NCBI RefSeq assembly: GCF_032854445.1
Contig: NC_088295.1
Span: 19,083,385 to 19,147,384, forward strand
Direction of reading: 5' to 3'
DNA from: Liolophura sinensis
Lineage: Eukaryota; Mollusca; Polyplacophora; Chitonida; Chitonidae
DNA: 64,000 nucleotides
Shown here: one piece after another, positions 1 through 64,000 of the stretch
Layout of the letters: every line of letters starts with the position of its first letter
Numbering within the stretch: position 1 is the stretch's first letter
Position numbers and translations under genes: made by a program
The notes under the pieces: model-generated
Databases searched by the model: none
What the model was told of the DNA's origin: nothing
The model's input: only the letters and a program-made list of their open reading frames with translations

Positions 1-3000
1 GCACAAAAATGCGTCGTCCAGCTGGCATATGGTTCATGGGGTTGAAAGAAAGTAGGACTTTAGATGCCACACGACAGTTCTTAAGGATGTCCTTTTGTCC
101 TTTGTTATACTCATATCTGTCTAGGCATTAGTATGGCAACCGGATAGGACGGTCATAGTACCCATTGAAACGTCATGATATCGCCTGGTCATGGTACGAT
201 GAGATTGGACCATTGCACAATGACACAAAGCGTTCTTCGAACCATTATTTTGGACCATCGCCGATCTATACTACAATAGAACTGTCTGCCTTCCACGATT
301 AATGTTCTAGAAGGAAACAAGCTACTGTTATGTAAGACTCTCTGTTCCCGATTATTCTGTCTGATCATGGTATCTGCCTTAAGCTTAATTTTAAGTTTGC
401 CTTATAGTTCCATTAATGTCTGGCCTTCTCCAGAAAGACGAAGCAAGTCCTTCTTGGGGTAATCTGAATCCTTACTCCTACTGTAGACACTACACACGGA
501 GTTTGCAAGTTTCAAGTTTAAAGTACACTGCGCCGATAACTAAAAATTATCACAAAAATTTGTTTTATTTATTTATTTGGTAGGTGTTTTAAGACGGCGG
601 CAAGCGTTATTTTTCAAAATGGGTCAAGACCCGAGGGACCCACGATCATTTGCAGGTTGCTGACAGATCTTTCCACATACAACTGGAGAGTTTTTACACT
701 TCGGTTAAGCATTATATTCAAGTGATGCCGTAACAGAACATTTGACCTTCAGTGTAAAAAGATTTAAACTTTAAAATTATCCAGTTTTATGGCCATTGTT
801 TTTGCTTTTGCCACAACCTTTGCGTTGGGTCAATGATTGTTCATATCGCTTCAACCATCACACATTTAGGTTGCAAAGAGAACTCCAGTGTGAATGTGTA
901 TCAAATTATAGAATTGTAAATCATTTGTTTGCAGAGCGAAAGGCAGTGTCAGAACAATTCTGCCAAATTAACGGGAACTGGGTGGGTAGTATTTGTGGTG
1001 ACGCAGGAATGGTAATATGATTCATACCTGGAAGCCCTGGATTTTGTGGATGTTCAGAAGCACCCGGATGATAACACAGAAACACTATACTCACCTCAGT
1101 GACAAGCAAGTGCAGAAAACAAAGGGGAGACAACTTTGTGTAGCCAGCTTCTTTGCCCACAAGAAACCATATAATGCCTTACTTTATCCAGATCCAGCAC
1201 AAGTTTAGATAAAACAACCGGTAGAATACAACTATTTTTATATACTTGATACTCAAACAGATGATTAACCTAATCCTGTTGAATCAGTTTTCTATATTCT
1301 ATATACCACTTCGTTTTTGTAAAATTAAAGTGCAGAGTAACTCGACAGATGAACAGTCGAATAAAACGTCGTTCTTGTCACTGCCGGTGGACAGCTAACC
1401 AGTGAGGTTGTAACAACAAAAAAATTCTTGAGTACTGCATCAAACTTCAGTCAAAAAAAAATAGAAATAACCAGATTTTTGTCAAATATTTTTGTCAAGC
1501 ACTGATGGAATTTTTTTCTTGTTGGGGCAGGGGGGTGTTAACGTAGCACTACATATTATTGATGCGGTTTCCACATTATCTTATTCCGTTTGGTGGCTTG
1601 ACTACCATTGTATGTGTTGTTTTAATAGTCTGCACAGCCAATAACACATTGATTTCAGCCAGTTTATAAAGAATGAGAACTTGGGACTACAAATTTATAG
1701 CCAGTGACAGAAAATTTACGTACTGCATGATCCGAGGTTATAAAACTTATTTTTGTGCTCAAATACGTCTACAACAAATACAGAAACAGATACCACCTCA
1801 GATCCACACTAACGCGGGTCATCAAAAGCTTTACTTGAGTCCCAGTTTATTTTTGCACACGCTTAAAAATGAAATCAGAGTCAGATTCGGAGCTTGTTCA
1901 GACCCATACACACGGCTTTCCGAGATCCACACTCACCGTTTTCTGAGACATATATTCCTGATTGTTTGCACATTATATCATGTAAATATTTTGTTTTACA
2001 TCAACAAAAGTTGATCTGGAACTGGCACCAATTCGGGATTCCCACAAAGCCGGTGTCGGGTTACTGTTTGTAGTACGACACACTAATGTCCAAACTGAAA
2101 CTTCAGGAAAATTTTTTCCAGACAACAGCCTGAAACGTATAAAGTATTTGGTTGGTTAACCGTAGAATAAAAAATCAACGGCTTCTTGATTTAGGGTTGG
2201 ATGGGAATTAGGTGTAGTCTGCTTTCACAAAACGTCGTATATCAAATTTCCGTTACTTTTCTCGTAAATGACGTCGTCTTATGGCACTATAACTGAGACA
2301 ACTTCTTTTGCGAGCAAAAGTACCAGAGTTTTGTGAAAGTGGCCCTGGACACTGAAAGTATTCAAGAGCATGCCCAAGAGGGTTCACCTGAGCTCAGAGT
2401 CTGTGCTAAGTGTCGAGCATTGAACAAGTTTTAAAACCATGCAGCCTATGTTGCAATGAGGAGCACTAACTATAGCAATCCCCGAATGCGCTAATAATGA
2501 AATAAAACGGACACATCTGACTCATCTGACACCTCCCCAGTGTCCATTTACTGTACAATAATTTTACACATAAATTATAATAAAGGTCTCCTTCTTCCGG
2601 CATCGAACTGACAAATACAAATGCCCAAAAAGGATTACACAAAAGTCTTGAGATTTGTTCAGCCCAGTGGAATCTCGATGAATTATGATGTAGGTTCGCT
2701 GTCCTCGAGACGTCGGGGAAGGTTAGAGCTTGTGAGTATGGTTATAGCGTGTAGAAAATAGTACGTTATATTAGATATTCAATAAATGTTAAAAGTTGGA
2801 AAACAAAATGAGTTCAATCATATGCTCAACAGTGCTCAATTTGTGTTACGGAACAAAATACTGAACGACTGAACGCAATGGTCGTCCGTACGCTATCAGT
2901 CCTGCTGATCGGACGACACTAGCGAGACACAGCAAGCATTGCCGGAAGTGACGTCAATGGCCCGTTCCCAGGTGGCAAACATTCACCAGAATTGCTGGTA

Positions 3001-3817
3001 CAATTACATCCAATTGGCAGAAATGCGCTCCTGAAAAAAACTTTTTGCAATCTAGCCATGTTAAACTGACAATAAAGCCTTGCATAAGGAGTCCCCCTAT
3101 AATTTCGATCGTTCGACCTTAAAACATAAAATGCACAAAAACAACATATTGCTTTTCGATTAATTTTTGTTTTGCTTCAGTTAATCAGAGCGTTTCCTCA
3201 AGCGCAATCACACACACATACATATTTATACATGTATTGTGATCGAATAAAAAATGACAATATCAGTGCATACTTGTTCAGAGTCAGCTGTATTGTGCCG
3301 AATGACAAAACATCATAGACTCTTCACACCATGCGCTATGACATTGTCCCATTGATTAATTGGAATTTCTTCGTATTCTTTGTCTCAAGGCTTTATGTCA
3401 CTTCACATCGCAACCACAGGACCTAGCAGAGCAAGCATTCTTTAGTTATACTTCGATTTGCCGCATAAGTTGAGATGCAATTGCAACGTGCATTACTAAT
3501 ATACAACTCTTGGTGCATGTCTTCGATCTCATTCAGATATATATATATGCATCCCCAACTCAAGTTTTAGCAAAGCATCTAAGTCAGTCAACTTGTTTTT
3601 AAAACGCCTGATCAAATGATACCAACATTCACAGATTGTGCTCTTCGAGTAAATGAAAATACTCACATAAACATTTGCAGTGAAAAACGTGATATAGCTA
3701 GATAAACAAAGGTCATGCATTTGAACAACGTAATCCCGCGGAGTTATTCCGCCCAAGTCTCAGCGCATTTATACCTCTGCAACGCCCAGCGCTTATATGC
3801 GCCTGCGCGACACGTCT
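1..3817. other. No supported gene; one SINE remnant
   Basis: AT-rich sequence with only short open frames (up to 113 codons at 1673-2014, no recognisable domain). It contains a decayed minus-strand SINE at about 558-700. It may hold the 3' UTR of the EF-hand gene's exon B next to 3817. Confidence 0.6.
558..700 (-). repeat. SINE remnant, minus strand
   Basis: Reads TTATTTATTTATTTGG, then a decayed GTGTTTTA-ACGGCGGC tail and CCACGATCATTTGCAGGTTGCTGACAG-like body text matching the better copies at 36.2 and 37.4 kb. The tRNA-like head is lost. Confidence 0.65.
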
Positions 3818-3843
3818 TCAGGCCATCATCAAATGTCTGAACT
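3818..3843 (-). CDS. EF-hand gene, candidate alternative last exon B (EFRHLMMA)
   Basis: Read from 3843 down. A strong tract (CCTTTCTCTTTTGTTGGCAG) precedes AGTTC. The same split codon gives Glu, then FRHLMMA and TGA at 3820-3818. The DNA aligns with exon A (AGTTCA, TGATGA and GGCCTG-AGA shared), which points to tandem duplication of the terminal exon. It may be a true alternative exon or a relict. Confidence 0.55.
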
Positions 3844-6585
3844 CTGCCAACAAAAGAGAAAGGTTTTAAGCTTTATTTCTCAGGGAAAAGCTCTGTGTTA
3901 AAGACATGCGCAGTTCATGCCGAAATCAAGCAGTTAGAGGAGAGGTTAGTAATAGATAACAGCCTAATAAAGCACAGTTGTGGGCTGGTCAAAAGAGATA
4001 CTGCAGATGTATGACAAGACGATTGGTTGACGAATGGTGGGTGGGAGGTAAGGACATGACGGTGGCCTCGTTTTGGTGAGAGCTTAGTTGTTACTCCTAC
4101 ATGGGGTGAAATCCATTCATTAGATTAGTGGCGTGTGGAATAAATCTCCAGGCCAGCATCATTCCGAACTCATCAGACTTTTGAACTCTGCAACGAGACG
4201 AAATAAACCACAAATACAATCCACACACAAATACTATTTCTCATTCTGTTTTTACGTAGTTCCCAATTTGGAATTGGCAAGTAGTTTTCCGTAAGTAGAA
4301 ATATAAATGAACGGGTATCATTCGTAGATCGTTTCCTACAAATTAATAATGTTCTCTGTCCCAAAAAGAGGACAATTTCATCCGCTTCCCAATTACAATA
4401 ATTTAGCTTGTCCGTTTAAGAAACAAAACTATTTTTTCTTGATTCTTGTGAAATGGATGACACAAACATATAATCTTCACATGTTTTGCCCACAGTCGGT
4501 TACGGAGAGACAACATGGCGAAATTACCTATATGTTCAGTACTCGACGTCATACTACACAGACTTGTACAGTGAAATCTGTTCAGTATAAATCAGGCATT
4601 CACCATGTTATCAACACTTCCCAAATACGGACACGGAATGCTCACTGCAAACCACAGCTAAAGGACGACAACTCTGCGTACAACCCTCAACACTACTACA
4701 GGAAGCCAAACTTTATCACTGGTGACCAATTTCAGTCAGACACGGGTATGGTTTGTACACAAGGCCTTCGAACAGAATTTTAAAAAATGTCAACATTCTA
4801 TGAAATAATATTACGCCGCTATTTGCCATGTGTGACATTTCTGGGATATTTGTCGTACAGAAAATACCAGTGTTATGTCCCAGTGGTAATTCTTTGTACA
4901 AAGTTCTTTGGTGAATTTGAAAACTAAACGACTGTTAAAGGTGAAACAAAGCGGAGGCAAGNNNNNNNNNNNNNNNNNNNNNNNNNNNNNNNNNNNNNNN
5001 NNNNNNNNNNNNNNNNNNNNNNNNNNNNNNNNNNNNNNNNNNNNNNNNNNNNNNNNNNNNNNNNNNNNNNNNNNNNNNNNNNNNNNNNNNNNNNNNNNNN
5101 NNNNNNNNNNNNNNNNNNNNNNNNNNNNNNNNNNNNNNNNNNNNNNNNNNNNNNNNNNNNNAAACAAAGCGGAGGCAAGGTACAAAACTACTTAGCACTA
5201 TCACCATCCGACACCTTGTGTACACCAGTGAACAGGTCTTATGGACAAAAATCAGCCACCAGACACAATGATGTCAGCTCGGTTTTCCACTTTGTCACGC
5301 ACATTCACGGTGCTTTATCCACAAGCACGAGAAGTGATCAATCGCGACAAGACGAGACAAGTGTGCCGAGTGTCGGATTCTATCAACCACACGGTTCTAA
5401 CCAATCTACCACACGGGGAACCATTTCCAAGACGGACATCCTTTTAAACAGATACAGTCAATACTGACAGGTACCACTTAAGAACCACACAAGCAACACA
5501 CTGTACACACCAAACCACGATCATATCTGTGTGGAAAAATTCATTAGAGCACATGATATTATACATTTTTCATACTGTAGTGGACGCTGTCCCCGTTTTA
5601 GGCAATGAAAATGTACAGCCTAATAGTGTGCCCTTACTAAGAAAGCCTAAACTTGGTTCAAACAGCGTGACTTACTAAAACTGTACTCAGCTAGGCTAAA
5701 GGCATCATTGCTTTGTTTATATAGACTGGTCATCTAGAATATTGCACTACGTGCTTTGTTTTTTGATAGCATTAACACGCACCAAGCTATACATAGTGGT
5801 AGAGAATTTATGCACCGTTCAGCAAAATTTTTCTTATTCGATGATCTTAATGTGTGTAGCTTCAGTAAATATTAATGAAGAAAGTATCCAGATTATCACA
5901 ATCCCCAATCAGGAACCTTTAATATAGTAAACCTCAGACCCCCGATGGGAGGTTCATCCCCTATCTCATCAAACAGAGCACCACTTACCTTCGTAATCGA
6001 CGGTACCGCTGCGATCTGTGTCGGTCTCCTCAATCATATCCTCGATCTCATCGTCCGTCAGGTCGTCACCCAGGCTCTTCAGAATCCATCGCAGGTCAGC
6101 CACGTCTATCACACCTCGGTTATTTTTGTCCAACACCCTAAAAGCATCTTTCAGTTCACGCTCATCTTCGTCTTCTCTCAGTTTCCTCTCAAACAACAGC
6201 TTAAACCGGTCCCAGTCAATGAATCCCGTACCTGCCAAGTTTCAGAATTTGTGATTGTTCCATCTATCATTGTTCAAAACAATAACATTATATTATCATC
6301 CCATTCCATTAAATTGTTATGCAATCTGGAACGTTCAGTAACCCAGCCACGACTAATCCAGAGATTAGTTCTTTGTGAGGACACGCCACTGAGGAAACTA
6401 TAAATAAGATTATTGTTTCAGGTTTCTAATCGTCGTCTTACCGTCTTCATCCTGTTCATCTGCCCAGTTTTTCAATTTGTCATTTTCAACTTGTAACGCT
6501 AAACTTTTGAAAACGTTGTACAACTCTTTCATCGGCACACGTCCTTCTCCCTTTTTGTCGAAAAGCTTAAACGCCTCTTTAGCAT
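3818..6585 (-). CDS. Troponin C/calmodulin-like EF-hand protein, 5' end missing
   Basis: Four-EF-hand calcium sensor. Coding exons on the minus strand are 6585-6442 and 5989-6231 (read 6231 to 5989), then one of two last exons (4187-4159 or 3843-3818). All junctions are GT-AG in phase 1. About 138 residues are visible, starting DAKEAFKLFD; family members have about 150, so only a short N-terminal exon is missing. Loop 1 (residues 10-21, DKKGEGRVPMKE) and loop 3 (83-94, DKNNRGVIDVAD) lack standard ligands. Loop 2 (46-57) has Arg at position 12 instead of Glu. Loop 4 (119-130, DTDRSGTVDYEE) is canonical. One functional C-terminal site and the text around LGDDLTDDEIEDMI resemble invertebrate troponin C, which acts in the thin filament; a non-muscle calmodulin-like protein is the alternative. 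The family call is from memory of the motifs. No start codon could be fixed. Confidence 0.8.
3872..3877 (-). promoter_or_regulatory. Candidate poly(A) signal for last exon A
   Basis: AATAAA on the minus strand, about 285 bp past the exon A stop and about 30 bp before the exon B acceptor. Cleavage here would exclude exon B, giving a simple switch between the two C-termini. Confidence 0.4.
4159..4187 (-). CDS. EF-hand gene, candidate last exon A (EFKSLMSSE)
   Basis: Read from 4187 down. A pyrimidine-rich tract ending TCTCGTTGCAG precedes AGTTC. With the split G from the previous exon this gives Glu (loop 4 position 12), then FKSLMSSE and TGA at 4161-4159. Phase, the conserved Glu-Phe and the stop at the expected family length all agree. 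A minus-strand AATAAA lies about 285 bp downstream (3872-3877), before exon B. Confidence 0.7.
4349..4783 (+). CDS. Unrecognised open frame, 144 codons, doubtful
   Basis: Open frame in the EF-hand gene's intron, on the opposite strand. It is hydrophilic and rich in Thr, Gln, His and Asn, with no domain I recognise. A possible acceptor (TTTGCCCACAG at about 4486-4496) and a possible donor (CACGG|GTATGG near 4745) lie inside it, so part could be an exon. Another S/T/Q-rich frame lies beyond the gap (5216-5467). There is no codon or homology evidence; it is probably chance. Confidence 0.15.
   Translation: MFSVPKRGQFHPLPNYNNLACPFKKQNYFFLILVKWMTQTYNLHMFCPQSVTERQHGEITYMFSTRRHTTQTCTVKSVQYKSGIHHVINTSQIRTRNAHCKPQLKDDNSAYNPQHYYRKPNFITGDQFQSDTGMVCTQGLRTEF
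4962..5161. other. Assembly gap (200 N) with identical 18-base flanks
   Basis: 200 N. The 18 bases before it (4944-4961, aaacaaagcggaggcaag) are repeated exactly after it (5162-5179). The gap lies in the intron before the EF-hand last exons. Two contig ends that overlap but were not merged would give this picture. Confidence 0.95.
5989..6231 (-). CDS. EF-hand gene exon: EF-hands 2 to 4
   Basis: Read from 6231 down. The acceptor is CTTGGCAG|GT and the donor is TACGAAG|GTAAGT. The length is 243 bp, phase 1 at both ends. It encodes the end of loop 2, the acidic central linker (ERKLREDEDEREL), EF-hand 3 and loop 4 up to Tyr-Glu. The last loop position (Glu12) is split across the next junction, so the choice of last exon decides whether the site is complete. 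Confidence 0.88.
6442..6585 (-). CDS. EF-hand gene exon: EF-hands 1 and first part of 2
   Basis: Read from 6585 down. The acceptor is TTTTACAG before the exon and the donor is GACG|GTAAGA after it. The length is 144 bp, entering and leaving in phase 1. It encodes EF-hand 1 (degenerate loop) and the start of loop 2, ending DEQDED plus the first base of Gly. The residues before DAKEAF in the open frame (up to 6628) are intron. Confidence 0.85.
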
Positions 6586-6631
6586 CTGTAAAACAAATAA
6601 ACAGCGAGTTACATCTCCTCAAAAACACTGG

Positions 6632-9407
6632 TGCATGTTAAGAGCCTCATTTAGCACGGTTCATGCGCGGCATTAAGCTGAAGCAAATAGCCACATTTAT
6701 ATTTGTTAAGTCAAATATTTCCATTTAATCTTATTTTTTTTAGAAATGAACAGCATTTGAATTAAAACATGAAAATGTATTTATGAAATTGATATGAGTA
6801 ATAAAACAATACACTGTGTGGGAACTCCATTTAATTACCTTATAAAAAGTGTGCATTTGCATACACTTTGAGCACAAAACATATAAGCCATTAGGTAACG
6901 GACAGGAAGACAAAGACGAGGGTTAGTAACATGGATTGCCCCCCCCCCCCCACTCCCCGTCCCATTCAACCCCTGCAACCAGCTCCAAGCCTCAATCCCC
7001 ATAAATTCTGAGCCAACGCTCAGTTGACATTATGGCGTCTTATTCTGTAAACGCATTAGAGAAAACCCCAGAAAAAGCAAAAGTGATCATGGAAAACTGG
7101 GGGATACAGTTCATGTCCAGCTTCTCAACGTGAATTTAATTCAAAATTATATAGCCCATGAACCAGACATGATATTGGTACCATCTGAGGTGGCCAAACC
7201 TAGTTGACACAAACATGTTTATATGGTCAATAGAAGTAAATTAAGACATGATAGCTTTCTGCTTTATTACACGTTTTGATAAAAGGAAAAATCACCTTAT
7301 AACGCGTTGCGCAAATTGCAAAAGCAAGAGAAACGTGGACTCTCAGCTTATAATATAATAAGACCAATGTAAAAGGCTGATTGGATTGTTTATGAAGCAA
7401 AGAAAATTTACCTGTCCACATTTTGACAATGTTTCATGTACTTTATTGGCTGAATATTCAATTGACCTGTACATTTACATGTAAGATTTGCAAGGTTTTC
7501 AGCTGGGTTGATAAGAGTTTACCAACAGTTTATCTGTGCAGCTGTGTACTTCTTTTATTTACGCCCATTATAACTGTGAGTCAAAGTAGATTAACTCAGG
7601 TAAGTAAACGTTCGTGTCATTTCCTTACCTGTGATCCACATGTCTGAAAATGACAATGTGAGAGCAGACCCTTGCTCAGATTTTTGACTTTCCATCAAGA
7701 ATACTGGTAATTTAAAGTTCCGCCAGACACTAAGATAAAGACACTAAATTATTCCATAATATTCTTTGTATAATGTATGTATCTACTTTGAAGTTAAAGA
7801 AAAAAAAGAAGAAAAAAACACTTTTTTTGAAGTGTATATCAGACAATAAACTTTTTTTTCAAATTTTTACAACCTAGTAAATTGTTTAAAACACTGGATA
7901 CTTGAATGTCCTTTTCTGCATTACCTAAATGGACCCTACAGCAAATTATTTCTTAATAGATGTATCATTCGTTGATGAAGACACTCTCACATGTATGTAA
8001 ACGGAGAAACCAGGTATCATCCATTGCTTTGATGATAACCCTGAATCCTTGATATCGCGAGAAGATTAGGTTTGTGGAACATTCTACGACGAGCGTTGGA
8101 CATCAGGCAACTGGGGTCGAACATGAACACATTTCAAACATGCATATAACATGACTGCTATGTTAGTACATTTTCACAATTACAATGACTTGACCGTACC
8201 ACCCAAATGTGTTTGTGATTAATCAGTAACTTACTTGTAGAAAATTTTCTATGGATACACCAACTACCTCCAGAACGTTCCACCCAAAACGTTTTTTGAT
8301 AGATCTCAACATATTCGTTCAGATGAAATTTTGCACGCACACTATCCCAATAGTAAAACAGACAAAGATGTCTCAAGGATTATCACGCAGATACAGATGT
8401 TCTATAATGGACGAAAACAAACGAGCCTCCTGTCCAGTTCGCTTGGCTTGGTGCAGATGGCAGCAGACTTAGAACACCAATCCAAAAAACTTTACCTAAG
8501 AATCTTTGTCCCAAACAAGACGGTGCTCGATGCTGCAGTTGTGCATTAGAAGCTCTAGATTGTACACAAAGAGGAGACTTCCTCCAGGGATAGCGGCGTT
8601 AAGCCACAATCATTCACTCATTCCTCCAGAACTAGTGCAGAGGAGAAACTGTATAGGAGTTAATGAAAACATTCATTGAAAAGCCCTTCTTATAAGGAAT
8701 GTTCGCCTTCTAAATCAAAAAGCCCTACGCTTGACAGATTTAACATCAAGGTCAAAACGTCCACAATAATGTTTCAGAGTGAGCTGGGGCAATCTATTTA
8801 CTTTGTTTTTCGGATGAGAAGAGAAATCTTATCCTCAGCCAACCAATGACTGCCAACACCCAAGGTTCCGTAATAAAAGCCACCATGAGATTAAGACATC
8901 AAACTACGAAGAAAGATGTTAGTTAAACATCTAAGGCACCCCACTGACAGATAAATGAGAGTGTGAAAGCCCTTTGAAAGAATTAAAAGTTTTGCAGTTT
9001 CTTTTGGTTTTTTGGGTTTGGGGTCATGCAAAGATCCCAACTGTGTATCATTTGAAATGTACCATTCGTATGTTTTAACATGAAGTCAACAGTTAATTGT
9101 TAACACAACCACAATAGAATCCTCTAAAATGTTACAAGACATAAACTTCACGTGTTTGGCTGCAAAGAATGTTGCTGATGTAGTCCTTCTCGCCCCTGTA
9201 GTTGACCCCTCTCCCAGTACAGCGAGGGCTAAAATATCATCTTTCATTCAACAAATCTGCCATTATGTTTGAGAAGAACAGCTTGAATTAGTTAAGGAAC
9301 ATTAGGAAATAATAGGTAAACACTCTGTTCCTGAGTTGATTGGGGGTTCAGATAGCGCTGTTATTCTTTGATTTTTGGCAATATATGAGTTAGCACATTG
9401 AACAATA
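6632..9407. other. No supported gene; possible region of the missing EF-hand 5' exon
   Basis: Upstream of the EF-hand exons. Two minus-strand ATG-plus-donor sites have the phase needed to join DAKEAF: ATGTGGACAG|GTAAAT at about 7412-7421 and ATGTGGATCACAG|GTAAGG at about 7629-7641. Either would give a very short N-terminus, and neither is supported by homology. There is a 12-base C run at about 6940, and a SINE-type tail (GCGGCGTTAAGCCACAATCA then CATTCACTCATTC) at about 8590-8625. Confidence 0.3.
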
Positions 9408-9607
9408 GGGGCCTCCATGGCTCAGTTGGTAAGCACGCTAGGGTAGAGTAATAGCGGAGCCTCTCACCAATGCGGTCACTGTGAGTTCAAGGCTTCCTCT
9501 CCGGCAGTACGTGGGAAGGTGTGTCTGAAGGTGTGTCTGCGGATGGTCGCCGTCGTATAAGTGAAATATTCTTGAGTACGGTGTAAAACACCAGTCAAAT
9601 AAATAAG
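9408..9607 (+). repeat. tRNA-derived SINE, nearly full length
   Basis: The head GGGGCCTCCATGGCTCAGTTGG is followed by a tRNA-like A-box region, CACCAATGCGGTCACTGTGAGTTCAA (B-box region), a shortened body, and the tail GTATAAGTGAAATATTCTTG to (AAAT)n. The pyrimidine-rich CCCGGGCTCTGCCCGG block present in other copies is deleted. Confidence 0.85.
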
Positions 9608-12600
9608 TGCGTTTATTAAAGGGGACATAGTCCACGCACAGCTAGCCGAGGACTATCATATCCAAACATGAACTAAAGACATATTCCCACCTGAAAATAG
9701 CAAGGAGATTTGGCCACAATGGGTGGCACCAATATGTGAAATTTTGGGCCTGGGCCCATGGACTAATAGGTCAGACACGTGAACACGAGTATAAACGATG
9801 ACATGCAGATCTCGCTCTAGGGCGGGATTTCGCGTTACATGACTGATACACAAAACTGATACTGGTGTGACCAGATTAGAAATTGCTAAAATCTTGGGAG
9901 CAGTTTGTCTTGGTAGGATCCTTATATTGTAATAAGCCACCAATTCCTTATTTATCGATCGTTCTCAATCGAAGTATTCATCAAATGCAAGTAACATCTG
10001 AAGACTGTCCCTTGGACAAATAACATTTCAATTTTACAGATTTACATGAATGAATGAATGAACATATTACCTGGCGTATAAATGTAGTGTTCCGTAATAC
10101 ACGTACAGAATTGTGATGGACTTTTGACAAAGTTGTGGTCAAATATGGAAGACGAGTGCGGCCAATCGTGTTCTGGGGGGCGTCTTTTATTACGAAAGAT
10201 GTGTGTTCATCTCGACTTTCGTAATCTCGACCCGCGGATGTTAAATGAGGCGGCTCGAGAATGCGAGCAGCGGCATCCGTCTTCCATAGGCAAAAGGAAA
10301 TGAATCAGGGCATTGTTACCTTAAACTGAGGTCGTGTCCGAAAAGACCACCATAAAGTTTGGATAATTTCCTGCCGATTACTCATGATACAAGTATGTTA
10401 AAGCACACAATGAATCTCATCTTGAAACAGTTTCGTGTATTTTTCGGATGGCTCATACTTTGACAATGAGTACATTGTTATTATAAACAACCAATTAGAT
10501 GTCCACACTTGTGCTTTCTGGACGACCTCCGCTGACTAAGACGAGGGGAAACTTCACCAGGTTTCCAGTAGACGTGTTGCCATCTAAATACAGGACAGGT
10601 AAACTATACCAACAGCATGCTGGGGGCACTTGTTGGTGTTAACCACTAGTACTTCAAGGCACGACTGGAACCATCATTCTGTGTTTGTCCAAGATGGATA
10701 ACAAAGTAAACAACCATACATTCACCAGACAACAGCTGAAATGGGTTTTACAGATGATTTGTTCCTTTCTCCCCCAGGCTAGAAATATATATAGGCTTCG
10801 CAACGTTCATTGCCCAGTCATAAACGAACAGTTCGGGTTTAGCGTCTTGTCTATGTGTACGAATACATGTATCAGCTGAAGTGACAAAGTAATGACCCTG
10901 TCCACGAACTGAAACAAGAATATCATGCAGCCTTTTCAAAACGTTTTCGTAAGTTTGATATCTGCTTAAGAAAATATAGAAAGTAAAAGCAGACAACTGA
11001 TCTCAAAATAAAAAGGTGAGTGGGTCTTAACAGCGTAGTTAAGGTGTTTGCTTTGAATCTCTAGGTTACCATAGGCATGGTTTCGATCCTATTCTCTTAC
11101 GGGGAGCTTTCAGAAATTGCGTGCTTGCATTAGCCTCGGGGTCAGGGTGACAAGAAGAGATCGACCACGCTCTCGTCTGTGATATTACATCAAGTTGCCT
11201 ACGACTGATAGGACGTGGTACGTGGGAAAGTTTGCCAGTAACTGTTTGACTCCAGGCACGCTTTCCTCTAACTGCAGAATAGGTTAATAGTGCGACAGAG
11301 ACTACAACCCGAAAAACACGGATACCAGTAATTCATAACTTTCATAAATTTTTCATTGACACAAATTTGAGAGAACTGAGAGATCTTGTGCAGATGATGA
11401 ATTCGCCCACTTTCTCCACAAAATGAAAGAAAGCGATTTTATTCCATTACTTTTTTTCAACTGCTGTTTAACCGCCAAAACTGAGACATGCATACCCACA
11501 GCTCATAGGGAAACTATTAATCAGGAGTGAAGGATAAAGGATGAACATTCATACTTGTGTTTCAGGCATGATGCCCAACACTGGTTCGTTAGGGTATGGA
11601 ACCGCGTCTAAAACCGTCTAATGAAAACCAGAAGACACGAAACACTGAAGGCAGCTAATAGCGAAAGGTTTTATCACCAGGGTAACACAGCGCCAGCTAA
11701 ACTTCCTCTGCTCTTCACAGATATAATTCTTAGTAATAAAGATACCTCAGTTAAGAGCATGACGCGGCGACGTCAAACGTTCCCATAATTTATATTTACA
11801 TACTGCATATACAACGTTTATCATACATGTCTGATTTATGCAGCTAAGCTTGGTATGTTCATGTTTAAAAACGACTGGCTAATACGCTGATGGCGGATTT
11901 CAGTTCCACCCTTTTCAAGGAACATAGGTTGACGCTACTAATATGAGTGACATGGACAAAGCGATTCACATTTGTAAATGACTGTAAATTTCCAGCAGAC
12001 AAATATGCTTTCATGGAATCTCCGCAAACAAAACTAAAAACAGCTTGTACTTACACGAAGGCAAGTATGAGCAGAATGAATGGTGGGCTATACGCTTTAA
12101 ACTATAACGAAAGCCACTACAGACGAAATATCTCATCGACGAATAATTGCACGCCCAAAAATATACATATACACCAAAGCGTGGACAAGCATGGTATTGA
12201 GGATTTCTGGTCTGATAGCACGATTTCTGGTCTGATAGAGATGGCCGAAGGTCTAAAATGGAAACGTGTCTTCTGAAAAAAAAACAGTAGATCTAAAGCA
12301 CATTTTTGCAAATCACGAAGTAATATGCAAAATATGAGACTGCCTTTCCAAGGTGTTCGATTAATATTTCGTTTAATATTTCATTTACAACAAAGAGTCC
12401 AACGCAACAGCTTGGTCTTAAGACATTTTGGGGGTACAACAGATCAGGTGTCAATTGAATTTGAAATGAGAGGAAAATTGTTATTTCCTTTAGAACGTCA
12501 CGTTGCGATGATGCTGTACTAATGAAAAAATTCTGGGTAGTGCACAAGCCGTGCATGGTTACAGCAGAAAAAAGGATTTTACTGCTATTTGTGCAACTTA

Positions 12601-13089
12601 TAGGGTTTTCCACTGGCTTGGGCTGACGAGAGTTGAAGTCGATATTTAGCTGACTCTCACTTTGACGACCTTTCCACAGATAATGTGGAGAATGCTCGGG
12701 TAATAAAAAGTAACTGAAGAATATTGCCGGTCTCGCTCTGTTCGTTGCATTTTACAGGATTGAGGCTGGGGCACTATAAGCACATAGTGAATGTATATCA
12801 TTGAATATTGAATACCAATATTTTAAATATTTCTTATATGACACTTTACCAAATCTCCTTCGTACAAAGCGCTTTTCAAAAAACCTTACATTTTCATGTT
12901 TGTACCTAACTATTTTGGATTAGGTGTAGAATGGTGATAAAGCTAAGAAACCACATTCGGTTCATAGGTACGCAAATGTATCCGTTTTAAATGGAGTGTA
13001 AAATTTATGATTTCACTTTTCTACGCATAGAAGATTACATGCGACCACGCATAATTGACGTACTGTCATAATCTGTAAACAGTGTGATT
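9608..13089. other. No supported gene
   Basis: Short open frames only, up to 109 codons (11947-12276), without recognisable motifs. Near 11025-11110 a weak SINE-like head is visible (TTAAGGTGTTTG then GGTTTCGATCC). A small direct repeat (TTTCTGGTCTGATAG) sits at about 12200-12238. Confidence 0.5.
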
Positions 13090-13156
13090 GTACAAGTGAA
13101 ATATTCTTGATTATGGCGTAAAATACCTATCAAATAAATAAATAAAATAAATAAAC
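13090..13156 (+). repeat. SINE 3' tail fragment
   Basis: TACAAGTGAAATATTCTTGA, then TATGGCGTAAAATACC and (AAAT)n match the conserved tail of the window's SINE family. The head and body are absent, as in a 5'-truncated insertion. Confidence 0.75.
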
Positions 13157-14198
13157 AGATTCAGAACCATGTGTATACACATTCACGAAAAGTTTCCTCA
13201 AATTTTTTGCACAAGGCCCAGGAATTTCGTCCTGCATACCAAATCGTCTTGACGTGTCATATCTGACACTCTGCAGACACAACGCCTATTCTGACACACT
13301 GCAGACACAATTCGCCTTATTCCGTCCACTATTCTTGTGTCAGGTGATTTGCAACTGGTCCTATACGCTCAACACTGTGTAACACACCCATATAGTCCAT
13401 ACTATTTTTTCAGAGAGCGAATTCCACTCTGAGCCTGTCTTTTTATAACTTTAGGACAGAAGTCAAGATATCTATCCTCATAACCATCCTCCACTTAATA
13501 AATGCCCAATGCATGAGCAATGTAGTTACCTTATGTATATACATATATTCCACTTATACGAATTCGATATATTCTAAAAGTGGAGGGCAGGGGAGGTGCT
13601 AGATAAGCTCCAAGAATGCCACGAAAGCCCGCCAAGGGTGTGATAATGGAGGCTGAAGGTAAACACGTGATTGCTGTGGTGAACATATCACGGTGTCGAA
13701 CTGAAATCGGCACCATGACAAAAGTAGGTCGAGAGAAAAAAACGGAAAAGTTCAGTTAAAGAGGATTTTGGGTCAAGACTCTTTATTGTGGCTTTTCTCG
13801 CCTGTTTGAACCTGTTTGTGTTAAGAGATAAAAATATGCTTAGTTTTTAAACGTCATTTAAGAAAGTTTGATGGTGCCCATTAAAAGTTTAAATTTGTAA
13901 ACATGTAACAACAAAAGCTCAGTAAAAGCGAGATAAGAAAGTGTTTCTTACCGTTTTACAGCTTTGACGCATTTTTCTACAATGTTTTATGTGCATTACT
14001 ACATTTTTCGTTTCGGTACCAAGGTATTCGCAAACTATGGCTTATGCAATTAAAAGCGCGTCTTATGCTTAATTTGGGGAAAAGTATTTTTTTCATTTAC
14101 TTTAATTCTCCAAACCTGACAAACACGAATAAAACAGCTGTTTGCGCACCATAAAGATCACTTACATGGAAACATGATATTGATCTCAACAAACAATT

Positions 14199-14378
14199 AA
14201 TGTCTTTATTTATTTACTTGATCGGTGCTTTACGTCGAATATTTCACTTAAACGTCGGTGGCCAGTATTATGGTGGGGAAACCCAAGACCATAAGCAGGT
14301 TGCTTGAACACCTTTCCAAGAAGCCAGCATAAGCTGGAATAGAACTCACAGCGACCGCATTGGTGAGAGGTTTCTCGG
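14199..14378 (-). repeat. SINE, minus strand, partly decayed
   Basis: It starts with (TTTA)n TTGATCGGTGCTTTACG and continues through ATATTTCACTTAAACGTCGG, CCAGTATTATGGTGGGGAAA and CACAGCGACCGCATTGGTGA. This is the reverse of the family order tail-body-head; the outermost head is missing. Confidence 0.8.
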
Positions 14379-15549
14379 TTGTTGCGCCCTATTCACGTGC
14401 GATTCAGCTCAACCCCCCACCCCCACCCCTATATCCTCCGTTTCCCAACAAAACTTTTCTTTAACTACTTCTTGCACACATCTGTAATTTCAAAAGGATT
14501 AGTGATGAAAACATTTAGAGAAGCTCTTCCAGATTGAACGCCTTCGAGTTAATATATACCTTTAATGTACAAGATTTACATTATATACATTATGTATATA
14601 TGCTTCTCCTTTATGAGTTAATAGCCCGAATAAATGTTGAATTCCACACTCCACATTATTTCAGTTCTATAAGGTGGTGAATTATAGAGCTAGGTGAATG
14701 GGGAAACAGCGCATTGCCAATTAATTATCCAAAACATTCTACGCCAAAGACGAGCCAGCGAGAGCCGGAATCAAAAACTCGAATCCATTCGTGGGATGCC
14801 GCTAGCATCTGTACAGGGAGAAGCTTCATTACCTCCCCACTGTGCAAGAGGCCTCTTTTAACAGCAAACACGGGTGAAGGATTCAATTCATCGGTAAAGA
14901 CAATTACAGATAAAGTATGCCTTGAGCACTACGTATTGTGTTTTGTCTTTTGCTGACGCGTCGCCTTTCACACATTGTTTATTCTATCACGTCAATTAGG
15001 AGTTTACTTTGGCAAGGATTTCCTGGGTATGTATATATACTGGAAACAACAGGACATTGGGATGCTTTTGACATGTGTCGCCTTCCTACAAATATACCGC
15101 TGGCTTTGTATATTATCCAGACCATATACTTAGCAGGATTTTGTACCAGTAATATGAGTAAGCTAACTATTGTAACAGGGGTTGTTTATCGACTCTTGTC
15201 AGTAATTATCCTGGTCGCCCAGATGTCATATCTATTAAGACATTCCAGTGTAAGAACATGCTTTCCGTCAAATTCCTTTTCTTCCGTATACTGTACTGTA
15301 CAAAAAGTGGACAAAGTGTGTAATTTAAGCTTGTTCACTGTGAAAACAAAACCCATTCCGCAAACAAACCATGGAGAGTTTGGCCCTAAACCTAGCCAAA
15401 AGGGTAGAGTAGGATTTTAACCTAAAACGCATATAATGACCGATGCAAGATCACAGTGACAGAATTCAGAAAATATATTTAGTTATATTTTTATCTATTT
15501 GTTTGTAGGTGGACAAATCCAGAATGCCTGCAGTAAACCGCTTCACTTT
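14379..15549. other. No supported gene; one unrecognised open frame
   Basis: An open frame covers about 14938-15420 (160 codons) with hydrophobic stretches, but it opens on a non-ATG codon, has no family motif and no clear splice context. I treat it as chance. Confidence 0.4.
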
Positions 15550-15822
15550 GCCAGATGCCTATAGCAAACCCTTGGACTCGCTATAACAGGCCCATGGACT
15601 CGACATAACAACCCATGGACTCCCTATCACAAACCCATGGACTCAATATAACAACCCATGGACTCCCTATAACAAACCCATGGACGCAATATAACAACCC
15701 ATGGGCTCGCTATAACAAACCCATAGACTCATTATAACAATCCCATGGTCTCGCTATAACAAATCCATAGGCTCGCCATAACAAACCCATGGTCTCGCTA
15801 TAATAAACCCATGGACTCACTA
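15550..15822. repeat. Minisatellite, 21-22 bp CCCATGGACTC-type unit
   Basis: About 12 tandem copies of a unit like CCCATGGACTCGCTATAACA. Unit lengths alternate between 21 and 22 bp, with CTATAACAAA and AATATAACAA variants interleaved, so the higher-order unit may be about 43 bp. Most copies carry an NcoI-type CCATGG palindrome. No coding frame is kept. Confidence 0.92.
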
Positions 15823-15930
15823 TTTGCTTGCAATAGAACTAGTGAAGCTTGCAACCTCATTGTTCAGAATCTGCGACCCGAATTACGCCTAATCAAGTGA
15901 ACCCAATAATGATATAACTTAAATCTCCAT

Positions 15931-16194
15931 AGGGGCCTCTGTGGCTCAGTTGGTTAGCGCGCTAGCGCAGCGTAATGACCCAGGAGTCTCTCACCAATGC
16001 GGTCGCTGTGAGTTCAAGTCCAGCTCATGCTGGCTTCCTCTCCCCGCCAAAAGTGGGAAGGTATGACAGCAGCCTGCGGATTGTCGTGGGTTTCCCCCGC
16101 GCTCTGCCCGGTTTCCTCCCACCATAAGTCTGGCCGCCATCGTATAAGTGAAATATTCTCGAGTATGGCGTAAAACACCAATCAAATTAAATGT
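15931..16194 (+). repeat. tRNA-derived SINE, most complete copy
   Basis: Head: GGGGCCTCTGTGGCTCAGTT, GGTTAGCGCGCTAGCGCAG and GTGAGTTCAAGTCC (tRNA-like A and B boxes). Body: TGCTGGCTTCCTCTCC, GTGGGAAGGT, CGTGGGTTTCCCCC, TGCCCGGTTTCCTCCCACCA. Tail: CGTATAAGTGAAATATTCTC, GGCGTAAAACACCAATCAAA. It serves as the reference for the other copies. The conserved tail may correspond to a known animal SINE superfamily, which I could not search. Confidence 0.93.
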
Positions 16195-19100
16195 TGATGT
16201 ATATCTTGGCATATATCTTTATTTTAGAGCATCACCGACATAAAATATAGAGAAAGGGCATTCGCACGTACATTTAGATGTGGGAAGATTTAATACATTG
16301 AAGCTGACAGGCTCCACTATAACCTTCATTTCAAAGTACATAGGCCTACATCAGACGGGCCAACAACGCCGTCAGGCAATTGTACTGCTACTAAATGACT
16401 TTGAAACAGGATAACAACCAGAAATCCAATTCTTACATGTTACCAGTCATGTACAGCAGCAAACTACGGGCAACGTTCAAGATGATTTATAAACAAAGCT
16501 GGACGAGGTTGAATATGAGACATGAGGAAAGCTATGGACAATTCTATGTGTTAGAAAACTACCCAATTCAAGAGACCGTCAATGAAACGTATGAACTATG
16601 TATATACTACTTCAGCCTTTCAAGGCTGTCCGTATATATTCTTGGCTGCTGCCGCTTGTACAAGTGCTAAGTCGGCAAAATAGGAATACAAGACACCTCT
16701 GTATGGAAGTTTTTGCTGGAATATCACAGAAGTAAGAAAAGGTTGTTCCCAATCATTTTCTATGTGTTGGTGTTATGTTGCAGAGACTGGTAAAGTTTTG
16801 AAACCTTAACACGGTGCTTACACAGCCAAGGTGAACCCTGAACATGTAGCAATATACTTTGAGGCAAGCACTTTAAGCTGCGGCTAACAACCTCTCTCTA
16901 TATTTAGCCTGGACCTAGTTTTGTCAGCTATCGAATTTCAGCTGTAGTTCCGACTGTTGGAAAAATTCTACTCTTACAGTCAAAGATACCCGTCATTCCC
17001 TTGCACACAGCTGAACATAAACAACCGCAAACAAAGATAAGGCGGTTAACACCATCAACATACAAACATTTTGTCTATGTGGTTTATAGGTTGCCCTCAA
17101 TACGATTATTCAACAAATATTTATGGACAGGCATAATTTATGAAAGAAACAGTATCTGACTGTTTATTCTATTAATCGTAAAAAATGAATCATTTCGCGA
17201 AAGTTGATGGAGTGTTCATTGCTTGGTTTCAGGGATATAATTATCTAATTTAGAAAGTCGTCTCCTTCTTGATAGTATATTGTGAGCTGATTACTCAATA
17301 GTACGTCAGTTTATCTTTGATACAGACATTTGTGCAGGTAAATAAACGTGCTTGTCCATCACATATATATTTAGTCGTATACCGTCTGTATGCCTTGATT
17401 TAAACTTACAGGCAATCGTGACCATGGCAATGTTTTCTGTGGCTCTGAGTAAAACAGACATTCCGTTGACTCTGTATATCTTTCCTAGGCCCTGATAAAT
17501 TCCTTATGTTCTGACACCAAACACGTGACAACCTGACCAATGAAGTCAGATTACTGATGCCATAAATATCATTTTGATGGAACTACAGACTGTTTACAAT
17601 ACATTTACCGCTCGATTTGTAAAGTGTGCACCAAAGTATCTTTGTCCTGTTTTATCTCAACATAATATAGCCAACGACTTCAAACACATTTCCCAGTTGC
17701 AGGTACACAGTTTTGGTACAGTATGGTGGCAAACGTTTTGTAACTCACAGGTAATACTTCCTAGAGTGCAAGTAAATATATTATCACACATTTCAAACAT
17801 CAGTACATAAACATCAGTATTTAAGCTTAATTTACGTATTAGCTAGTCTTTGCTCTCTTACAGGTTGTCAGCAAAGGAACAGACGCAATTCCAACCGGAT
17901 CAACAACCCTCAAAATAAGTTGAGCACAAGGCTTGGCAGCACCACATCCTGGATTCCAGGCAGTGTCATAGTAAATCATTCCAAAAAAGTCTGGCACCAC
18001 TTGAGCAGATCTCTTAAAAGTTATTTTCACTGTTGCTTATGTCCTAAGGACATGTAAAACTGCCTAACAAAATGGTGCATGATGAGTTCTGTTTTCCGAT
18101 AATATTAATTACATCATATTAATATAATTTTCAAAAACTCACAAACATCCCACAGTTCTAGGCACCTAAGGAAATTCTAGGTGATAATGATCATAAATAA
18201 CCCTGCACATTCTGAATTGGAGCTGTTAGTGGCCAAGTGGTAAAATGTGCAATGTCTTACATCCTACACTGAGTATATCGCACTAGTTGGCAAATCTAGA
18301 CAGAGCGTTCAGGATCCCTGGCGATGTGTGCCATAGTTTCACTGAAGCCCTTACTTTATTACATCAACATGATGCTTTTATGATCTGTTACAGTTAAAAC
18401 TCGACTATGACACCTATGTGTGTATTTGACCTTGAAATTATTCACGGAGTTTAAAATTTGACTTGGATTACATGCGTAACTTATCTTCTGTCTTTCTTGC
18501 AACACTAAACGCTTCTCATACATGTTTTCACTTTTTTATTGTTTTTGTAGTGATTTCTTACATATTTCTTTGGAAATGGTGGCTTAAGTTGCTTTGCAAA
18601 TGGGCCTTGCAGTCAGTATCCACTAGGCATACAAATGCTTAGACTTGCCCAGTTCATAGTTTTATGAATCGCCTGAGCGAGTTTGACTTTAGATTTTGTT
18701 TTACCGGTTGTTAAGTTAAACTGGAAAAGAACGGTTGAAGGGTCATAACAACAAGATATGTTTCCGAGAGGAAAAATTATCTTGAGTTAAATGTAGCCAT
18801 TGACGTCTAATACAAGGCAGTTACTGACGATTTGTACCTACTTAAGCTTTAGCTGTGGAGGAAAGGGGCGCTTTACAGTGGTTTCTGTTTCAGCATCGAT
18901 ATGAATACTTAGAATAAAACCCGTAAAGATGTAAACTGACAAGATTCCTGATTCCACCGTTTACGCGTGGTCATTTGCAAACTATAACACCGTCGTCTCT
19001 CCTATGGGTTCTATTTTAGATATCAGAAAAGAGACGTTTAATTATATCAGATAGCGACGCTCCAGCGGAATAATTAATATAGCGTTTACAAGTTTACAGA

Positions 19101-22100
19101 GACAATAAGATTTAAAGCCAGAAAACTATACAGGTATTCCTTCATGCACGGGGCAAAGATGCAGATTTGTTACTTAATGGATAAACGTCATTACAGACTA
19201 AGTTTACGTTTGATAGAGTATCCAGAGCTCACTAAGTCACAAATCTTATGATTACACCATTTGCACTCCGCAAACACTAAGGCACAACCGTACATGCAAA
19301 GCGACATCTCAGTAACAAAATAATATCCCATGTTCACGATGCAAATAACGATCTCTCGGCAAAGCCAACGGCTTCGTTCATTTTAATTTTACTACAATTA
19401 TCTCCCTTTTTCTGCTCCCTGTCGTCTGCTTGTTTGCAAACAGTCGAACGATGGCTTTTTCAGCTAAAGCCACATACAGTTAGAGGGGCTTAATCTGCTA
19501 ACAGACTTTCGGTATAATAAAACATATAGTGTATGCTGCTGGATATGATATCGGGAATTGTCATATTCCACAAGTGACGTCCCTCCGCTCAGACTAAACA
19601 TCACTCGTCTTGAGCTGACAATTCCTGACATCCCACCACAAAGCAAACAATGTATAATTCCATGAAAACATGTGCCTATAACCTCAAATTATGATGAATT
19701 TGTTGTAACTGTGATTGTAAATGTTCAACCAAATCAAACAGTATTTAACAAGAAACATCGACATTGACAGCTGACCGTATATAGCAAAGACTGTGAAACA
19801 TATGTGTATTTGTATACAAAACATAACGGTTTCAAGGAAGGGTTTCAATTTTAACTTGGATAGTAACAAGCCGAAAGTTCGTGCCTATTGCATGTTCGTG
19901 CCTATTGCATAACTCGTCATATGGCATTATTTAGATCCTGTGTGTTGTGCGACAATATCAATCAACGTCACAAGATCTTACTGCAGAAACTAGTGTGTCA
20001 AGAATATTCCGTCAAACGCCTTCAGTCTAATTTTCTTAAATTTTACAATGCGTACAGTCCTCTTGTAAGTAAATATGGACAGAGCGTCCAGAATCTGTGG
20101 CACTCCGCTTGATACATATCTTGTTCCGCTTAACCCGGGGCTAAGGGACGTATATTCATCGTGTTGAATTATATCACCACGTTAGATATGAACAGTTGCA
20201 ATCAAAGAGCAACTGAGATACATTATTGTGATTATCATCAACTTATAAACCAGCATAGTACACGATTCCGATACTGATTCAATTCATTCGCCTGATCATT
20301 CCTTGCGTTTTCCCATCATCAATAAAAACTGTAGGCTGCTTCTCTTTGCATGAATCCGCCCTAATTTCTTACAGTATGAACTTGCTCAGTTATTTTGTTG
20401 CTTTGTGTTGAATGATGTTTGGGAAACTGATCCAGAACGTATACAGCTGTCTGCTGTGACGCCTAGATTCAACAAGTCTATATGTAATTCCCAAAGTGGC
20501 AAATGTTAGTGCTACGAAGGTCTAAAAAGAAAAACTGAGTCAACACGTCTTTGAAAATATAGAAACGATGTAAGCGCTTGCTTCAGACCTGCACTTGTTA
20601 TATTATAAAAACACATATAACCTAACACAAATTATATATAGATTAATGTTTAAAAATCTATTTTTACCAAACCAAAGACCGTTGGTATTAACACGAAAAC
20701 TGTTATTTAACCGCCAGTAAGAGATTGTAGTATGAATTGACAAAGGTCATGCGTTCAAGAGTATCAATTGAAATATCTGATTTAATTCAATGTGTAAAAA
20801 TAGGTCAAAAAATACATTAAGGACGTACTGTTCGTCTTATAGCTTTAGCCTCTCAGAGTTTTCCGAAAGTCGATGTACATACCCACAATAAGTCGATGTA
20901 CATACCCACAAAATAAATAGCACTGTTAACGCAGAGGTTTCCTATCAAAAATAAATGTCATGTTCAACTCTCGAGCGAGCTACAAACATACAGTTTTGTA
21001 TCCTTCAGAAATTTGTAGATGATGACATTATGTTACAAGATATTACACAAGTGATGTGCACAGTGTGAGTATGTTATACACTGCCAGTACATTTAACAAA
21101 GAACATCACCTCACCATCTGGACGGTTGAGGGGGTACAAAAGGGCGATCTGTTGCTCAACCCTTATCTAAACACCCAGGCTGGCAAACGATGGGTGGTAA
21201 GCACCAAAATAACTCCCAGTAGTTTAAATAAGACTGACAAGAGAAACATGCGTTGTTTCAACAGACACCCAGGCCTGGAAAACATATCCAGAGCTGTATT
21301 AGCCTTGACAGCAAAAACGTGTACTCTATGGTCCATGAAGCGGGCTTTTGTAAGCTCTCAGAAACCTCAGTAAGCCTACATCGGTTAACTGACCTGTTCT
21401 CACCACTATCATCCGCATTGTAATATATATACAATGTTCTCAAAGGCGCCAGAACCAGTGATTGTGTTTTATACCACCAGGTACATGCTAGTATTATTGG
21501 TATTACAACCCGATTCCCGTTCAACTATTCATAGCTTAGCCATTAGTTATGTTAAGGAACAAAGAGACAAGAAAGAAGGACAAAGCCATAATACAGACGA
21601 GAAGTGAGTTGCTTTTGTGCTTAGTTCCCCAAAATGGCCCAGTTATCTTTCAGGGCTTTGTAAGCCATGATGACCCCAAGAGTGATATAACTAAAGCCTA
21701 TTAAATTTTAAAAAGTGGATAAAAGATGATCATGTGCGAATTATATTCGTAATATTTAAGAAATTTACATATTAAAATGTTTTTTTCAGATGGTTTTATA
21801 AGCGGGAGTAGTTTTAGATGGACCATAGCACTTGCCCACCATTCTCTTGATACAAGCTTTCCGAGCTTCGAACATGAATGAATATAAACAGGTTGTCAAA
21901 AGCTGAAAAAAATACTTATATTTATAAATAATAAAATACGGCACGTCTAAAAACCAAATAAAATAGTAGTACTACTTCAAAGACGACAGATAACCTTTGT
22001 ATTTGTACTTTGAGTCCAATACTTCGTTAGTCAACTTAGAGCCCTTTTTATTCCCTTGGTTGACGGCTAGTATACGATTCTCTGCTTCGACGCACTGATT

Positions 22101-22489
22101 AGTCTCATACATCTGACACATCCGGAGAAACTTTCGTCGTATTATAACAAAATGAATGCGAGGTATTGGAGAGATGGCATGTTATCCCTTACATACAAGG
22201 CTATAAGACAATTCACCACGAAACATTTGAAATAGTCGGTGACCGGTGCAAAGCAACGCAATATAAAGTATTTTTTAGATACAAAATCATTTAGCACCGC
22301 AAAGGAAAATGGTTATATTTAATTTTATAGACATTTTTTCAACCGAGTAAAATCCATTGGAAACATCCACTGGTTTCCAACAGACCACCAGAGAAAATGT
22401 TATTAAAGCATTTTACCCGATGGAAAAATATAAATAAAAATCGGTCTTTGAGTGTTCAAGGATATTTTAATGGTCTTTCAGTTTAATGT
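16195..22489. other. No supported gene
   Basis: AT-rich with short open frames only. It contains two short direct duplications (CGTGCCTATTGCAT at about 19879-19910; AGTCGATGTACATACCCACA at about 20872-20911), a weak tRNA-like head near 18222 (GTGGCCAAGTGGTAAA) and the doubtful exon listed separately at about 17855-18010. Confidence 0.45.
17850..18010 (-). CDS. Possible isolated coding exon, unrecognised
   Basis: Minus-strand open frame containing DTAWNPGCGAAKPC and ILRVVDPVG, with more protein-like composition than its surroundings (balanced hydrophobics, Gly, paired Cys). It ends in a good donor (ACAACCT|GTAAGA, near 17858-17865), and GTGCCAG at about 17996 could be an acceptor. No neighbouring exon or domain was recognised. 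It could be part of a gene whose other exons I missed, or a relict. Confidence 0.2.
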
Positions 22490-23530
22490 TTTCTTTGCCT
22501 TTTAATTATGACTTTCTCAGCGTGTTGTGTGATGTGCGGCTTTCACGCTCCTCATTCGTGCTGTTCGTTAACAAATTGCTTAATTTAAGGCTCTTCCGAC
22601 AAGATGATGTATGGTCGAGACGTTCTGTTTCTCCTAATTCTTGTTGCATTCCACAACAACTTATATAGTGTGTGATTTTCCAGCCTGTATATTGGGATGT
22701 ACGCCTGTTGTGCTCTGTTAATCTCCACTGATTCCGCTGTTAACATTAACCCTTATTTGTAGGTTCTCTTACTTTTTATGCCACATTCAGCCTTCGACGT
22801 TTTTCCAGTGTGAGGTTTGTCCAATGTGAGGTTTTTCCAATGAGTGGAGTTACAAAGCGTTTGCCAGGAGAAAAAAAATCCACGCGCAATAGCGAAAACT
22901 GAAACCCCAAAGTTATATGCCAAGTGCTCCCTGAAATTCCATTGTATCTAACATTACATGGAACCAATACTGATCGTGTAATCCGACCATGGAGAATGGA
23001 ATATCCAATGTCACATAGCATCTGTAGATATGTGGATTTGGCGTTCTGCTGTTCCCTCTTCCTCCTTTGCTTAAAAACACTCACTTTGAGGTTCTTCCAG
23101 CATGTATGATATTCTGTGGCCTTGCCTCCCTATTTCTGCCATCCTCAGTTTGATGTTCTGCTGCTCCTTAAATCCGTGTGATGCAGGGTCATGACATTTT
23201 GATGCCCTCAGTCCCTGCTGTTCTTAGTAAGGTCCCAAAATTTGAGGTTCTTCCAGCATTTACACGGAAGTACGGCCGTGACGTTCTTTTACCCTAGTTA
23301 ATCCAGCTAATGAAACCAAACTTTAATTTCCGGTTCTTCGATCATGTCGGGTGATGCACGGCCTTGACGCTTTACTGCTCCGCCTTTCTGTTGCTCTTAA
23401 CAACAACCTTTACTTTGAGGTTCTTCTAGCGTGTAGAGGGATGCATTCCCCTGACGATGTAGAGCTCCCCTTTCTTGGTGCTCTTACAGTCATTATTTTG
23501 AGGTTCTCCTGCACCCTATATCAGTCTTTA
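22490..23530. repeat. Decayed tandem array, ~100-120 bp unit
   Basis: The phrase TTTGAGGTTCTTCCAGC, then GTGATGCACGGCCTTGACG and CTGCTC..TTGCTCTTAACA, recurs in diverged form: near 22505, 22590, 22690, 22770, 23080, 23150, 23240, 23330 and 23420. Copies differ by substitutions and indels. A stretch around 22830-23075 interrupts the array. No protein frame is conserved. Confidence 0.7.
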
Positions 23531-26500
23531 ATTTGAGATTCGAGCTAGAGTTATATTGTGTTGACAGAAAAATCAAATGCAACATCAAAAACTGGGATTC
23601 TTTGAGATATTTTTTCATGAACATGGAAGCCACACTGACCATGTTAACCGACTATGAAGAATTGGGTATCTTATTCCACATATCATTTAACCAGGAATCT
23701 CTTGTATTGAGAAGCGTTGAAATAGCGAATTAAAAAGAATGCTGACAAGTTAACAATAAAATCTCTTGTTGTTCATACTAAAATTTGATCATTACAAGAA
23801 ATGTCGTACAAATTATTCTAATATATTCGTCCGAGGTCATCAGATACGACAAACGTCTGAGGTAATCTCTCTTCAAATTTGGAAGTCTGTATGCACAAAC
23901 TGTATGGTGGCCATTCCATGCGCCAGTCAGTGTTAATGTGACAATCCTATCTAACATTCCATATAAAACATATTAAATGAACGTTCGGTATGCAGGATAC
24001 CCAAACTATACTTTTCAGAATAGCCAACCTTACATAAAACTAGGAGAGTATACTTTTCATGAAAGAAATCTACGATGAGTGATGTGCCTCATAGTACAAA
24101 TAGTTTTCAAATGACAGCTGAGGCCGTCAACTGAGAAACAATACCCAACGTCAAACTCTCAACCAATCTTATTTATAATGACGTACATGTATTTCATTCG
24201 CACATGTATATAAGTTGAGATCCTGTGTATATAAAATTGTTTTCGGGCTACCCCAATTACACGATGTACATGTACACCCCCAATCCTTAGCACAGCCTTG
24301 TAATTCAGACTTTAGCTTACTCACACATACAAATGTGTTTGAAATTTGACCTGAGGTTTTAAGGCAGACCTTAAACCCTGCACTATTTCTCTGACTTGCC
24401 AATAAGCCCATAAGTCTAGAATACATACAAATCGCGATTTCTTTAAATCCTACTTGGTTTTTCCATGCGATGTGAGGTGAACACAAAAAGGTCCAAATTA
24501 CAGTTTGGCACATCGTCTCCTTCTTTAACGCTGTAATGGTGATGTACGAGCTACGTGTGTTATGAGTGCACATAGTCAACCATGTAAAGTGTGACGTACT
24601 ACACAAAAGAAGAAGAGTACGTAGCTTTGGGTCGTTTGTTAATCATCGAAAGGAGCTTTATCACCATAAATACAGTTAGGGGAATGTTTTGTTCAAAATG
24701 TTCAATTTAGGTTGCATACGACTTGATTAACGCAATAAAATGACCATTCACTTCATCTGTAGAAAATTTCAAGCTTAGTAGAAGCTTTGGTTGTGTCTTC
24801 AAGGCACTCTACGTGCGCAAGTACAAAACAAGAAGCAGGGATTTTCGAGGCCTGAGCTATAAAACGTTATGGCCAATAAAAATTTCGGTGCTTTGAGAGC
24901 ATCATTAAATGTAAATTCTATTTATATGTCACCTGCTAAAGGTATCGTGCATATCACGAAAACTTTTAATTATCTAAATTTTCCCATGCACACGTCCTCT
25001 CTAGAGCGTTTATCTAGAATGCGTAGACTCATAAATTCTCAAACAGATGCAGCACTTTAACAATAACAGTTGCTCAGATACAGTATGTGCGGCTTCTATT
25101 CAGGGCCCAGGTAGTGAGAACGAACTGGTAGCCTTTTTCACATATACGCTTACCATTATTACATTCTATAACAAGACTCCATTAAGAAGACTACAATGAC
25201 CATGCATCAATGATACAGTATTATCTTATTTAACCAATGAACATCAAATAATGTCTTCGGCTGTGCTTCGTTGTCTTTCTTGTCATTCTTGATTTAATAT
25301 GCATTTCTCCAAATTCGGCAGAGTGTTCATACCGGAAAGTGTTAAATATACTATCTATCTTTAATTAAAAAACGTACTCACACACGCTTGGTACTCTATA
25401 CGTGTTTAACTGTTGGCTCGATGACATAATCATAGCAAACGACACTTCATGCGTAGCTATGCTGTATATTTACTACACACATATATATATATCTCAAAAG
25501 CATACATGTGGTTAATGCCGGGTTTTGTACTATGGGTTCCTTGTGAAAGTCTTAATCAATAACATTATTTATGTTGTCATTATTCAAGCACTTCCAGTAG
25601 CACATGCGATATCAAACTATTATGATGACTGGTTTGGATGATGGCTTCATCTTAGTGAATCATATGCGTCAAGGCTAAGAGTAAATTCATCTGGGAGAGA
25701 TATAAGGAAAGGTCAGCCTTCAGTGATCACGGTTCCGGTTTTAAGATGAAATGATAACAATACGTGCTTAAGTTTACATCCATGAATCAAACTGAGTAAG
25801 CAACGTTTGTGTGCCTACTGGAGACAGTTGTAAAGATAACCATTTTAACCGTAATCGGTCTACCAGATTCTTAAACTAAAAACATACCGATTAGTCTGTG
25901 TAGCAGCTATCATCTTAATCCTGTTAAATTAATCCATCAAACTTGATTCGATATAACCTAACAAAAGAGGAACAAGCAGCAATCTTAAACGTACCATACA
26001 CTATACTCAGCGATCACCGAAACTCAAAGGTTCCTTCTTCAAATGTCCTATATTTGTATACAAAATCCGATCGGAACTAAATCTGAACAACAATTCTCTT
26101 AACTACACTATACATGTATAAGTCGATATGAATATCTGAGAAAAGGGCTAGCGTTTCACGATAGAGATTAGATCGTTTTTATTCTTTTTTAAACACGTTC
26201 ATCGTGTGGCAATCCGTAATTAACCCACAAACTTTAAAATCTGATGACGATGACCACGTACATGAACCTGGGATGAAGCCCCTCTAGAATCCATGCGGAT
26301 ATGCAATAAAATAGTCAAATTACAAAGTTTACATACCAAGAGGAGTGAAAAGGGTTTAAATTAAATTATTAATCATAACATATGTAGGCCACATATGATA
26401 TATGCTTCTACTATATAGTATAACATCCACCTCGGATAAGGCAAGGGTATTTGTCGGTCCGCTGAACCTGAAAAAAGAACGCATGTCAGGTCGAGAAGGG

Positions 26501-29500
26501 CCTAACTAATTGGCTGATATTTTCTGGAGATGTTGAGTGTTCATCTGTGAACATCTCTTGCCCTCCCATGCTCCCTCCCCCCGATGCCTTACGTTTTCAC
26601 AGCACAGGACGCCCCGTCCTCAGACGCCACGTGGCCGCGCCATTGGCCACAGCTACTCTAGACAGTTGGCGCATGCCAAGCCTTGATGAAGCACAAGCGC
26701 TAACTCTAGACCATTCTGCCGCAGATGAGATACGAAGAAGCTTAGCCGTGATATAATTAAGCTATAGCACCGCGGTGACAGAGATTTGGCTTCAAGATTG
26801 GACAGGGTATCTTTTTTTCTCCATAGAGAAATGTAACAACTTTGATTCGAGGCCAAAGAGAAAAAAAGAGCTTGAATTTTTCCATATACCGTACAGTCAG
26901 ATAAAGTTACCGTTAACGCCGGGCAAAGTATATGGGAAAATTGCGATTTCATTTTTGTTTTCTTATTTGTTTTTTTTTTTTTTCAAGAACATGCCTCACT
27001 CAGAACACGGAAACCACACACACGACCCCAGAGTTAGGAATCACAAGCGGATACGAAACAGTCTAACGCCAGAGACAGCACGCGACAACCGGCAAGAGGG
27101 CTAACAGCAGCGTCCGCCATTTTGCAACAAGCATGCGCCAGAATCCATAGACCAAACCACGCAGTAATTGTTCTGATTCCCAGTCATATTAATACGAGTG
27201 CAAACTTTCATCAGCGTTGGATTTTGTTTGAATTTGAAATATATGAAATATTTGGAAAATACATGGAAAAAAACAATGACATTCCCAGTTATCACTAAGC
27301 GTTTAGGACATTCGTGGGCAGATTCCATTGAGCTCTTGGCACAGTATTAGCATGACTTAGAAATCAGAAGCCAAGAGAAAGACTGGGTACACGTCACAGC
27401 AGCTGTAATAGAAGTGTACATAGGACTAGACAAACATACGGACACACCACACCATAGCACTGGTCTTGATGTATTCTTGGAATTTTGAATGACATGCATC
27501 CTGACTGTTTTGCAGCTTTGCATATCAAACTAAATTCTGTATGAACATACACAATTGTTGCAATTTATGTACAGTGCTAAAAACACGTAATCTCATTGTA
27601 GCGTTATTCATATAGCCAAAAGACATGACAGCCAAATCATTTTAAATCAAACTTTTTACGCCAAGATCAGTTGGTGTGGGTGTGTGTGTCTAGGTCTACA
27701 GAAATCACAGCGTCACAAACACCTTACCGTTAAATTGTTTTTCTGAAACCCGGAATTCATTCTGAAAAAGAGCCAATAAAATACTGCGTTACGATGGGGA
27801 TTTGCATACAGTGTCCCAGGAGGATGTATACTGTTTCCATTGGATGAATCGCTGGTCGGAGGAGCACTAGACATGACCCGGGAGTGCGGAGAATAATCTA
27901 TAATGATCTAGTACACCAGTACCATACTTTGAACCAAGCTAAATTCATAGCTTTATTCACCTACTGAGCGTCATTTGTCTCAATTGTACCAATGTGAAAG
28001 CCAAACTAAAAGTTAAGACCTAGCTTAGTTCCAGTAATTTATTTTATAAGTATTTCAGCCTGAATTCATACCTAAAAAAACTAACTTCCTCTGACAGAAG
28101 TAGTCAGAACTGTAGTGATGTTCTGAATCGTCAAGATTATTTTTATATTTTATTTTTTCCTTAGAATGTTTTGGTTTTACCATAACAACCCGTACTTCTA
28201 CCCGCCATCGTGTCGCGATGTGTGATAAAAACATGGTGTAACAGATGACCGCTAATTCTTACAACGAGAGCCGCCATCTTATACTACATCATCACATACC
28301 AAACAATGTCACAATGCTTCAATGTGTTCACAGTATTCAATGGACAAAAAAATAAAACCGAATGCTGTGAGAGCAAAATAACTTAAGATGGTTATAAGAT
28401 AAAGCATTTCTTAACCATTAGAGAAATTCAACAACCTTTAAAGCAGCCCTCATCTGGTGGTATACTTCTCTTCTGTTTGACATTTTTATTCCGGTAAACT
28501 CGGAATTCACTAGACAAAACAAGGATGAACAGGTGTGCTTGGCGATGATGTCGATTTCTCACAGGGAAGGGCACCCCTACCCCCAGAGGTTTCGCTAGCT
28601 CACAGTGTCTGCCCTCCTTAGCTTGGGTTATTTTCAGAAACTCCTAAAACCGAAGCTTTCCCTGCCTTACCAGCGAAGTTAAGTAAACCCAGGCTAACAC
28701 CCCTCAAAATTCACTAGCTCACAAAGCTAAAACATCAAGAAACAGATTCACTAGTAATAAACTTGATACATACAACTTCAGAACAAATTGTGAATGTAGG
28801 AACTAGTTAGCAACTCACCATGACTACAGAGACTGTTGTATCCGGCCGAGTTGAGAGTTGTAATAAGGATAAACACAGAGGTAAAGCCAATGGCCAGAAC
28901 TATGGCATCTACAGCACAAGTGAGATACACACACGGACTGTCGGCTTAACCGCTCTACTGCGCATGCCCACAAGATGCTACTGGAATGTGATACAGATGT
29001 CGGTTTGTCAGTGTTTAGTCGTCTGCCTTTTACGGACATTTACAAACTGTACCGGTTGCTAGGTGAAAGCGTGCAACAGGGCTAGCTGTGTCAGAAACAG
29101 CTATGATTTACAATATCAACAGGAATATGAACGAAACGCTACAATCTTTCAAACGGGAAAGCTCTCTGCTTATGTATGGCGCTCTATGGACGGGAGGAAG
29201 CCATAAAACTCCAGAATCCATAACACCGGTCCACCATATTTCCTGAGTAAAATATGCCAAGCAGGGTGGCGTGTGGCTGAGGCACGAGGAGGGAAGATAC
29301 AAGCCGATTATTCCTACGAGAAGAGAGTTAAGCAAACAAGGACGAGGGGATAATACACACCAGACGGTACATATTACACACATATGTGATCTAGTCTCGC
29401 ATCTGAACATTGTACAAATGTTAGTTATCATGCCTGTAGTCTACTGTATTAACTCTAACCCACTACCTAAACAGTTCTGCGAGCTCCGGAACTGATGGGG

Positions 29501-30576
29501 GAAATAGACAGATATTAGCCCCTTCCCTTAGGGCATCCTTACCCCGGAGGATAACTGACTACTCTAACACAATCAGCGTACTCTAAACAAAGCGATACCA
29601 GGGGGATGGGAGGAATAGCACATGGGAATTCTGTTATGTCTTAAAGAAAACCAATCCATACGCCAGAAATATCAGTGGGTCAGTATATAATATTATTGTT
29701 ATTCCCACATTTCCCTTTAAAAATTTTAAGCTGTAAGAAGCTTTAAAAATGCCTCACTTCTGATGCGAGCCATGTAAAAAATACAGATAGATCACCACAC
29801 CGAGTGTTTACAGAGGTTTAACTGCGCAAGAATTGTAGGAGGATACTACCCCTTCTCTACTGTTAATACACTTCTACAACAACCATTCTTTGCAAGGCTT
29901 TTAATATTTTTTTCTAGTTTTTATGGCAGGAGAAAGGGGTATTTGAAAATGTTTTGGGCTGGTGGATGTTTCTCGCTTCCTCGGGACCCAGTCTGTATTT
30001 TACAAATCATTCTTAAAAATACGGAGTAAATAGCATAACGTCACTTCCTAGAGCGTAAGCTTTTTTACACATAATGTTTTATTGAATGAGAGATATTGTT
30101 TTACGTTGCATTAATGATAAAGAAAAAGTATACATATATATACAGCGTAACAGTTCATGCTGTCCAAAGAAAACAAGAGCAGGAGTTATGGGTTTTGTGC
30201 ACCATGATAGCAACGACGAAGTTAGATTTATTTTATTATTGATTTATTAAGCTTTTCTTATTGATTTATTAACCTGTTTACTTACTTATATAACTCTCAT
30301 TAGTCGGTCTGACGAACTTTTTTTTTAATCTTGGGCTGACACTTATCATTATTGCGGGAGGCATACGGGCTGAACTCAGGGAAAACACACAACCGTTGCT
30401 GGCAGTCCTCACTGAACAGCGAGGTCACAGGTTCGAATCCAGCTCCTACTACCTAACTCAGCGTTTCAAATTACGCGAGCGGGTTTAATCGCTATAGGTG
30501 CTAAAGGGTCGTGTTTTTGCACGGACACTTAATATCTACATACAGTGTGTATTTACATACATATAGCATAAATAAG
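23531..30576. other. No supported gene; two ATGGCGG sites
   Basis: Open frames up to 145 codons (24169-24606 minus) show no recognisable family. Minus-strand AAAATGGCGGAC (ATG at 27120) and AAGATGGCGGCT (ATG at 28277, followed 15 nt later by GTAAGA) look like start or YY1-type contexts but lead to no gene I can trace. There is a T-run at about 26968 and a tRNA B-box-like GGTTCGAATCC near 30429. Confidence 0.4.
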
Positions 30577-30700
30577 TATTTATTTATTTATTTATTTATT
30601 TGATTGGTGTTTTACGCCGTACTCAAGGATATTTCACTTATATGACGGCGGCCAGCATTATGGTGGGAGGAAACCGGGCAGAGCCCGGGGGAAACCCACG
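30577..30700 (-). repeat. SINE tail and body, left arm of a foldback
   Basis: (TATT)n GATTGGTGTTTTACGCC through GCGGCCAGCATTATGGTGGG and GGGCAGAGCCCGGGGGAAAC. It is truncated before the tRNA-like head and is nearly the exact reverse complement of the copy at 30759-30855. Confidence 0.9.
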
Positions 30701-30860
30701 ACCATCCCATAAATAAATAAGTACGTGGGAATGTCTCCCTACAACCTGTGGATGGCTGTGGGATTTCCACCGGGCTCTGCCCGGTTTCCTCCCACCATAA
30801 TGCTGGCCGCCGTCGTATAAGTGAAATATTCTTGAGTACGGCGTAAAACACCAATCAAGT
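30701..30860 (+). repeat. SINE body and tail, right arm of a foldback
   Basis: It starts inside the body (GTACGTGGGAATGTCTCCC) and continues through CGGGCTCTGCCCGGTTTCC and the tail to CACCAATCAAG. With the left arm it forms a tail-out inverted pair with about 95 bp arms and only a few mismatches by eye. Confidence 0.9.
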
Positions 30861-31181
30861 GATAAACAAACAAACACAAATACCCTCTCCCAGCCAACTC
30901 TAACTCCGTAATCGAAATGGTGACATAACGATTAACATTTTGTATACTTCAGTCCTAGAAAAAGTGAAGAAAACAACGTGCAGCGAAATCTTAGCGTTTG
31001 CAGAAAAGGTTTATAGCCTTTGTTGCACTAGTTATCAACCAGAAACCGCGAAACCAACACAGACCATAATAGCATCGCCTGTACCGGGAAGGCGGGAACC
31101 AATCACGTCATTCCAACCACTACCATTTCAATTCAGTTAAACACAAACACAATCCTCTCTGCTGAAAAATGTATGTACTTC

Positions 31182-31187
31182 TTTATT
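31182..31187 (-). promoter_or_regulatory. Poly(A) signal of the C-type lectin gene
   Basis: AATAAA on the minus strand, about 115 bp past the lectin stop codon (31304-31302); no better candidate is closer. Confidence 0.6.
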
Positions 31188-31301
31188 AGGTTTAGTTGCG
31201 AAAATAGACATCAAAGGTACATCAAAGGTACGGCTGCAAGATTTCCATTCCTGGAATCCAGTACTACTGGTATGATCGGCCTACGCTATAACTGACCCCG
31301 T

Positions 31302-33650
31302 TCAAATTTCACAAATGAACTGACGATCGTAGCTCGAACAGTAGACGTCAGCAATCTTGAAAGCAGAGGAGGGCCAAAGTGATACGCATGTTTGACCATT
31401 CGGTTGACCAGCAGCCCATGTGATACCCGAAGATATCGGACCACCGGTTGTTGTCCATACCCACTGTCCGTTCACCTTTTTCCCGGACGTCAACCAACCA
31501 TTGGTCGTTCTGCTTCTAATGGAAGCTGTGAAACAAGTGAAACGATTTAGACATGAAACAATAAATGTGTTTCAGTGTTGTAGTTGCGCCGTTTTACCTC
31601 TCCGTTTAAAAATAAATGCAACAGTCGCAGAGGCTATATACATGTACAATAAAGCTGTCCAACATTATGAAAAGATTTCATCTCGTATAAACTCTGGTCT
31701 ATCTCCGATTGATGAGACGTGGCTTTAATCAGGAAATTGACCTTGTACGTGGCCAAGGGCAATGTTTTTCCTCTGGTCTATGCCTGGTCTCATCCATCAG
31801 TAAAGCTTAGTGCCGTCATCGTGGTGTATAAACCTTGATTACGACATTAAGCACACATGCAATAAATAGATAAAAAAAATAACTCATGACGTCTTGACGG
31901 CGGGTGGTTTACAGAGTTAGCTCCCTTTTCCTTGTAAAATCGGTAGAAGGCTTTGAGCCACTAGACGGCTTGTTATAATTTATATTCCACATCAATGCTG
32001 GAAATGTTATAATCTATAAGAAGTCCTCATGTGGCTGACTTGGCACAATAATTCGATACATACAGTGTGTAAAAGTTGATTTTAAATGTGTTTTGAAGTG
32101 GGTTGTGGCATGCTTCCGTTGTCACCACGAGAAGGGCTCGGCGGAGCTTTCTTAAGTTTTTTCTATGTTTTTCTTAAACTTACAATCCTATACCTCTGTT
32201 TCATTTTTTTCATGTTCATGAGGGAAGCATAGAAGCTAACCTCAGGCAAAGAGTTATTAACTTTTACGAAAGCGTCATAGATATCTCTACCGCTGTTAAG
32301 TTTTAAAAGTTCACGGGGTCGCATAACAATAGCATAGCAGCCATACATTTCTTAATGTTCACGAGAGAGGAAAAAAGAATCTATACATCAGGCTTATCGT
32401 GAGGGTTTGTCGTGAGGGTCACGAGAGTTCAGCTAGTTCCCTATAGCATACTTACAGTAGCGACTGCTCAAATACTGCTGTAGGAAATTATATTCGTCCA
32501 CGCTTTCTATGGCTACCAGAGAACTGCCCTTATATTTGGAGTTGCAGGCTTCATTGGCGGAATCCTGCGTCAGTCTCTGCTTGCTCAGCTGGAAGAAATA
32601 GCAGGAGCCGGCATGCGCAACCCAGGTGGCGGGACACGCCTTCTCGTCTGTATGAGAGAAAAGCATTTTTAAAGAAACCATATCATACGTACAAAACAAC
32701 AGATTAAAAACGGTTACAAATAGCAGTTAAATACAGTATTGTCCTCTAGGTAGCGCGTTTTTTAGCTCTTCGTCTCGGGATTATAGGGTTTACCTGTATC
32801 AGCCTGACTGCCGCGAAGGTATAACATTCTAACATTATTCGATCAACTCATAACTGCACAACAAATGGCTTGGTGATTGGTGAGGTCATCTGAGTAAAGA
32901 TGTTTAGCCATACACGTGTACGCCTGCGATTTTTTGATATACTGAGCTACATTTCAGAGAACGATTTGCACGTTTGTGCCTTGAATTCGCCCACATGCCT
33001 ACATGAGACTTCCGAGCAACCCACCGTCTTCAGGTTGGAGGTCTTTGGTGTTGTTTTCCTTGAAACCAACTTCCAAGGACTGTTTACCCGCTGGTATTTC
33101 CACATCTGTACAGTTCTCGTCTCCAGTGTTAACATCTTGTATTTCTGAAGACAGTTCCGAACAATTTCATCAGATAAGCAATTGAAATCAGACACTGTAG
33201 CCACGAAAGCATTGAAAATCACAAAAACTTAATATGCATGGATTGCCGTTTATTTACTTAAATTATTCAACTTCAAGTTAACATATAATATTTTTGCTTC
33301 TGGTTAACTTGACTGTGCACTGGAATTTTTCAAAACTGGAACAGACCTCTGAAGCAATTTCAAATGTTTGGAGTCTTACCATACGCCATGTCATCAACTT
33401 TCTCCGTAAGACGAGTTAAAGCTTCGCGCATTTTTTGGTTTGAGGCTGCGTCCCTCAAGAGCAGGTCCATGTTTTTGGTCATGTTCCTCATCGTCATAGA
33501 CAGCTGGTGGATGAGTGTGTTTTCCACGCGGCCCAAGGAATCAATGCGCTGGGTGATGTTTTCGATCTCGCGTCGGCACGGGCAGAGACGAGAACATCCA
33601 TCCGAGCTGGAGATGAAAACGACGGCTACCAGAAGTATGACCCACTGCAT
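31302..33650 (-). CDS. Secreted C-type lectin with coiled-coil neck, complete
   Basis: Four exons, 268 residues: 33650-33380, 33144-33025, 32647-32456, 31525-31302. All introns are GT-AG in phase 1. Residues 1-18 are a signal peptide (MQWVILLVAVVFISSS). Cys19, 23 and 25 precede an amphipathic, probably coiled-coil neck (26-90) with NIT and NMT sequons. Exon 2 is an acidic linker with an NCT sequon. Residues 131-268 form a long-form C-type lectin domain: Cys135-146, Cys165-266 and Cys241-257 pairs, a W-V-W core (216-218), QPN (235-237) and the ending FICEI. QPN differs from the EPN (mannose) and QPD (galactose) motifs, and IADV stands where WND is usual, so calcium-dependent sugar binding is uncertain. 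The role is likely extracellular recognition, perhaps immune, as an oligomer. The start is the first ATG; the frame upstream opens on GTG only. Confidence 0.88.
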
Positions 33651-33733
33651 AATTGGGCGTAATACAAGTAACACAATTACTGTTCACTGGAAATAATCGG
33701 GAAAGACAATGTCAAAACCCTAGATAGTTTTGT

Positions 33734-33741
33734 AATTTATA
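33734..33741 (-). promoter_or_regulatory. TATA box of the C-type lectin gene
   Basis: Minus-strand GGGTATAAATTAC lies 84-91 bp before the lectin ATG. Transcription would start near 33705-33710 and give a 5' UTR of about 55-60 nt. The downstream splice chain supports the orientation. Confidence 0.55.
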
Positions 33742-34220
33742 CCCTGTTTTGTGTACACATAAGTTTGAAGACAGTCAAGGTGACCAAATAACTGTGCAAC
33801 TAAACATATATGAATAAAGTTGACATGCAGGCCAGGCTATGTTTAAAGAGGTTTTTCTTTACTCTTCCGAACAGGTGATTTTGTTAAGATTTCTGCAGTC
33901 TTACTCAGCTGTGTATTATGACTGCACAAAGAGCAGATAGAATAGACTCATCTGTCAATTCTAAAGTGCAAAACGTCTCACGGTATCAAGAAGAATTAAA
34001 ACACTGCCTAAATGATCGATTATTGACGAGAGGTGAAGCTTTTAAGATGTCAATCCAGTTCTGACGTTATTCACTTAGCCCTGATGATCGCATGTATTCT
34101 TGTCACTCTACAGATGTAAACATCGCCACTCTGTCCTTGTCTTGTTCCTTATAATAATCCCTTTACTTGTATAGTTAGCCTTGACTCATAGAAAATTACA
34201 CCTGCCTTCTCCAATATATA

Positions 34221-34497
34221 GGATGCTGGCCGTGGTCGAATGGTCAAGGTGATTGTCTTAAAATCGCTAGGTCACAAGAGGCGCATATTTATTCAGTCTC
34301 ATTCTCTGCTCTCTTGTATTGTTATACCAGACGTTTCCAGGAGAACATTTGTCACACGCTGCGGGATAGTAACCCACCAGCTGCCGGTGGTTTACGCCGC
34401 GGTTTTCGGTTTCTTCCACCCATAGAACTTGCCCCCAATCATATAAATGAAAAATTCTTGATCATGACTTTAAACAACACTCAAATAAAGTAATAAA
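34221..34497 (+). repeat. SINE with a different tRNA-like head
   Basis: The head GGCCGTGGTCGAATGGTCAA differs from the GGCTCAGTTGG head of the main family. The tail (CATATAAATGAAAAATTCTT, CTTTAAACAACACTCAAATAAA) is a diverged form of the common tail. Confidence 0.65.
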
Positions 34498-34681
34498 TCC
34501 TCCTGAACAGAACCCAAGCACTTAAAATGATAATAAATGAATTAGCGTAAAAGATTACAAATAAATGTGCTTACTTGTGCCAAAAGATCAATTCTAGTAC
34601 GTATACGAAAACCTCATTGTCAATCGTTTTGTAATACAGTTAGATCCATTGCTTCAGTATGTGCAAGAATTATGTTGAAGT

Positions 34682-34951
34682 GGGGAGCTAGCCGAGGCCG
34701 AGTGGTTAAAGATACTAGACGTTTCATTAGGACACGTGCACTAGGTATAGGTTCAAACCCGACTACGGCCGGCAAATTTTTAATGATTCCGCTCCCACTA
34801 TTCATGAGGCCTGCCTGACGATATACGTTCGACGATGCTCGAGTCCGTTTAAGCAGTCGTTTGTTAAATACCAGTTGTCTTCCACCAATATGGTGCGCCG
34901 AATAAGTGGAAAATTCTCGAAGATGCGTCAGACAATAAATCAAATAAATAG
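34682..34951 (+). repeat. SINE with a Leu/Ser-tRNA-like head
   Basis: The head CGAGGCCGAGTGGTTAAAGA and the B box TAGGTTCAAACCCGACTACG resemble class II (Leu/Ser) tRNA. The tail GAATAAGTGGAAAATTCTCG plus CAATAAATCAAATAAATAG is the common family tail. So two heads share one tail type. Confidence 0.8.
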
Positions 34952-36154
34952 GCATGTGCTGAGGTGAATTGTAACCACAATCACAATGTATCATTTTTAA
35001 CATGCATGTTTGTAGCTAGCCAGAATATTTTGTGTTTTCAGGGAGAATGTTCACACATTTGAATAAGATTACACACTGCATCTCCAGTACTCCTGTGGTT
35101 CATTGATCGCCGTCACGTTATTATAGGGAACGCCTTATCTCAGTTTCCTTAACGGCTTTTGGGTCCATAATATTTCATAACACTGCCCTGTTCATAAGAC
35201 GTATTAAAATACAGCATGATTTTTCTTTCATACTACCATATTTAATCTAATACTTCTCTTGTTTAACACATGGAACTTCCTTAGCCCTTCTCTTGTAAAG
35301 TCATCCGCACACCAGCTGTCAACCAAACTGAACATTCCATGTCAGCTATCTTAAGACCAATTTCTAGCCTGCCAAATTAAGCTGTACAATAACAAGACAA
35401 TTCCACATTGGGCCTGTTCATTGGTACGATGACTGATTAGCGGAGTCATACATATCTTCAACCTAGAGGATTGGAGATATTTCCGTGACTAAACTGACGA
35501 TTAGTTACAAAACATGTTACAAAATTACACAAAACATATTCCTACAACCGTGACCTTTTACCACCATCTTTTACTATATTGTCTACTCCATCGACTTAAT
35601 GTGCCACAGATTATGCATTTCAATGGTTTAAATTGAATGAACTCAGTCCTATACTACTGTAGCATTTGAAGAACATGTATAGGAAACTAGATGACCCCGA
35701 GGGCAGTCATACGTTACGGTAAACCAATCAAGAGCGTTGATGTTATTAAACCCAATATACTATCCCTATACTTTTACTACTGCGCATGTCAGTGAGGTGG
35801 CAGGTGTTTGTCAGTGCACAAGTCAGAACAGCTTATATACAAAACATAACCTGCGTCAGATCAGAGAGATAAAGCATTAGTTGTTTTACATGTCATAGTA
35901 AAATATTTTGACGGCGATGATAATATTTTTTATAACTGTGTTTTTGTGCAGAGAGGTTAGTAAGCCTGTGTTTCTTTCAGCACATAACATGATCAGATTG
36001 CTTGAAGAAGCTATGCTGGACATTTTCGACAAAATGTAAAAAAAAAAACATATAACATTCTAAATCTGCGATGAAGTCCATAAAGTTTTTTAATTTATAA
36101 AGCGGGTCACATTGTCCATAACTTTTTTCAAAGCTTTACATTATAAATAGTTTA

Positions 36155-36402
36155 GTATTTATTTATTTATTTGATTGGTGTTTTACGGCGTACTCAAGAA
36201 TATTTCACTTATAAGACGGCGTCCAGCTTTATGGTGGGTGGAAACCGGGCATAGCCCGGCGGAAACCAACGACTATCCGCAGGGTGCTGATAGACCTTCC
36301 AACGTACGGCCGGAGAGGAAGCCAGCATGAGCTGGACTTGAACTCACAGCTACCGCATTGGTGAGAGACTTCTGGGTCATTACGCTGCGCTAGCGAAATA
36401 GT
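36155..36402 (-). repeat. SINE, minus strand, nearly full length
   Basis: Begins GTATTTATTTATTTATTTGA and passes in reverse through the tail, GGAAACCGGGCATAGCCCGG, GGAGAGGAAGCCAGCATGAG and CGCATTGGTGAGAGACTTCT, to CATTACGCTGCGCTAGCG. It is truncated only at the outermost head. Confidence 0.9.
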
Positions 36403-37407
36403 TTAAGGTCTTATATTTACTGAAATGCATTGGAGCTATTCATGGTAAATATAGAAAATTAGATTTGATTAGTGAATATGGATTTTTTGCCAAAAATATC
36501 CCATATAGCATCTTTAAAGGATTATTATCGAAAATTGTCTACTTTCGTCGAAATGAACAGTCATCATCAAAATGTATTAGACAGCAATGTCCGGTTGGTA
36601 GATGCGAAAACATATCACACATATTGTTGATCATCTTACAGGTCCTTTGAATTAACCTGTGCCATTTTTGTTTTAAAAGCAGTATATATGTGGCATGCTC
36701 ATAATATCTAACGTTGGGTTTATCAGCTTTATTTCATTTCTCCACGTCCGGAACATTTTACACATTACTAATGTGATCAACATATAAACTGAGATGCATT
36801 TAGTCTGTATCTAACTTACATATTTTTGATGACCCTAACTTCAAATTAGATTTAAATGTCATGATTGGGATTTGACTGATCTTTTCTGAAAAATTAGTAC
36901 ATGTGTAATGTATTTCTCATTTCACCAATACATTTAACTGCAAGCATGTAAGGTTAGTAAACATGACATCTAACTCAGACGATAACAGCGCTGGCGCTCT
37001 GTTTGGCGCTGTCAGGCCGTTAATGAATGATATAGCGTGGTCAAAGTTCGGCTGCGGCTTTAAGTCAGGTGGTCTGTCAGCTACCTGGCGAAAGTCAGTA
37101 GTTTGCCTAGTGTACTCTGGTTTGTTTATTACACGGCATTAATCAACTGTCAAACAAAATAAATTACATAAAGTGTGCTATGAATTCCTTTCAGTAATAA
37201 CTTAAACACATCAACGAACTGTCAGTGACTGCATTAAATAAGAAAACAAATAGTGCCATGCGTCTCCACTTGATGCTGTAAACAATAAAGATGAATGTAT
37301 ATTTTCTAAGCTACATTTTGGATCCCAGCATTAATCAACAGCAGAGGTTTCAAAAATTCCAGCCGAAACAACTTCAGTATTACATGTCCATATCTCTTTT
37401 TTTTTTA

Positions 37408-37640
37408 AATTTTATTTATTTATTTATTTGATTGGTGTTTTATATCATACTCAAGAATATTTCACTTATACGACGGCGGCCAGCATTATGGTGGGAGGAA
37501 ACCGGGCAGAGCTTGGGGGAAACCCATGACCAGCAGCAGGTTGCTGGCAGGCCTTTCCTACGTACGGCCGGAGAGGAAGTCAGCATGAGCTGGACTTGAA
37601 CTCACAGCGACCGCATTGGTGAGAGGCTCCTGGTTCATTA
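37408..37640 (-). repeat. SINE, minus strand, 1 kb upstream of villin
   Basis: Same order as the 36.2 kb copy, from (TTTA)n TTGATTGGTGTTTTATATCA to GCATTGGTGAGAGGCTCCTG and GTTCATTAC. It ends within the head. Confidence 0.9.
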
Positions 37641-38578
37641 CTTTTACAATTTTAGCTCGTTTTATTGTAATAACATGAAAGTTCTAAACAGAAGAGCTTA
37701 CCAGTATGGAAGATTCATAATCTGATTTGCATACTTACATAATGCCCATGCATACAAGTTTCAAACGACCAGTTAAGCATAAAAAGTCCCAATTTTCATA
37801 CTTCCCTATAACTGTGCATGCTGTAAACATTCAGAACTACGTAACCTGAACTGATTTTTTAAATAATTTTACGATCCTTTCTATTCAAAAAGCAGTGATC
37901 AATGTTCTTCACCACGCAGCCTGTTCTTATTATCAACTGCACGAATCCAATACACATTTACTTTAATGTTCCTTGGCGCACGTTTCTACTTCACGTTAAT
38001 ATTGTTTCCTGAGAGGTAACGGCTGTATCATAGTACTTTCTCAGTTCTAAGTCCTTTTAAATGACAGCTTTAGCCTGAATAACTATTTCCAATAGACTAG
38101 TATTTCTAACAACGAAGAAACTTTTGAAGACTGCGGATGATGTTTATAGCTTATACTGATGTTTATTAAACATGCTTACTATCATGGTATTTGAGGCCGG
38201 ACTCACGTTACATTGGTGTGCACACCTGTTGTTACTACCCACCCCTCTGGATCCTCATATGTAAAATGAAAGTAAGAATCGATATTCAATAAGTACAGCT
38301 ATCCCAGGTTTTTACACTGCCCGGATCGGCGATGACACCATCTGGAGGAGTGACACCTACATCACACTATAGTGGTCACAGAACATGCTGTAGGTACATG
38401 TAACAACTAGAGGTAGCCAAGAGAGGGGCTTAGTCAGCTGTAGCTCAGGGAATAATTAGTCATAAGGGGCAAAAGGGCATTGGGGGCGATTTTGAGAATT
38501 CCATAACGGTTCTAAAACAGTTTGTTATACAACGTTCATGGTAGACAGTCCTTCCATATGAGCTTTCCTGATTTGACA

Positions 38579-41500
38579 ATGGCAGCTGTTGACCCTGTGT
38601 TCGTTGGCGTTGGCCAATCACCTGGCCTGGAAATTTGGAGAATTGAGGTAAGATTTTTGTGAGAAAAATCGCATCAATTGTTGATCTTAACATCACATTA
38701 CAAAAGTCTACTTATGAAAATGCGTGAATTATACGTTTGCGATTCTTGTAACAAAATAAGATTTAAGATTTGTCTGACGACCTAAAAATAAAACTCATTC
38801 TACCAAAACTTGTCAAATGGTCGAATTAAACCCTTACCAGATAAAGTCATGCATAATGTATTAGTTCCTGATTAAACGCAGCACCATACTGTTTCGTTGT
38901 TCCTGTGTTGTACAAGGACAGAACCTTGCCCTATAGACCCTACGTCACCTTCTGGTTAACATACCAAGCACGAATTACCCACAGCAGTCGTCCCTTAATC
39001 GATACGACAAACAGGGTATCTTTGTCAGATCTCGGTGTTTCTGCCTCAGCTTGATTTATAATTTAACTGCTCTGTTACAGTAAATCACGGCAGATGGAGA
39101 AACATTAAGATGCTTTACTAAAAATCTCATCATTTGAAAGAATCGAAAATGATTCGTGGAAACAGAATAAAGCGATTCCAATTCCTCCTAACCTTTTTGC
39201 CTTCCTTATTATTTTGTTTGTGCTGGGGCGCTGTCTAACGCATCGAATGTTTCATTGTTCCTGGATATTGGTAGCAGAACTGTTGAGTGCTTTGATAGCA
39301 TGAATCTAAACACACCATACCACAGCATGTGCTGACACCATCGTGAAGTCATATTCACCGCAGACATCGAACAGGTGTTGCCAACTGAACACGTGAGCGG
39401 AGTTAAAAAATGTATGATAACAATGAGACAAAGCAGTTTGTCATTTAAAACATAAAACCGTCCTGTGTAACGACGGCTGCTAACCAGGTCATGGAGTTAA
39501 TCGATGTTCATGCATATATGTACGCTCTCCGGGATGACTAACCCTAGCCAGAATAAATATATCACTTGCTGTAAATTACGTTCCTGGATAATACAAAAAT
39601 GACAAACCACAAGGCTGAAGTCATTAGCTACGTTTCAGCATCAAAATACGTGTATTTTTTTCTTGCTCTCAGCACTATATAGCTGAAATAATGCCGTAAT
39701 ATTAAACCTCCATCATTCATTTTTTCTTTTCTTGTATATGTTACATTTTAATCGATCGGTTTAAAGGTAGTTAAAAATTTGGAATTTTATTTCACCCAAC
39801 ATGTAACCAGTTGGAAACACTGCAACGTACATCATTAAATTCAATATTAACAAATAGAATTTTCGCCTTTCTTCATCAGAAACTCAAAGTGGTCCCACAA
39901 GATCCAAAAACGTACGGAGATTTCTACTCCGGAGACTCCTACATTCTTCTACACGTAAGTAAGCCGTCCATGAGACATAACTGTGTGTGTCACAGGAGAA
40001 CTTGGTTCAATACCTTTCTTGGTCAAGACATTCCCCTGCTCCCATGGTCCTCAGGTCTTGATAGCAAGAAACCATCGACGGTTCACTATTGCGTAGCCTT
40101 ACATCAACTCCTCTGGAGACCATATGTAACACTTGGGAAAACTGCGAGTAACATGGGTCAGTGGTTTGCTTCAGCACTTCCAGTTTTCTCCAGCCACATA
40201 TACGTGGAAATTTTTGAGTATGGCATATAGAACAATCAAACAGATAAATAAATATTTGTTCGTGATACCTTCGTGGCATATTAACTGTGCATCATCGTAA
40301 ACATTTCCAGTCAAACAGGGTAGCATAAATGTTACTACAGTGGCCTGTGTAATAGTGGATGGTATATTTGTAATTCAAAAGAAAAAATATTTCTTACAAT
40401 GATATGATATGTTTTTAGTGTATAAAATTTTACTGGAAAATTGGTATCGAATTCTAGCTATAGGGCATAGCGTATTATACGGGATTGTACTATTATATTG
40501 TACTTATCCATAGGTATATAGGTACATATATATATATATATCCTTTTACATTACGTTCGTATATCTATAGCGGTTGTATTACAGGCTTTGGCGTTTCGAT
40601 TTCAAATGCAAGTATATCTTTAGCTTTACCTAGAACCGATCGCCTTTCACAACTACTCGTGATTTGTGTGCGGAGATATTTCTCGATATTTATGCACCCC
40701 TGGACTTGAATGTGTTATCTGATTTAATTTACGACTGTTTTCCATTACCCAGTGAAGGTGATTGATGACTGATAAAATATTTCATCGCTTTTAAACGAAA
40801 AAGGTGTTTCTTATCTGATAGTGATACTGTTTTGTTTGTTTTGTTGTTTTGTTTTTTCAGACAAAGAAAGTACCCGGATCGGAGAAACTACAGTGGGATA
40901 TTCATTTCTGGCTGGGGAAAAAAACATCCCAGGTAATGACTTTTTGGTTTATGAGGACCAGGTATGCTGAGTAAATTTAAATACATTTTATTTCTTTCAC
41001 CAACAAAAAAATATATACATAAGTAAGTGAACTTTGTCATGAGAATAAACTCGCCTTAGTTTGTCTGTATTATCTCTGTGGAATAATAGTGGAACGCTTT
41101 CAAATTTTACCACATACATTAACTGTTTTGTTTGCTCCACAGGATGAGCAAGGCGTAGCAGCTTACAAGACAGTGGAGCTGGACGATTCGTTGGGAGGTG
41201 GGCCAGTACAACACAGAGAAGTAAGTCAGTACATCACACACTGACCTACGATAGCGATCATGCAATACAGAGAACAAACAGTCGAGATAAACCAGCCAGG
41301 TTGTTTTGGTTTACTTACCGAACTCTATATACTGGTGCTCATCGTATGACATCAGTTCTTTCCAGGATCTATGACAAATAATGTAAAATTCATCGTTGAA
41401 TAGTTTGTTTTTTTTTGTTTTTTTTTTGATTCGCTGTGATCTATGGGCGTGGATTTTCTTTATATCAGTTTTGTCGTCATTGCAGGTTGAAGAGCACGAA

Positions 41501-42754
41501 TCAAAGCTATTTTTGTCATATTTCAAGAAAGGTGTAAGGTGAGTTGGCGTGCTTTTCTGGCTATAGTTCTCTCCTATTCTAACAACAGTTCCCTCTTTTC
41601 ACTCGCATTTGGAATACAGTTTTCCTCTGTTCCAACTACAGTTCTTTCATTTTCTGACAACTTGCCCAGGATCTGATTACAGTTATCGTACATGTTCTGA
41701 CTACAACTCTGTCGTGTTCTGATTACAGCTCCCTCGTGTTCTGAACATACTTCTCCTTTGTTCTAACTACATCTCTCCTATGTCCTGATTACTGTTCTCT
41801 CGTGTCCACAGCTGTCACATATTCTGACTACAGTTTCTCATGTTCGCCTTGACGATATATTTTGACCATGATTCGTTTTTAAACAGTTCTCACAAGATTT
41901 GAACACACTTCTCCTGGGTTCTAACTGACGTTCATAACGTTTTATCCATACAACTGCATTTTGAATCCAGTTCTGACATGATTTGAACTGTTCTCAAACT
42001 TCTCAAAAGTTTTGTAAACAGTTTACAATATGTTTGTAATTTTATCACATACCCTGATGATTGAAACATACCGCTGGCAAGGGTGTTTTATAAAGATTCA
42101 CGAAAGATTCATTCTCACTTTTGGTGACTCAGTGGTCAAGTGGTGGAATTCCTAAATTGCCAGAGACTGGAAATAGCTTAATATTCGGAAGTTTGCCAGA
42201 CACAAGGTTAGATACAGTTGTTTTCCATGAGGCTCTGACGTATGCAGTACCCTGCAACCTATATAAATGCAATGATCTTGACTGATTTATAGAATTACAA
42301 TTGACGATTAAATAAATGAATTCACATCAACATTATGTACCACCAAATAAAAGTCTAGACATGACAAGTCTAGTCCATTCCATGTCAGCTTGATTATTGC
42401 AGTTCCTACTAACCTGCGGATGGGCTTCCCCGGGCTCTGCCCGGTTTCCTCCCACCATAATGCCGGCCGCCGTCGTATAAATGGAATATTCTTGAGTACG
42501 GCATAAAACACCAATCAAATAAATAAATAAATACCGATGAGCTTTACCTTCCAACGTACTGTAGCAAACTGCAAATATCTTCAGTTGCTAATTTTTTTCC
42601 TATGCCGGTTTAAAATTTTTGATTTGCTATGAACATTATTGTCATCAGATATTTGGAAGGAGGAGTGGAGTCCGGATTCAAGAAAGTGGAGAGGGGGAAA
42701 TATGAGAAGAAACTATTACAAATTAAGGGTAAACGCAACATCCGTGTTAAGCAG
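38579..42754 (+). CDS. Villin exons 1-6: gelsolin repeat 1
   Basis: Residues 1-151. Exon 1 carries PGLEIWRIE, exon 2 [14 protein letters not shown], exon 3 [13 protein letters not shown], exon 4 [15 protein letters not shown], and exons 5/6 join within [17 protein letters not shown], all typical of gelsolin repeat 1. The basic stretch KGKRNIRVK (142-150) occupies the place of the phosphoinositide-binding segment between repeats 1 and 2 in villin and gelsolin. Exon 5 ends in phase 2; the other junctions here are phase 0. Confidence 0.93.
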
Positions 42755-45700
42755 GTAATGACGTGGACCAAGCATGAACCTCCAAATCTGCCAAACGACA
42801 GAATATAATGCTGAGGTGTTTTATTACCAAATCAAAATATTAAACTAAGTAATATGAATATGCACGGGAAAGGACATTTGAACACTAATGCATTACTCGG
42901 CAAGGTGACATTGAAACTTTAGTAGGTATGACTAGAAAATAAGTTTTATACTATAGCACTATGTACATGTACTGTTTAGTCCCCTACTATATTTCGCTCT
43001 CTGTTGATAACATCATTACTTGTGTTGTGATGCGTTCAAGGTTGATTGTCACTGTGAGTCTCTGAATCAAGGCGACGTGTTTATATTGGACTGTGGACAA
43101 ACCATATTTGTATGGAGCGGTCCGAGGAGCAGCAGAACAGAGAGGATCAAGGTGAGAGAAATAGTTACTACAGAGGTTAAGGTCAGAGAAGTGGTTACTA
43201 AAAAGGGTCATAGTGAGAAAGATGGTTATTAAAAGGTCAAAGTGACAGAGGTGGTTACTACAGAGGTAAAGGTGAGAAAAGAGCTACTGCAGAGATCAAG
43301 GTAAGAGAGATGGTTACCAGAAAAGGTCAAGGTGAGGGAGATGTTACTAAGAAGGTCAAAGTGAGAGGTGTTACTAAAAGAGCTTAAAGTGAGAGAGGTG
43401 GTTACTATAAAAAGTCAAAGGGAGAAAGGTATTACCAGAAAAGGTCAAAGTGAAACAGGTGGTTACTAGAAAAGGTAAAAGTAACATAGATGGTTACAAG
43501 AGAGAGGATTAAGGTGACGAAGGTAAAGAGAAAAGGTCATGAAGAAAAGAGGGGTTTACAAGAAAGAATCAAGATTGGACAGGTGGTAACTAGGGAGATT
43601 CAATATGAGAGAGGTACTAAAAAGTGGATCAAGTTGAGACGGGTGTTAGCCAGATGTAATTAAGGTGAGAGGGGCGGCTGGTAGAGAGGAAGACAGTAAG
43701 ATCATATTAACTAAAGAGAAGGTGTGACAGGTACGGAGTAGTTCGAGAGAATCAAGTCAAGAGAGGTGGTATCTAGAGAGAAGCAAGGTGTGGTATGCCT
43801 CAGCAGTAGCGTGAGCATGGCTTCAGTCGCCCACGTCACATTCAGAGGACAAAAACATCTTGAAGTCACATGTCGCTAATAGGGATTCATCAATGTTTAA
43901 TTTAATTAATTTTCCGTTCAGGGCACAGAAGTTGCCAGACGTATTCGAGATGAAGAGAGGGGTGGAAAGGCTGTCATACACATCGTTGGTGAGCTTAAGA
44001 CCTGGGTGCAAACCAGTAGTATAAATTGTGAAGGACAAGAGTTTTAAAAGTTTTCACTATTACTTACAGACATTTAATGGTAGAATACAGAATAATCCGT
44101 TAAATGTGAAATAATATTGTCGATGCAACAACTGTATAAAAAGACGTCACGTGTGCTACTAAATGTTCCAAATTAAAGCTTACAGATCTGTACTTAATGT
44201 TCAAAACCCATCGCCGGAAAATTGTCAAAGCTGTTGATCGGTCAGCGATAATCCTTGTTAAGACTATGCTTATAGCTGTAACCAGAATGTTTCCAATGTA
44301 GTCTTCCAGAAGGTAATTAGAGTGTGCAAGTACAATTATATTTTTTTTTCGATGGTTGAGACGTCTAAGTATTGAAATGGGATTTGAATTTTCTTTTATG
44401 AAAATTACGTGTACGTATGTCTGTACGTATATTTTCACCTTGTATAATCAGATGACGACAGGTGGGAAACAGACGTGAAGTTTTTCAAAGTGTTAGGTTC
44501 AAAATGTCCGATACGGTCTGCCGAGGAAGGGGGTGACGACAGAGAGTTTGAGAGGCTCTCACAACAGGACATCAGGCTGTTCAGGTCAATATATTTGTAC
44601 ATTTTATATGTAGATCACATGTAATTACACCACTTAGGTTAAGTTAATATTAACTTAATATTAAGTTAAATTAAGTTTAGATAATGTTAATTCGGTAGTA
44701 TACAGATAGTAACTTGTAACAAACATCTTACGTATTGTGCAAGGAACTATTTTTGGTGTATGACTGCATATTTGTCTCTTCACAAGCGCTATCTAGTAAG
44801 TATGTTCACCAAAGTTACCACCATTAACACTTTTAAAACTTTGGGGTTTGTAAAGCTGTAAACCCATCAAAAGTCTTGTATTTAAACAGAGATTGGGAAC
44901 TTTTTGATTTGCTTGTCATCAATCAGCCTGTTCCTTTAGAAATCACAATCACATCGGCTAAAGTCTCTACATTGTCACAAAATCTTTACATACAGATAAA
45001 CAGGATGTTTCCATGCTGTTGTAGGGTTTCCGATGCGAGCGGCTCACTGGAAATACAAGAAATCGAAGAGAAACCTTTCACACAAGAACACCTTGATTCA
45101 AACGTAAGAAGCTTTAAATGTGTATTAGAATAAAGATAAAATTAAACTTTCAAAAAGGCAAAATTTCAGCAGCAAAAATTTTTTATAATCCCCTTTTGTT
45201 CCATTATATATTTCAATACAGTCTGGTTGTGTCTGATATAAAAATACTTGATGTACTTATATCATGAAAGACTTACCGCATAAAGAGTAATACCAATGCA
45301 GCGACGGCAGTGTGAAAGTTGGTAACACGTGATCAGTGAAATACGTCCTCTTGTCAATTTATGACAAAAATTCTAAACCTAAAACCTGATGCAAAATGTA
45401 GTAAGGGGAGTTTTTAACATTTCGACATGTTTTTCAGGATTGTTTCATCCTTGATTCCGGACCCAGTGGAATCTGGGTATGGGTGGGCAAACAGTGCACC
45501 AAGAACGAGAAAAAATCCGCATGGAAAAACGCCACGGTAATCAACGTTTTTCATAATAAATCATGTTACGAAATAAATTAATTGTCGGTAAAAAGAAATC
45601 TTGATTTAATTGTTTGTTGGCTTTGGGTTTTAAATCACTGTCTTGATACGACGGTGTTACCTAGAATGTCTCTCCCAACACAGGCATATCTGTTATGGTT

Positions 45701-48700
45701 CACAAGAAGGTTGTGCCGAAGACACTGGTAACCCCACCCCGCAGCAAGTCACAGTATACTTCTGTTGAGTCAAAACCAGGAAGGTTCAAGATTACTAATT
45801 TACAGTATTTTGACTTGATCGCAAATCTGTCTATTACAAGTGTTGATTCTTTGGTATATTTATTTTCAATCGAAGTATTATATTCAACAATGTTTCATCC
45901 CCATATTGGCGATCAACATTATACCGAGAACCGCAAAACTATTGTGCAGTCCATAGCTTAGGGCTAGATCCCAAATAACTCCTGATTACTTTTGTGACAT
46001 TTTGTTTGAAGGACTTCCTCGCCATTCGTGGCTACCCAAACTGGACAAAGGTTACTCAGGTCGCCGAAAACGGGGAGCCGCCTTTGTTTAAACAGTTTTT
46101 CAGTAAATGGCAGGAGCCCAATGCGCAGGTGGGCATGGGAAAGATCCAACGGATGGAGTCAATAGCCAGTAAGTTGCCAACAACATCTACAGGACTTCAC
46201 TGGTTGAAAGATTTAGAACATAATGACATTAAAACTGTTGAAATGTATTGGTTTACACCGGCGCAAAAGCACAGTGAGACAATGCCTTTGTTTATTTCGG
46301 GTATGTTCTTATTACGTGTTATTTCAGTAAAGGTTTTAAATTTCCATCCACAAGTTACATAATATGTAGATATAAATAGTATGTCCCCACTTTCATTTCT
46401 GAAATGTTTCAAACTACAGAATATAGCGAGGAAAAGTTTAACACCTCCGAACTCCATCGTCGTGAAAACAAAAAAGAAGAGAATTTACCTGACGACGGTT
46501 CTGGACAAACCAAGGTGACCCTAAACGTTGAATTACCATGGCACGTGAAAACACCTCAATAAGTTTGAAATCTAAATGCAACTGAGAAGCCCATTTTCAT
46601 TCACGACAAGTCACATATATGTACTCATAGAGAACTGACATGGTTCACGATTTGGATTCTGATTAAGTATACGCTCCTGGAACATTCCCTGCGTCAATAA
46701 TTGCTCTGCTTCTTTCCACGTGACTCCGTTCAAATTCCTTGTACACTTTCTTAGTTTGTTGGTTTTTGGCAAGTAACGTTGATAACTGACCTACAAATGT
46801 CTGTCAACACGCCTATGTTCGCAGTCTGGCTGAGGACTCGAGGTCACCACTATCAGTAATGTGTATAATGTTATCCATGTTTGTAGATTTGGCGCATTGA
46901 AAACAAAAGCATGAATCCCGTCCGAGAAGATTTGTATGGTGTGTTTTATAGTGGTGATTGTTACGTCATCCTCTACACATACCTCGTCAACAGAAGAGAA
47001 AAATACATAATATACTTTTGGCAGGTAGGTTGCAGGCATCAAATATGATCATGTTTTCATTAAATTCTTAAAACCTAACATGTAGTAAACGCTATAGTGC
47101 AACTGTCAATTTTGTTCTGAGCAAGATTCAACTATATCGTCCAATGCAACTTGATGGTAATGTATGAATTTTGTCATGCCGTCGTCCATTTTCTCAGTTT
47201 CTGCAAATTTATTTTCCATTTCCAAGAAAAGTCATTTTGCCTCCGAAATAATCTCTTTATACGTTTTGTCCCTAATATTTAGGGCTCACGGAGCACCCCA
47301 GATGAACGAGCCGCGTCAGCCTTTCTGGCTCAGATGTTAGATGACAACGAGCTGGCAGGAGAAGCCTTGCAGGTATATGTGTATTTCAGTCTTGTGTTTC
47401 ATTTGCTTACCGTGTAGACTGTTCTTTATTTATCCATGACATGTGCCAGCCACGATACGCGCACACCCTAAAACGCTAAAACATACATACCTTCAGTGCT
47501 ATTGGAGGCCTTTTGTTATAAAACTATTCAAACTTTGTAGTGAAAAATGCCAGGTTTAGCTGCTGTTTTATTTGGTTTATAAAAAGTGAATTAAATTGCT
47601 TAAATACTATAATGATTTATAAATCTGAAATGTTACAGAAGGACAGGTCATTTTTAGTTAAACTATATAATGTCCCGTTTCAATGATAGTACTCTGCTCA
47701 AGTTTCTGGCTGGATTGTAAACTAAATTCGACCTTGCATTCTAAATCTGAGATCAAAGATATGTCAAAATAGGAGATTTTAGTTTTCTTATTAATAAATT
47801 GATTATCTTCTCGGTTATACTGAATGTACAGTCATGAAACAGGCGGTGATAGACGGAGACAGTAACCGATATATTTTAAATCGATTCAATTGGTGAAAAC
47901 CAATACGTAAAACGAAGCGTATAACTTTTGTCGTCTAGAATGAGTAGAATGCGCATAATACCATCCCTGTCCCCCTCTTCTCCAGGTCCGTGTGGTACAA
48001 AACCAGGAACCAGAGCATTTCCTGCGGATTTTTAGCGGTCGTATGGTTATTCTGATGGTGAGTAAACCTCCCTATAGCTGTACACATGGTAGACTGATAA
48101 CACTTCCAGAAACAGTCTCGATCCAAGTTAAGATACAATCCTTTTCCAATCAACCAACTACACAAAGCGTTCAAACTTCAATGACTTTACTCAGTAGACA
48201 ACACTCAGTCTCAGTAGCATAGAAAGTTAGAGACAGCAAATTAAAATAAGAAGTATAATTATAAGTAAAATTGTTATTTTTGAAAGTATTTATCATTCAT
48301 TAAATGCGTCAAGTAGCGAGACTGTAAAGATGTGCTTTACTTCCAGGGTGGCATTAATAACGTTACCCCAGAGGGTGAGTGTAAGATGTATCAGGTGAGG
48401 GGGACGAACACCTTTAACACCCGGGCTGTCCAGGTAGGCACAACGTAATAGTTATACATGTACTACCTAAACCCTGTATGAATGATGCAAACAGATTTAT
48501 GGTGCAATAAAACCATTTAAACTCCCAACTTATGGGAAGGAAAAAGCTGTCCCGTTTAAATCAGTACGACTGTGAATCGTGTATCCTTTTAAACAGCGTT
48601 AAGTATATCCAAAAAATACTTTGGAATTTATTTTAATTGTACAGATTCGTTCTTTATTAACTTGCCTTTGAGCGAACGTTTAGCGTCGAGTTAGGTCAGC

Positions 48701-51700
48701 ACAACATGTTTATTAGTACTGGACATAGCCTGTACATGTGTTTTATGCTTACGTTCACAGGTCCCCGACGTGGCCGCCTCGCTTAACTCCAATGATGTGT
48801 TTGTCGTGGAGACGGACTATGACACCTTCCTGTGGGTTGGGCAGGTAATGAGGAATCTCCAGTCTCAGGAATTATTTTGTGGTCTTTAAAATACACTGTA
48901 GTATTTTATTATTTTCCTTGACACTTTCAGTTTTACAAACTTTGTGAAATATCTAACTTTTACAACTGTGACAGATATGTTATGTCAGTATCCTTGTTAA
49001 CATACAGTATACCCATGCCCGTTGTAAGACGTACCCTTTCTCTCTCTTACCGCCACACAGGGCTCCAGCCCGGAAGAGGCCACAATGGCTACAGACATGA
49101 TTGGATTTCTCTCACCTAACAGGTATACTACGTAAATAATATACTATATATTATTTTCCTGCACGTCTGGGCAGGTAACTATCATAGATTTGAATTTCCG
49201 TTGCTGTCTTCACCACTTTATTAAATGGTGCTTGCCTCAGGCATTCGATGAAACTGGCCGACAAGAGCTCGTGAGCATATCCCATCGTAACAACTGCAAT
49301 ATTAAATCGTATTCCAAGAGTTAGTGGACACGTTTTATGGGGACGTCTACCGAGAACTTGTAGACACATTTTATGAGTTCGTAACCAAGAACTTCGTTAT
49401 GAACACATTCCATGAGGATCTTCTGTCAAGAGCTTGTGGACGCATTCAGTGAGATTGTCTGTCAAGAGCTTGTTGATACATTCATTGAGATCGTTTTTTC
49501 AAGAGCCTGTGAATACATTCCATGAGATCGTCTGTAAAGAGCTTGAGGACACATTCCATGAGATTATCTGCAAAGACCTTGAGGATAAATTCCACGAGTT
49601 CGTGTGTCAAGGCCTTGTGGATACATTTCTTTGAGCCGTCTTCTGGGACCTTGTGTAGAGACATTCCACAAGATCGACTGTTCGCGGATTGTGGACTCAT
49701 TCAGTGTTATACATGGTCGACCTGAGATTGTGGATACGTACTGAGATCGTTTGCCAAGAGCTTGAGAACAATTTCCAAGAGATCGTCTGTGAAAAGTTGT
49801 ACTGGGCACATAGCATGAGATTATTATGGGCACATGCCATTAGACTGTTTTAGCTTGTGACCACATTATACGTACGGGAGCAATCTGTGACATGCTGTGT
49901 GATTGTAAATTCATGTTATAAAATTACGTGCCACGAGCTTGTGGATGCATTTTATGAGATTATCTATCCAGAACTTGGAACACATTTCCACGGCTAAAAC
50001 TTTGACCATGCAACGTAAAGCTCCCGTTTAAAGACCTGGTGGATATGATTCATGTTTGTTGTCTACCAAAGAAACCTGGTGAAAATCACAGTTGTCTTTT
50101 TTAACGACACTTCATGGTAATCCTAAAATTATCCATATAATACACTTTTTATGAAATGTATCTCATTTGACGAGCGCTGGTTCTTTCTAATGCTTGCCGT
50201 GCATCTTCTTTTGCTGTCGTCCTGGCTGTCAATGTAAAAGACACGAAGTTCGGGAACAAATAATATGCAAATTTCCGTCTAAAGCGAAATTTAATTCGCC
50301 GAACATGAATTCCAAGCGCAAGGTTCTATGGCTTATGCAATGGGGAACATTTCCTGTCAAAAGCAATTCGAGCCTATACTGTGTACTGTCTATTCATGCC
50401 TTTGCAGCGACTTCTTGTGTGCAAATTGGTAAGGTATTACTCACACATCCACTTTGGACACGAGTCCGCCTTTTGTACGGGAAAAGGTGCCCTGTTGAGG
50501 AAAGGTTTTTAAAGGACAGCCGCCACGACGTTTGGCTAAGAGCATTGATGGTTGCTTTTTCAGACAGCCTGTATTGGTGGATGAGGGCAATGAACCGGAA
50601 GACTTCTGGGAGGCTTTGGGTGGGAAAGGAGAGTACGTCACGGCCAAGAGATTAGAGGTAAGTCTGTATGACGTCATCAATATGAGTTTAAGACTTGACA
50701 CACAGTACACGCAACAAATACCATCTACGAACAAGGGTTATTCATAACTTCTATCCAAACGTAATTTGCTTATCTTACTGTTTAAAGTTTTTGTTCCATT
50801 CCTTGACTGTAATTATTGAGGATAGACATATCGCCATTTACATGTTCTCTGTTAGTTACAGTAGCGTCCTGGAAACACCCTTAATGGTAGTGCTTGTTAT
50901 TTTAGAACACAAAGACGTACGTTCCGCCTCGTTTGTTTCAAGCCTCAAATGCATCTGGAAAATTCCGTGTGGAGGAGGTGGTGGACTTCAGTCAAGAGGT
51001 AAAATAAATTCCATACTACGCTAGGCCATCATTGTGAATGGGTGTGAATGTCGTCTAGAGGTCCAAGATAATCTGTTTTGTACACGAAAGTCAAAGTTTC
51101 TGTCTACAGCGAAATATCCCAATCTCTTCAAATCTAGTAGTAGCAACTTGTTCTTCTGGCGATCGGCATCTGATTAAATTTATGTATAAGGACAGGTTTC
51201 ACTGGTTCAAAGGGGGATTAAAACTTATTTTTCTGCTTTCTTGAACATATGCGAATGCCATTTTAAACCTATATGCACAGTCTGAAGACGTCTAAGGGGC
51301 GTGATGTTAAAAAAGGCCCACTCATATTATATAGCGATACATAGTAGACTCTTTCGATCAGAGCTTTCTTCACGCACCTGTCATACTGTGATGTCGCCGA
51401 CATAGTGCTTAAGTGATGTACCGTCATACTTCTTAAGGCATGCTGCAAGGTGACACATGTTTTACCCGCACTGCCATTCGCGCTGAGTTATCATCATTAA
51501 GGAAGCCGGCTAAAATGGTTAAAGGTGTTTGCCGCTAGGACACACAAGGCACGAAAACCGGCTTTGGACTGGGAATTTTTAGATTCACCCGCTTTCACTG
51601 CATGTAGAGCATTGATGACGTTAAGCGTTTGGCCGTTGAAAGCGACTTTAAGCAAGCCCAAAAATTCACGGGGAGATAACTCTCATTGCACTGCAAAAAG

Positions 51701-54700
51701 AGTTGCCGAACCCTGTCTTCTTGACTACACTGACTTATAACTGCACGATGCCCATTTTAATAATATAATCTAAGATGATCTGTAAAGAAGTTGAATGGCT
51801 TGGAATATAGAATTAAGGTATTAAAATTACATATTCGCGTAGGTACATGTATTCTTATCAAAAAAAGACAGACTGAGATCATTTTGAAAATTGATGTTGG
51901 CCTACCGTAGAGAGATACATATTTCACGTGCCTGTTCCCAATCATTGCCATGTTCGGCACATCACGGGATAAGGTTTTAATGCCAAACATACGCATATCT
52001 AATACCGTAAAAGCGTCCTTGTGAATATTTCATTCTACGAGATTCTTCAATTTCTAAATGTCTGAAACTGAATTAAGGACCGATTTCAGTCCAAACCTAA
52101 GCTGTTAGGTCCGGTGATTAGTTTCCTGCGATACAGTATAAATGCAACTCCTGAGAAAGATTTACCTATTGGTAAATCAATACACTATTGCCATCGTCAG
52201 GAATTACAGGGCATATTTCAGGCAACATTCAGTTAATATAATACAGGCTAAATACAGACTACAACTACATGTCCCAGACTATAAACTCCAAGAAACCAAG
52301 AAATGGTGAAAGATCTATCCGAAAGGAAATTCTTTATTGCATTGTCTTTGTGCTATGATTCAAACTGGAGAGGTAACGTTTTATGAACAGAGGCACCTTG
52401 AACAATAGCTTATTCGAGTTTCACCTTTAAAACAAAAGACGACAACAATTTGCTTATTTCGGAAGAGGGTTGAAAAGAAACTTAAACAGCCATAGCCATT
52501 TTTTCCTGACGCACTCGGTAAATCTATAAATTAACATTTAATCTGAATTTCTCACAAGACTGTTGGATATGCCATGTTTGAGAAACTGGAAATACGATAT
52601 CGCGTCACTCGCACCCAACGCTCGCATGGCTATAAGGGAAACAGTGCCCGTATGACGTCAACGGAAACAGTTGTGTTCTCGGGTTACACAAATAACTCGT
52701 TCCCAATTGGGTAAAACTGATAACATGGCAGCGTTTATGCGCGTTTTAGCTATGTTGAACTGCCATACATCGGCGATACACACTTGGTACACTTTTAAAT
52801 TTTATGTGGGATACTTTATCAATGCATATACATATAGCATAGTTTGGTCTAGTGCTGTCTTTTCTTTTAAGTTCGGAGTAACATTTATGTTCTATTTCCT
52901 AGCTTTGAACGATATCTTTTTTGAATTATTTAAAATGATTAATTTGTATCTTCAGGTACCAGCTTATATATATGTAGTTTTAATTTATTGCGGGTTATCG
53001 GATGCACAGATATTTTGAAATAAAAGAAAACAATGATTACATCTGTGCGTGATCTGAAATGTTGCGTTCGTAAAAAAGATGACATTAATATACAACACAA
53101 AGGCATAGCTAAGCCAGATAAAGGCGATCCTTTTGCAAACCTTGGAGAGTTATAAGTGCATCCATTGTACGAGTATTTTAATGTAGATGGGTAAGAAATC
53201 TATCATATTGTGGTATAATCAAATAGGCTTTTCATACAGAAAACATGGATCTGTTTCATAATATTTCAGGACAAAAGCATACAACGATAAAATTGACAGA
53301 GAGAAAAGAAGAATCACATGCAGACAGGCCTGTACAAGTCTGAAGCAATCTTGGACAATCCTAAATGTTGGCGTTTTAATAGAGACAAGCCTTGTTTTCG
53401 GAGATGTAATTGGAGAATGGCCTCGATTAGGTGTAATGAAACGCAACTTTATATAAGCTGGCCAAGCATTTCTTGATATTTGTGCTAAACAGGCCGTGTG
53501 ATTAGTTCGGTCCCACCTTGTTTGCTTTCTAAACCAATGAGAGTTCAGTATTTGTTTAAATATCCTGTTGTTCTCCACCTTTTACGACACCACTTGAACT
53601 TTGTGCATAACTTTTGATTACGGTTAATTGGACTTTTACCAGGGTTAATTCTGGATGAGTCGCAATACTGCATGTAGGTATCTATGACATAGTGACCTAT
53701 TCAGACATGCTCACCGCGGACTTCCGTTACCGAGCTTAGGCAGACCAATGAGATGCGTGATAACTGATCCTCGCGTGGCTAAAAAGCACGTTCTCGGAAG
53801 GCAGGAAAACACTCCTAGATTTTTAAGTCTGTCTCATTCAGGCAATAGACGCTAATGGTTGGGTTTTTATGATCTAATACAGCCTGCTTTGTGTGAATAA
53901 ATGCTGGTTATATAACGACGATAAAACATTAGACATTAGCATAAGAACTTGTGAAGATACGTGATGTATGCAATAAGGTGATATAATAGGAAACTGTTTC
54001 TGTTCAACAACACAAGAGCGCTCTCCAGTTATACTCTCACTTATTCAATACTGTTTACTGATATGTTTACTGATATTACAACGTTTGTTGTAAGATTGAG
54101 AGAGTCTTCAACGTCGCGATAAACCTTTGAAAAGACAAAGAGGCTGTACACAAAGACAGTTGCGTATATATGCAGTAGAAAGTCATCAAATAAGAAATAA
54201 TTATCGTTATTAAATGTCATAGGACGTGATTCAAATGTTTGAAAGAAGAAAACAGATGTTATTATCCTGAACACACTATTCTACATTTTCATGATACCCT
54301 AATTCTTGTACTTTGTAGGACAGATACTACTAGTTATGATAGGAAAGAATTACATTTCTTTTTTTGTGGAAAATTAAAGATATGAATATGTTGGTCACTA
54401 GATCAACAAATCATGTGAAAAAAAAGGAAACTAAAAGTCCCCGCTACAATTACATGTATACTGGCTAAAAAGAGCAGACCAGCTGTCCAAAAATTAGACG
54501 AATAGGGTATTTGACAGTCATATCGGGTCTGTGCCAAAGGTATGTCAAAAACATATTTTCCGTCCTCGTGAATGCAGTCTTACACTGTCTGAATTACGGA
54601 AATTTTACAGAACATATCCTGCAGAAAAAGAAAACATGAGGCTGGGATTAGCGATCATATATGTCACTGCAAGGCACTTATCCAGGCGAAATTAACTAAA

Positions 54701-57700
54701 GATAAACGAACATATAACCAAACACGTGACTGCCACCGAACAGAGAGGAAAACATTACATCTGGCCAGTTATCTGACGAACCCGGGGACAAACGATATCA
54801 CATTTTGAAACGCGATTCCAGTGATATAAAGGTGCTATAGTGGTCTGAGAAGAAAAATCCGTTAGATTACTGAGATATTAGTTTGTCAGTGTTACGTTCG
54901 TTCGTTAATCAAGTAAATAAACGGTCTTCCATATTAGTAATATTGCTCCTTAGCAATAAGTTAAAACGTGTTAAGTTTTTGAAGCTGTAGTCATGATTTT
55001 ACACGCTTCTACGCGGTATATGTTTCGATATACGTAGTTTTTGTCCATTCATTTTCGCGTTTAGAGCACAGCAGGCCTCTGCCTGAACCTGTGTTACTAG
55101 CAAGCACTGGCTGACCTTGACTTTAAACCTTGATGTTTTCCTTGCTGAATTTCATGAGGGATGAGTTTGTATTTTAATGGTCAGTATCGCTATAGTGAGA
55201 AATCTTTGTAGACGTCCCTGATGAATAATGTACCAGTAAAACTGTGATAAAACCACCCTTCATTTGTCAACTTCCGGGGGATTAAGTACGCAAAATTGCG
55301 CGGAGATATCGCTTTAGGGTTGAGTGCATGCATGGGTGTGTACGTCGAAAATTTTGGCAAAAGATAACGCAAAAAACATGAAAGTGGAGCATGTGGTGTA
55401 TATCAGTCAGGTTAACAAAGCTCTGTGTGTCTGAGAAATCACGTATTATAAAGAATTTATCAAAGAGAATCAGGATGTGAACGTGTACCATTACCAACCG
55501 TGCCATGCAGTTTGGGTTCATAAGATCCCGGCAACAGGAGTGTAGGTGAAGAATGCACATTTCATCCTGGTTGCCCTCTACTAGGTCAACACAGCACGAC
55601 GTGAACGTTTTGGCATTTTGATTTTGGTTTATTTCTGAAACAATATATCGGGTGGAATAAGAAAATATGATACCATGATTCTTGTTTTTTTAACTTTCTG
55701 TTTGATATTTTCTTTAGCTGACTAATTCCTGTTACAGGACCTTTGTGAAGATGATGTTTTCCTGCTGGACACATTTGATGAGGTAAATCGGTACATCAGA
55801 TCCGCCAGGCTTGGCAATATTCACACTTCCTAGAAACTTTTCACCGACTTTCATAATTTCTTTTTTTGTTTACACCTCGGAAATGATTCGTAACTGTCGA
55901 AACCTCATATTAGTCAATATTTTGTAAATATAGCTTTATATATATTGATGCAGAGTCAGACAGGGGTTAGCTTGTTCCGGGAGCTGCTTTCTGCTGTTAT
56001 AAACAAATAATGCATCCTACGTTGATTAACATGAGAGCCTGGAAAGTATGCAAAGGAAGGATATGACACTATATGTGAGGGCCGTAGTTGTAGACGCGGC
56101 TGGACATTAAATGCTGAGTGGTGTTCACCTGGCTGATTTCATTCGCCTGTGAGAGTACGTGAGATACCGGAATTTGATCATATGGTCTACAGTTCGGTCC
56201 GGTAGATCACGTGCTTTCCCCCCAGACTCGTGTGGCTTACAGTGCGGTTTTAGTAATGACACATTTGGTAGACACGTTGGCGTCAATTCGTCCTTAGAAA
56301 CGTATGGTGGTTTGAGCTTACATGCTATTCCGAATGTATTTGCCAAGAGAACGCGATCTGCACATGACGAAATTTATGACACATTACGACCGCATTAAAT
56401 AGATTCTTCAAACAGTCCTCAACTTGCAAAACATTATTACATGCCCTTGATATTGACCTACTGATTCTGTCTCTGATTATTGCTGAGAAAACTCTTCAAT
56501 GATTGACTACCAAGGTAAATTCGTGTAAAATTTCAAGGAATTTACCGCTAAAAAACGAAATATTTGACACCACAGCACTACGGCCAGAACTTTGATCACA
56601 TGCAGCTGACAAAGAACATCATGCCGTCTTAGTCACACTAAATGCATGGCGAGTAACAAACTTTTAGCCTTCATGCAGCTTGACTGAATCCATGAACTGA
56701 GATACTAGATGATGAGACTTTGAGTCCTACCTAAGACAATGAAGTCAACAATCTTGTAGTATCTCTGATTTCTATGGTTGGATCGATCTCATGCACTTTA
56801 CTGCGCGCTCAGCGGTGCGGCGTTGTCTCTGGTGTTTTCAGGTGATGTAGGGAGGCAGTATTGCAGATATTTCTGCAGGGGTCGTATCGCTCTTCTACAA
56901 GTTATAGGACAAACACATCGTTGAAAATGATACACCAGTTAAATTTTTTAAAACATAACACACTTAACCTTGAGTTTAAATAGGGCGTCATTTACATGGG
57001 TTGATATCTGTTAATGCCTAAAACCACTTTTAGCGTTATATATGTTTTCTTCTTTTTTCAGGTTTACGTTTGGGTAGGGAAAGGAGCCAATGCCATCGAG
57101 AAGAAGCAAGCCTTGCAAACAGCCAAAGTAAGGTTAACTCACAAACACCACCGACTCTCCCTCAGTGCAGTATCTGTACATATACATCTAGTTTGTTCAC
57201 TTCGCCATTTTATGACGCCATGTCTGTTTTGGCATATAGAAATTAGTACAATGTAACAATGTACAATGTAATATATATTTGACCATACATCAGCGAAGAA
57301 ATCTTTGTAAATATATATGTACCGAAATCCAAGATTGAATGTGACCTGGTTAAGGCGATCTTGAAGAAAGGCCTTACCACGTAAAGAAACACAAAGATTA
57401 TTAGTTACTCATTCTCTACCCGAAAACATCATACCACTGAAATAAAACTGATGCATGGGTAAAAACGAACTATTAAAATGGTAAAACCATTTCCTTCACA
57501 GTGCACGAATCTTTGTATTTAAGAAACATTTGGTTCCTGCTAGTGGGGTCTAGCGGCAATCGTTTAGTTGCACGATTTTATTATTCTAGGCGGAAGAGTC
57601 TGAAAGTGTTTTATCCTCCTTTGTTGTTAATGACAAAAACATCGTTCTCTTTGGTCAACATTCATCCACACAGCTTTATAATGACGTATTATTGCCAACC

Positions 57701-59767
57701 AGGCAGGACATTTATAACTTTAGCAAAGAAGGAAAACCGTTGGATGGACTATAATATTCTCACTGATCTTATACTTCATCAATATTACAACGCTCAAAAT
57801 ATATACATATGTGAAATAAGAATGTCAGAGATATTCAGGAAAAAGTGTTTATAATGTTTAATTTTTTCAGGAGTATATCGACACGGACCCTGTGGGTCGT
57901 ACTCCCGACAGCACGCTATTACTCCAGGTAAAACAGAACCACGAGCCGGCAAGCTTTACCTGTCACTTCCTGGGTTGGGATCCAGACAAATGGCAGGTAA
58001 GGCTCACTCAAACGTCAGTTCAGATCCACACGAACAACGGTCAAGGTTCACACAAACAGGAATCAAGACTCACAAAAATGGGTGTCAAGGCTCACACAAA
58101 TGAGGGTCAAGACTCACACAAATAAGGACCTAGACTCATACAAATGGAAGTCAGCAACACGCAAGGGGTAGGAAATCTATGACCCTCAAGTATATCACTC
58201 GTAAGCAATTGAGGTGTGTTTCACGATCCACCCTAGCGGAAGGCAAGACCCATCCGTACAGGAGACAAAAAAAACACTAAACATGAATTCATATGTAGAA
58301 GCATATGTTAAAATTAATTTTTTTCTGGTTTTTTTTTGTGGGGGGGGGGGGGGGGGGGGGGGTAAGAGAAACTGTGTAACGGAAGAGCTCTGTTTTCGAA
58401 TAACATTGTGGGTTTGTTGTTGATTTCAGCATGGAAAGTCTTATGAGGACATCAAGGAGGAGCTGGGAGCAGAAAATGCCGGTGTCACTCTGGTAGATGA
58501 GGTCAGTGTATGCTGTGTTACTCTGGTAGATGAGGTCAGTGTAAGCTGTGTTACTATGGTAGATGACGTCAGCACAGACTGCGACCAGTCATGTCGTAAG
58601 TTCAAATCCAGCTGAGTTTTACATCAGTAAATTTGACACCAAACTATCACGAAGCCGTGATTGCTAATCGAACTATGATAAATAAGAATCAAAGAGACTG
58701 AAGCATAGTTGCCTTAGTCGAGACTCTTCAACCTTTTGAATGATTATTTAATAGTGCCCGGTATAATTTCCATCAAGAAGTGCATCTGTTAACCTTATAC
58801 AGGAACTGAAGAAGTACCAGCGTACATACTCTTTTGATGAGTTGAAGCGTCGTCTGCCGCCAGAGGGAGTAGATGTCACCAATAAAGAGGTAAAAACCAG
58901 TGAGACTGTTCGAAACTTGATTGTGAGTCGTAATGAAATATTGGTGGGAAAATATGGTCAAATTCGTCAGAATTTATCCTACATGATTATTATTGATTTT
59001 CATCACCAAAAGGCACAGTATTAATGTTTTATTTACTTCGCATCTTAATACATCCATCTCCACCAATATGCCTTATCAAGTAGAATAATATTTCAAAAGC
59101 ATCCAAAAGGCATTACGTTGTGGTTCATTATTCTGTTTTTATTTTAGTGTTTAAGAATACTAGAAGTCAGTATTTTGCAAATATATATAGTATATAGTAT
59201 ACGTGGCATTTTGTATTAAAGTTTCTCCTGCTTTCATCTGCGACCAACTTGTGTCGTTTTGAAATGAAGATATTTAGTGCATATGTAATAAGGCTCCGAG
59301 GCCGAGGGAGTGTTCTGATTATACCCTGCTTCTATATTTTTCGGGGCCTAGGCGCCAATAAGTGGTCTTCGGTGCTTTCTTGTGTTGCTTTGTATTATGT
59401 TCTAAGAGGACGACATGCCTTAATTCCCACAATATGACATAGCCATACGTGGTCGAGTTCATGAGAAACTCGCCAAACGCATGGCACATTCCTGTTTCCT
59501 TCGCCCATAAAACTGGCCGAGATCATGGTATAAATCAAAATTTCTTCTATATGGCGTTAAAACAACAATTAGTCAGATCCTTTCCGGTACGCTATATAAA
59601 TGTCATCAAACCTCAGTGGGACATTAAACTGACATATCGTATTTGAATTTTAGAATTTTCTCAGTGACACGGAGTTCGAGCAGATTTTCGAAATGGACAG
59701 GGAAAAATATGACTCGCTTCCTCGATGGAAACAGATTGATCTGAAGAAAAAAGTTGGTCTTTTCTGA
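38579..59767 (+). CDS. Villin, complete, 27 coding exons
   Basis: An 807-residue actin-binding protein made of six gelsolin repeats and a villin headpiece; vertebrate villin has about 827. Family role: calcium-regulated severing, capping and bundling of actin filaments in microvilli and similar cell protrusions. The exon chain is 38579-38647, 39880-39954, 40861-40932, 41143-41220, 41486-41538, 42649-42754, 43041-43151, 43922-43988, 44452-44584, 45025-45103, 45438-45536, 46012-46168, 46420-46514, 46887-47024, 47283-47372, 47986-48057, 48347-48433, 48761-48844, 49061-49122, 50564-50657, 50906-50998, 55738-55782, 57062-57127, 57871-57996, 58430-58501, 58803-58889, 59654-59767. The lengths add to 2424 bp with consistent phases and no stop. 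ATG 38579 has the better context (acaATGg); an in-frame ATG at 38558 would add seven residues. Two acceptors are AAG. No sign of pseudogenisation. Villin-like or advillin-like naming cannot be separated by eye. Confidence 0.93.
39672..39722 (+). repeat. Tail of another SINE type in villin intron 1
   Basis: CACTATATAGCTGAAATAAT, then GCCGTAATATTAAACC and CATCATTCATT. It resembles the GCTGAATATTGC-GGCGTTAAAC-CATTCATTCA type of tail seen in many molluscan SINEs, also present at about 8590-8625. Confidence 0.45.
40170..40256 (+). repeat. SINE remnant in villin intron 2
   Basis: CACATATACGTGGAAATTTT, TGAGTATGGCATATAG and CAATCAAACAGATAAATAAATA form a diverged copy of the common SINE tail. Confidence 0.55.
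41555..42000. repeat. Minisatellite in villin intron 5, ~22-28 bp TTCTGACTACAG unit
   Basis: Repeated, diverged copies of a unit like TGTTCTGACTACAGTTCTCT. Many copies join a branch-point-like CTRAC to ACAG and a pyrimidine run, imitating 3' splice sites. The array begins about 20 bp past the exon 5 donor. The real acceptor is at 42649. Confidence 0.8.
42412..42533 (+). repeat. 5'-truncated SINE in villin intron 5
   Basis: CTGCGGATGGGCTTCCCCGG, CTGCCCGGTTTCCTCCCACC, CGTATAAATGGAATATTCTT and (AAAT)n. The head and the front of the body are absent. It sits about 115 bp before exon 6. Confidence 0.9.
43041..44584 (+). CDS. Villin exons 7-9: gelsolin repeat 2
   Basis: Residues 152-255. Exon 7 encodes [20 protein letters not shown] and the helix start RTERIK; exon 8 encodes [19 protein letters not shown]; exon 9 encodes [20 protein letters not shown] and the linker towards repeat 3. 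Exon 7 follows an AAG acceptor (GCGTTCAAG|GTT); alignment with gelsolin shows no missing residues, so the choice is firm. The last 15 bases of exon 7 and the donor are repeated in the following intron. Confidence 0.92.
43137..43790. repeat. Junction-derived minisatellite in villin intron 7, ~30 bp unit
   Basis: About 20 diverged copies of a unit with ACAGAG, TCAAGGTGAGAG and GTGGTTACT. The first copy spans the exon 7 end and its donor (GATCAAG|GTGAGA). A later copy has AGATCAAG|GTAAGA at 43301, an equal or better donor by consensus. The first intronic copy is 30 bp away and in frame (adding [10 protein letters not shown]); TAA follows at about 43230. Confidence 0.9.
45025..46514 (+). CDS. Villin exons 10-13: gelsolin repeat 3 and mid-protein linker
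   Basis: Residues 256-398. Exon 11 encodes [20 protein letters not shown], exon 12 [14 protein letters not shown] and [14 protein letters not shown]. Exon 13 is a charged linker (367-398, e.g. [16 protein letters not shown]) joining the N- and C-terminal halves. Exon 12 uses an AAG acceptor (TTTGAAG|GAC) and ends in phase 1. Confidence 0.92.
46887..48057 (+). CDS. Villin exons 14-16: gelsolin repeat 4
   Basis: Residues 399-498, phase 0 throughout. [12 protein letters not shown] starts the repeat as in repeat 1, followed by [36 protein letters not shown] and [17 protein letters not shown]. This matches the start of the C-terminal half of villin and gelsolin, which in the family also binds actin under calcium control. 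Confidence 0.93.
48347..50657 (+). CDS. Villin exons 17-20: gelsolin repeat 5
   Basis: Residues 499-607. Exon 17 encodes [17 protein letters not shown], exon 18 [20 protein letters not shown], exon 19 [14 protein letters not shown], exon 20 [18 protein letters not shown]. Exon 19 ends in phase 2. The intron after it (49123-50563) contains the 36 bp minisatellite. Confidence 0.93.
49328..49990. repeat. Minisatellite in villin intron 19, 36 bp unit
   Basis: Tandem copies of a unit with CAAGAGCTTGTGGA, ACATTCCATGAGA and TCGTCTGT. Central copies are 36 bp; outer copies are more diverged. Because 36 is a multiple of three, several frames on both strands stay open across the array; these are by-products, not genes. 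Confidence 0.88.
50906..57996 (+). CDS. Villin exons 21-24: gelsolin repeat 6
   Basis: Residues 608-717. Exon 21 encodes [20 protein letters not shown], exon 22 the tiny [15 protein letters not shown], exon 23 [20 protein letters not shown], exon 24 [15 protein letters not shown] and ending [10 protein letters not shown]. Intron 21 is 4.7 kb, the longest in the gene. The sequence around the exon 24 donor is repeated in the next intron. Confidence 0.93.
50999..55737 (+). other. Villin intron 21, 4.7 kb
   Basis: The longest villin intron. No supported gene inside: open frames up to 119 codons (53219-53578 minus) have no recognised motif. A weak tRNA-like head (AATGGTTAAAGGTGTTTGCCG) lies at about 51514. 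The sequence TGATGTCGCCGACATAGTGC around 51390 looks repeat-like but is single here. Confidence 0.5.
57980..58150. repeat. Junction-derived minisatellite in villin intron 24, ~22-24 bp unit
   Basis: About seven copies of a unit like TCAAGGCTCACACAAATGAG. The first copy covers the exon 24 end and donor (GACAAATGGCAG|GTAAGG, then CTCACTCAAA). Later copies read GGTGTCAAGGCTCAC, so the donor GTAAGG has become GTCAAG and is no longer a good splice site. Confidence 0.85.
58340..58362 (+). repeat. Poly(G) run of 23 in villin intron 24
   Basis: 23 uninterrupted G, preceded by a T-rich stretch and ending 67 bp before exon 25. It could form G-quadruplex structure in DNA and pre-mRNA. Its length is likely to vary and to be error-prone in sequencing. 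Confidence 0.95.
58430..59767 (+). CDS. Villin exons 25-27: linker and headpiece
   Basis: Residues 718-807. Exon 25 is the linker ([18 protein letters not shown], ending VTLVDE). Exons 26 and 27 form the villin headpiece: [37 protein letters not shown], then [16 protein letters not shown] and TGA. The P-x-W-K motif, the basic Lys run and the C-terminal GLF are the F-actin-binding hallmarks that separate villins from gelsolin. Exon 25 ends at a GTCAGT donor that is copied twice downstream. Confidence 0.94.
58487..58585. repeat. 33 bp triplication of the exon 25 end and donor
   Basis: Copies start at 58487, 58520 and 58553. Copy 1 is the exon end ACTCTGGTAGATGAG plus the donor GTCAGT; copy 2 is almost identical; copy 3 is diverged (GATGAC|GTCAGC). 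The frame stays open through all copies until a TGA near 58615. Confidence 0.95.
59485..59580 (+). repeat. Possible SINE remnant in villin intron 26
   Basis: CCCATAAAACTGGCCGAGAT, CATGGTATAAATCAAAATTT, CTTCTATATGGCGTTAAAAC follow the order of the SINE body end and tail with many changes. It ends about 70 bp before exon 27. Confidence 0.45.
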
Positions 59768-60115
59768 GCAAAAATCAACCTAAACCGTCGGAAGTGGGCC
59801 TCTTTCGTGGTTCTTTTCAACGACATTTGAAACATTCTTTAGAATGACTTGCATAGTTTGAAACAATGCTGTTTTCATATTTTACATATACTCACAAATA
59901 CAAATACATTGTATTTCGAATTCTGAAGTATTATGTAAATACTTCTCGTTTGTGGTTCTGAAGTCTTTATTTAATGTGTAAGATTCACATTTTTATTTCT
60001 TCAAACGTGTCCTCTATGAATGTTTAACGGTGGTTCCTTACAGTTATTTTGATACGTCATGTGGGCCATTACCATCTCTCTTACATTTTTATGGTTTGGA
60101 ACAAGATTTTTATCA

Positions 60116-60121
60116 AATAAA
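60116..60121 (+). promoter_or_regulatory. Candidate poly(A) signal of villin
   Basis: AATAAA about 350 bp after the villin stop, followed by GT/T-rich ATGTGTTTTCAGTTTGCTTG. A second AATAAA lies at about 60242. Confidence 0.5.
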
Positions 60122-62239
60122 ATGTGTTTTCAGTTTGCTTGACGACATACGTCCAGACTTTTCTCTCATTATATTTAACCTGTATTTTAGCATCAAAGCG
60201 TCACCTTTATATTCTCTTATTAAAACTTACGTAATTCCAAAATAAATACGCGTTCTTTGGGCAAAATTAAATTTATCCTTGCTGCTGCTGCAAAAAACAG
60301 TAAATTTGGTAATTTGGTTCATTCAAGGACACTAATCGGCATTTGGTGCACAGTACAATTAGCACTGTACTGGTGGAGTGAAGCTGCTAGAATTTTACAG
60401 TATATAGGTCATTAGTCATGTGGCATGGGTGTATGGGGAATTATACTGTGGGAAAGTTGGACCCACGGGCAGACTGGTTGTAGTCAAATTGCACCCATAA
60501 AACAGGCAATTGGCGAAACTGTGCCTTTTCTGGGTTAACATCAAAAGCTTGCGAATTTATATGACGACCTAATATCCTATATAATGAGAGTATTATGAAC
60601 CTAGTATTGGGATTTAATGGAATTTACCATTTGTCTTGAATCCAGTTATATGATTCTGCCTACATTTCTCCGTGTACCGGCATAATTGTGAAAGCACATT
60701 TCTTCATACTTAAAGTTATAATTAACAACTGACAGTTAAATTATTATATATGTGTCATTTGGAAGTTTTCCACATAGCTTTACTTGTCTGCAATGCTTTA
60801 AACTCTCTGAGCTGTACTTTCATAGGGAGTGTTTCGTAATGATGCCATGAGGGCACTGGGTCTGTGTGTGCCGTTATCTACCGCCAGATGTCGGCTTCGT
60901 CACTCTCTAACAGCTCACTATACCGCTCTGTCGAATTGATTTTATGAGTGTTTTTTCGTGTACATAAACCTTGCCCTGTTCTGTGTGAAATACATCAATG
61001 AGCGACTGGTAAACAGAATATTTGGTAAATGTCTGGGTCTGGTAGCTGATCTAGTCTGGCGGTTTGTGTCCTGTCACTCAGGGTACACCCCACCCACAGA
61101 GACTGACTCAGTCCTTGTGGTCACCCTCAGCTCCCATCCGTAACCCGCAAGCTGACTCACCTAAGCTGCACCATCACTAATTAGCCGTAACAGACTAACC
61201 GCAAAAATAACTTACAAGTAAATCTACTCTCAAAAGTTTGATTTAATCAAGTTCCTGTAATTCGAGCTGGTAAGAGGGGACGTTTCAAAGTCCAGTTTTT
61301 ATGGAACACACTTTGACACGCTGGGCTAGTCTTTTCCTGCATGAGGAAGACAGAATTTCTTTCCCCAACTATATCCACGCATATAGGCCTACATGTACTT
61401 ACTCCATTATTCGGTCAGTGATCATCGTGTGACCCAGAAGCTCTAATATAAAGTGTGTTAACGACTGTGGGTTAATTGTAATAAACTATATAGATCTGTG
61501 AACATTAATACCCGCATAAAAAACGGAAAAGTGTCAAGTAAGAAGACAGTCAAAAATGTTACCACATTTTACAAAGCACCCCGTTACACATGGTTCTTGG
61601 ACATTTTCTGAAGACATGAGACAGTGTGGCATCAACAGGCTTGAGTCACAATAACAACGTCAGCTTTTGGTCAGGCCAACATACATGCCAGCATTGTAGT
61701 TGAATAAAGAATCAGTGAATCGGTGTGATTTTTTGACACACAGCTATATAAGGCGATAATTACGCCAGTGGTCCAGTTTTTCGGAGGACGGGTTATAAAT
61801 CGGCGTACTACTTCATACTTGCCCTGGTCCCCAAGTAAGCCGAGAGAGATTCTTGCACAAAATCACAGTCGCTCACATCGCTGTTTGTGCGGCTGGGGAG
61901 CCCAAAACTAGTATGGCATTTCCATACCGGATAGTTACATAGGTAACTGCATGATAGTTTATAGACGATCATAATAAACGATTATTTTTGTTAAGCACGA
62001 ACTGTTGAGAATAATCGAAATCCAGCATGAGATGACGTTGTTTATCGCAAGGAATTGGCACGATCACCAATATGAAAACCACACATGCTAACAGATGGCG
62101 CTGTCACAGAGGTCTTCTCTTGAGCTACCCATTCATTCGTAAAATAAAGGTTTACCGAACTGCAATGAGATGTTTAAAGACAGGAATTCAATGACATGTA
62201 AAAGTCCTTTACTGTCGACGAAAACAAATGGGTTTTGCC

Positions 62240-62425
62240 GAAACTCCATTGGGTTTGACCAATTAGGTCACAGATTCGAATCCAGCTAGCGCAGAAAGGT
62301 TGGTCGGTGGCTTTGAGACAGTTAGGTTTGTCAGGAACTCAGTGATGTGCAGGTAGTTGCCCGCACTCCCTCCCATTTCCTCAACTTGGCGTCACAAGAG
62401 TGAAATGCAAATCAAATAAATCAAT
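62240..62425 (+). repeat. Decayed SINE
   Basis: AGGTCACAGATTCGAATCCA (B box), then TGTGCAGGTAGTTGCCCGCA, CTCCCTCCCATTTCCTCAAC, GGCGTCACAAGAGTGAAATG and AATCAAATAAATCAATCAAA keep the family order but are strongly diverged. Confidence 0.6.
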
Positions 62426-63914
62426 CAAATGAAGTTCAAATGGCTAAATAATGGTTGTATTGAAGTAAAACCGACTAATATTTGTGTTATTAAAGAAAGC
62501 CAAAGCATTACAGTTGCGTGTGAAACTCGGGAAATACGTTGATAACAGATGGTTGTTATTTTCAAAATACATTGTTTATGTACCAAAGAAATGTTTTGCC
62601 TTAAATCAGTTGACGGAGATGACAAGGTTTATATTTAAATCATGTCATATGGTGGATAAAATCAAACCTTGTTTATACACTTCTTGTGTGTTTACACATT
62701 CTTTCTGTGTCGTTTTAACAGTTTTAATTAATGTCATGTCATAAATCAAAGACGTTATTAATCATGCGACCATCAAAAATACATAAAAAGTTGATAGATC
62801 TCTACCGCCATTACATATAGTCATATAGTCATGTCTTGTCATGTCTTGCCATGTCCTCTATAGTTTTAATCTCAAAATATCTTATAGGTCTTCTGAAACT
62901 ATATGAAAAACATATATAGGACACAATTTTCACTTCAAACACAAGGAGAAAAATAAAAAGAAATATTTACAGGTTACATAAACACGACGGTATGGAAAGT
63001 TATATAGCCTAGTAGGTCTGACTAACAATTAGCGGAGGGCCTCCTTCTCTGCGGAACACGGCCGTCGCCAATAACAAATCTGTTTTTTCTTGGTTAATGT
63101 ATGCAGACTTCCTTCCTACCCCACATACACGGTATAATGAGTTATTTTCCTATGTCTTCCGCGTGTTTTGGTAATGAGAGGCACGTTTCATACATGCCTT
63201 GTGATTAGCGGTACATTATTAACAAGTGGTAATTAACAACAGCGGATAACGTGATTAATGGCTGTAATATCTAGCCTCTGACGTCCGGGCTCAATTAATT
63301 GTCGGCAAAATAACTTCGTTACGCGGAGCTTTGAAAATTTTGATATGAAGGCATGTATACCAATAATATATAATTAACAACAGATTTGCATACAGCACTT
63401 GAGAGCAGAGTTAGTATACGTGTAAATTCAGCCCCATACATCGTCACCGACCCATGTATAAAAAGAAACATCAAAAATAGTTGAAGGCCTGAGTAGGCAT
63501 ACAAAACAATGATCTAAAAGGATGATATGATCATTATAATCACAATTCCATAGCACTTTAATACACGTCGCACATATAAACATGGAGAAATTTTGATAAA
63601 GGAATCATGACAAACTATTCTTTCCGTGGAGGGTATGCTATAAATATCGTGTACTGTATATCGTGAAGTAGTTGGATCACAGAGACAATTCACAATAACT
63701 CTGACGTGCTTCCCATTACAATAGCATCATGCCAGCACCCATGAACTGAACCACATGTGTAGCCAGGATAGCTGACCATGCCGAAGACAGTCGCAATGAC
63801 GGTTTGCTCAGGAAATGGTGGTCTGTTTACTGATTGCGAATGGACGTGCCAAGGCCCCCTCTCCATACCGACAGAGAACCATTCTTACTGGATTTTCAGT
63901 TTCTTAAATACATA

Positions 63915-63970
63915 TGTATATTTGGCGTTTTACATCGTACTTTAAAAATGTTCAGTCATATGAGAAACGT
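63915..63970 (-). repeat. SINE tail remnant
   Basis: TTGGCGTTTTACATCGTACT, then AAAATGTTCAGTCATATGAG is the reverse of the family tail with changes. It runs to near the window edge. Confidence 0.5.
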
Positions 63971-64000
63971 TTGTGAAGTGAACGAAGTAGTCATGTATAC

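What the first reader, a model, noticed from the sequence alone, without database searches (positions are those of the whole stretch)
58487..58620. Exon end and 5' splice site triplicated in frame at villin exon 25
A 33 bp unit (the last 15 bases of exon 25, the GTCAGT donor and 12 more bases) is repeated three times with its donor kept. 33 is divisible by three and there is no stop until after the third copy, so splicing from copy 2 or 3 would insert 11 residues ([11 protein letters not shown]) or 22 residues. The insert falls in the flexible linker between gelsolin repeat 6 and the headpiece, where extra length is tolerable and would change how far apart the two actin-binding parts sit. Copies and frames are read directly; use of the donors is inference.
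Basis: partly seen in the sequence, partly recalled or inferred. Interest (0 to 1): 0.75.

Follow-up and report, generated by a model that had tools for sequence, protein, structure and literature searches.

The report
Tandem repeat straddling villin splice donor
In a chiton villin gene, a short piece of DNA holding the end of an exon and its splicing signal is repeated three times; it looks like one of several ordinary short repeat arrays that run across exon ends in this animal, and whether the extra signals ever lengthen the protein has not been shown.

Summary
The repeat is real: three 33-bp copies (58482-58580; A/B 31 of 33 identical, B/C 26 of 33) carry the end of a villin exon and its 5' splice site. 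Copy A is the authentic exon end: a villin paralog in the same genome has an intron there, and PDB villins align. Copy B has the same donor (GAG|GTCAGT), in frame and stop-free, so an 11-residue insert is possible. Copy C's donor is decayed (below all 65 donors sampled), so the 22-residue form is unlikely.

The repeat is not peculiar to this linker. Of 66 homology-supported donors in 15 gene loci of this genome (Liolophura japonica), 5 lie in tandem repeats spanning the exon end, including a second in this villin gene (whose next copy is also in frame and open) and three in myosins, where the coding frame stops before any copy. Tandem arrays fill about 17% of the sampled sequence; donors are not hotspots. 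The kind is known as 'mirages' in amphioxus, where regular splicing is reported. Best reading: a neutral donor-spanning minisatellite with copy A as main donor; copy B is a plausible but unshown second donor.

The parts
58430..58501 (+). Villin exon [24 protein letters not shown], phase 0 at both ends
   Evidence: paralog exon ends ...GIQIVKE|GTGGGT; PDB villins 9jvt/9jus align. No Pfam family matches this exon alone
58482..58514 (+). Repeat copy A: last 20 bases of the exon, donor, and 7 further bases
58515..58547 (+). Repeat copy B, 31 of 33 identical to A
58548..58580 (+). Repeat copy C, 26 of 33 identical to B, 25 of 33 to A
58502..58507 (+). Donor A, GAG|GTCAGT, taken as the main 5' splice site
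   Evidence: 46th percentile of 65 donors of this genome; intron position shared with the paralog
58535..58540 (+). Donor B, identical 9-mer, +33 nt, in frame and open; candidate second donor
58568..58573 (+). Donor C, decayed GAC|GTCAGC, +66 nt, in frame
   Evidence: Below all 65 donors
58596..58601 (+). GTC|GTAAGT downstream of the array, +94 nt, out of frame
   Evidence: 6th percentile
58803..58889 (+). Next villin exon [29 protein letters not shown]
59654..59767 (+). Last exon with the headpiece domain and stop codon
   Evidence: PF02209 at 59657-59764; exon start read
43141..43497 (+). Second array (about 30 bp period) in the same gene, beginning 11 bases inside an exon and spanning donor 43152 (AAG|GTGAGA); its next copy at 43182 (AAG|GTCAGA, +30) is in frame and open and would add [10 protein letters not shown]
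   Evidence: alignment 34 against at most 28 in 2000 shuffles
58027..58146 (+). 22-bp array in the preceding intron whose unit resembles the intron start at donor 57997 (intron side only; weak)
   Evidence: score 25 against at most 24 in 2000 shuffles

Best explanation
A minisatellite of three 33-bp copies grew by local tandem duplication across the 3' end of a villin exon and its 5' splice site. Copy A remains the authentic exon end and, by inference, the main donor; copies B and C are treated as intron and drift. Because the period happens to be a multiple of three and the copies carry no stop, occasional splicing from the equally strong copy B would do little harm and would add 11 residues to the linker before the headpiece. 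Shown: array, copies, frames, homologous exon end, donor scores, other such arrays in the genome. Inferred: mode of origin, donor use, neutrality.
For: Array far above chance. Exon end at copy A matched by the villin paralog on C4 and by PDB villins. Arrays spanning both sides of the donor at 5 of 66 donors in 15 gene loci, four besides this one; in three of those four the coding frame stops before any copy. Tandem arrays cover 38,187 of 229,412 bases sampled, and the share of repeated 35-mers rises from exon (1 of 66) through donor (7 of 66) to intron (8 to 12 of 61-66), so no donor-seeking mechanism is needed. Copy C decayed, A and B alike, as expected of array turnover. The three differences between the two would-be inserts are all amino-acid changing. 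Amphioxus arrays of this kind are reported not to disturb regular splicing (PMC3087553, passages; PMC3902484, passage).
Against: Donor B is identical to A over nine bases and its surroundings are nearly identical, so nothing seen here tells the spliceosome to prefer A. In this villin gene both arrays have an in-frame, open next copy (2 of the 5 arrays), which selection could also explain, though two of five is near the one in three expected. No RNA reads were available.
Confidence: 0.7

Rival explanations
1. Functional alternative donors: copies A and B are both used and give villins whose linker differs by 11 residues.
For: Donors A and B identical, both at the 46th percentile of this genome's donors; 33 nt, open frame, linker position. 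An exon in a C4 myosin gene seems to use the same 9-mer. The other array of this gene also has an in-frame open second copy, at the 37th percentile against 72nd for its true donor.
Against: The same kind of array occurs at three myosin donors where the coding frame stops before any copy, so the arrays as a class are not made for protein diversity. The two would-be inserts differ only by amino-acid changes. Regular splicing is reported for amphioxus arrays.
Confidence: 0.22
2. Assembly or consensus artefact: copy number wrong because of the repeat.
For: A run of more than 20 G lies at 58340-58362 just upstream, and no reads could be inspected.
Against: The three copies differ from each other at 2 to 8 of 33 bases; 99 bases are short against HiFi reads averaging 8,347 bp (PMC11068029, passages); one match in the assembly at the sensitivity used.
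Confidence: 0.04
3. Early stage of an exon-end shift or intron change: the exon end is moving to a downstream copy by repeat-derived donors.
For: Intron gain from mirages and from tandem AG/GT duplications has been proposed (PMC3087553, passages; PMC4974935, listing with start of abstract).
Against: Copy C already decayed; paralog and PDB villins end at copy A.
Confidence: 0.04

Closest known systems
'Mirages' of amphioxus (Adh3, troponin C and globin genes; similar repeats in PGBD5)
   Same: [quoted passage not shown] cluster edges escape homogenisation (PMC3087553 and PMC3902484, passages read)
   Different: Here in a mollusc; next copy in frame and stop-free; splicing and length polymorphism not tested. 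Amphioxus cases include acceptor-side arrays.
Intron gain by tandem duplication of AG/GT segments (potato RdRp case, PMC4974935; search listing only)
   Same: Tandem duplication carrying splice signals
   Different: There a new intron arises; here no new acceptor and no new intron is seen
Alternative tandem 5' splice sites (kind recalled, from no call)
   Same: Two equal donors a short way apart, in frame
   Different: Use not shown here

Membership tests
Mirage-type exon-intron minisatellite | Tandem repeat units spanning an exon-intron boundary | tested here: met
   copy A holds 20 exon bases and 13 intron bases
Mirage-type exon-intron minisatellite | Minisatellite-size unit (10-160 bp in the amphioxus Adh3 and globin cases) | tested here: met
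   33 bp; range from PMC3087553
Mirage-type exon-intron minisatellite | Many but not all copies keep AG/GT signals | tested here: met
   A and B GAG|GTCAGT, C GAC|GTCAGC
Mirage-type exon-intron minisatellite | Edge copies escape homogenisation | tested here: inconclusive
   C is the outlier (7-8 of 33 differences against 2), but there are only three copies
Mirage-type exon-intron minisatellite | Regular splicing not disturbed | not testable with these tools
   No RNA data held
Mirage-type exon-intron minisatellite | Length instability between haplotypes | not testable with these tools
   One place only found in the assembly; no second haplotype or reads
Functional alternative 5' splice sites | Both donors used in mRNA | not testable with these tools
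   No RNA data held
Functional alternative 5' splice sites | Both donors of usable strength and in frame | tested here: met
   A and B met; C not
Villin | Gelsolin repeats followed by a headpiece | tested here: met
   PF00626 hit at window 43041-43145 and PF02209 at 59657-59764; paralog alignment. Only one gelsolin exon of this gene passed the Pfam search

The most novel reading that the evidence does not exclude
Chitons carry donor-spanning minisatellites at several percent of their introns, a standing natural experiment in how the spliceosome chooses among identical donors; where the copy spacing is a multiple of three, as at two exons of this villin gene, the array yields proteins of two lengths, variable between individuals.
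Probability: 0.22. Interest if true: 0.6.

Novelty: new member of a known kind. Interest (0 to 1): 0.4.

Why it matters
Arrays of near-identical donors at real exon ends let one ask which copy the spliceosome picks and how exon ends survive repeat growth. They seem common here (5 of 66 donors), and in the held library the searches for the kind by name gave only two amphioxus papers (none). Wider searches showed no mollusc case in what was listed, but one search listed 12 of 23 papers and most listings were not opened. If copy B is used, the spacing between villin's core and headpiece would vary with repeat number.

Tried and rejected
A longer exon ending at the consensus-like GTAAGT at 58596 was considered and rejected: it adds 94 nt, shifts the frame, and scores in the 6th percentile.

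Hairpin masking of donors: the RNA fold of 58472-58620 is no more stable than shuffles (z -0.01, 95 of 200 shuffles as stable).

Donors as repeat hotspots: rejected. A first automatic set gave 13 of 88 donors with downstream copies (score 28 or more) against 245 of 1623 random downstream positions. The curated set gave 7 of 66 at the donor (5 spanning both sides) against 8 to 12 of 61-66 inside introns. Acceptors: 5 of 84 at the junction, but also 5 to 6 of 84 at exon positions, so that automatic set is noisy. Genome-wide pairs of CAGGTAAGT 10-40 bases apart: 370, against 237 for the reversed pattern; long arrays dominate the part that is listed and single-site frequencies were not measured, so I draw no firm conclusion from it.

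Exact positions show that the array at 43152 has one too, so that claim is dropped.

Rows dropped: from the automatic donor set I left out calls not backed by a Pfam-listed exon or a homologous exon, some of them repeat-rich (in myo_C3 index 3847, 13105, 13179, 13327, 14187; in myo_C12 100 and 14106; in myo_C1a 8056). The curation was done, so 5 of 66 is a rough figure; without the locus under test it is 4 of 65, without the whole villin gene 3 of 49. Of the stretches fetched, gel_C1b gave no curated donor and L010 (C6) was not used in the count. Donors of two villin exons were corrected by one base.

The 22-bp array after donor 57997 is only weakly related to it and on the intron side alone; it is not counted among the five.

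Full report
Where it is. The window lies at C1:19083385-19147384 of a 609,464,459-base assembly in 632 contigs whose contig C1 is 96,433,062 bases long. The published chiton Liolophura japonica assembly has 632 scaffolds, 609,495,693 bases, longest 96,433,062 (PMC11068029, passages read), so I take the species as that one. The gene is villin-like on the + strand: gelsolin-repeat hit at window 43041-43145, headpiece at 59657-59764, and many exons matching a paralog on C4.

The observation. TRF finds a 33-bp period at 58482-58572; 20 surrogate sequences gave no array above score 57, against 154 here. The three copies differ at 2 (A/B), 7 (B/C) and 8 (A/C) of 33 bases. The exon ends at 58501. Donors A and B are the same nine bases, GAG|GTCAGT; C is GAC|GTCAGC. 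Against 65 donors of this genome, A and B fall at the 46th percentile, C below all, and the out-of-frame GTC|GTAAGT at 58596 at the 6th. GTC donors occur at 3 of those 65, one with the very same nine bases. The reading frame is open through all copies, so B would add [11 protein letters not shown]. The second would-be insert, [11 protein letters not shown], differs by three codons, all amino-acid changing (read).

Which copy is the exon end. The C4 paralog has ...GIQIVKE|GTGGGT, with the intron in the same phase, matching ...GVTLVDE|GTCAGT. PDB villins 9jvt and 9jus (organism not given by the call) align without gap over [24 protein letters not shown], and their whole stretch to the C-terminus is 8 residues longer than the copy-A form (98 against 90). 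So copy A is the ancestral exon end, and an added 11 residues would not be far outside natural villin linkers.

Is it special to this linker? No. I gathered 15 gene loci (villins, gelsolins, and nine myosins found by PF00063) and 66 donors supported by Pfam exons or homology. Seven of 66 donor-centred 35-mers have a good copy within 500 bases; in five of these the copy includes the exon side: villin 58502 (33 bp), villin 43152 (about 30 bp), a C12 myosin (31 bp, 17 downstream copies, all with GT, over 525 bases), a C3 myosin (124 bp, three further copies with the same donor) and a C11 myosin (32 bp). In the three myosins the coding frame stops 1 to 39 bases after the true donor, before any copy; if those genes work, they must be spliced from the first copy (inference). 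In the array at villin 43152 the next copy, at 43182 (AAG|GTCAGA), is in frame and open and would add [10 protein letters not shown]; its donor is weaker than the true one (37th against 72nd percentile), and the coding frame stops at +78. So two of five arrays, both in this gene, have an in-frame open next copy; one in three would be expected by chance.

Strength of the copies. In the C12 myosin the true donor is CAG|GTGAGT, 16 downstream copies are weaker, and the last one is again GTGAGT. In the C3 myosin the three further donors equal the true one. In the C11 myosin most copies equal it. At villin 43152 two of the later copies equal or exceed the true donor. At villin 58502 copy B equals A and C is far weaker. 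Weakening of the copies is therefore not a general rule.

Why so many. Tandem arrays of period 10 or more cover 38,187 of 229,412 bases in the sampled loci. The share of repeated 35-mers rises from 1 of 66 at 60 bases inside the exon to 7 of 66 at the donor and 8 to 12 of 61-66 in the intron. Arrays thus run across donors no more often than through introns; I see no donor-seeking mechanism. The villin unit gave no second match in the assembly at the sensitivity used, which skips simple repeats and very common words.

What is known. Tandem repeats spanning exon-intron boundaries were named 'mirages' in amphioxus (Adh3, globins, TnC; similar repeats in PGBD5). The passages read say that regular splicing is not disturbed, that many but not all copies keep AG/GT, that cluster edges escape homogenisation, and that they may feed intron gain (PMC3087553; PMC3902484). 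The Adh paper was asked for by an identifier from memory and was not held. My searches listed no such report for a mollusc (one search listed 12 of 23, and the one Conus paper listed was not opened). An earthworm metallothionein paper with intronic minisatellites did not, in the passages read, describe donor-spanning ones (PMC12783039).

Verdict. The finding is a real donor-spanning minisatellite, a member of a known kind in a new phylum as far as my searches go. Its second copy is a donor of equal strength, in frame and stop-free. Use of that donor is open.

Noticed in passing
window 43141-43497: A second donor-spanning minisatellite in the same villin gene, about 30 bp period, starting 11 bases inside the exon; its next copy (43182) is in frame and open
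   Followed up: yes
L019/L020 (C12 myosin, joined and reversed, index 2584): Myosin exon end followed by 17 downstream donor-like copies at about 31-bp spacing; 16 weaker than the true donor, the last equal to it
   Followed up: partly
L024 (C3 myosin, end of the fetched stretch; index 14063): 124-bp near-perfect repeat holding about 115 exon bases and the donor, at least three further copies, running off the fetched stretch
   Followed up: partly
L012 (C1 myosin, index 5707, 6191, 6794): Three similar blocks in a row for the same part of the myosin head, looking like mutually exclusive exons
   Followed up: no
window 58340-58362: Run of more than 20 G in the intron just upstream of the villin exon
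   Followed up: no
L028/L029 (C7:50125000-50138000): Gelsolin-type exons on both strands, so probably two neighbouring genes in opposite orientation
   Followed up: no
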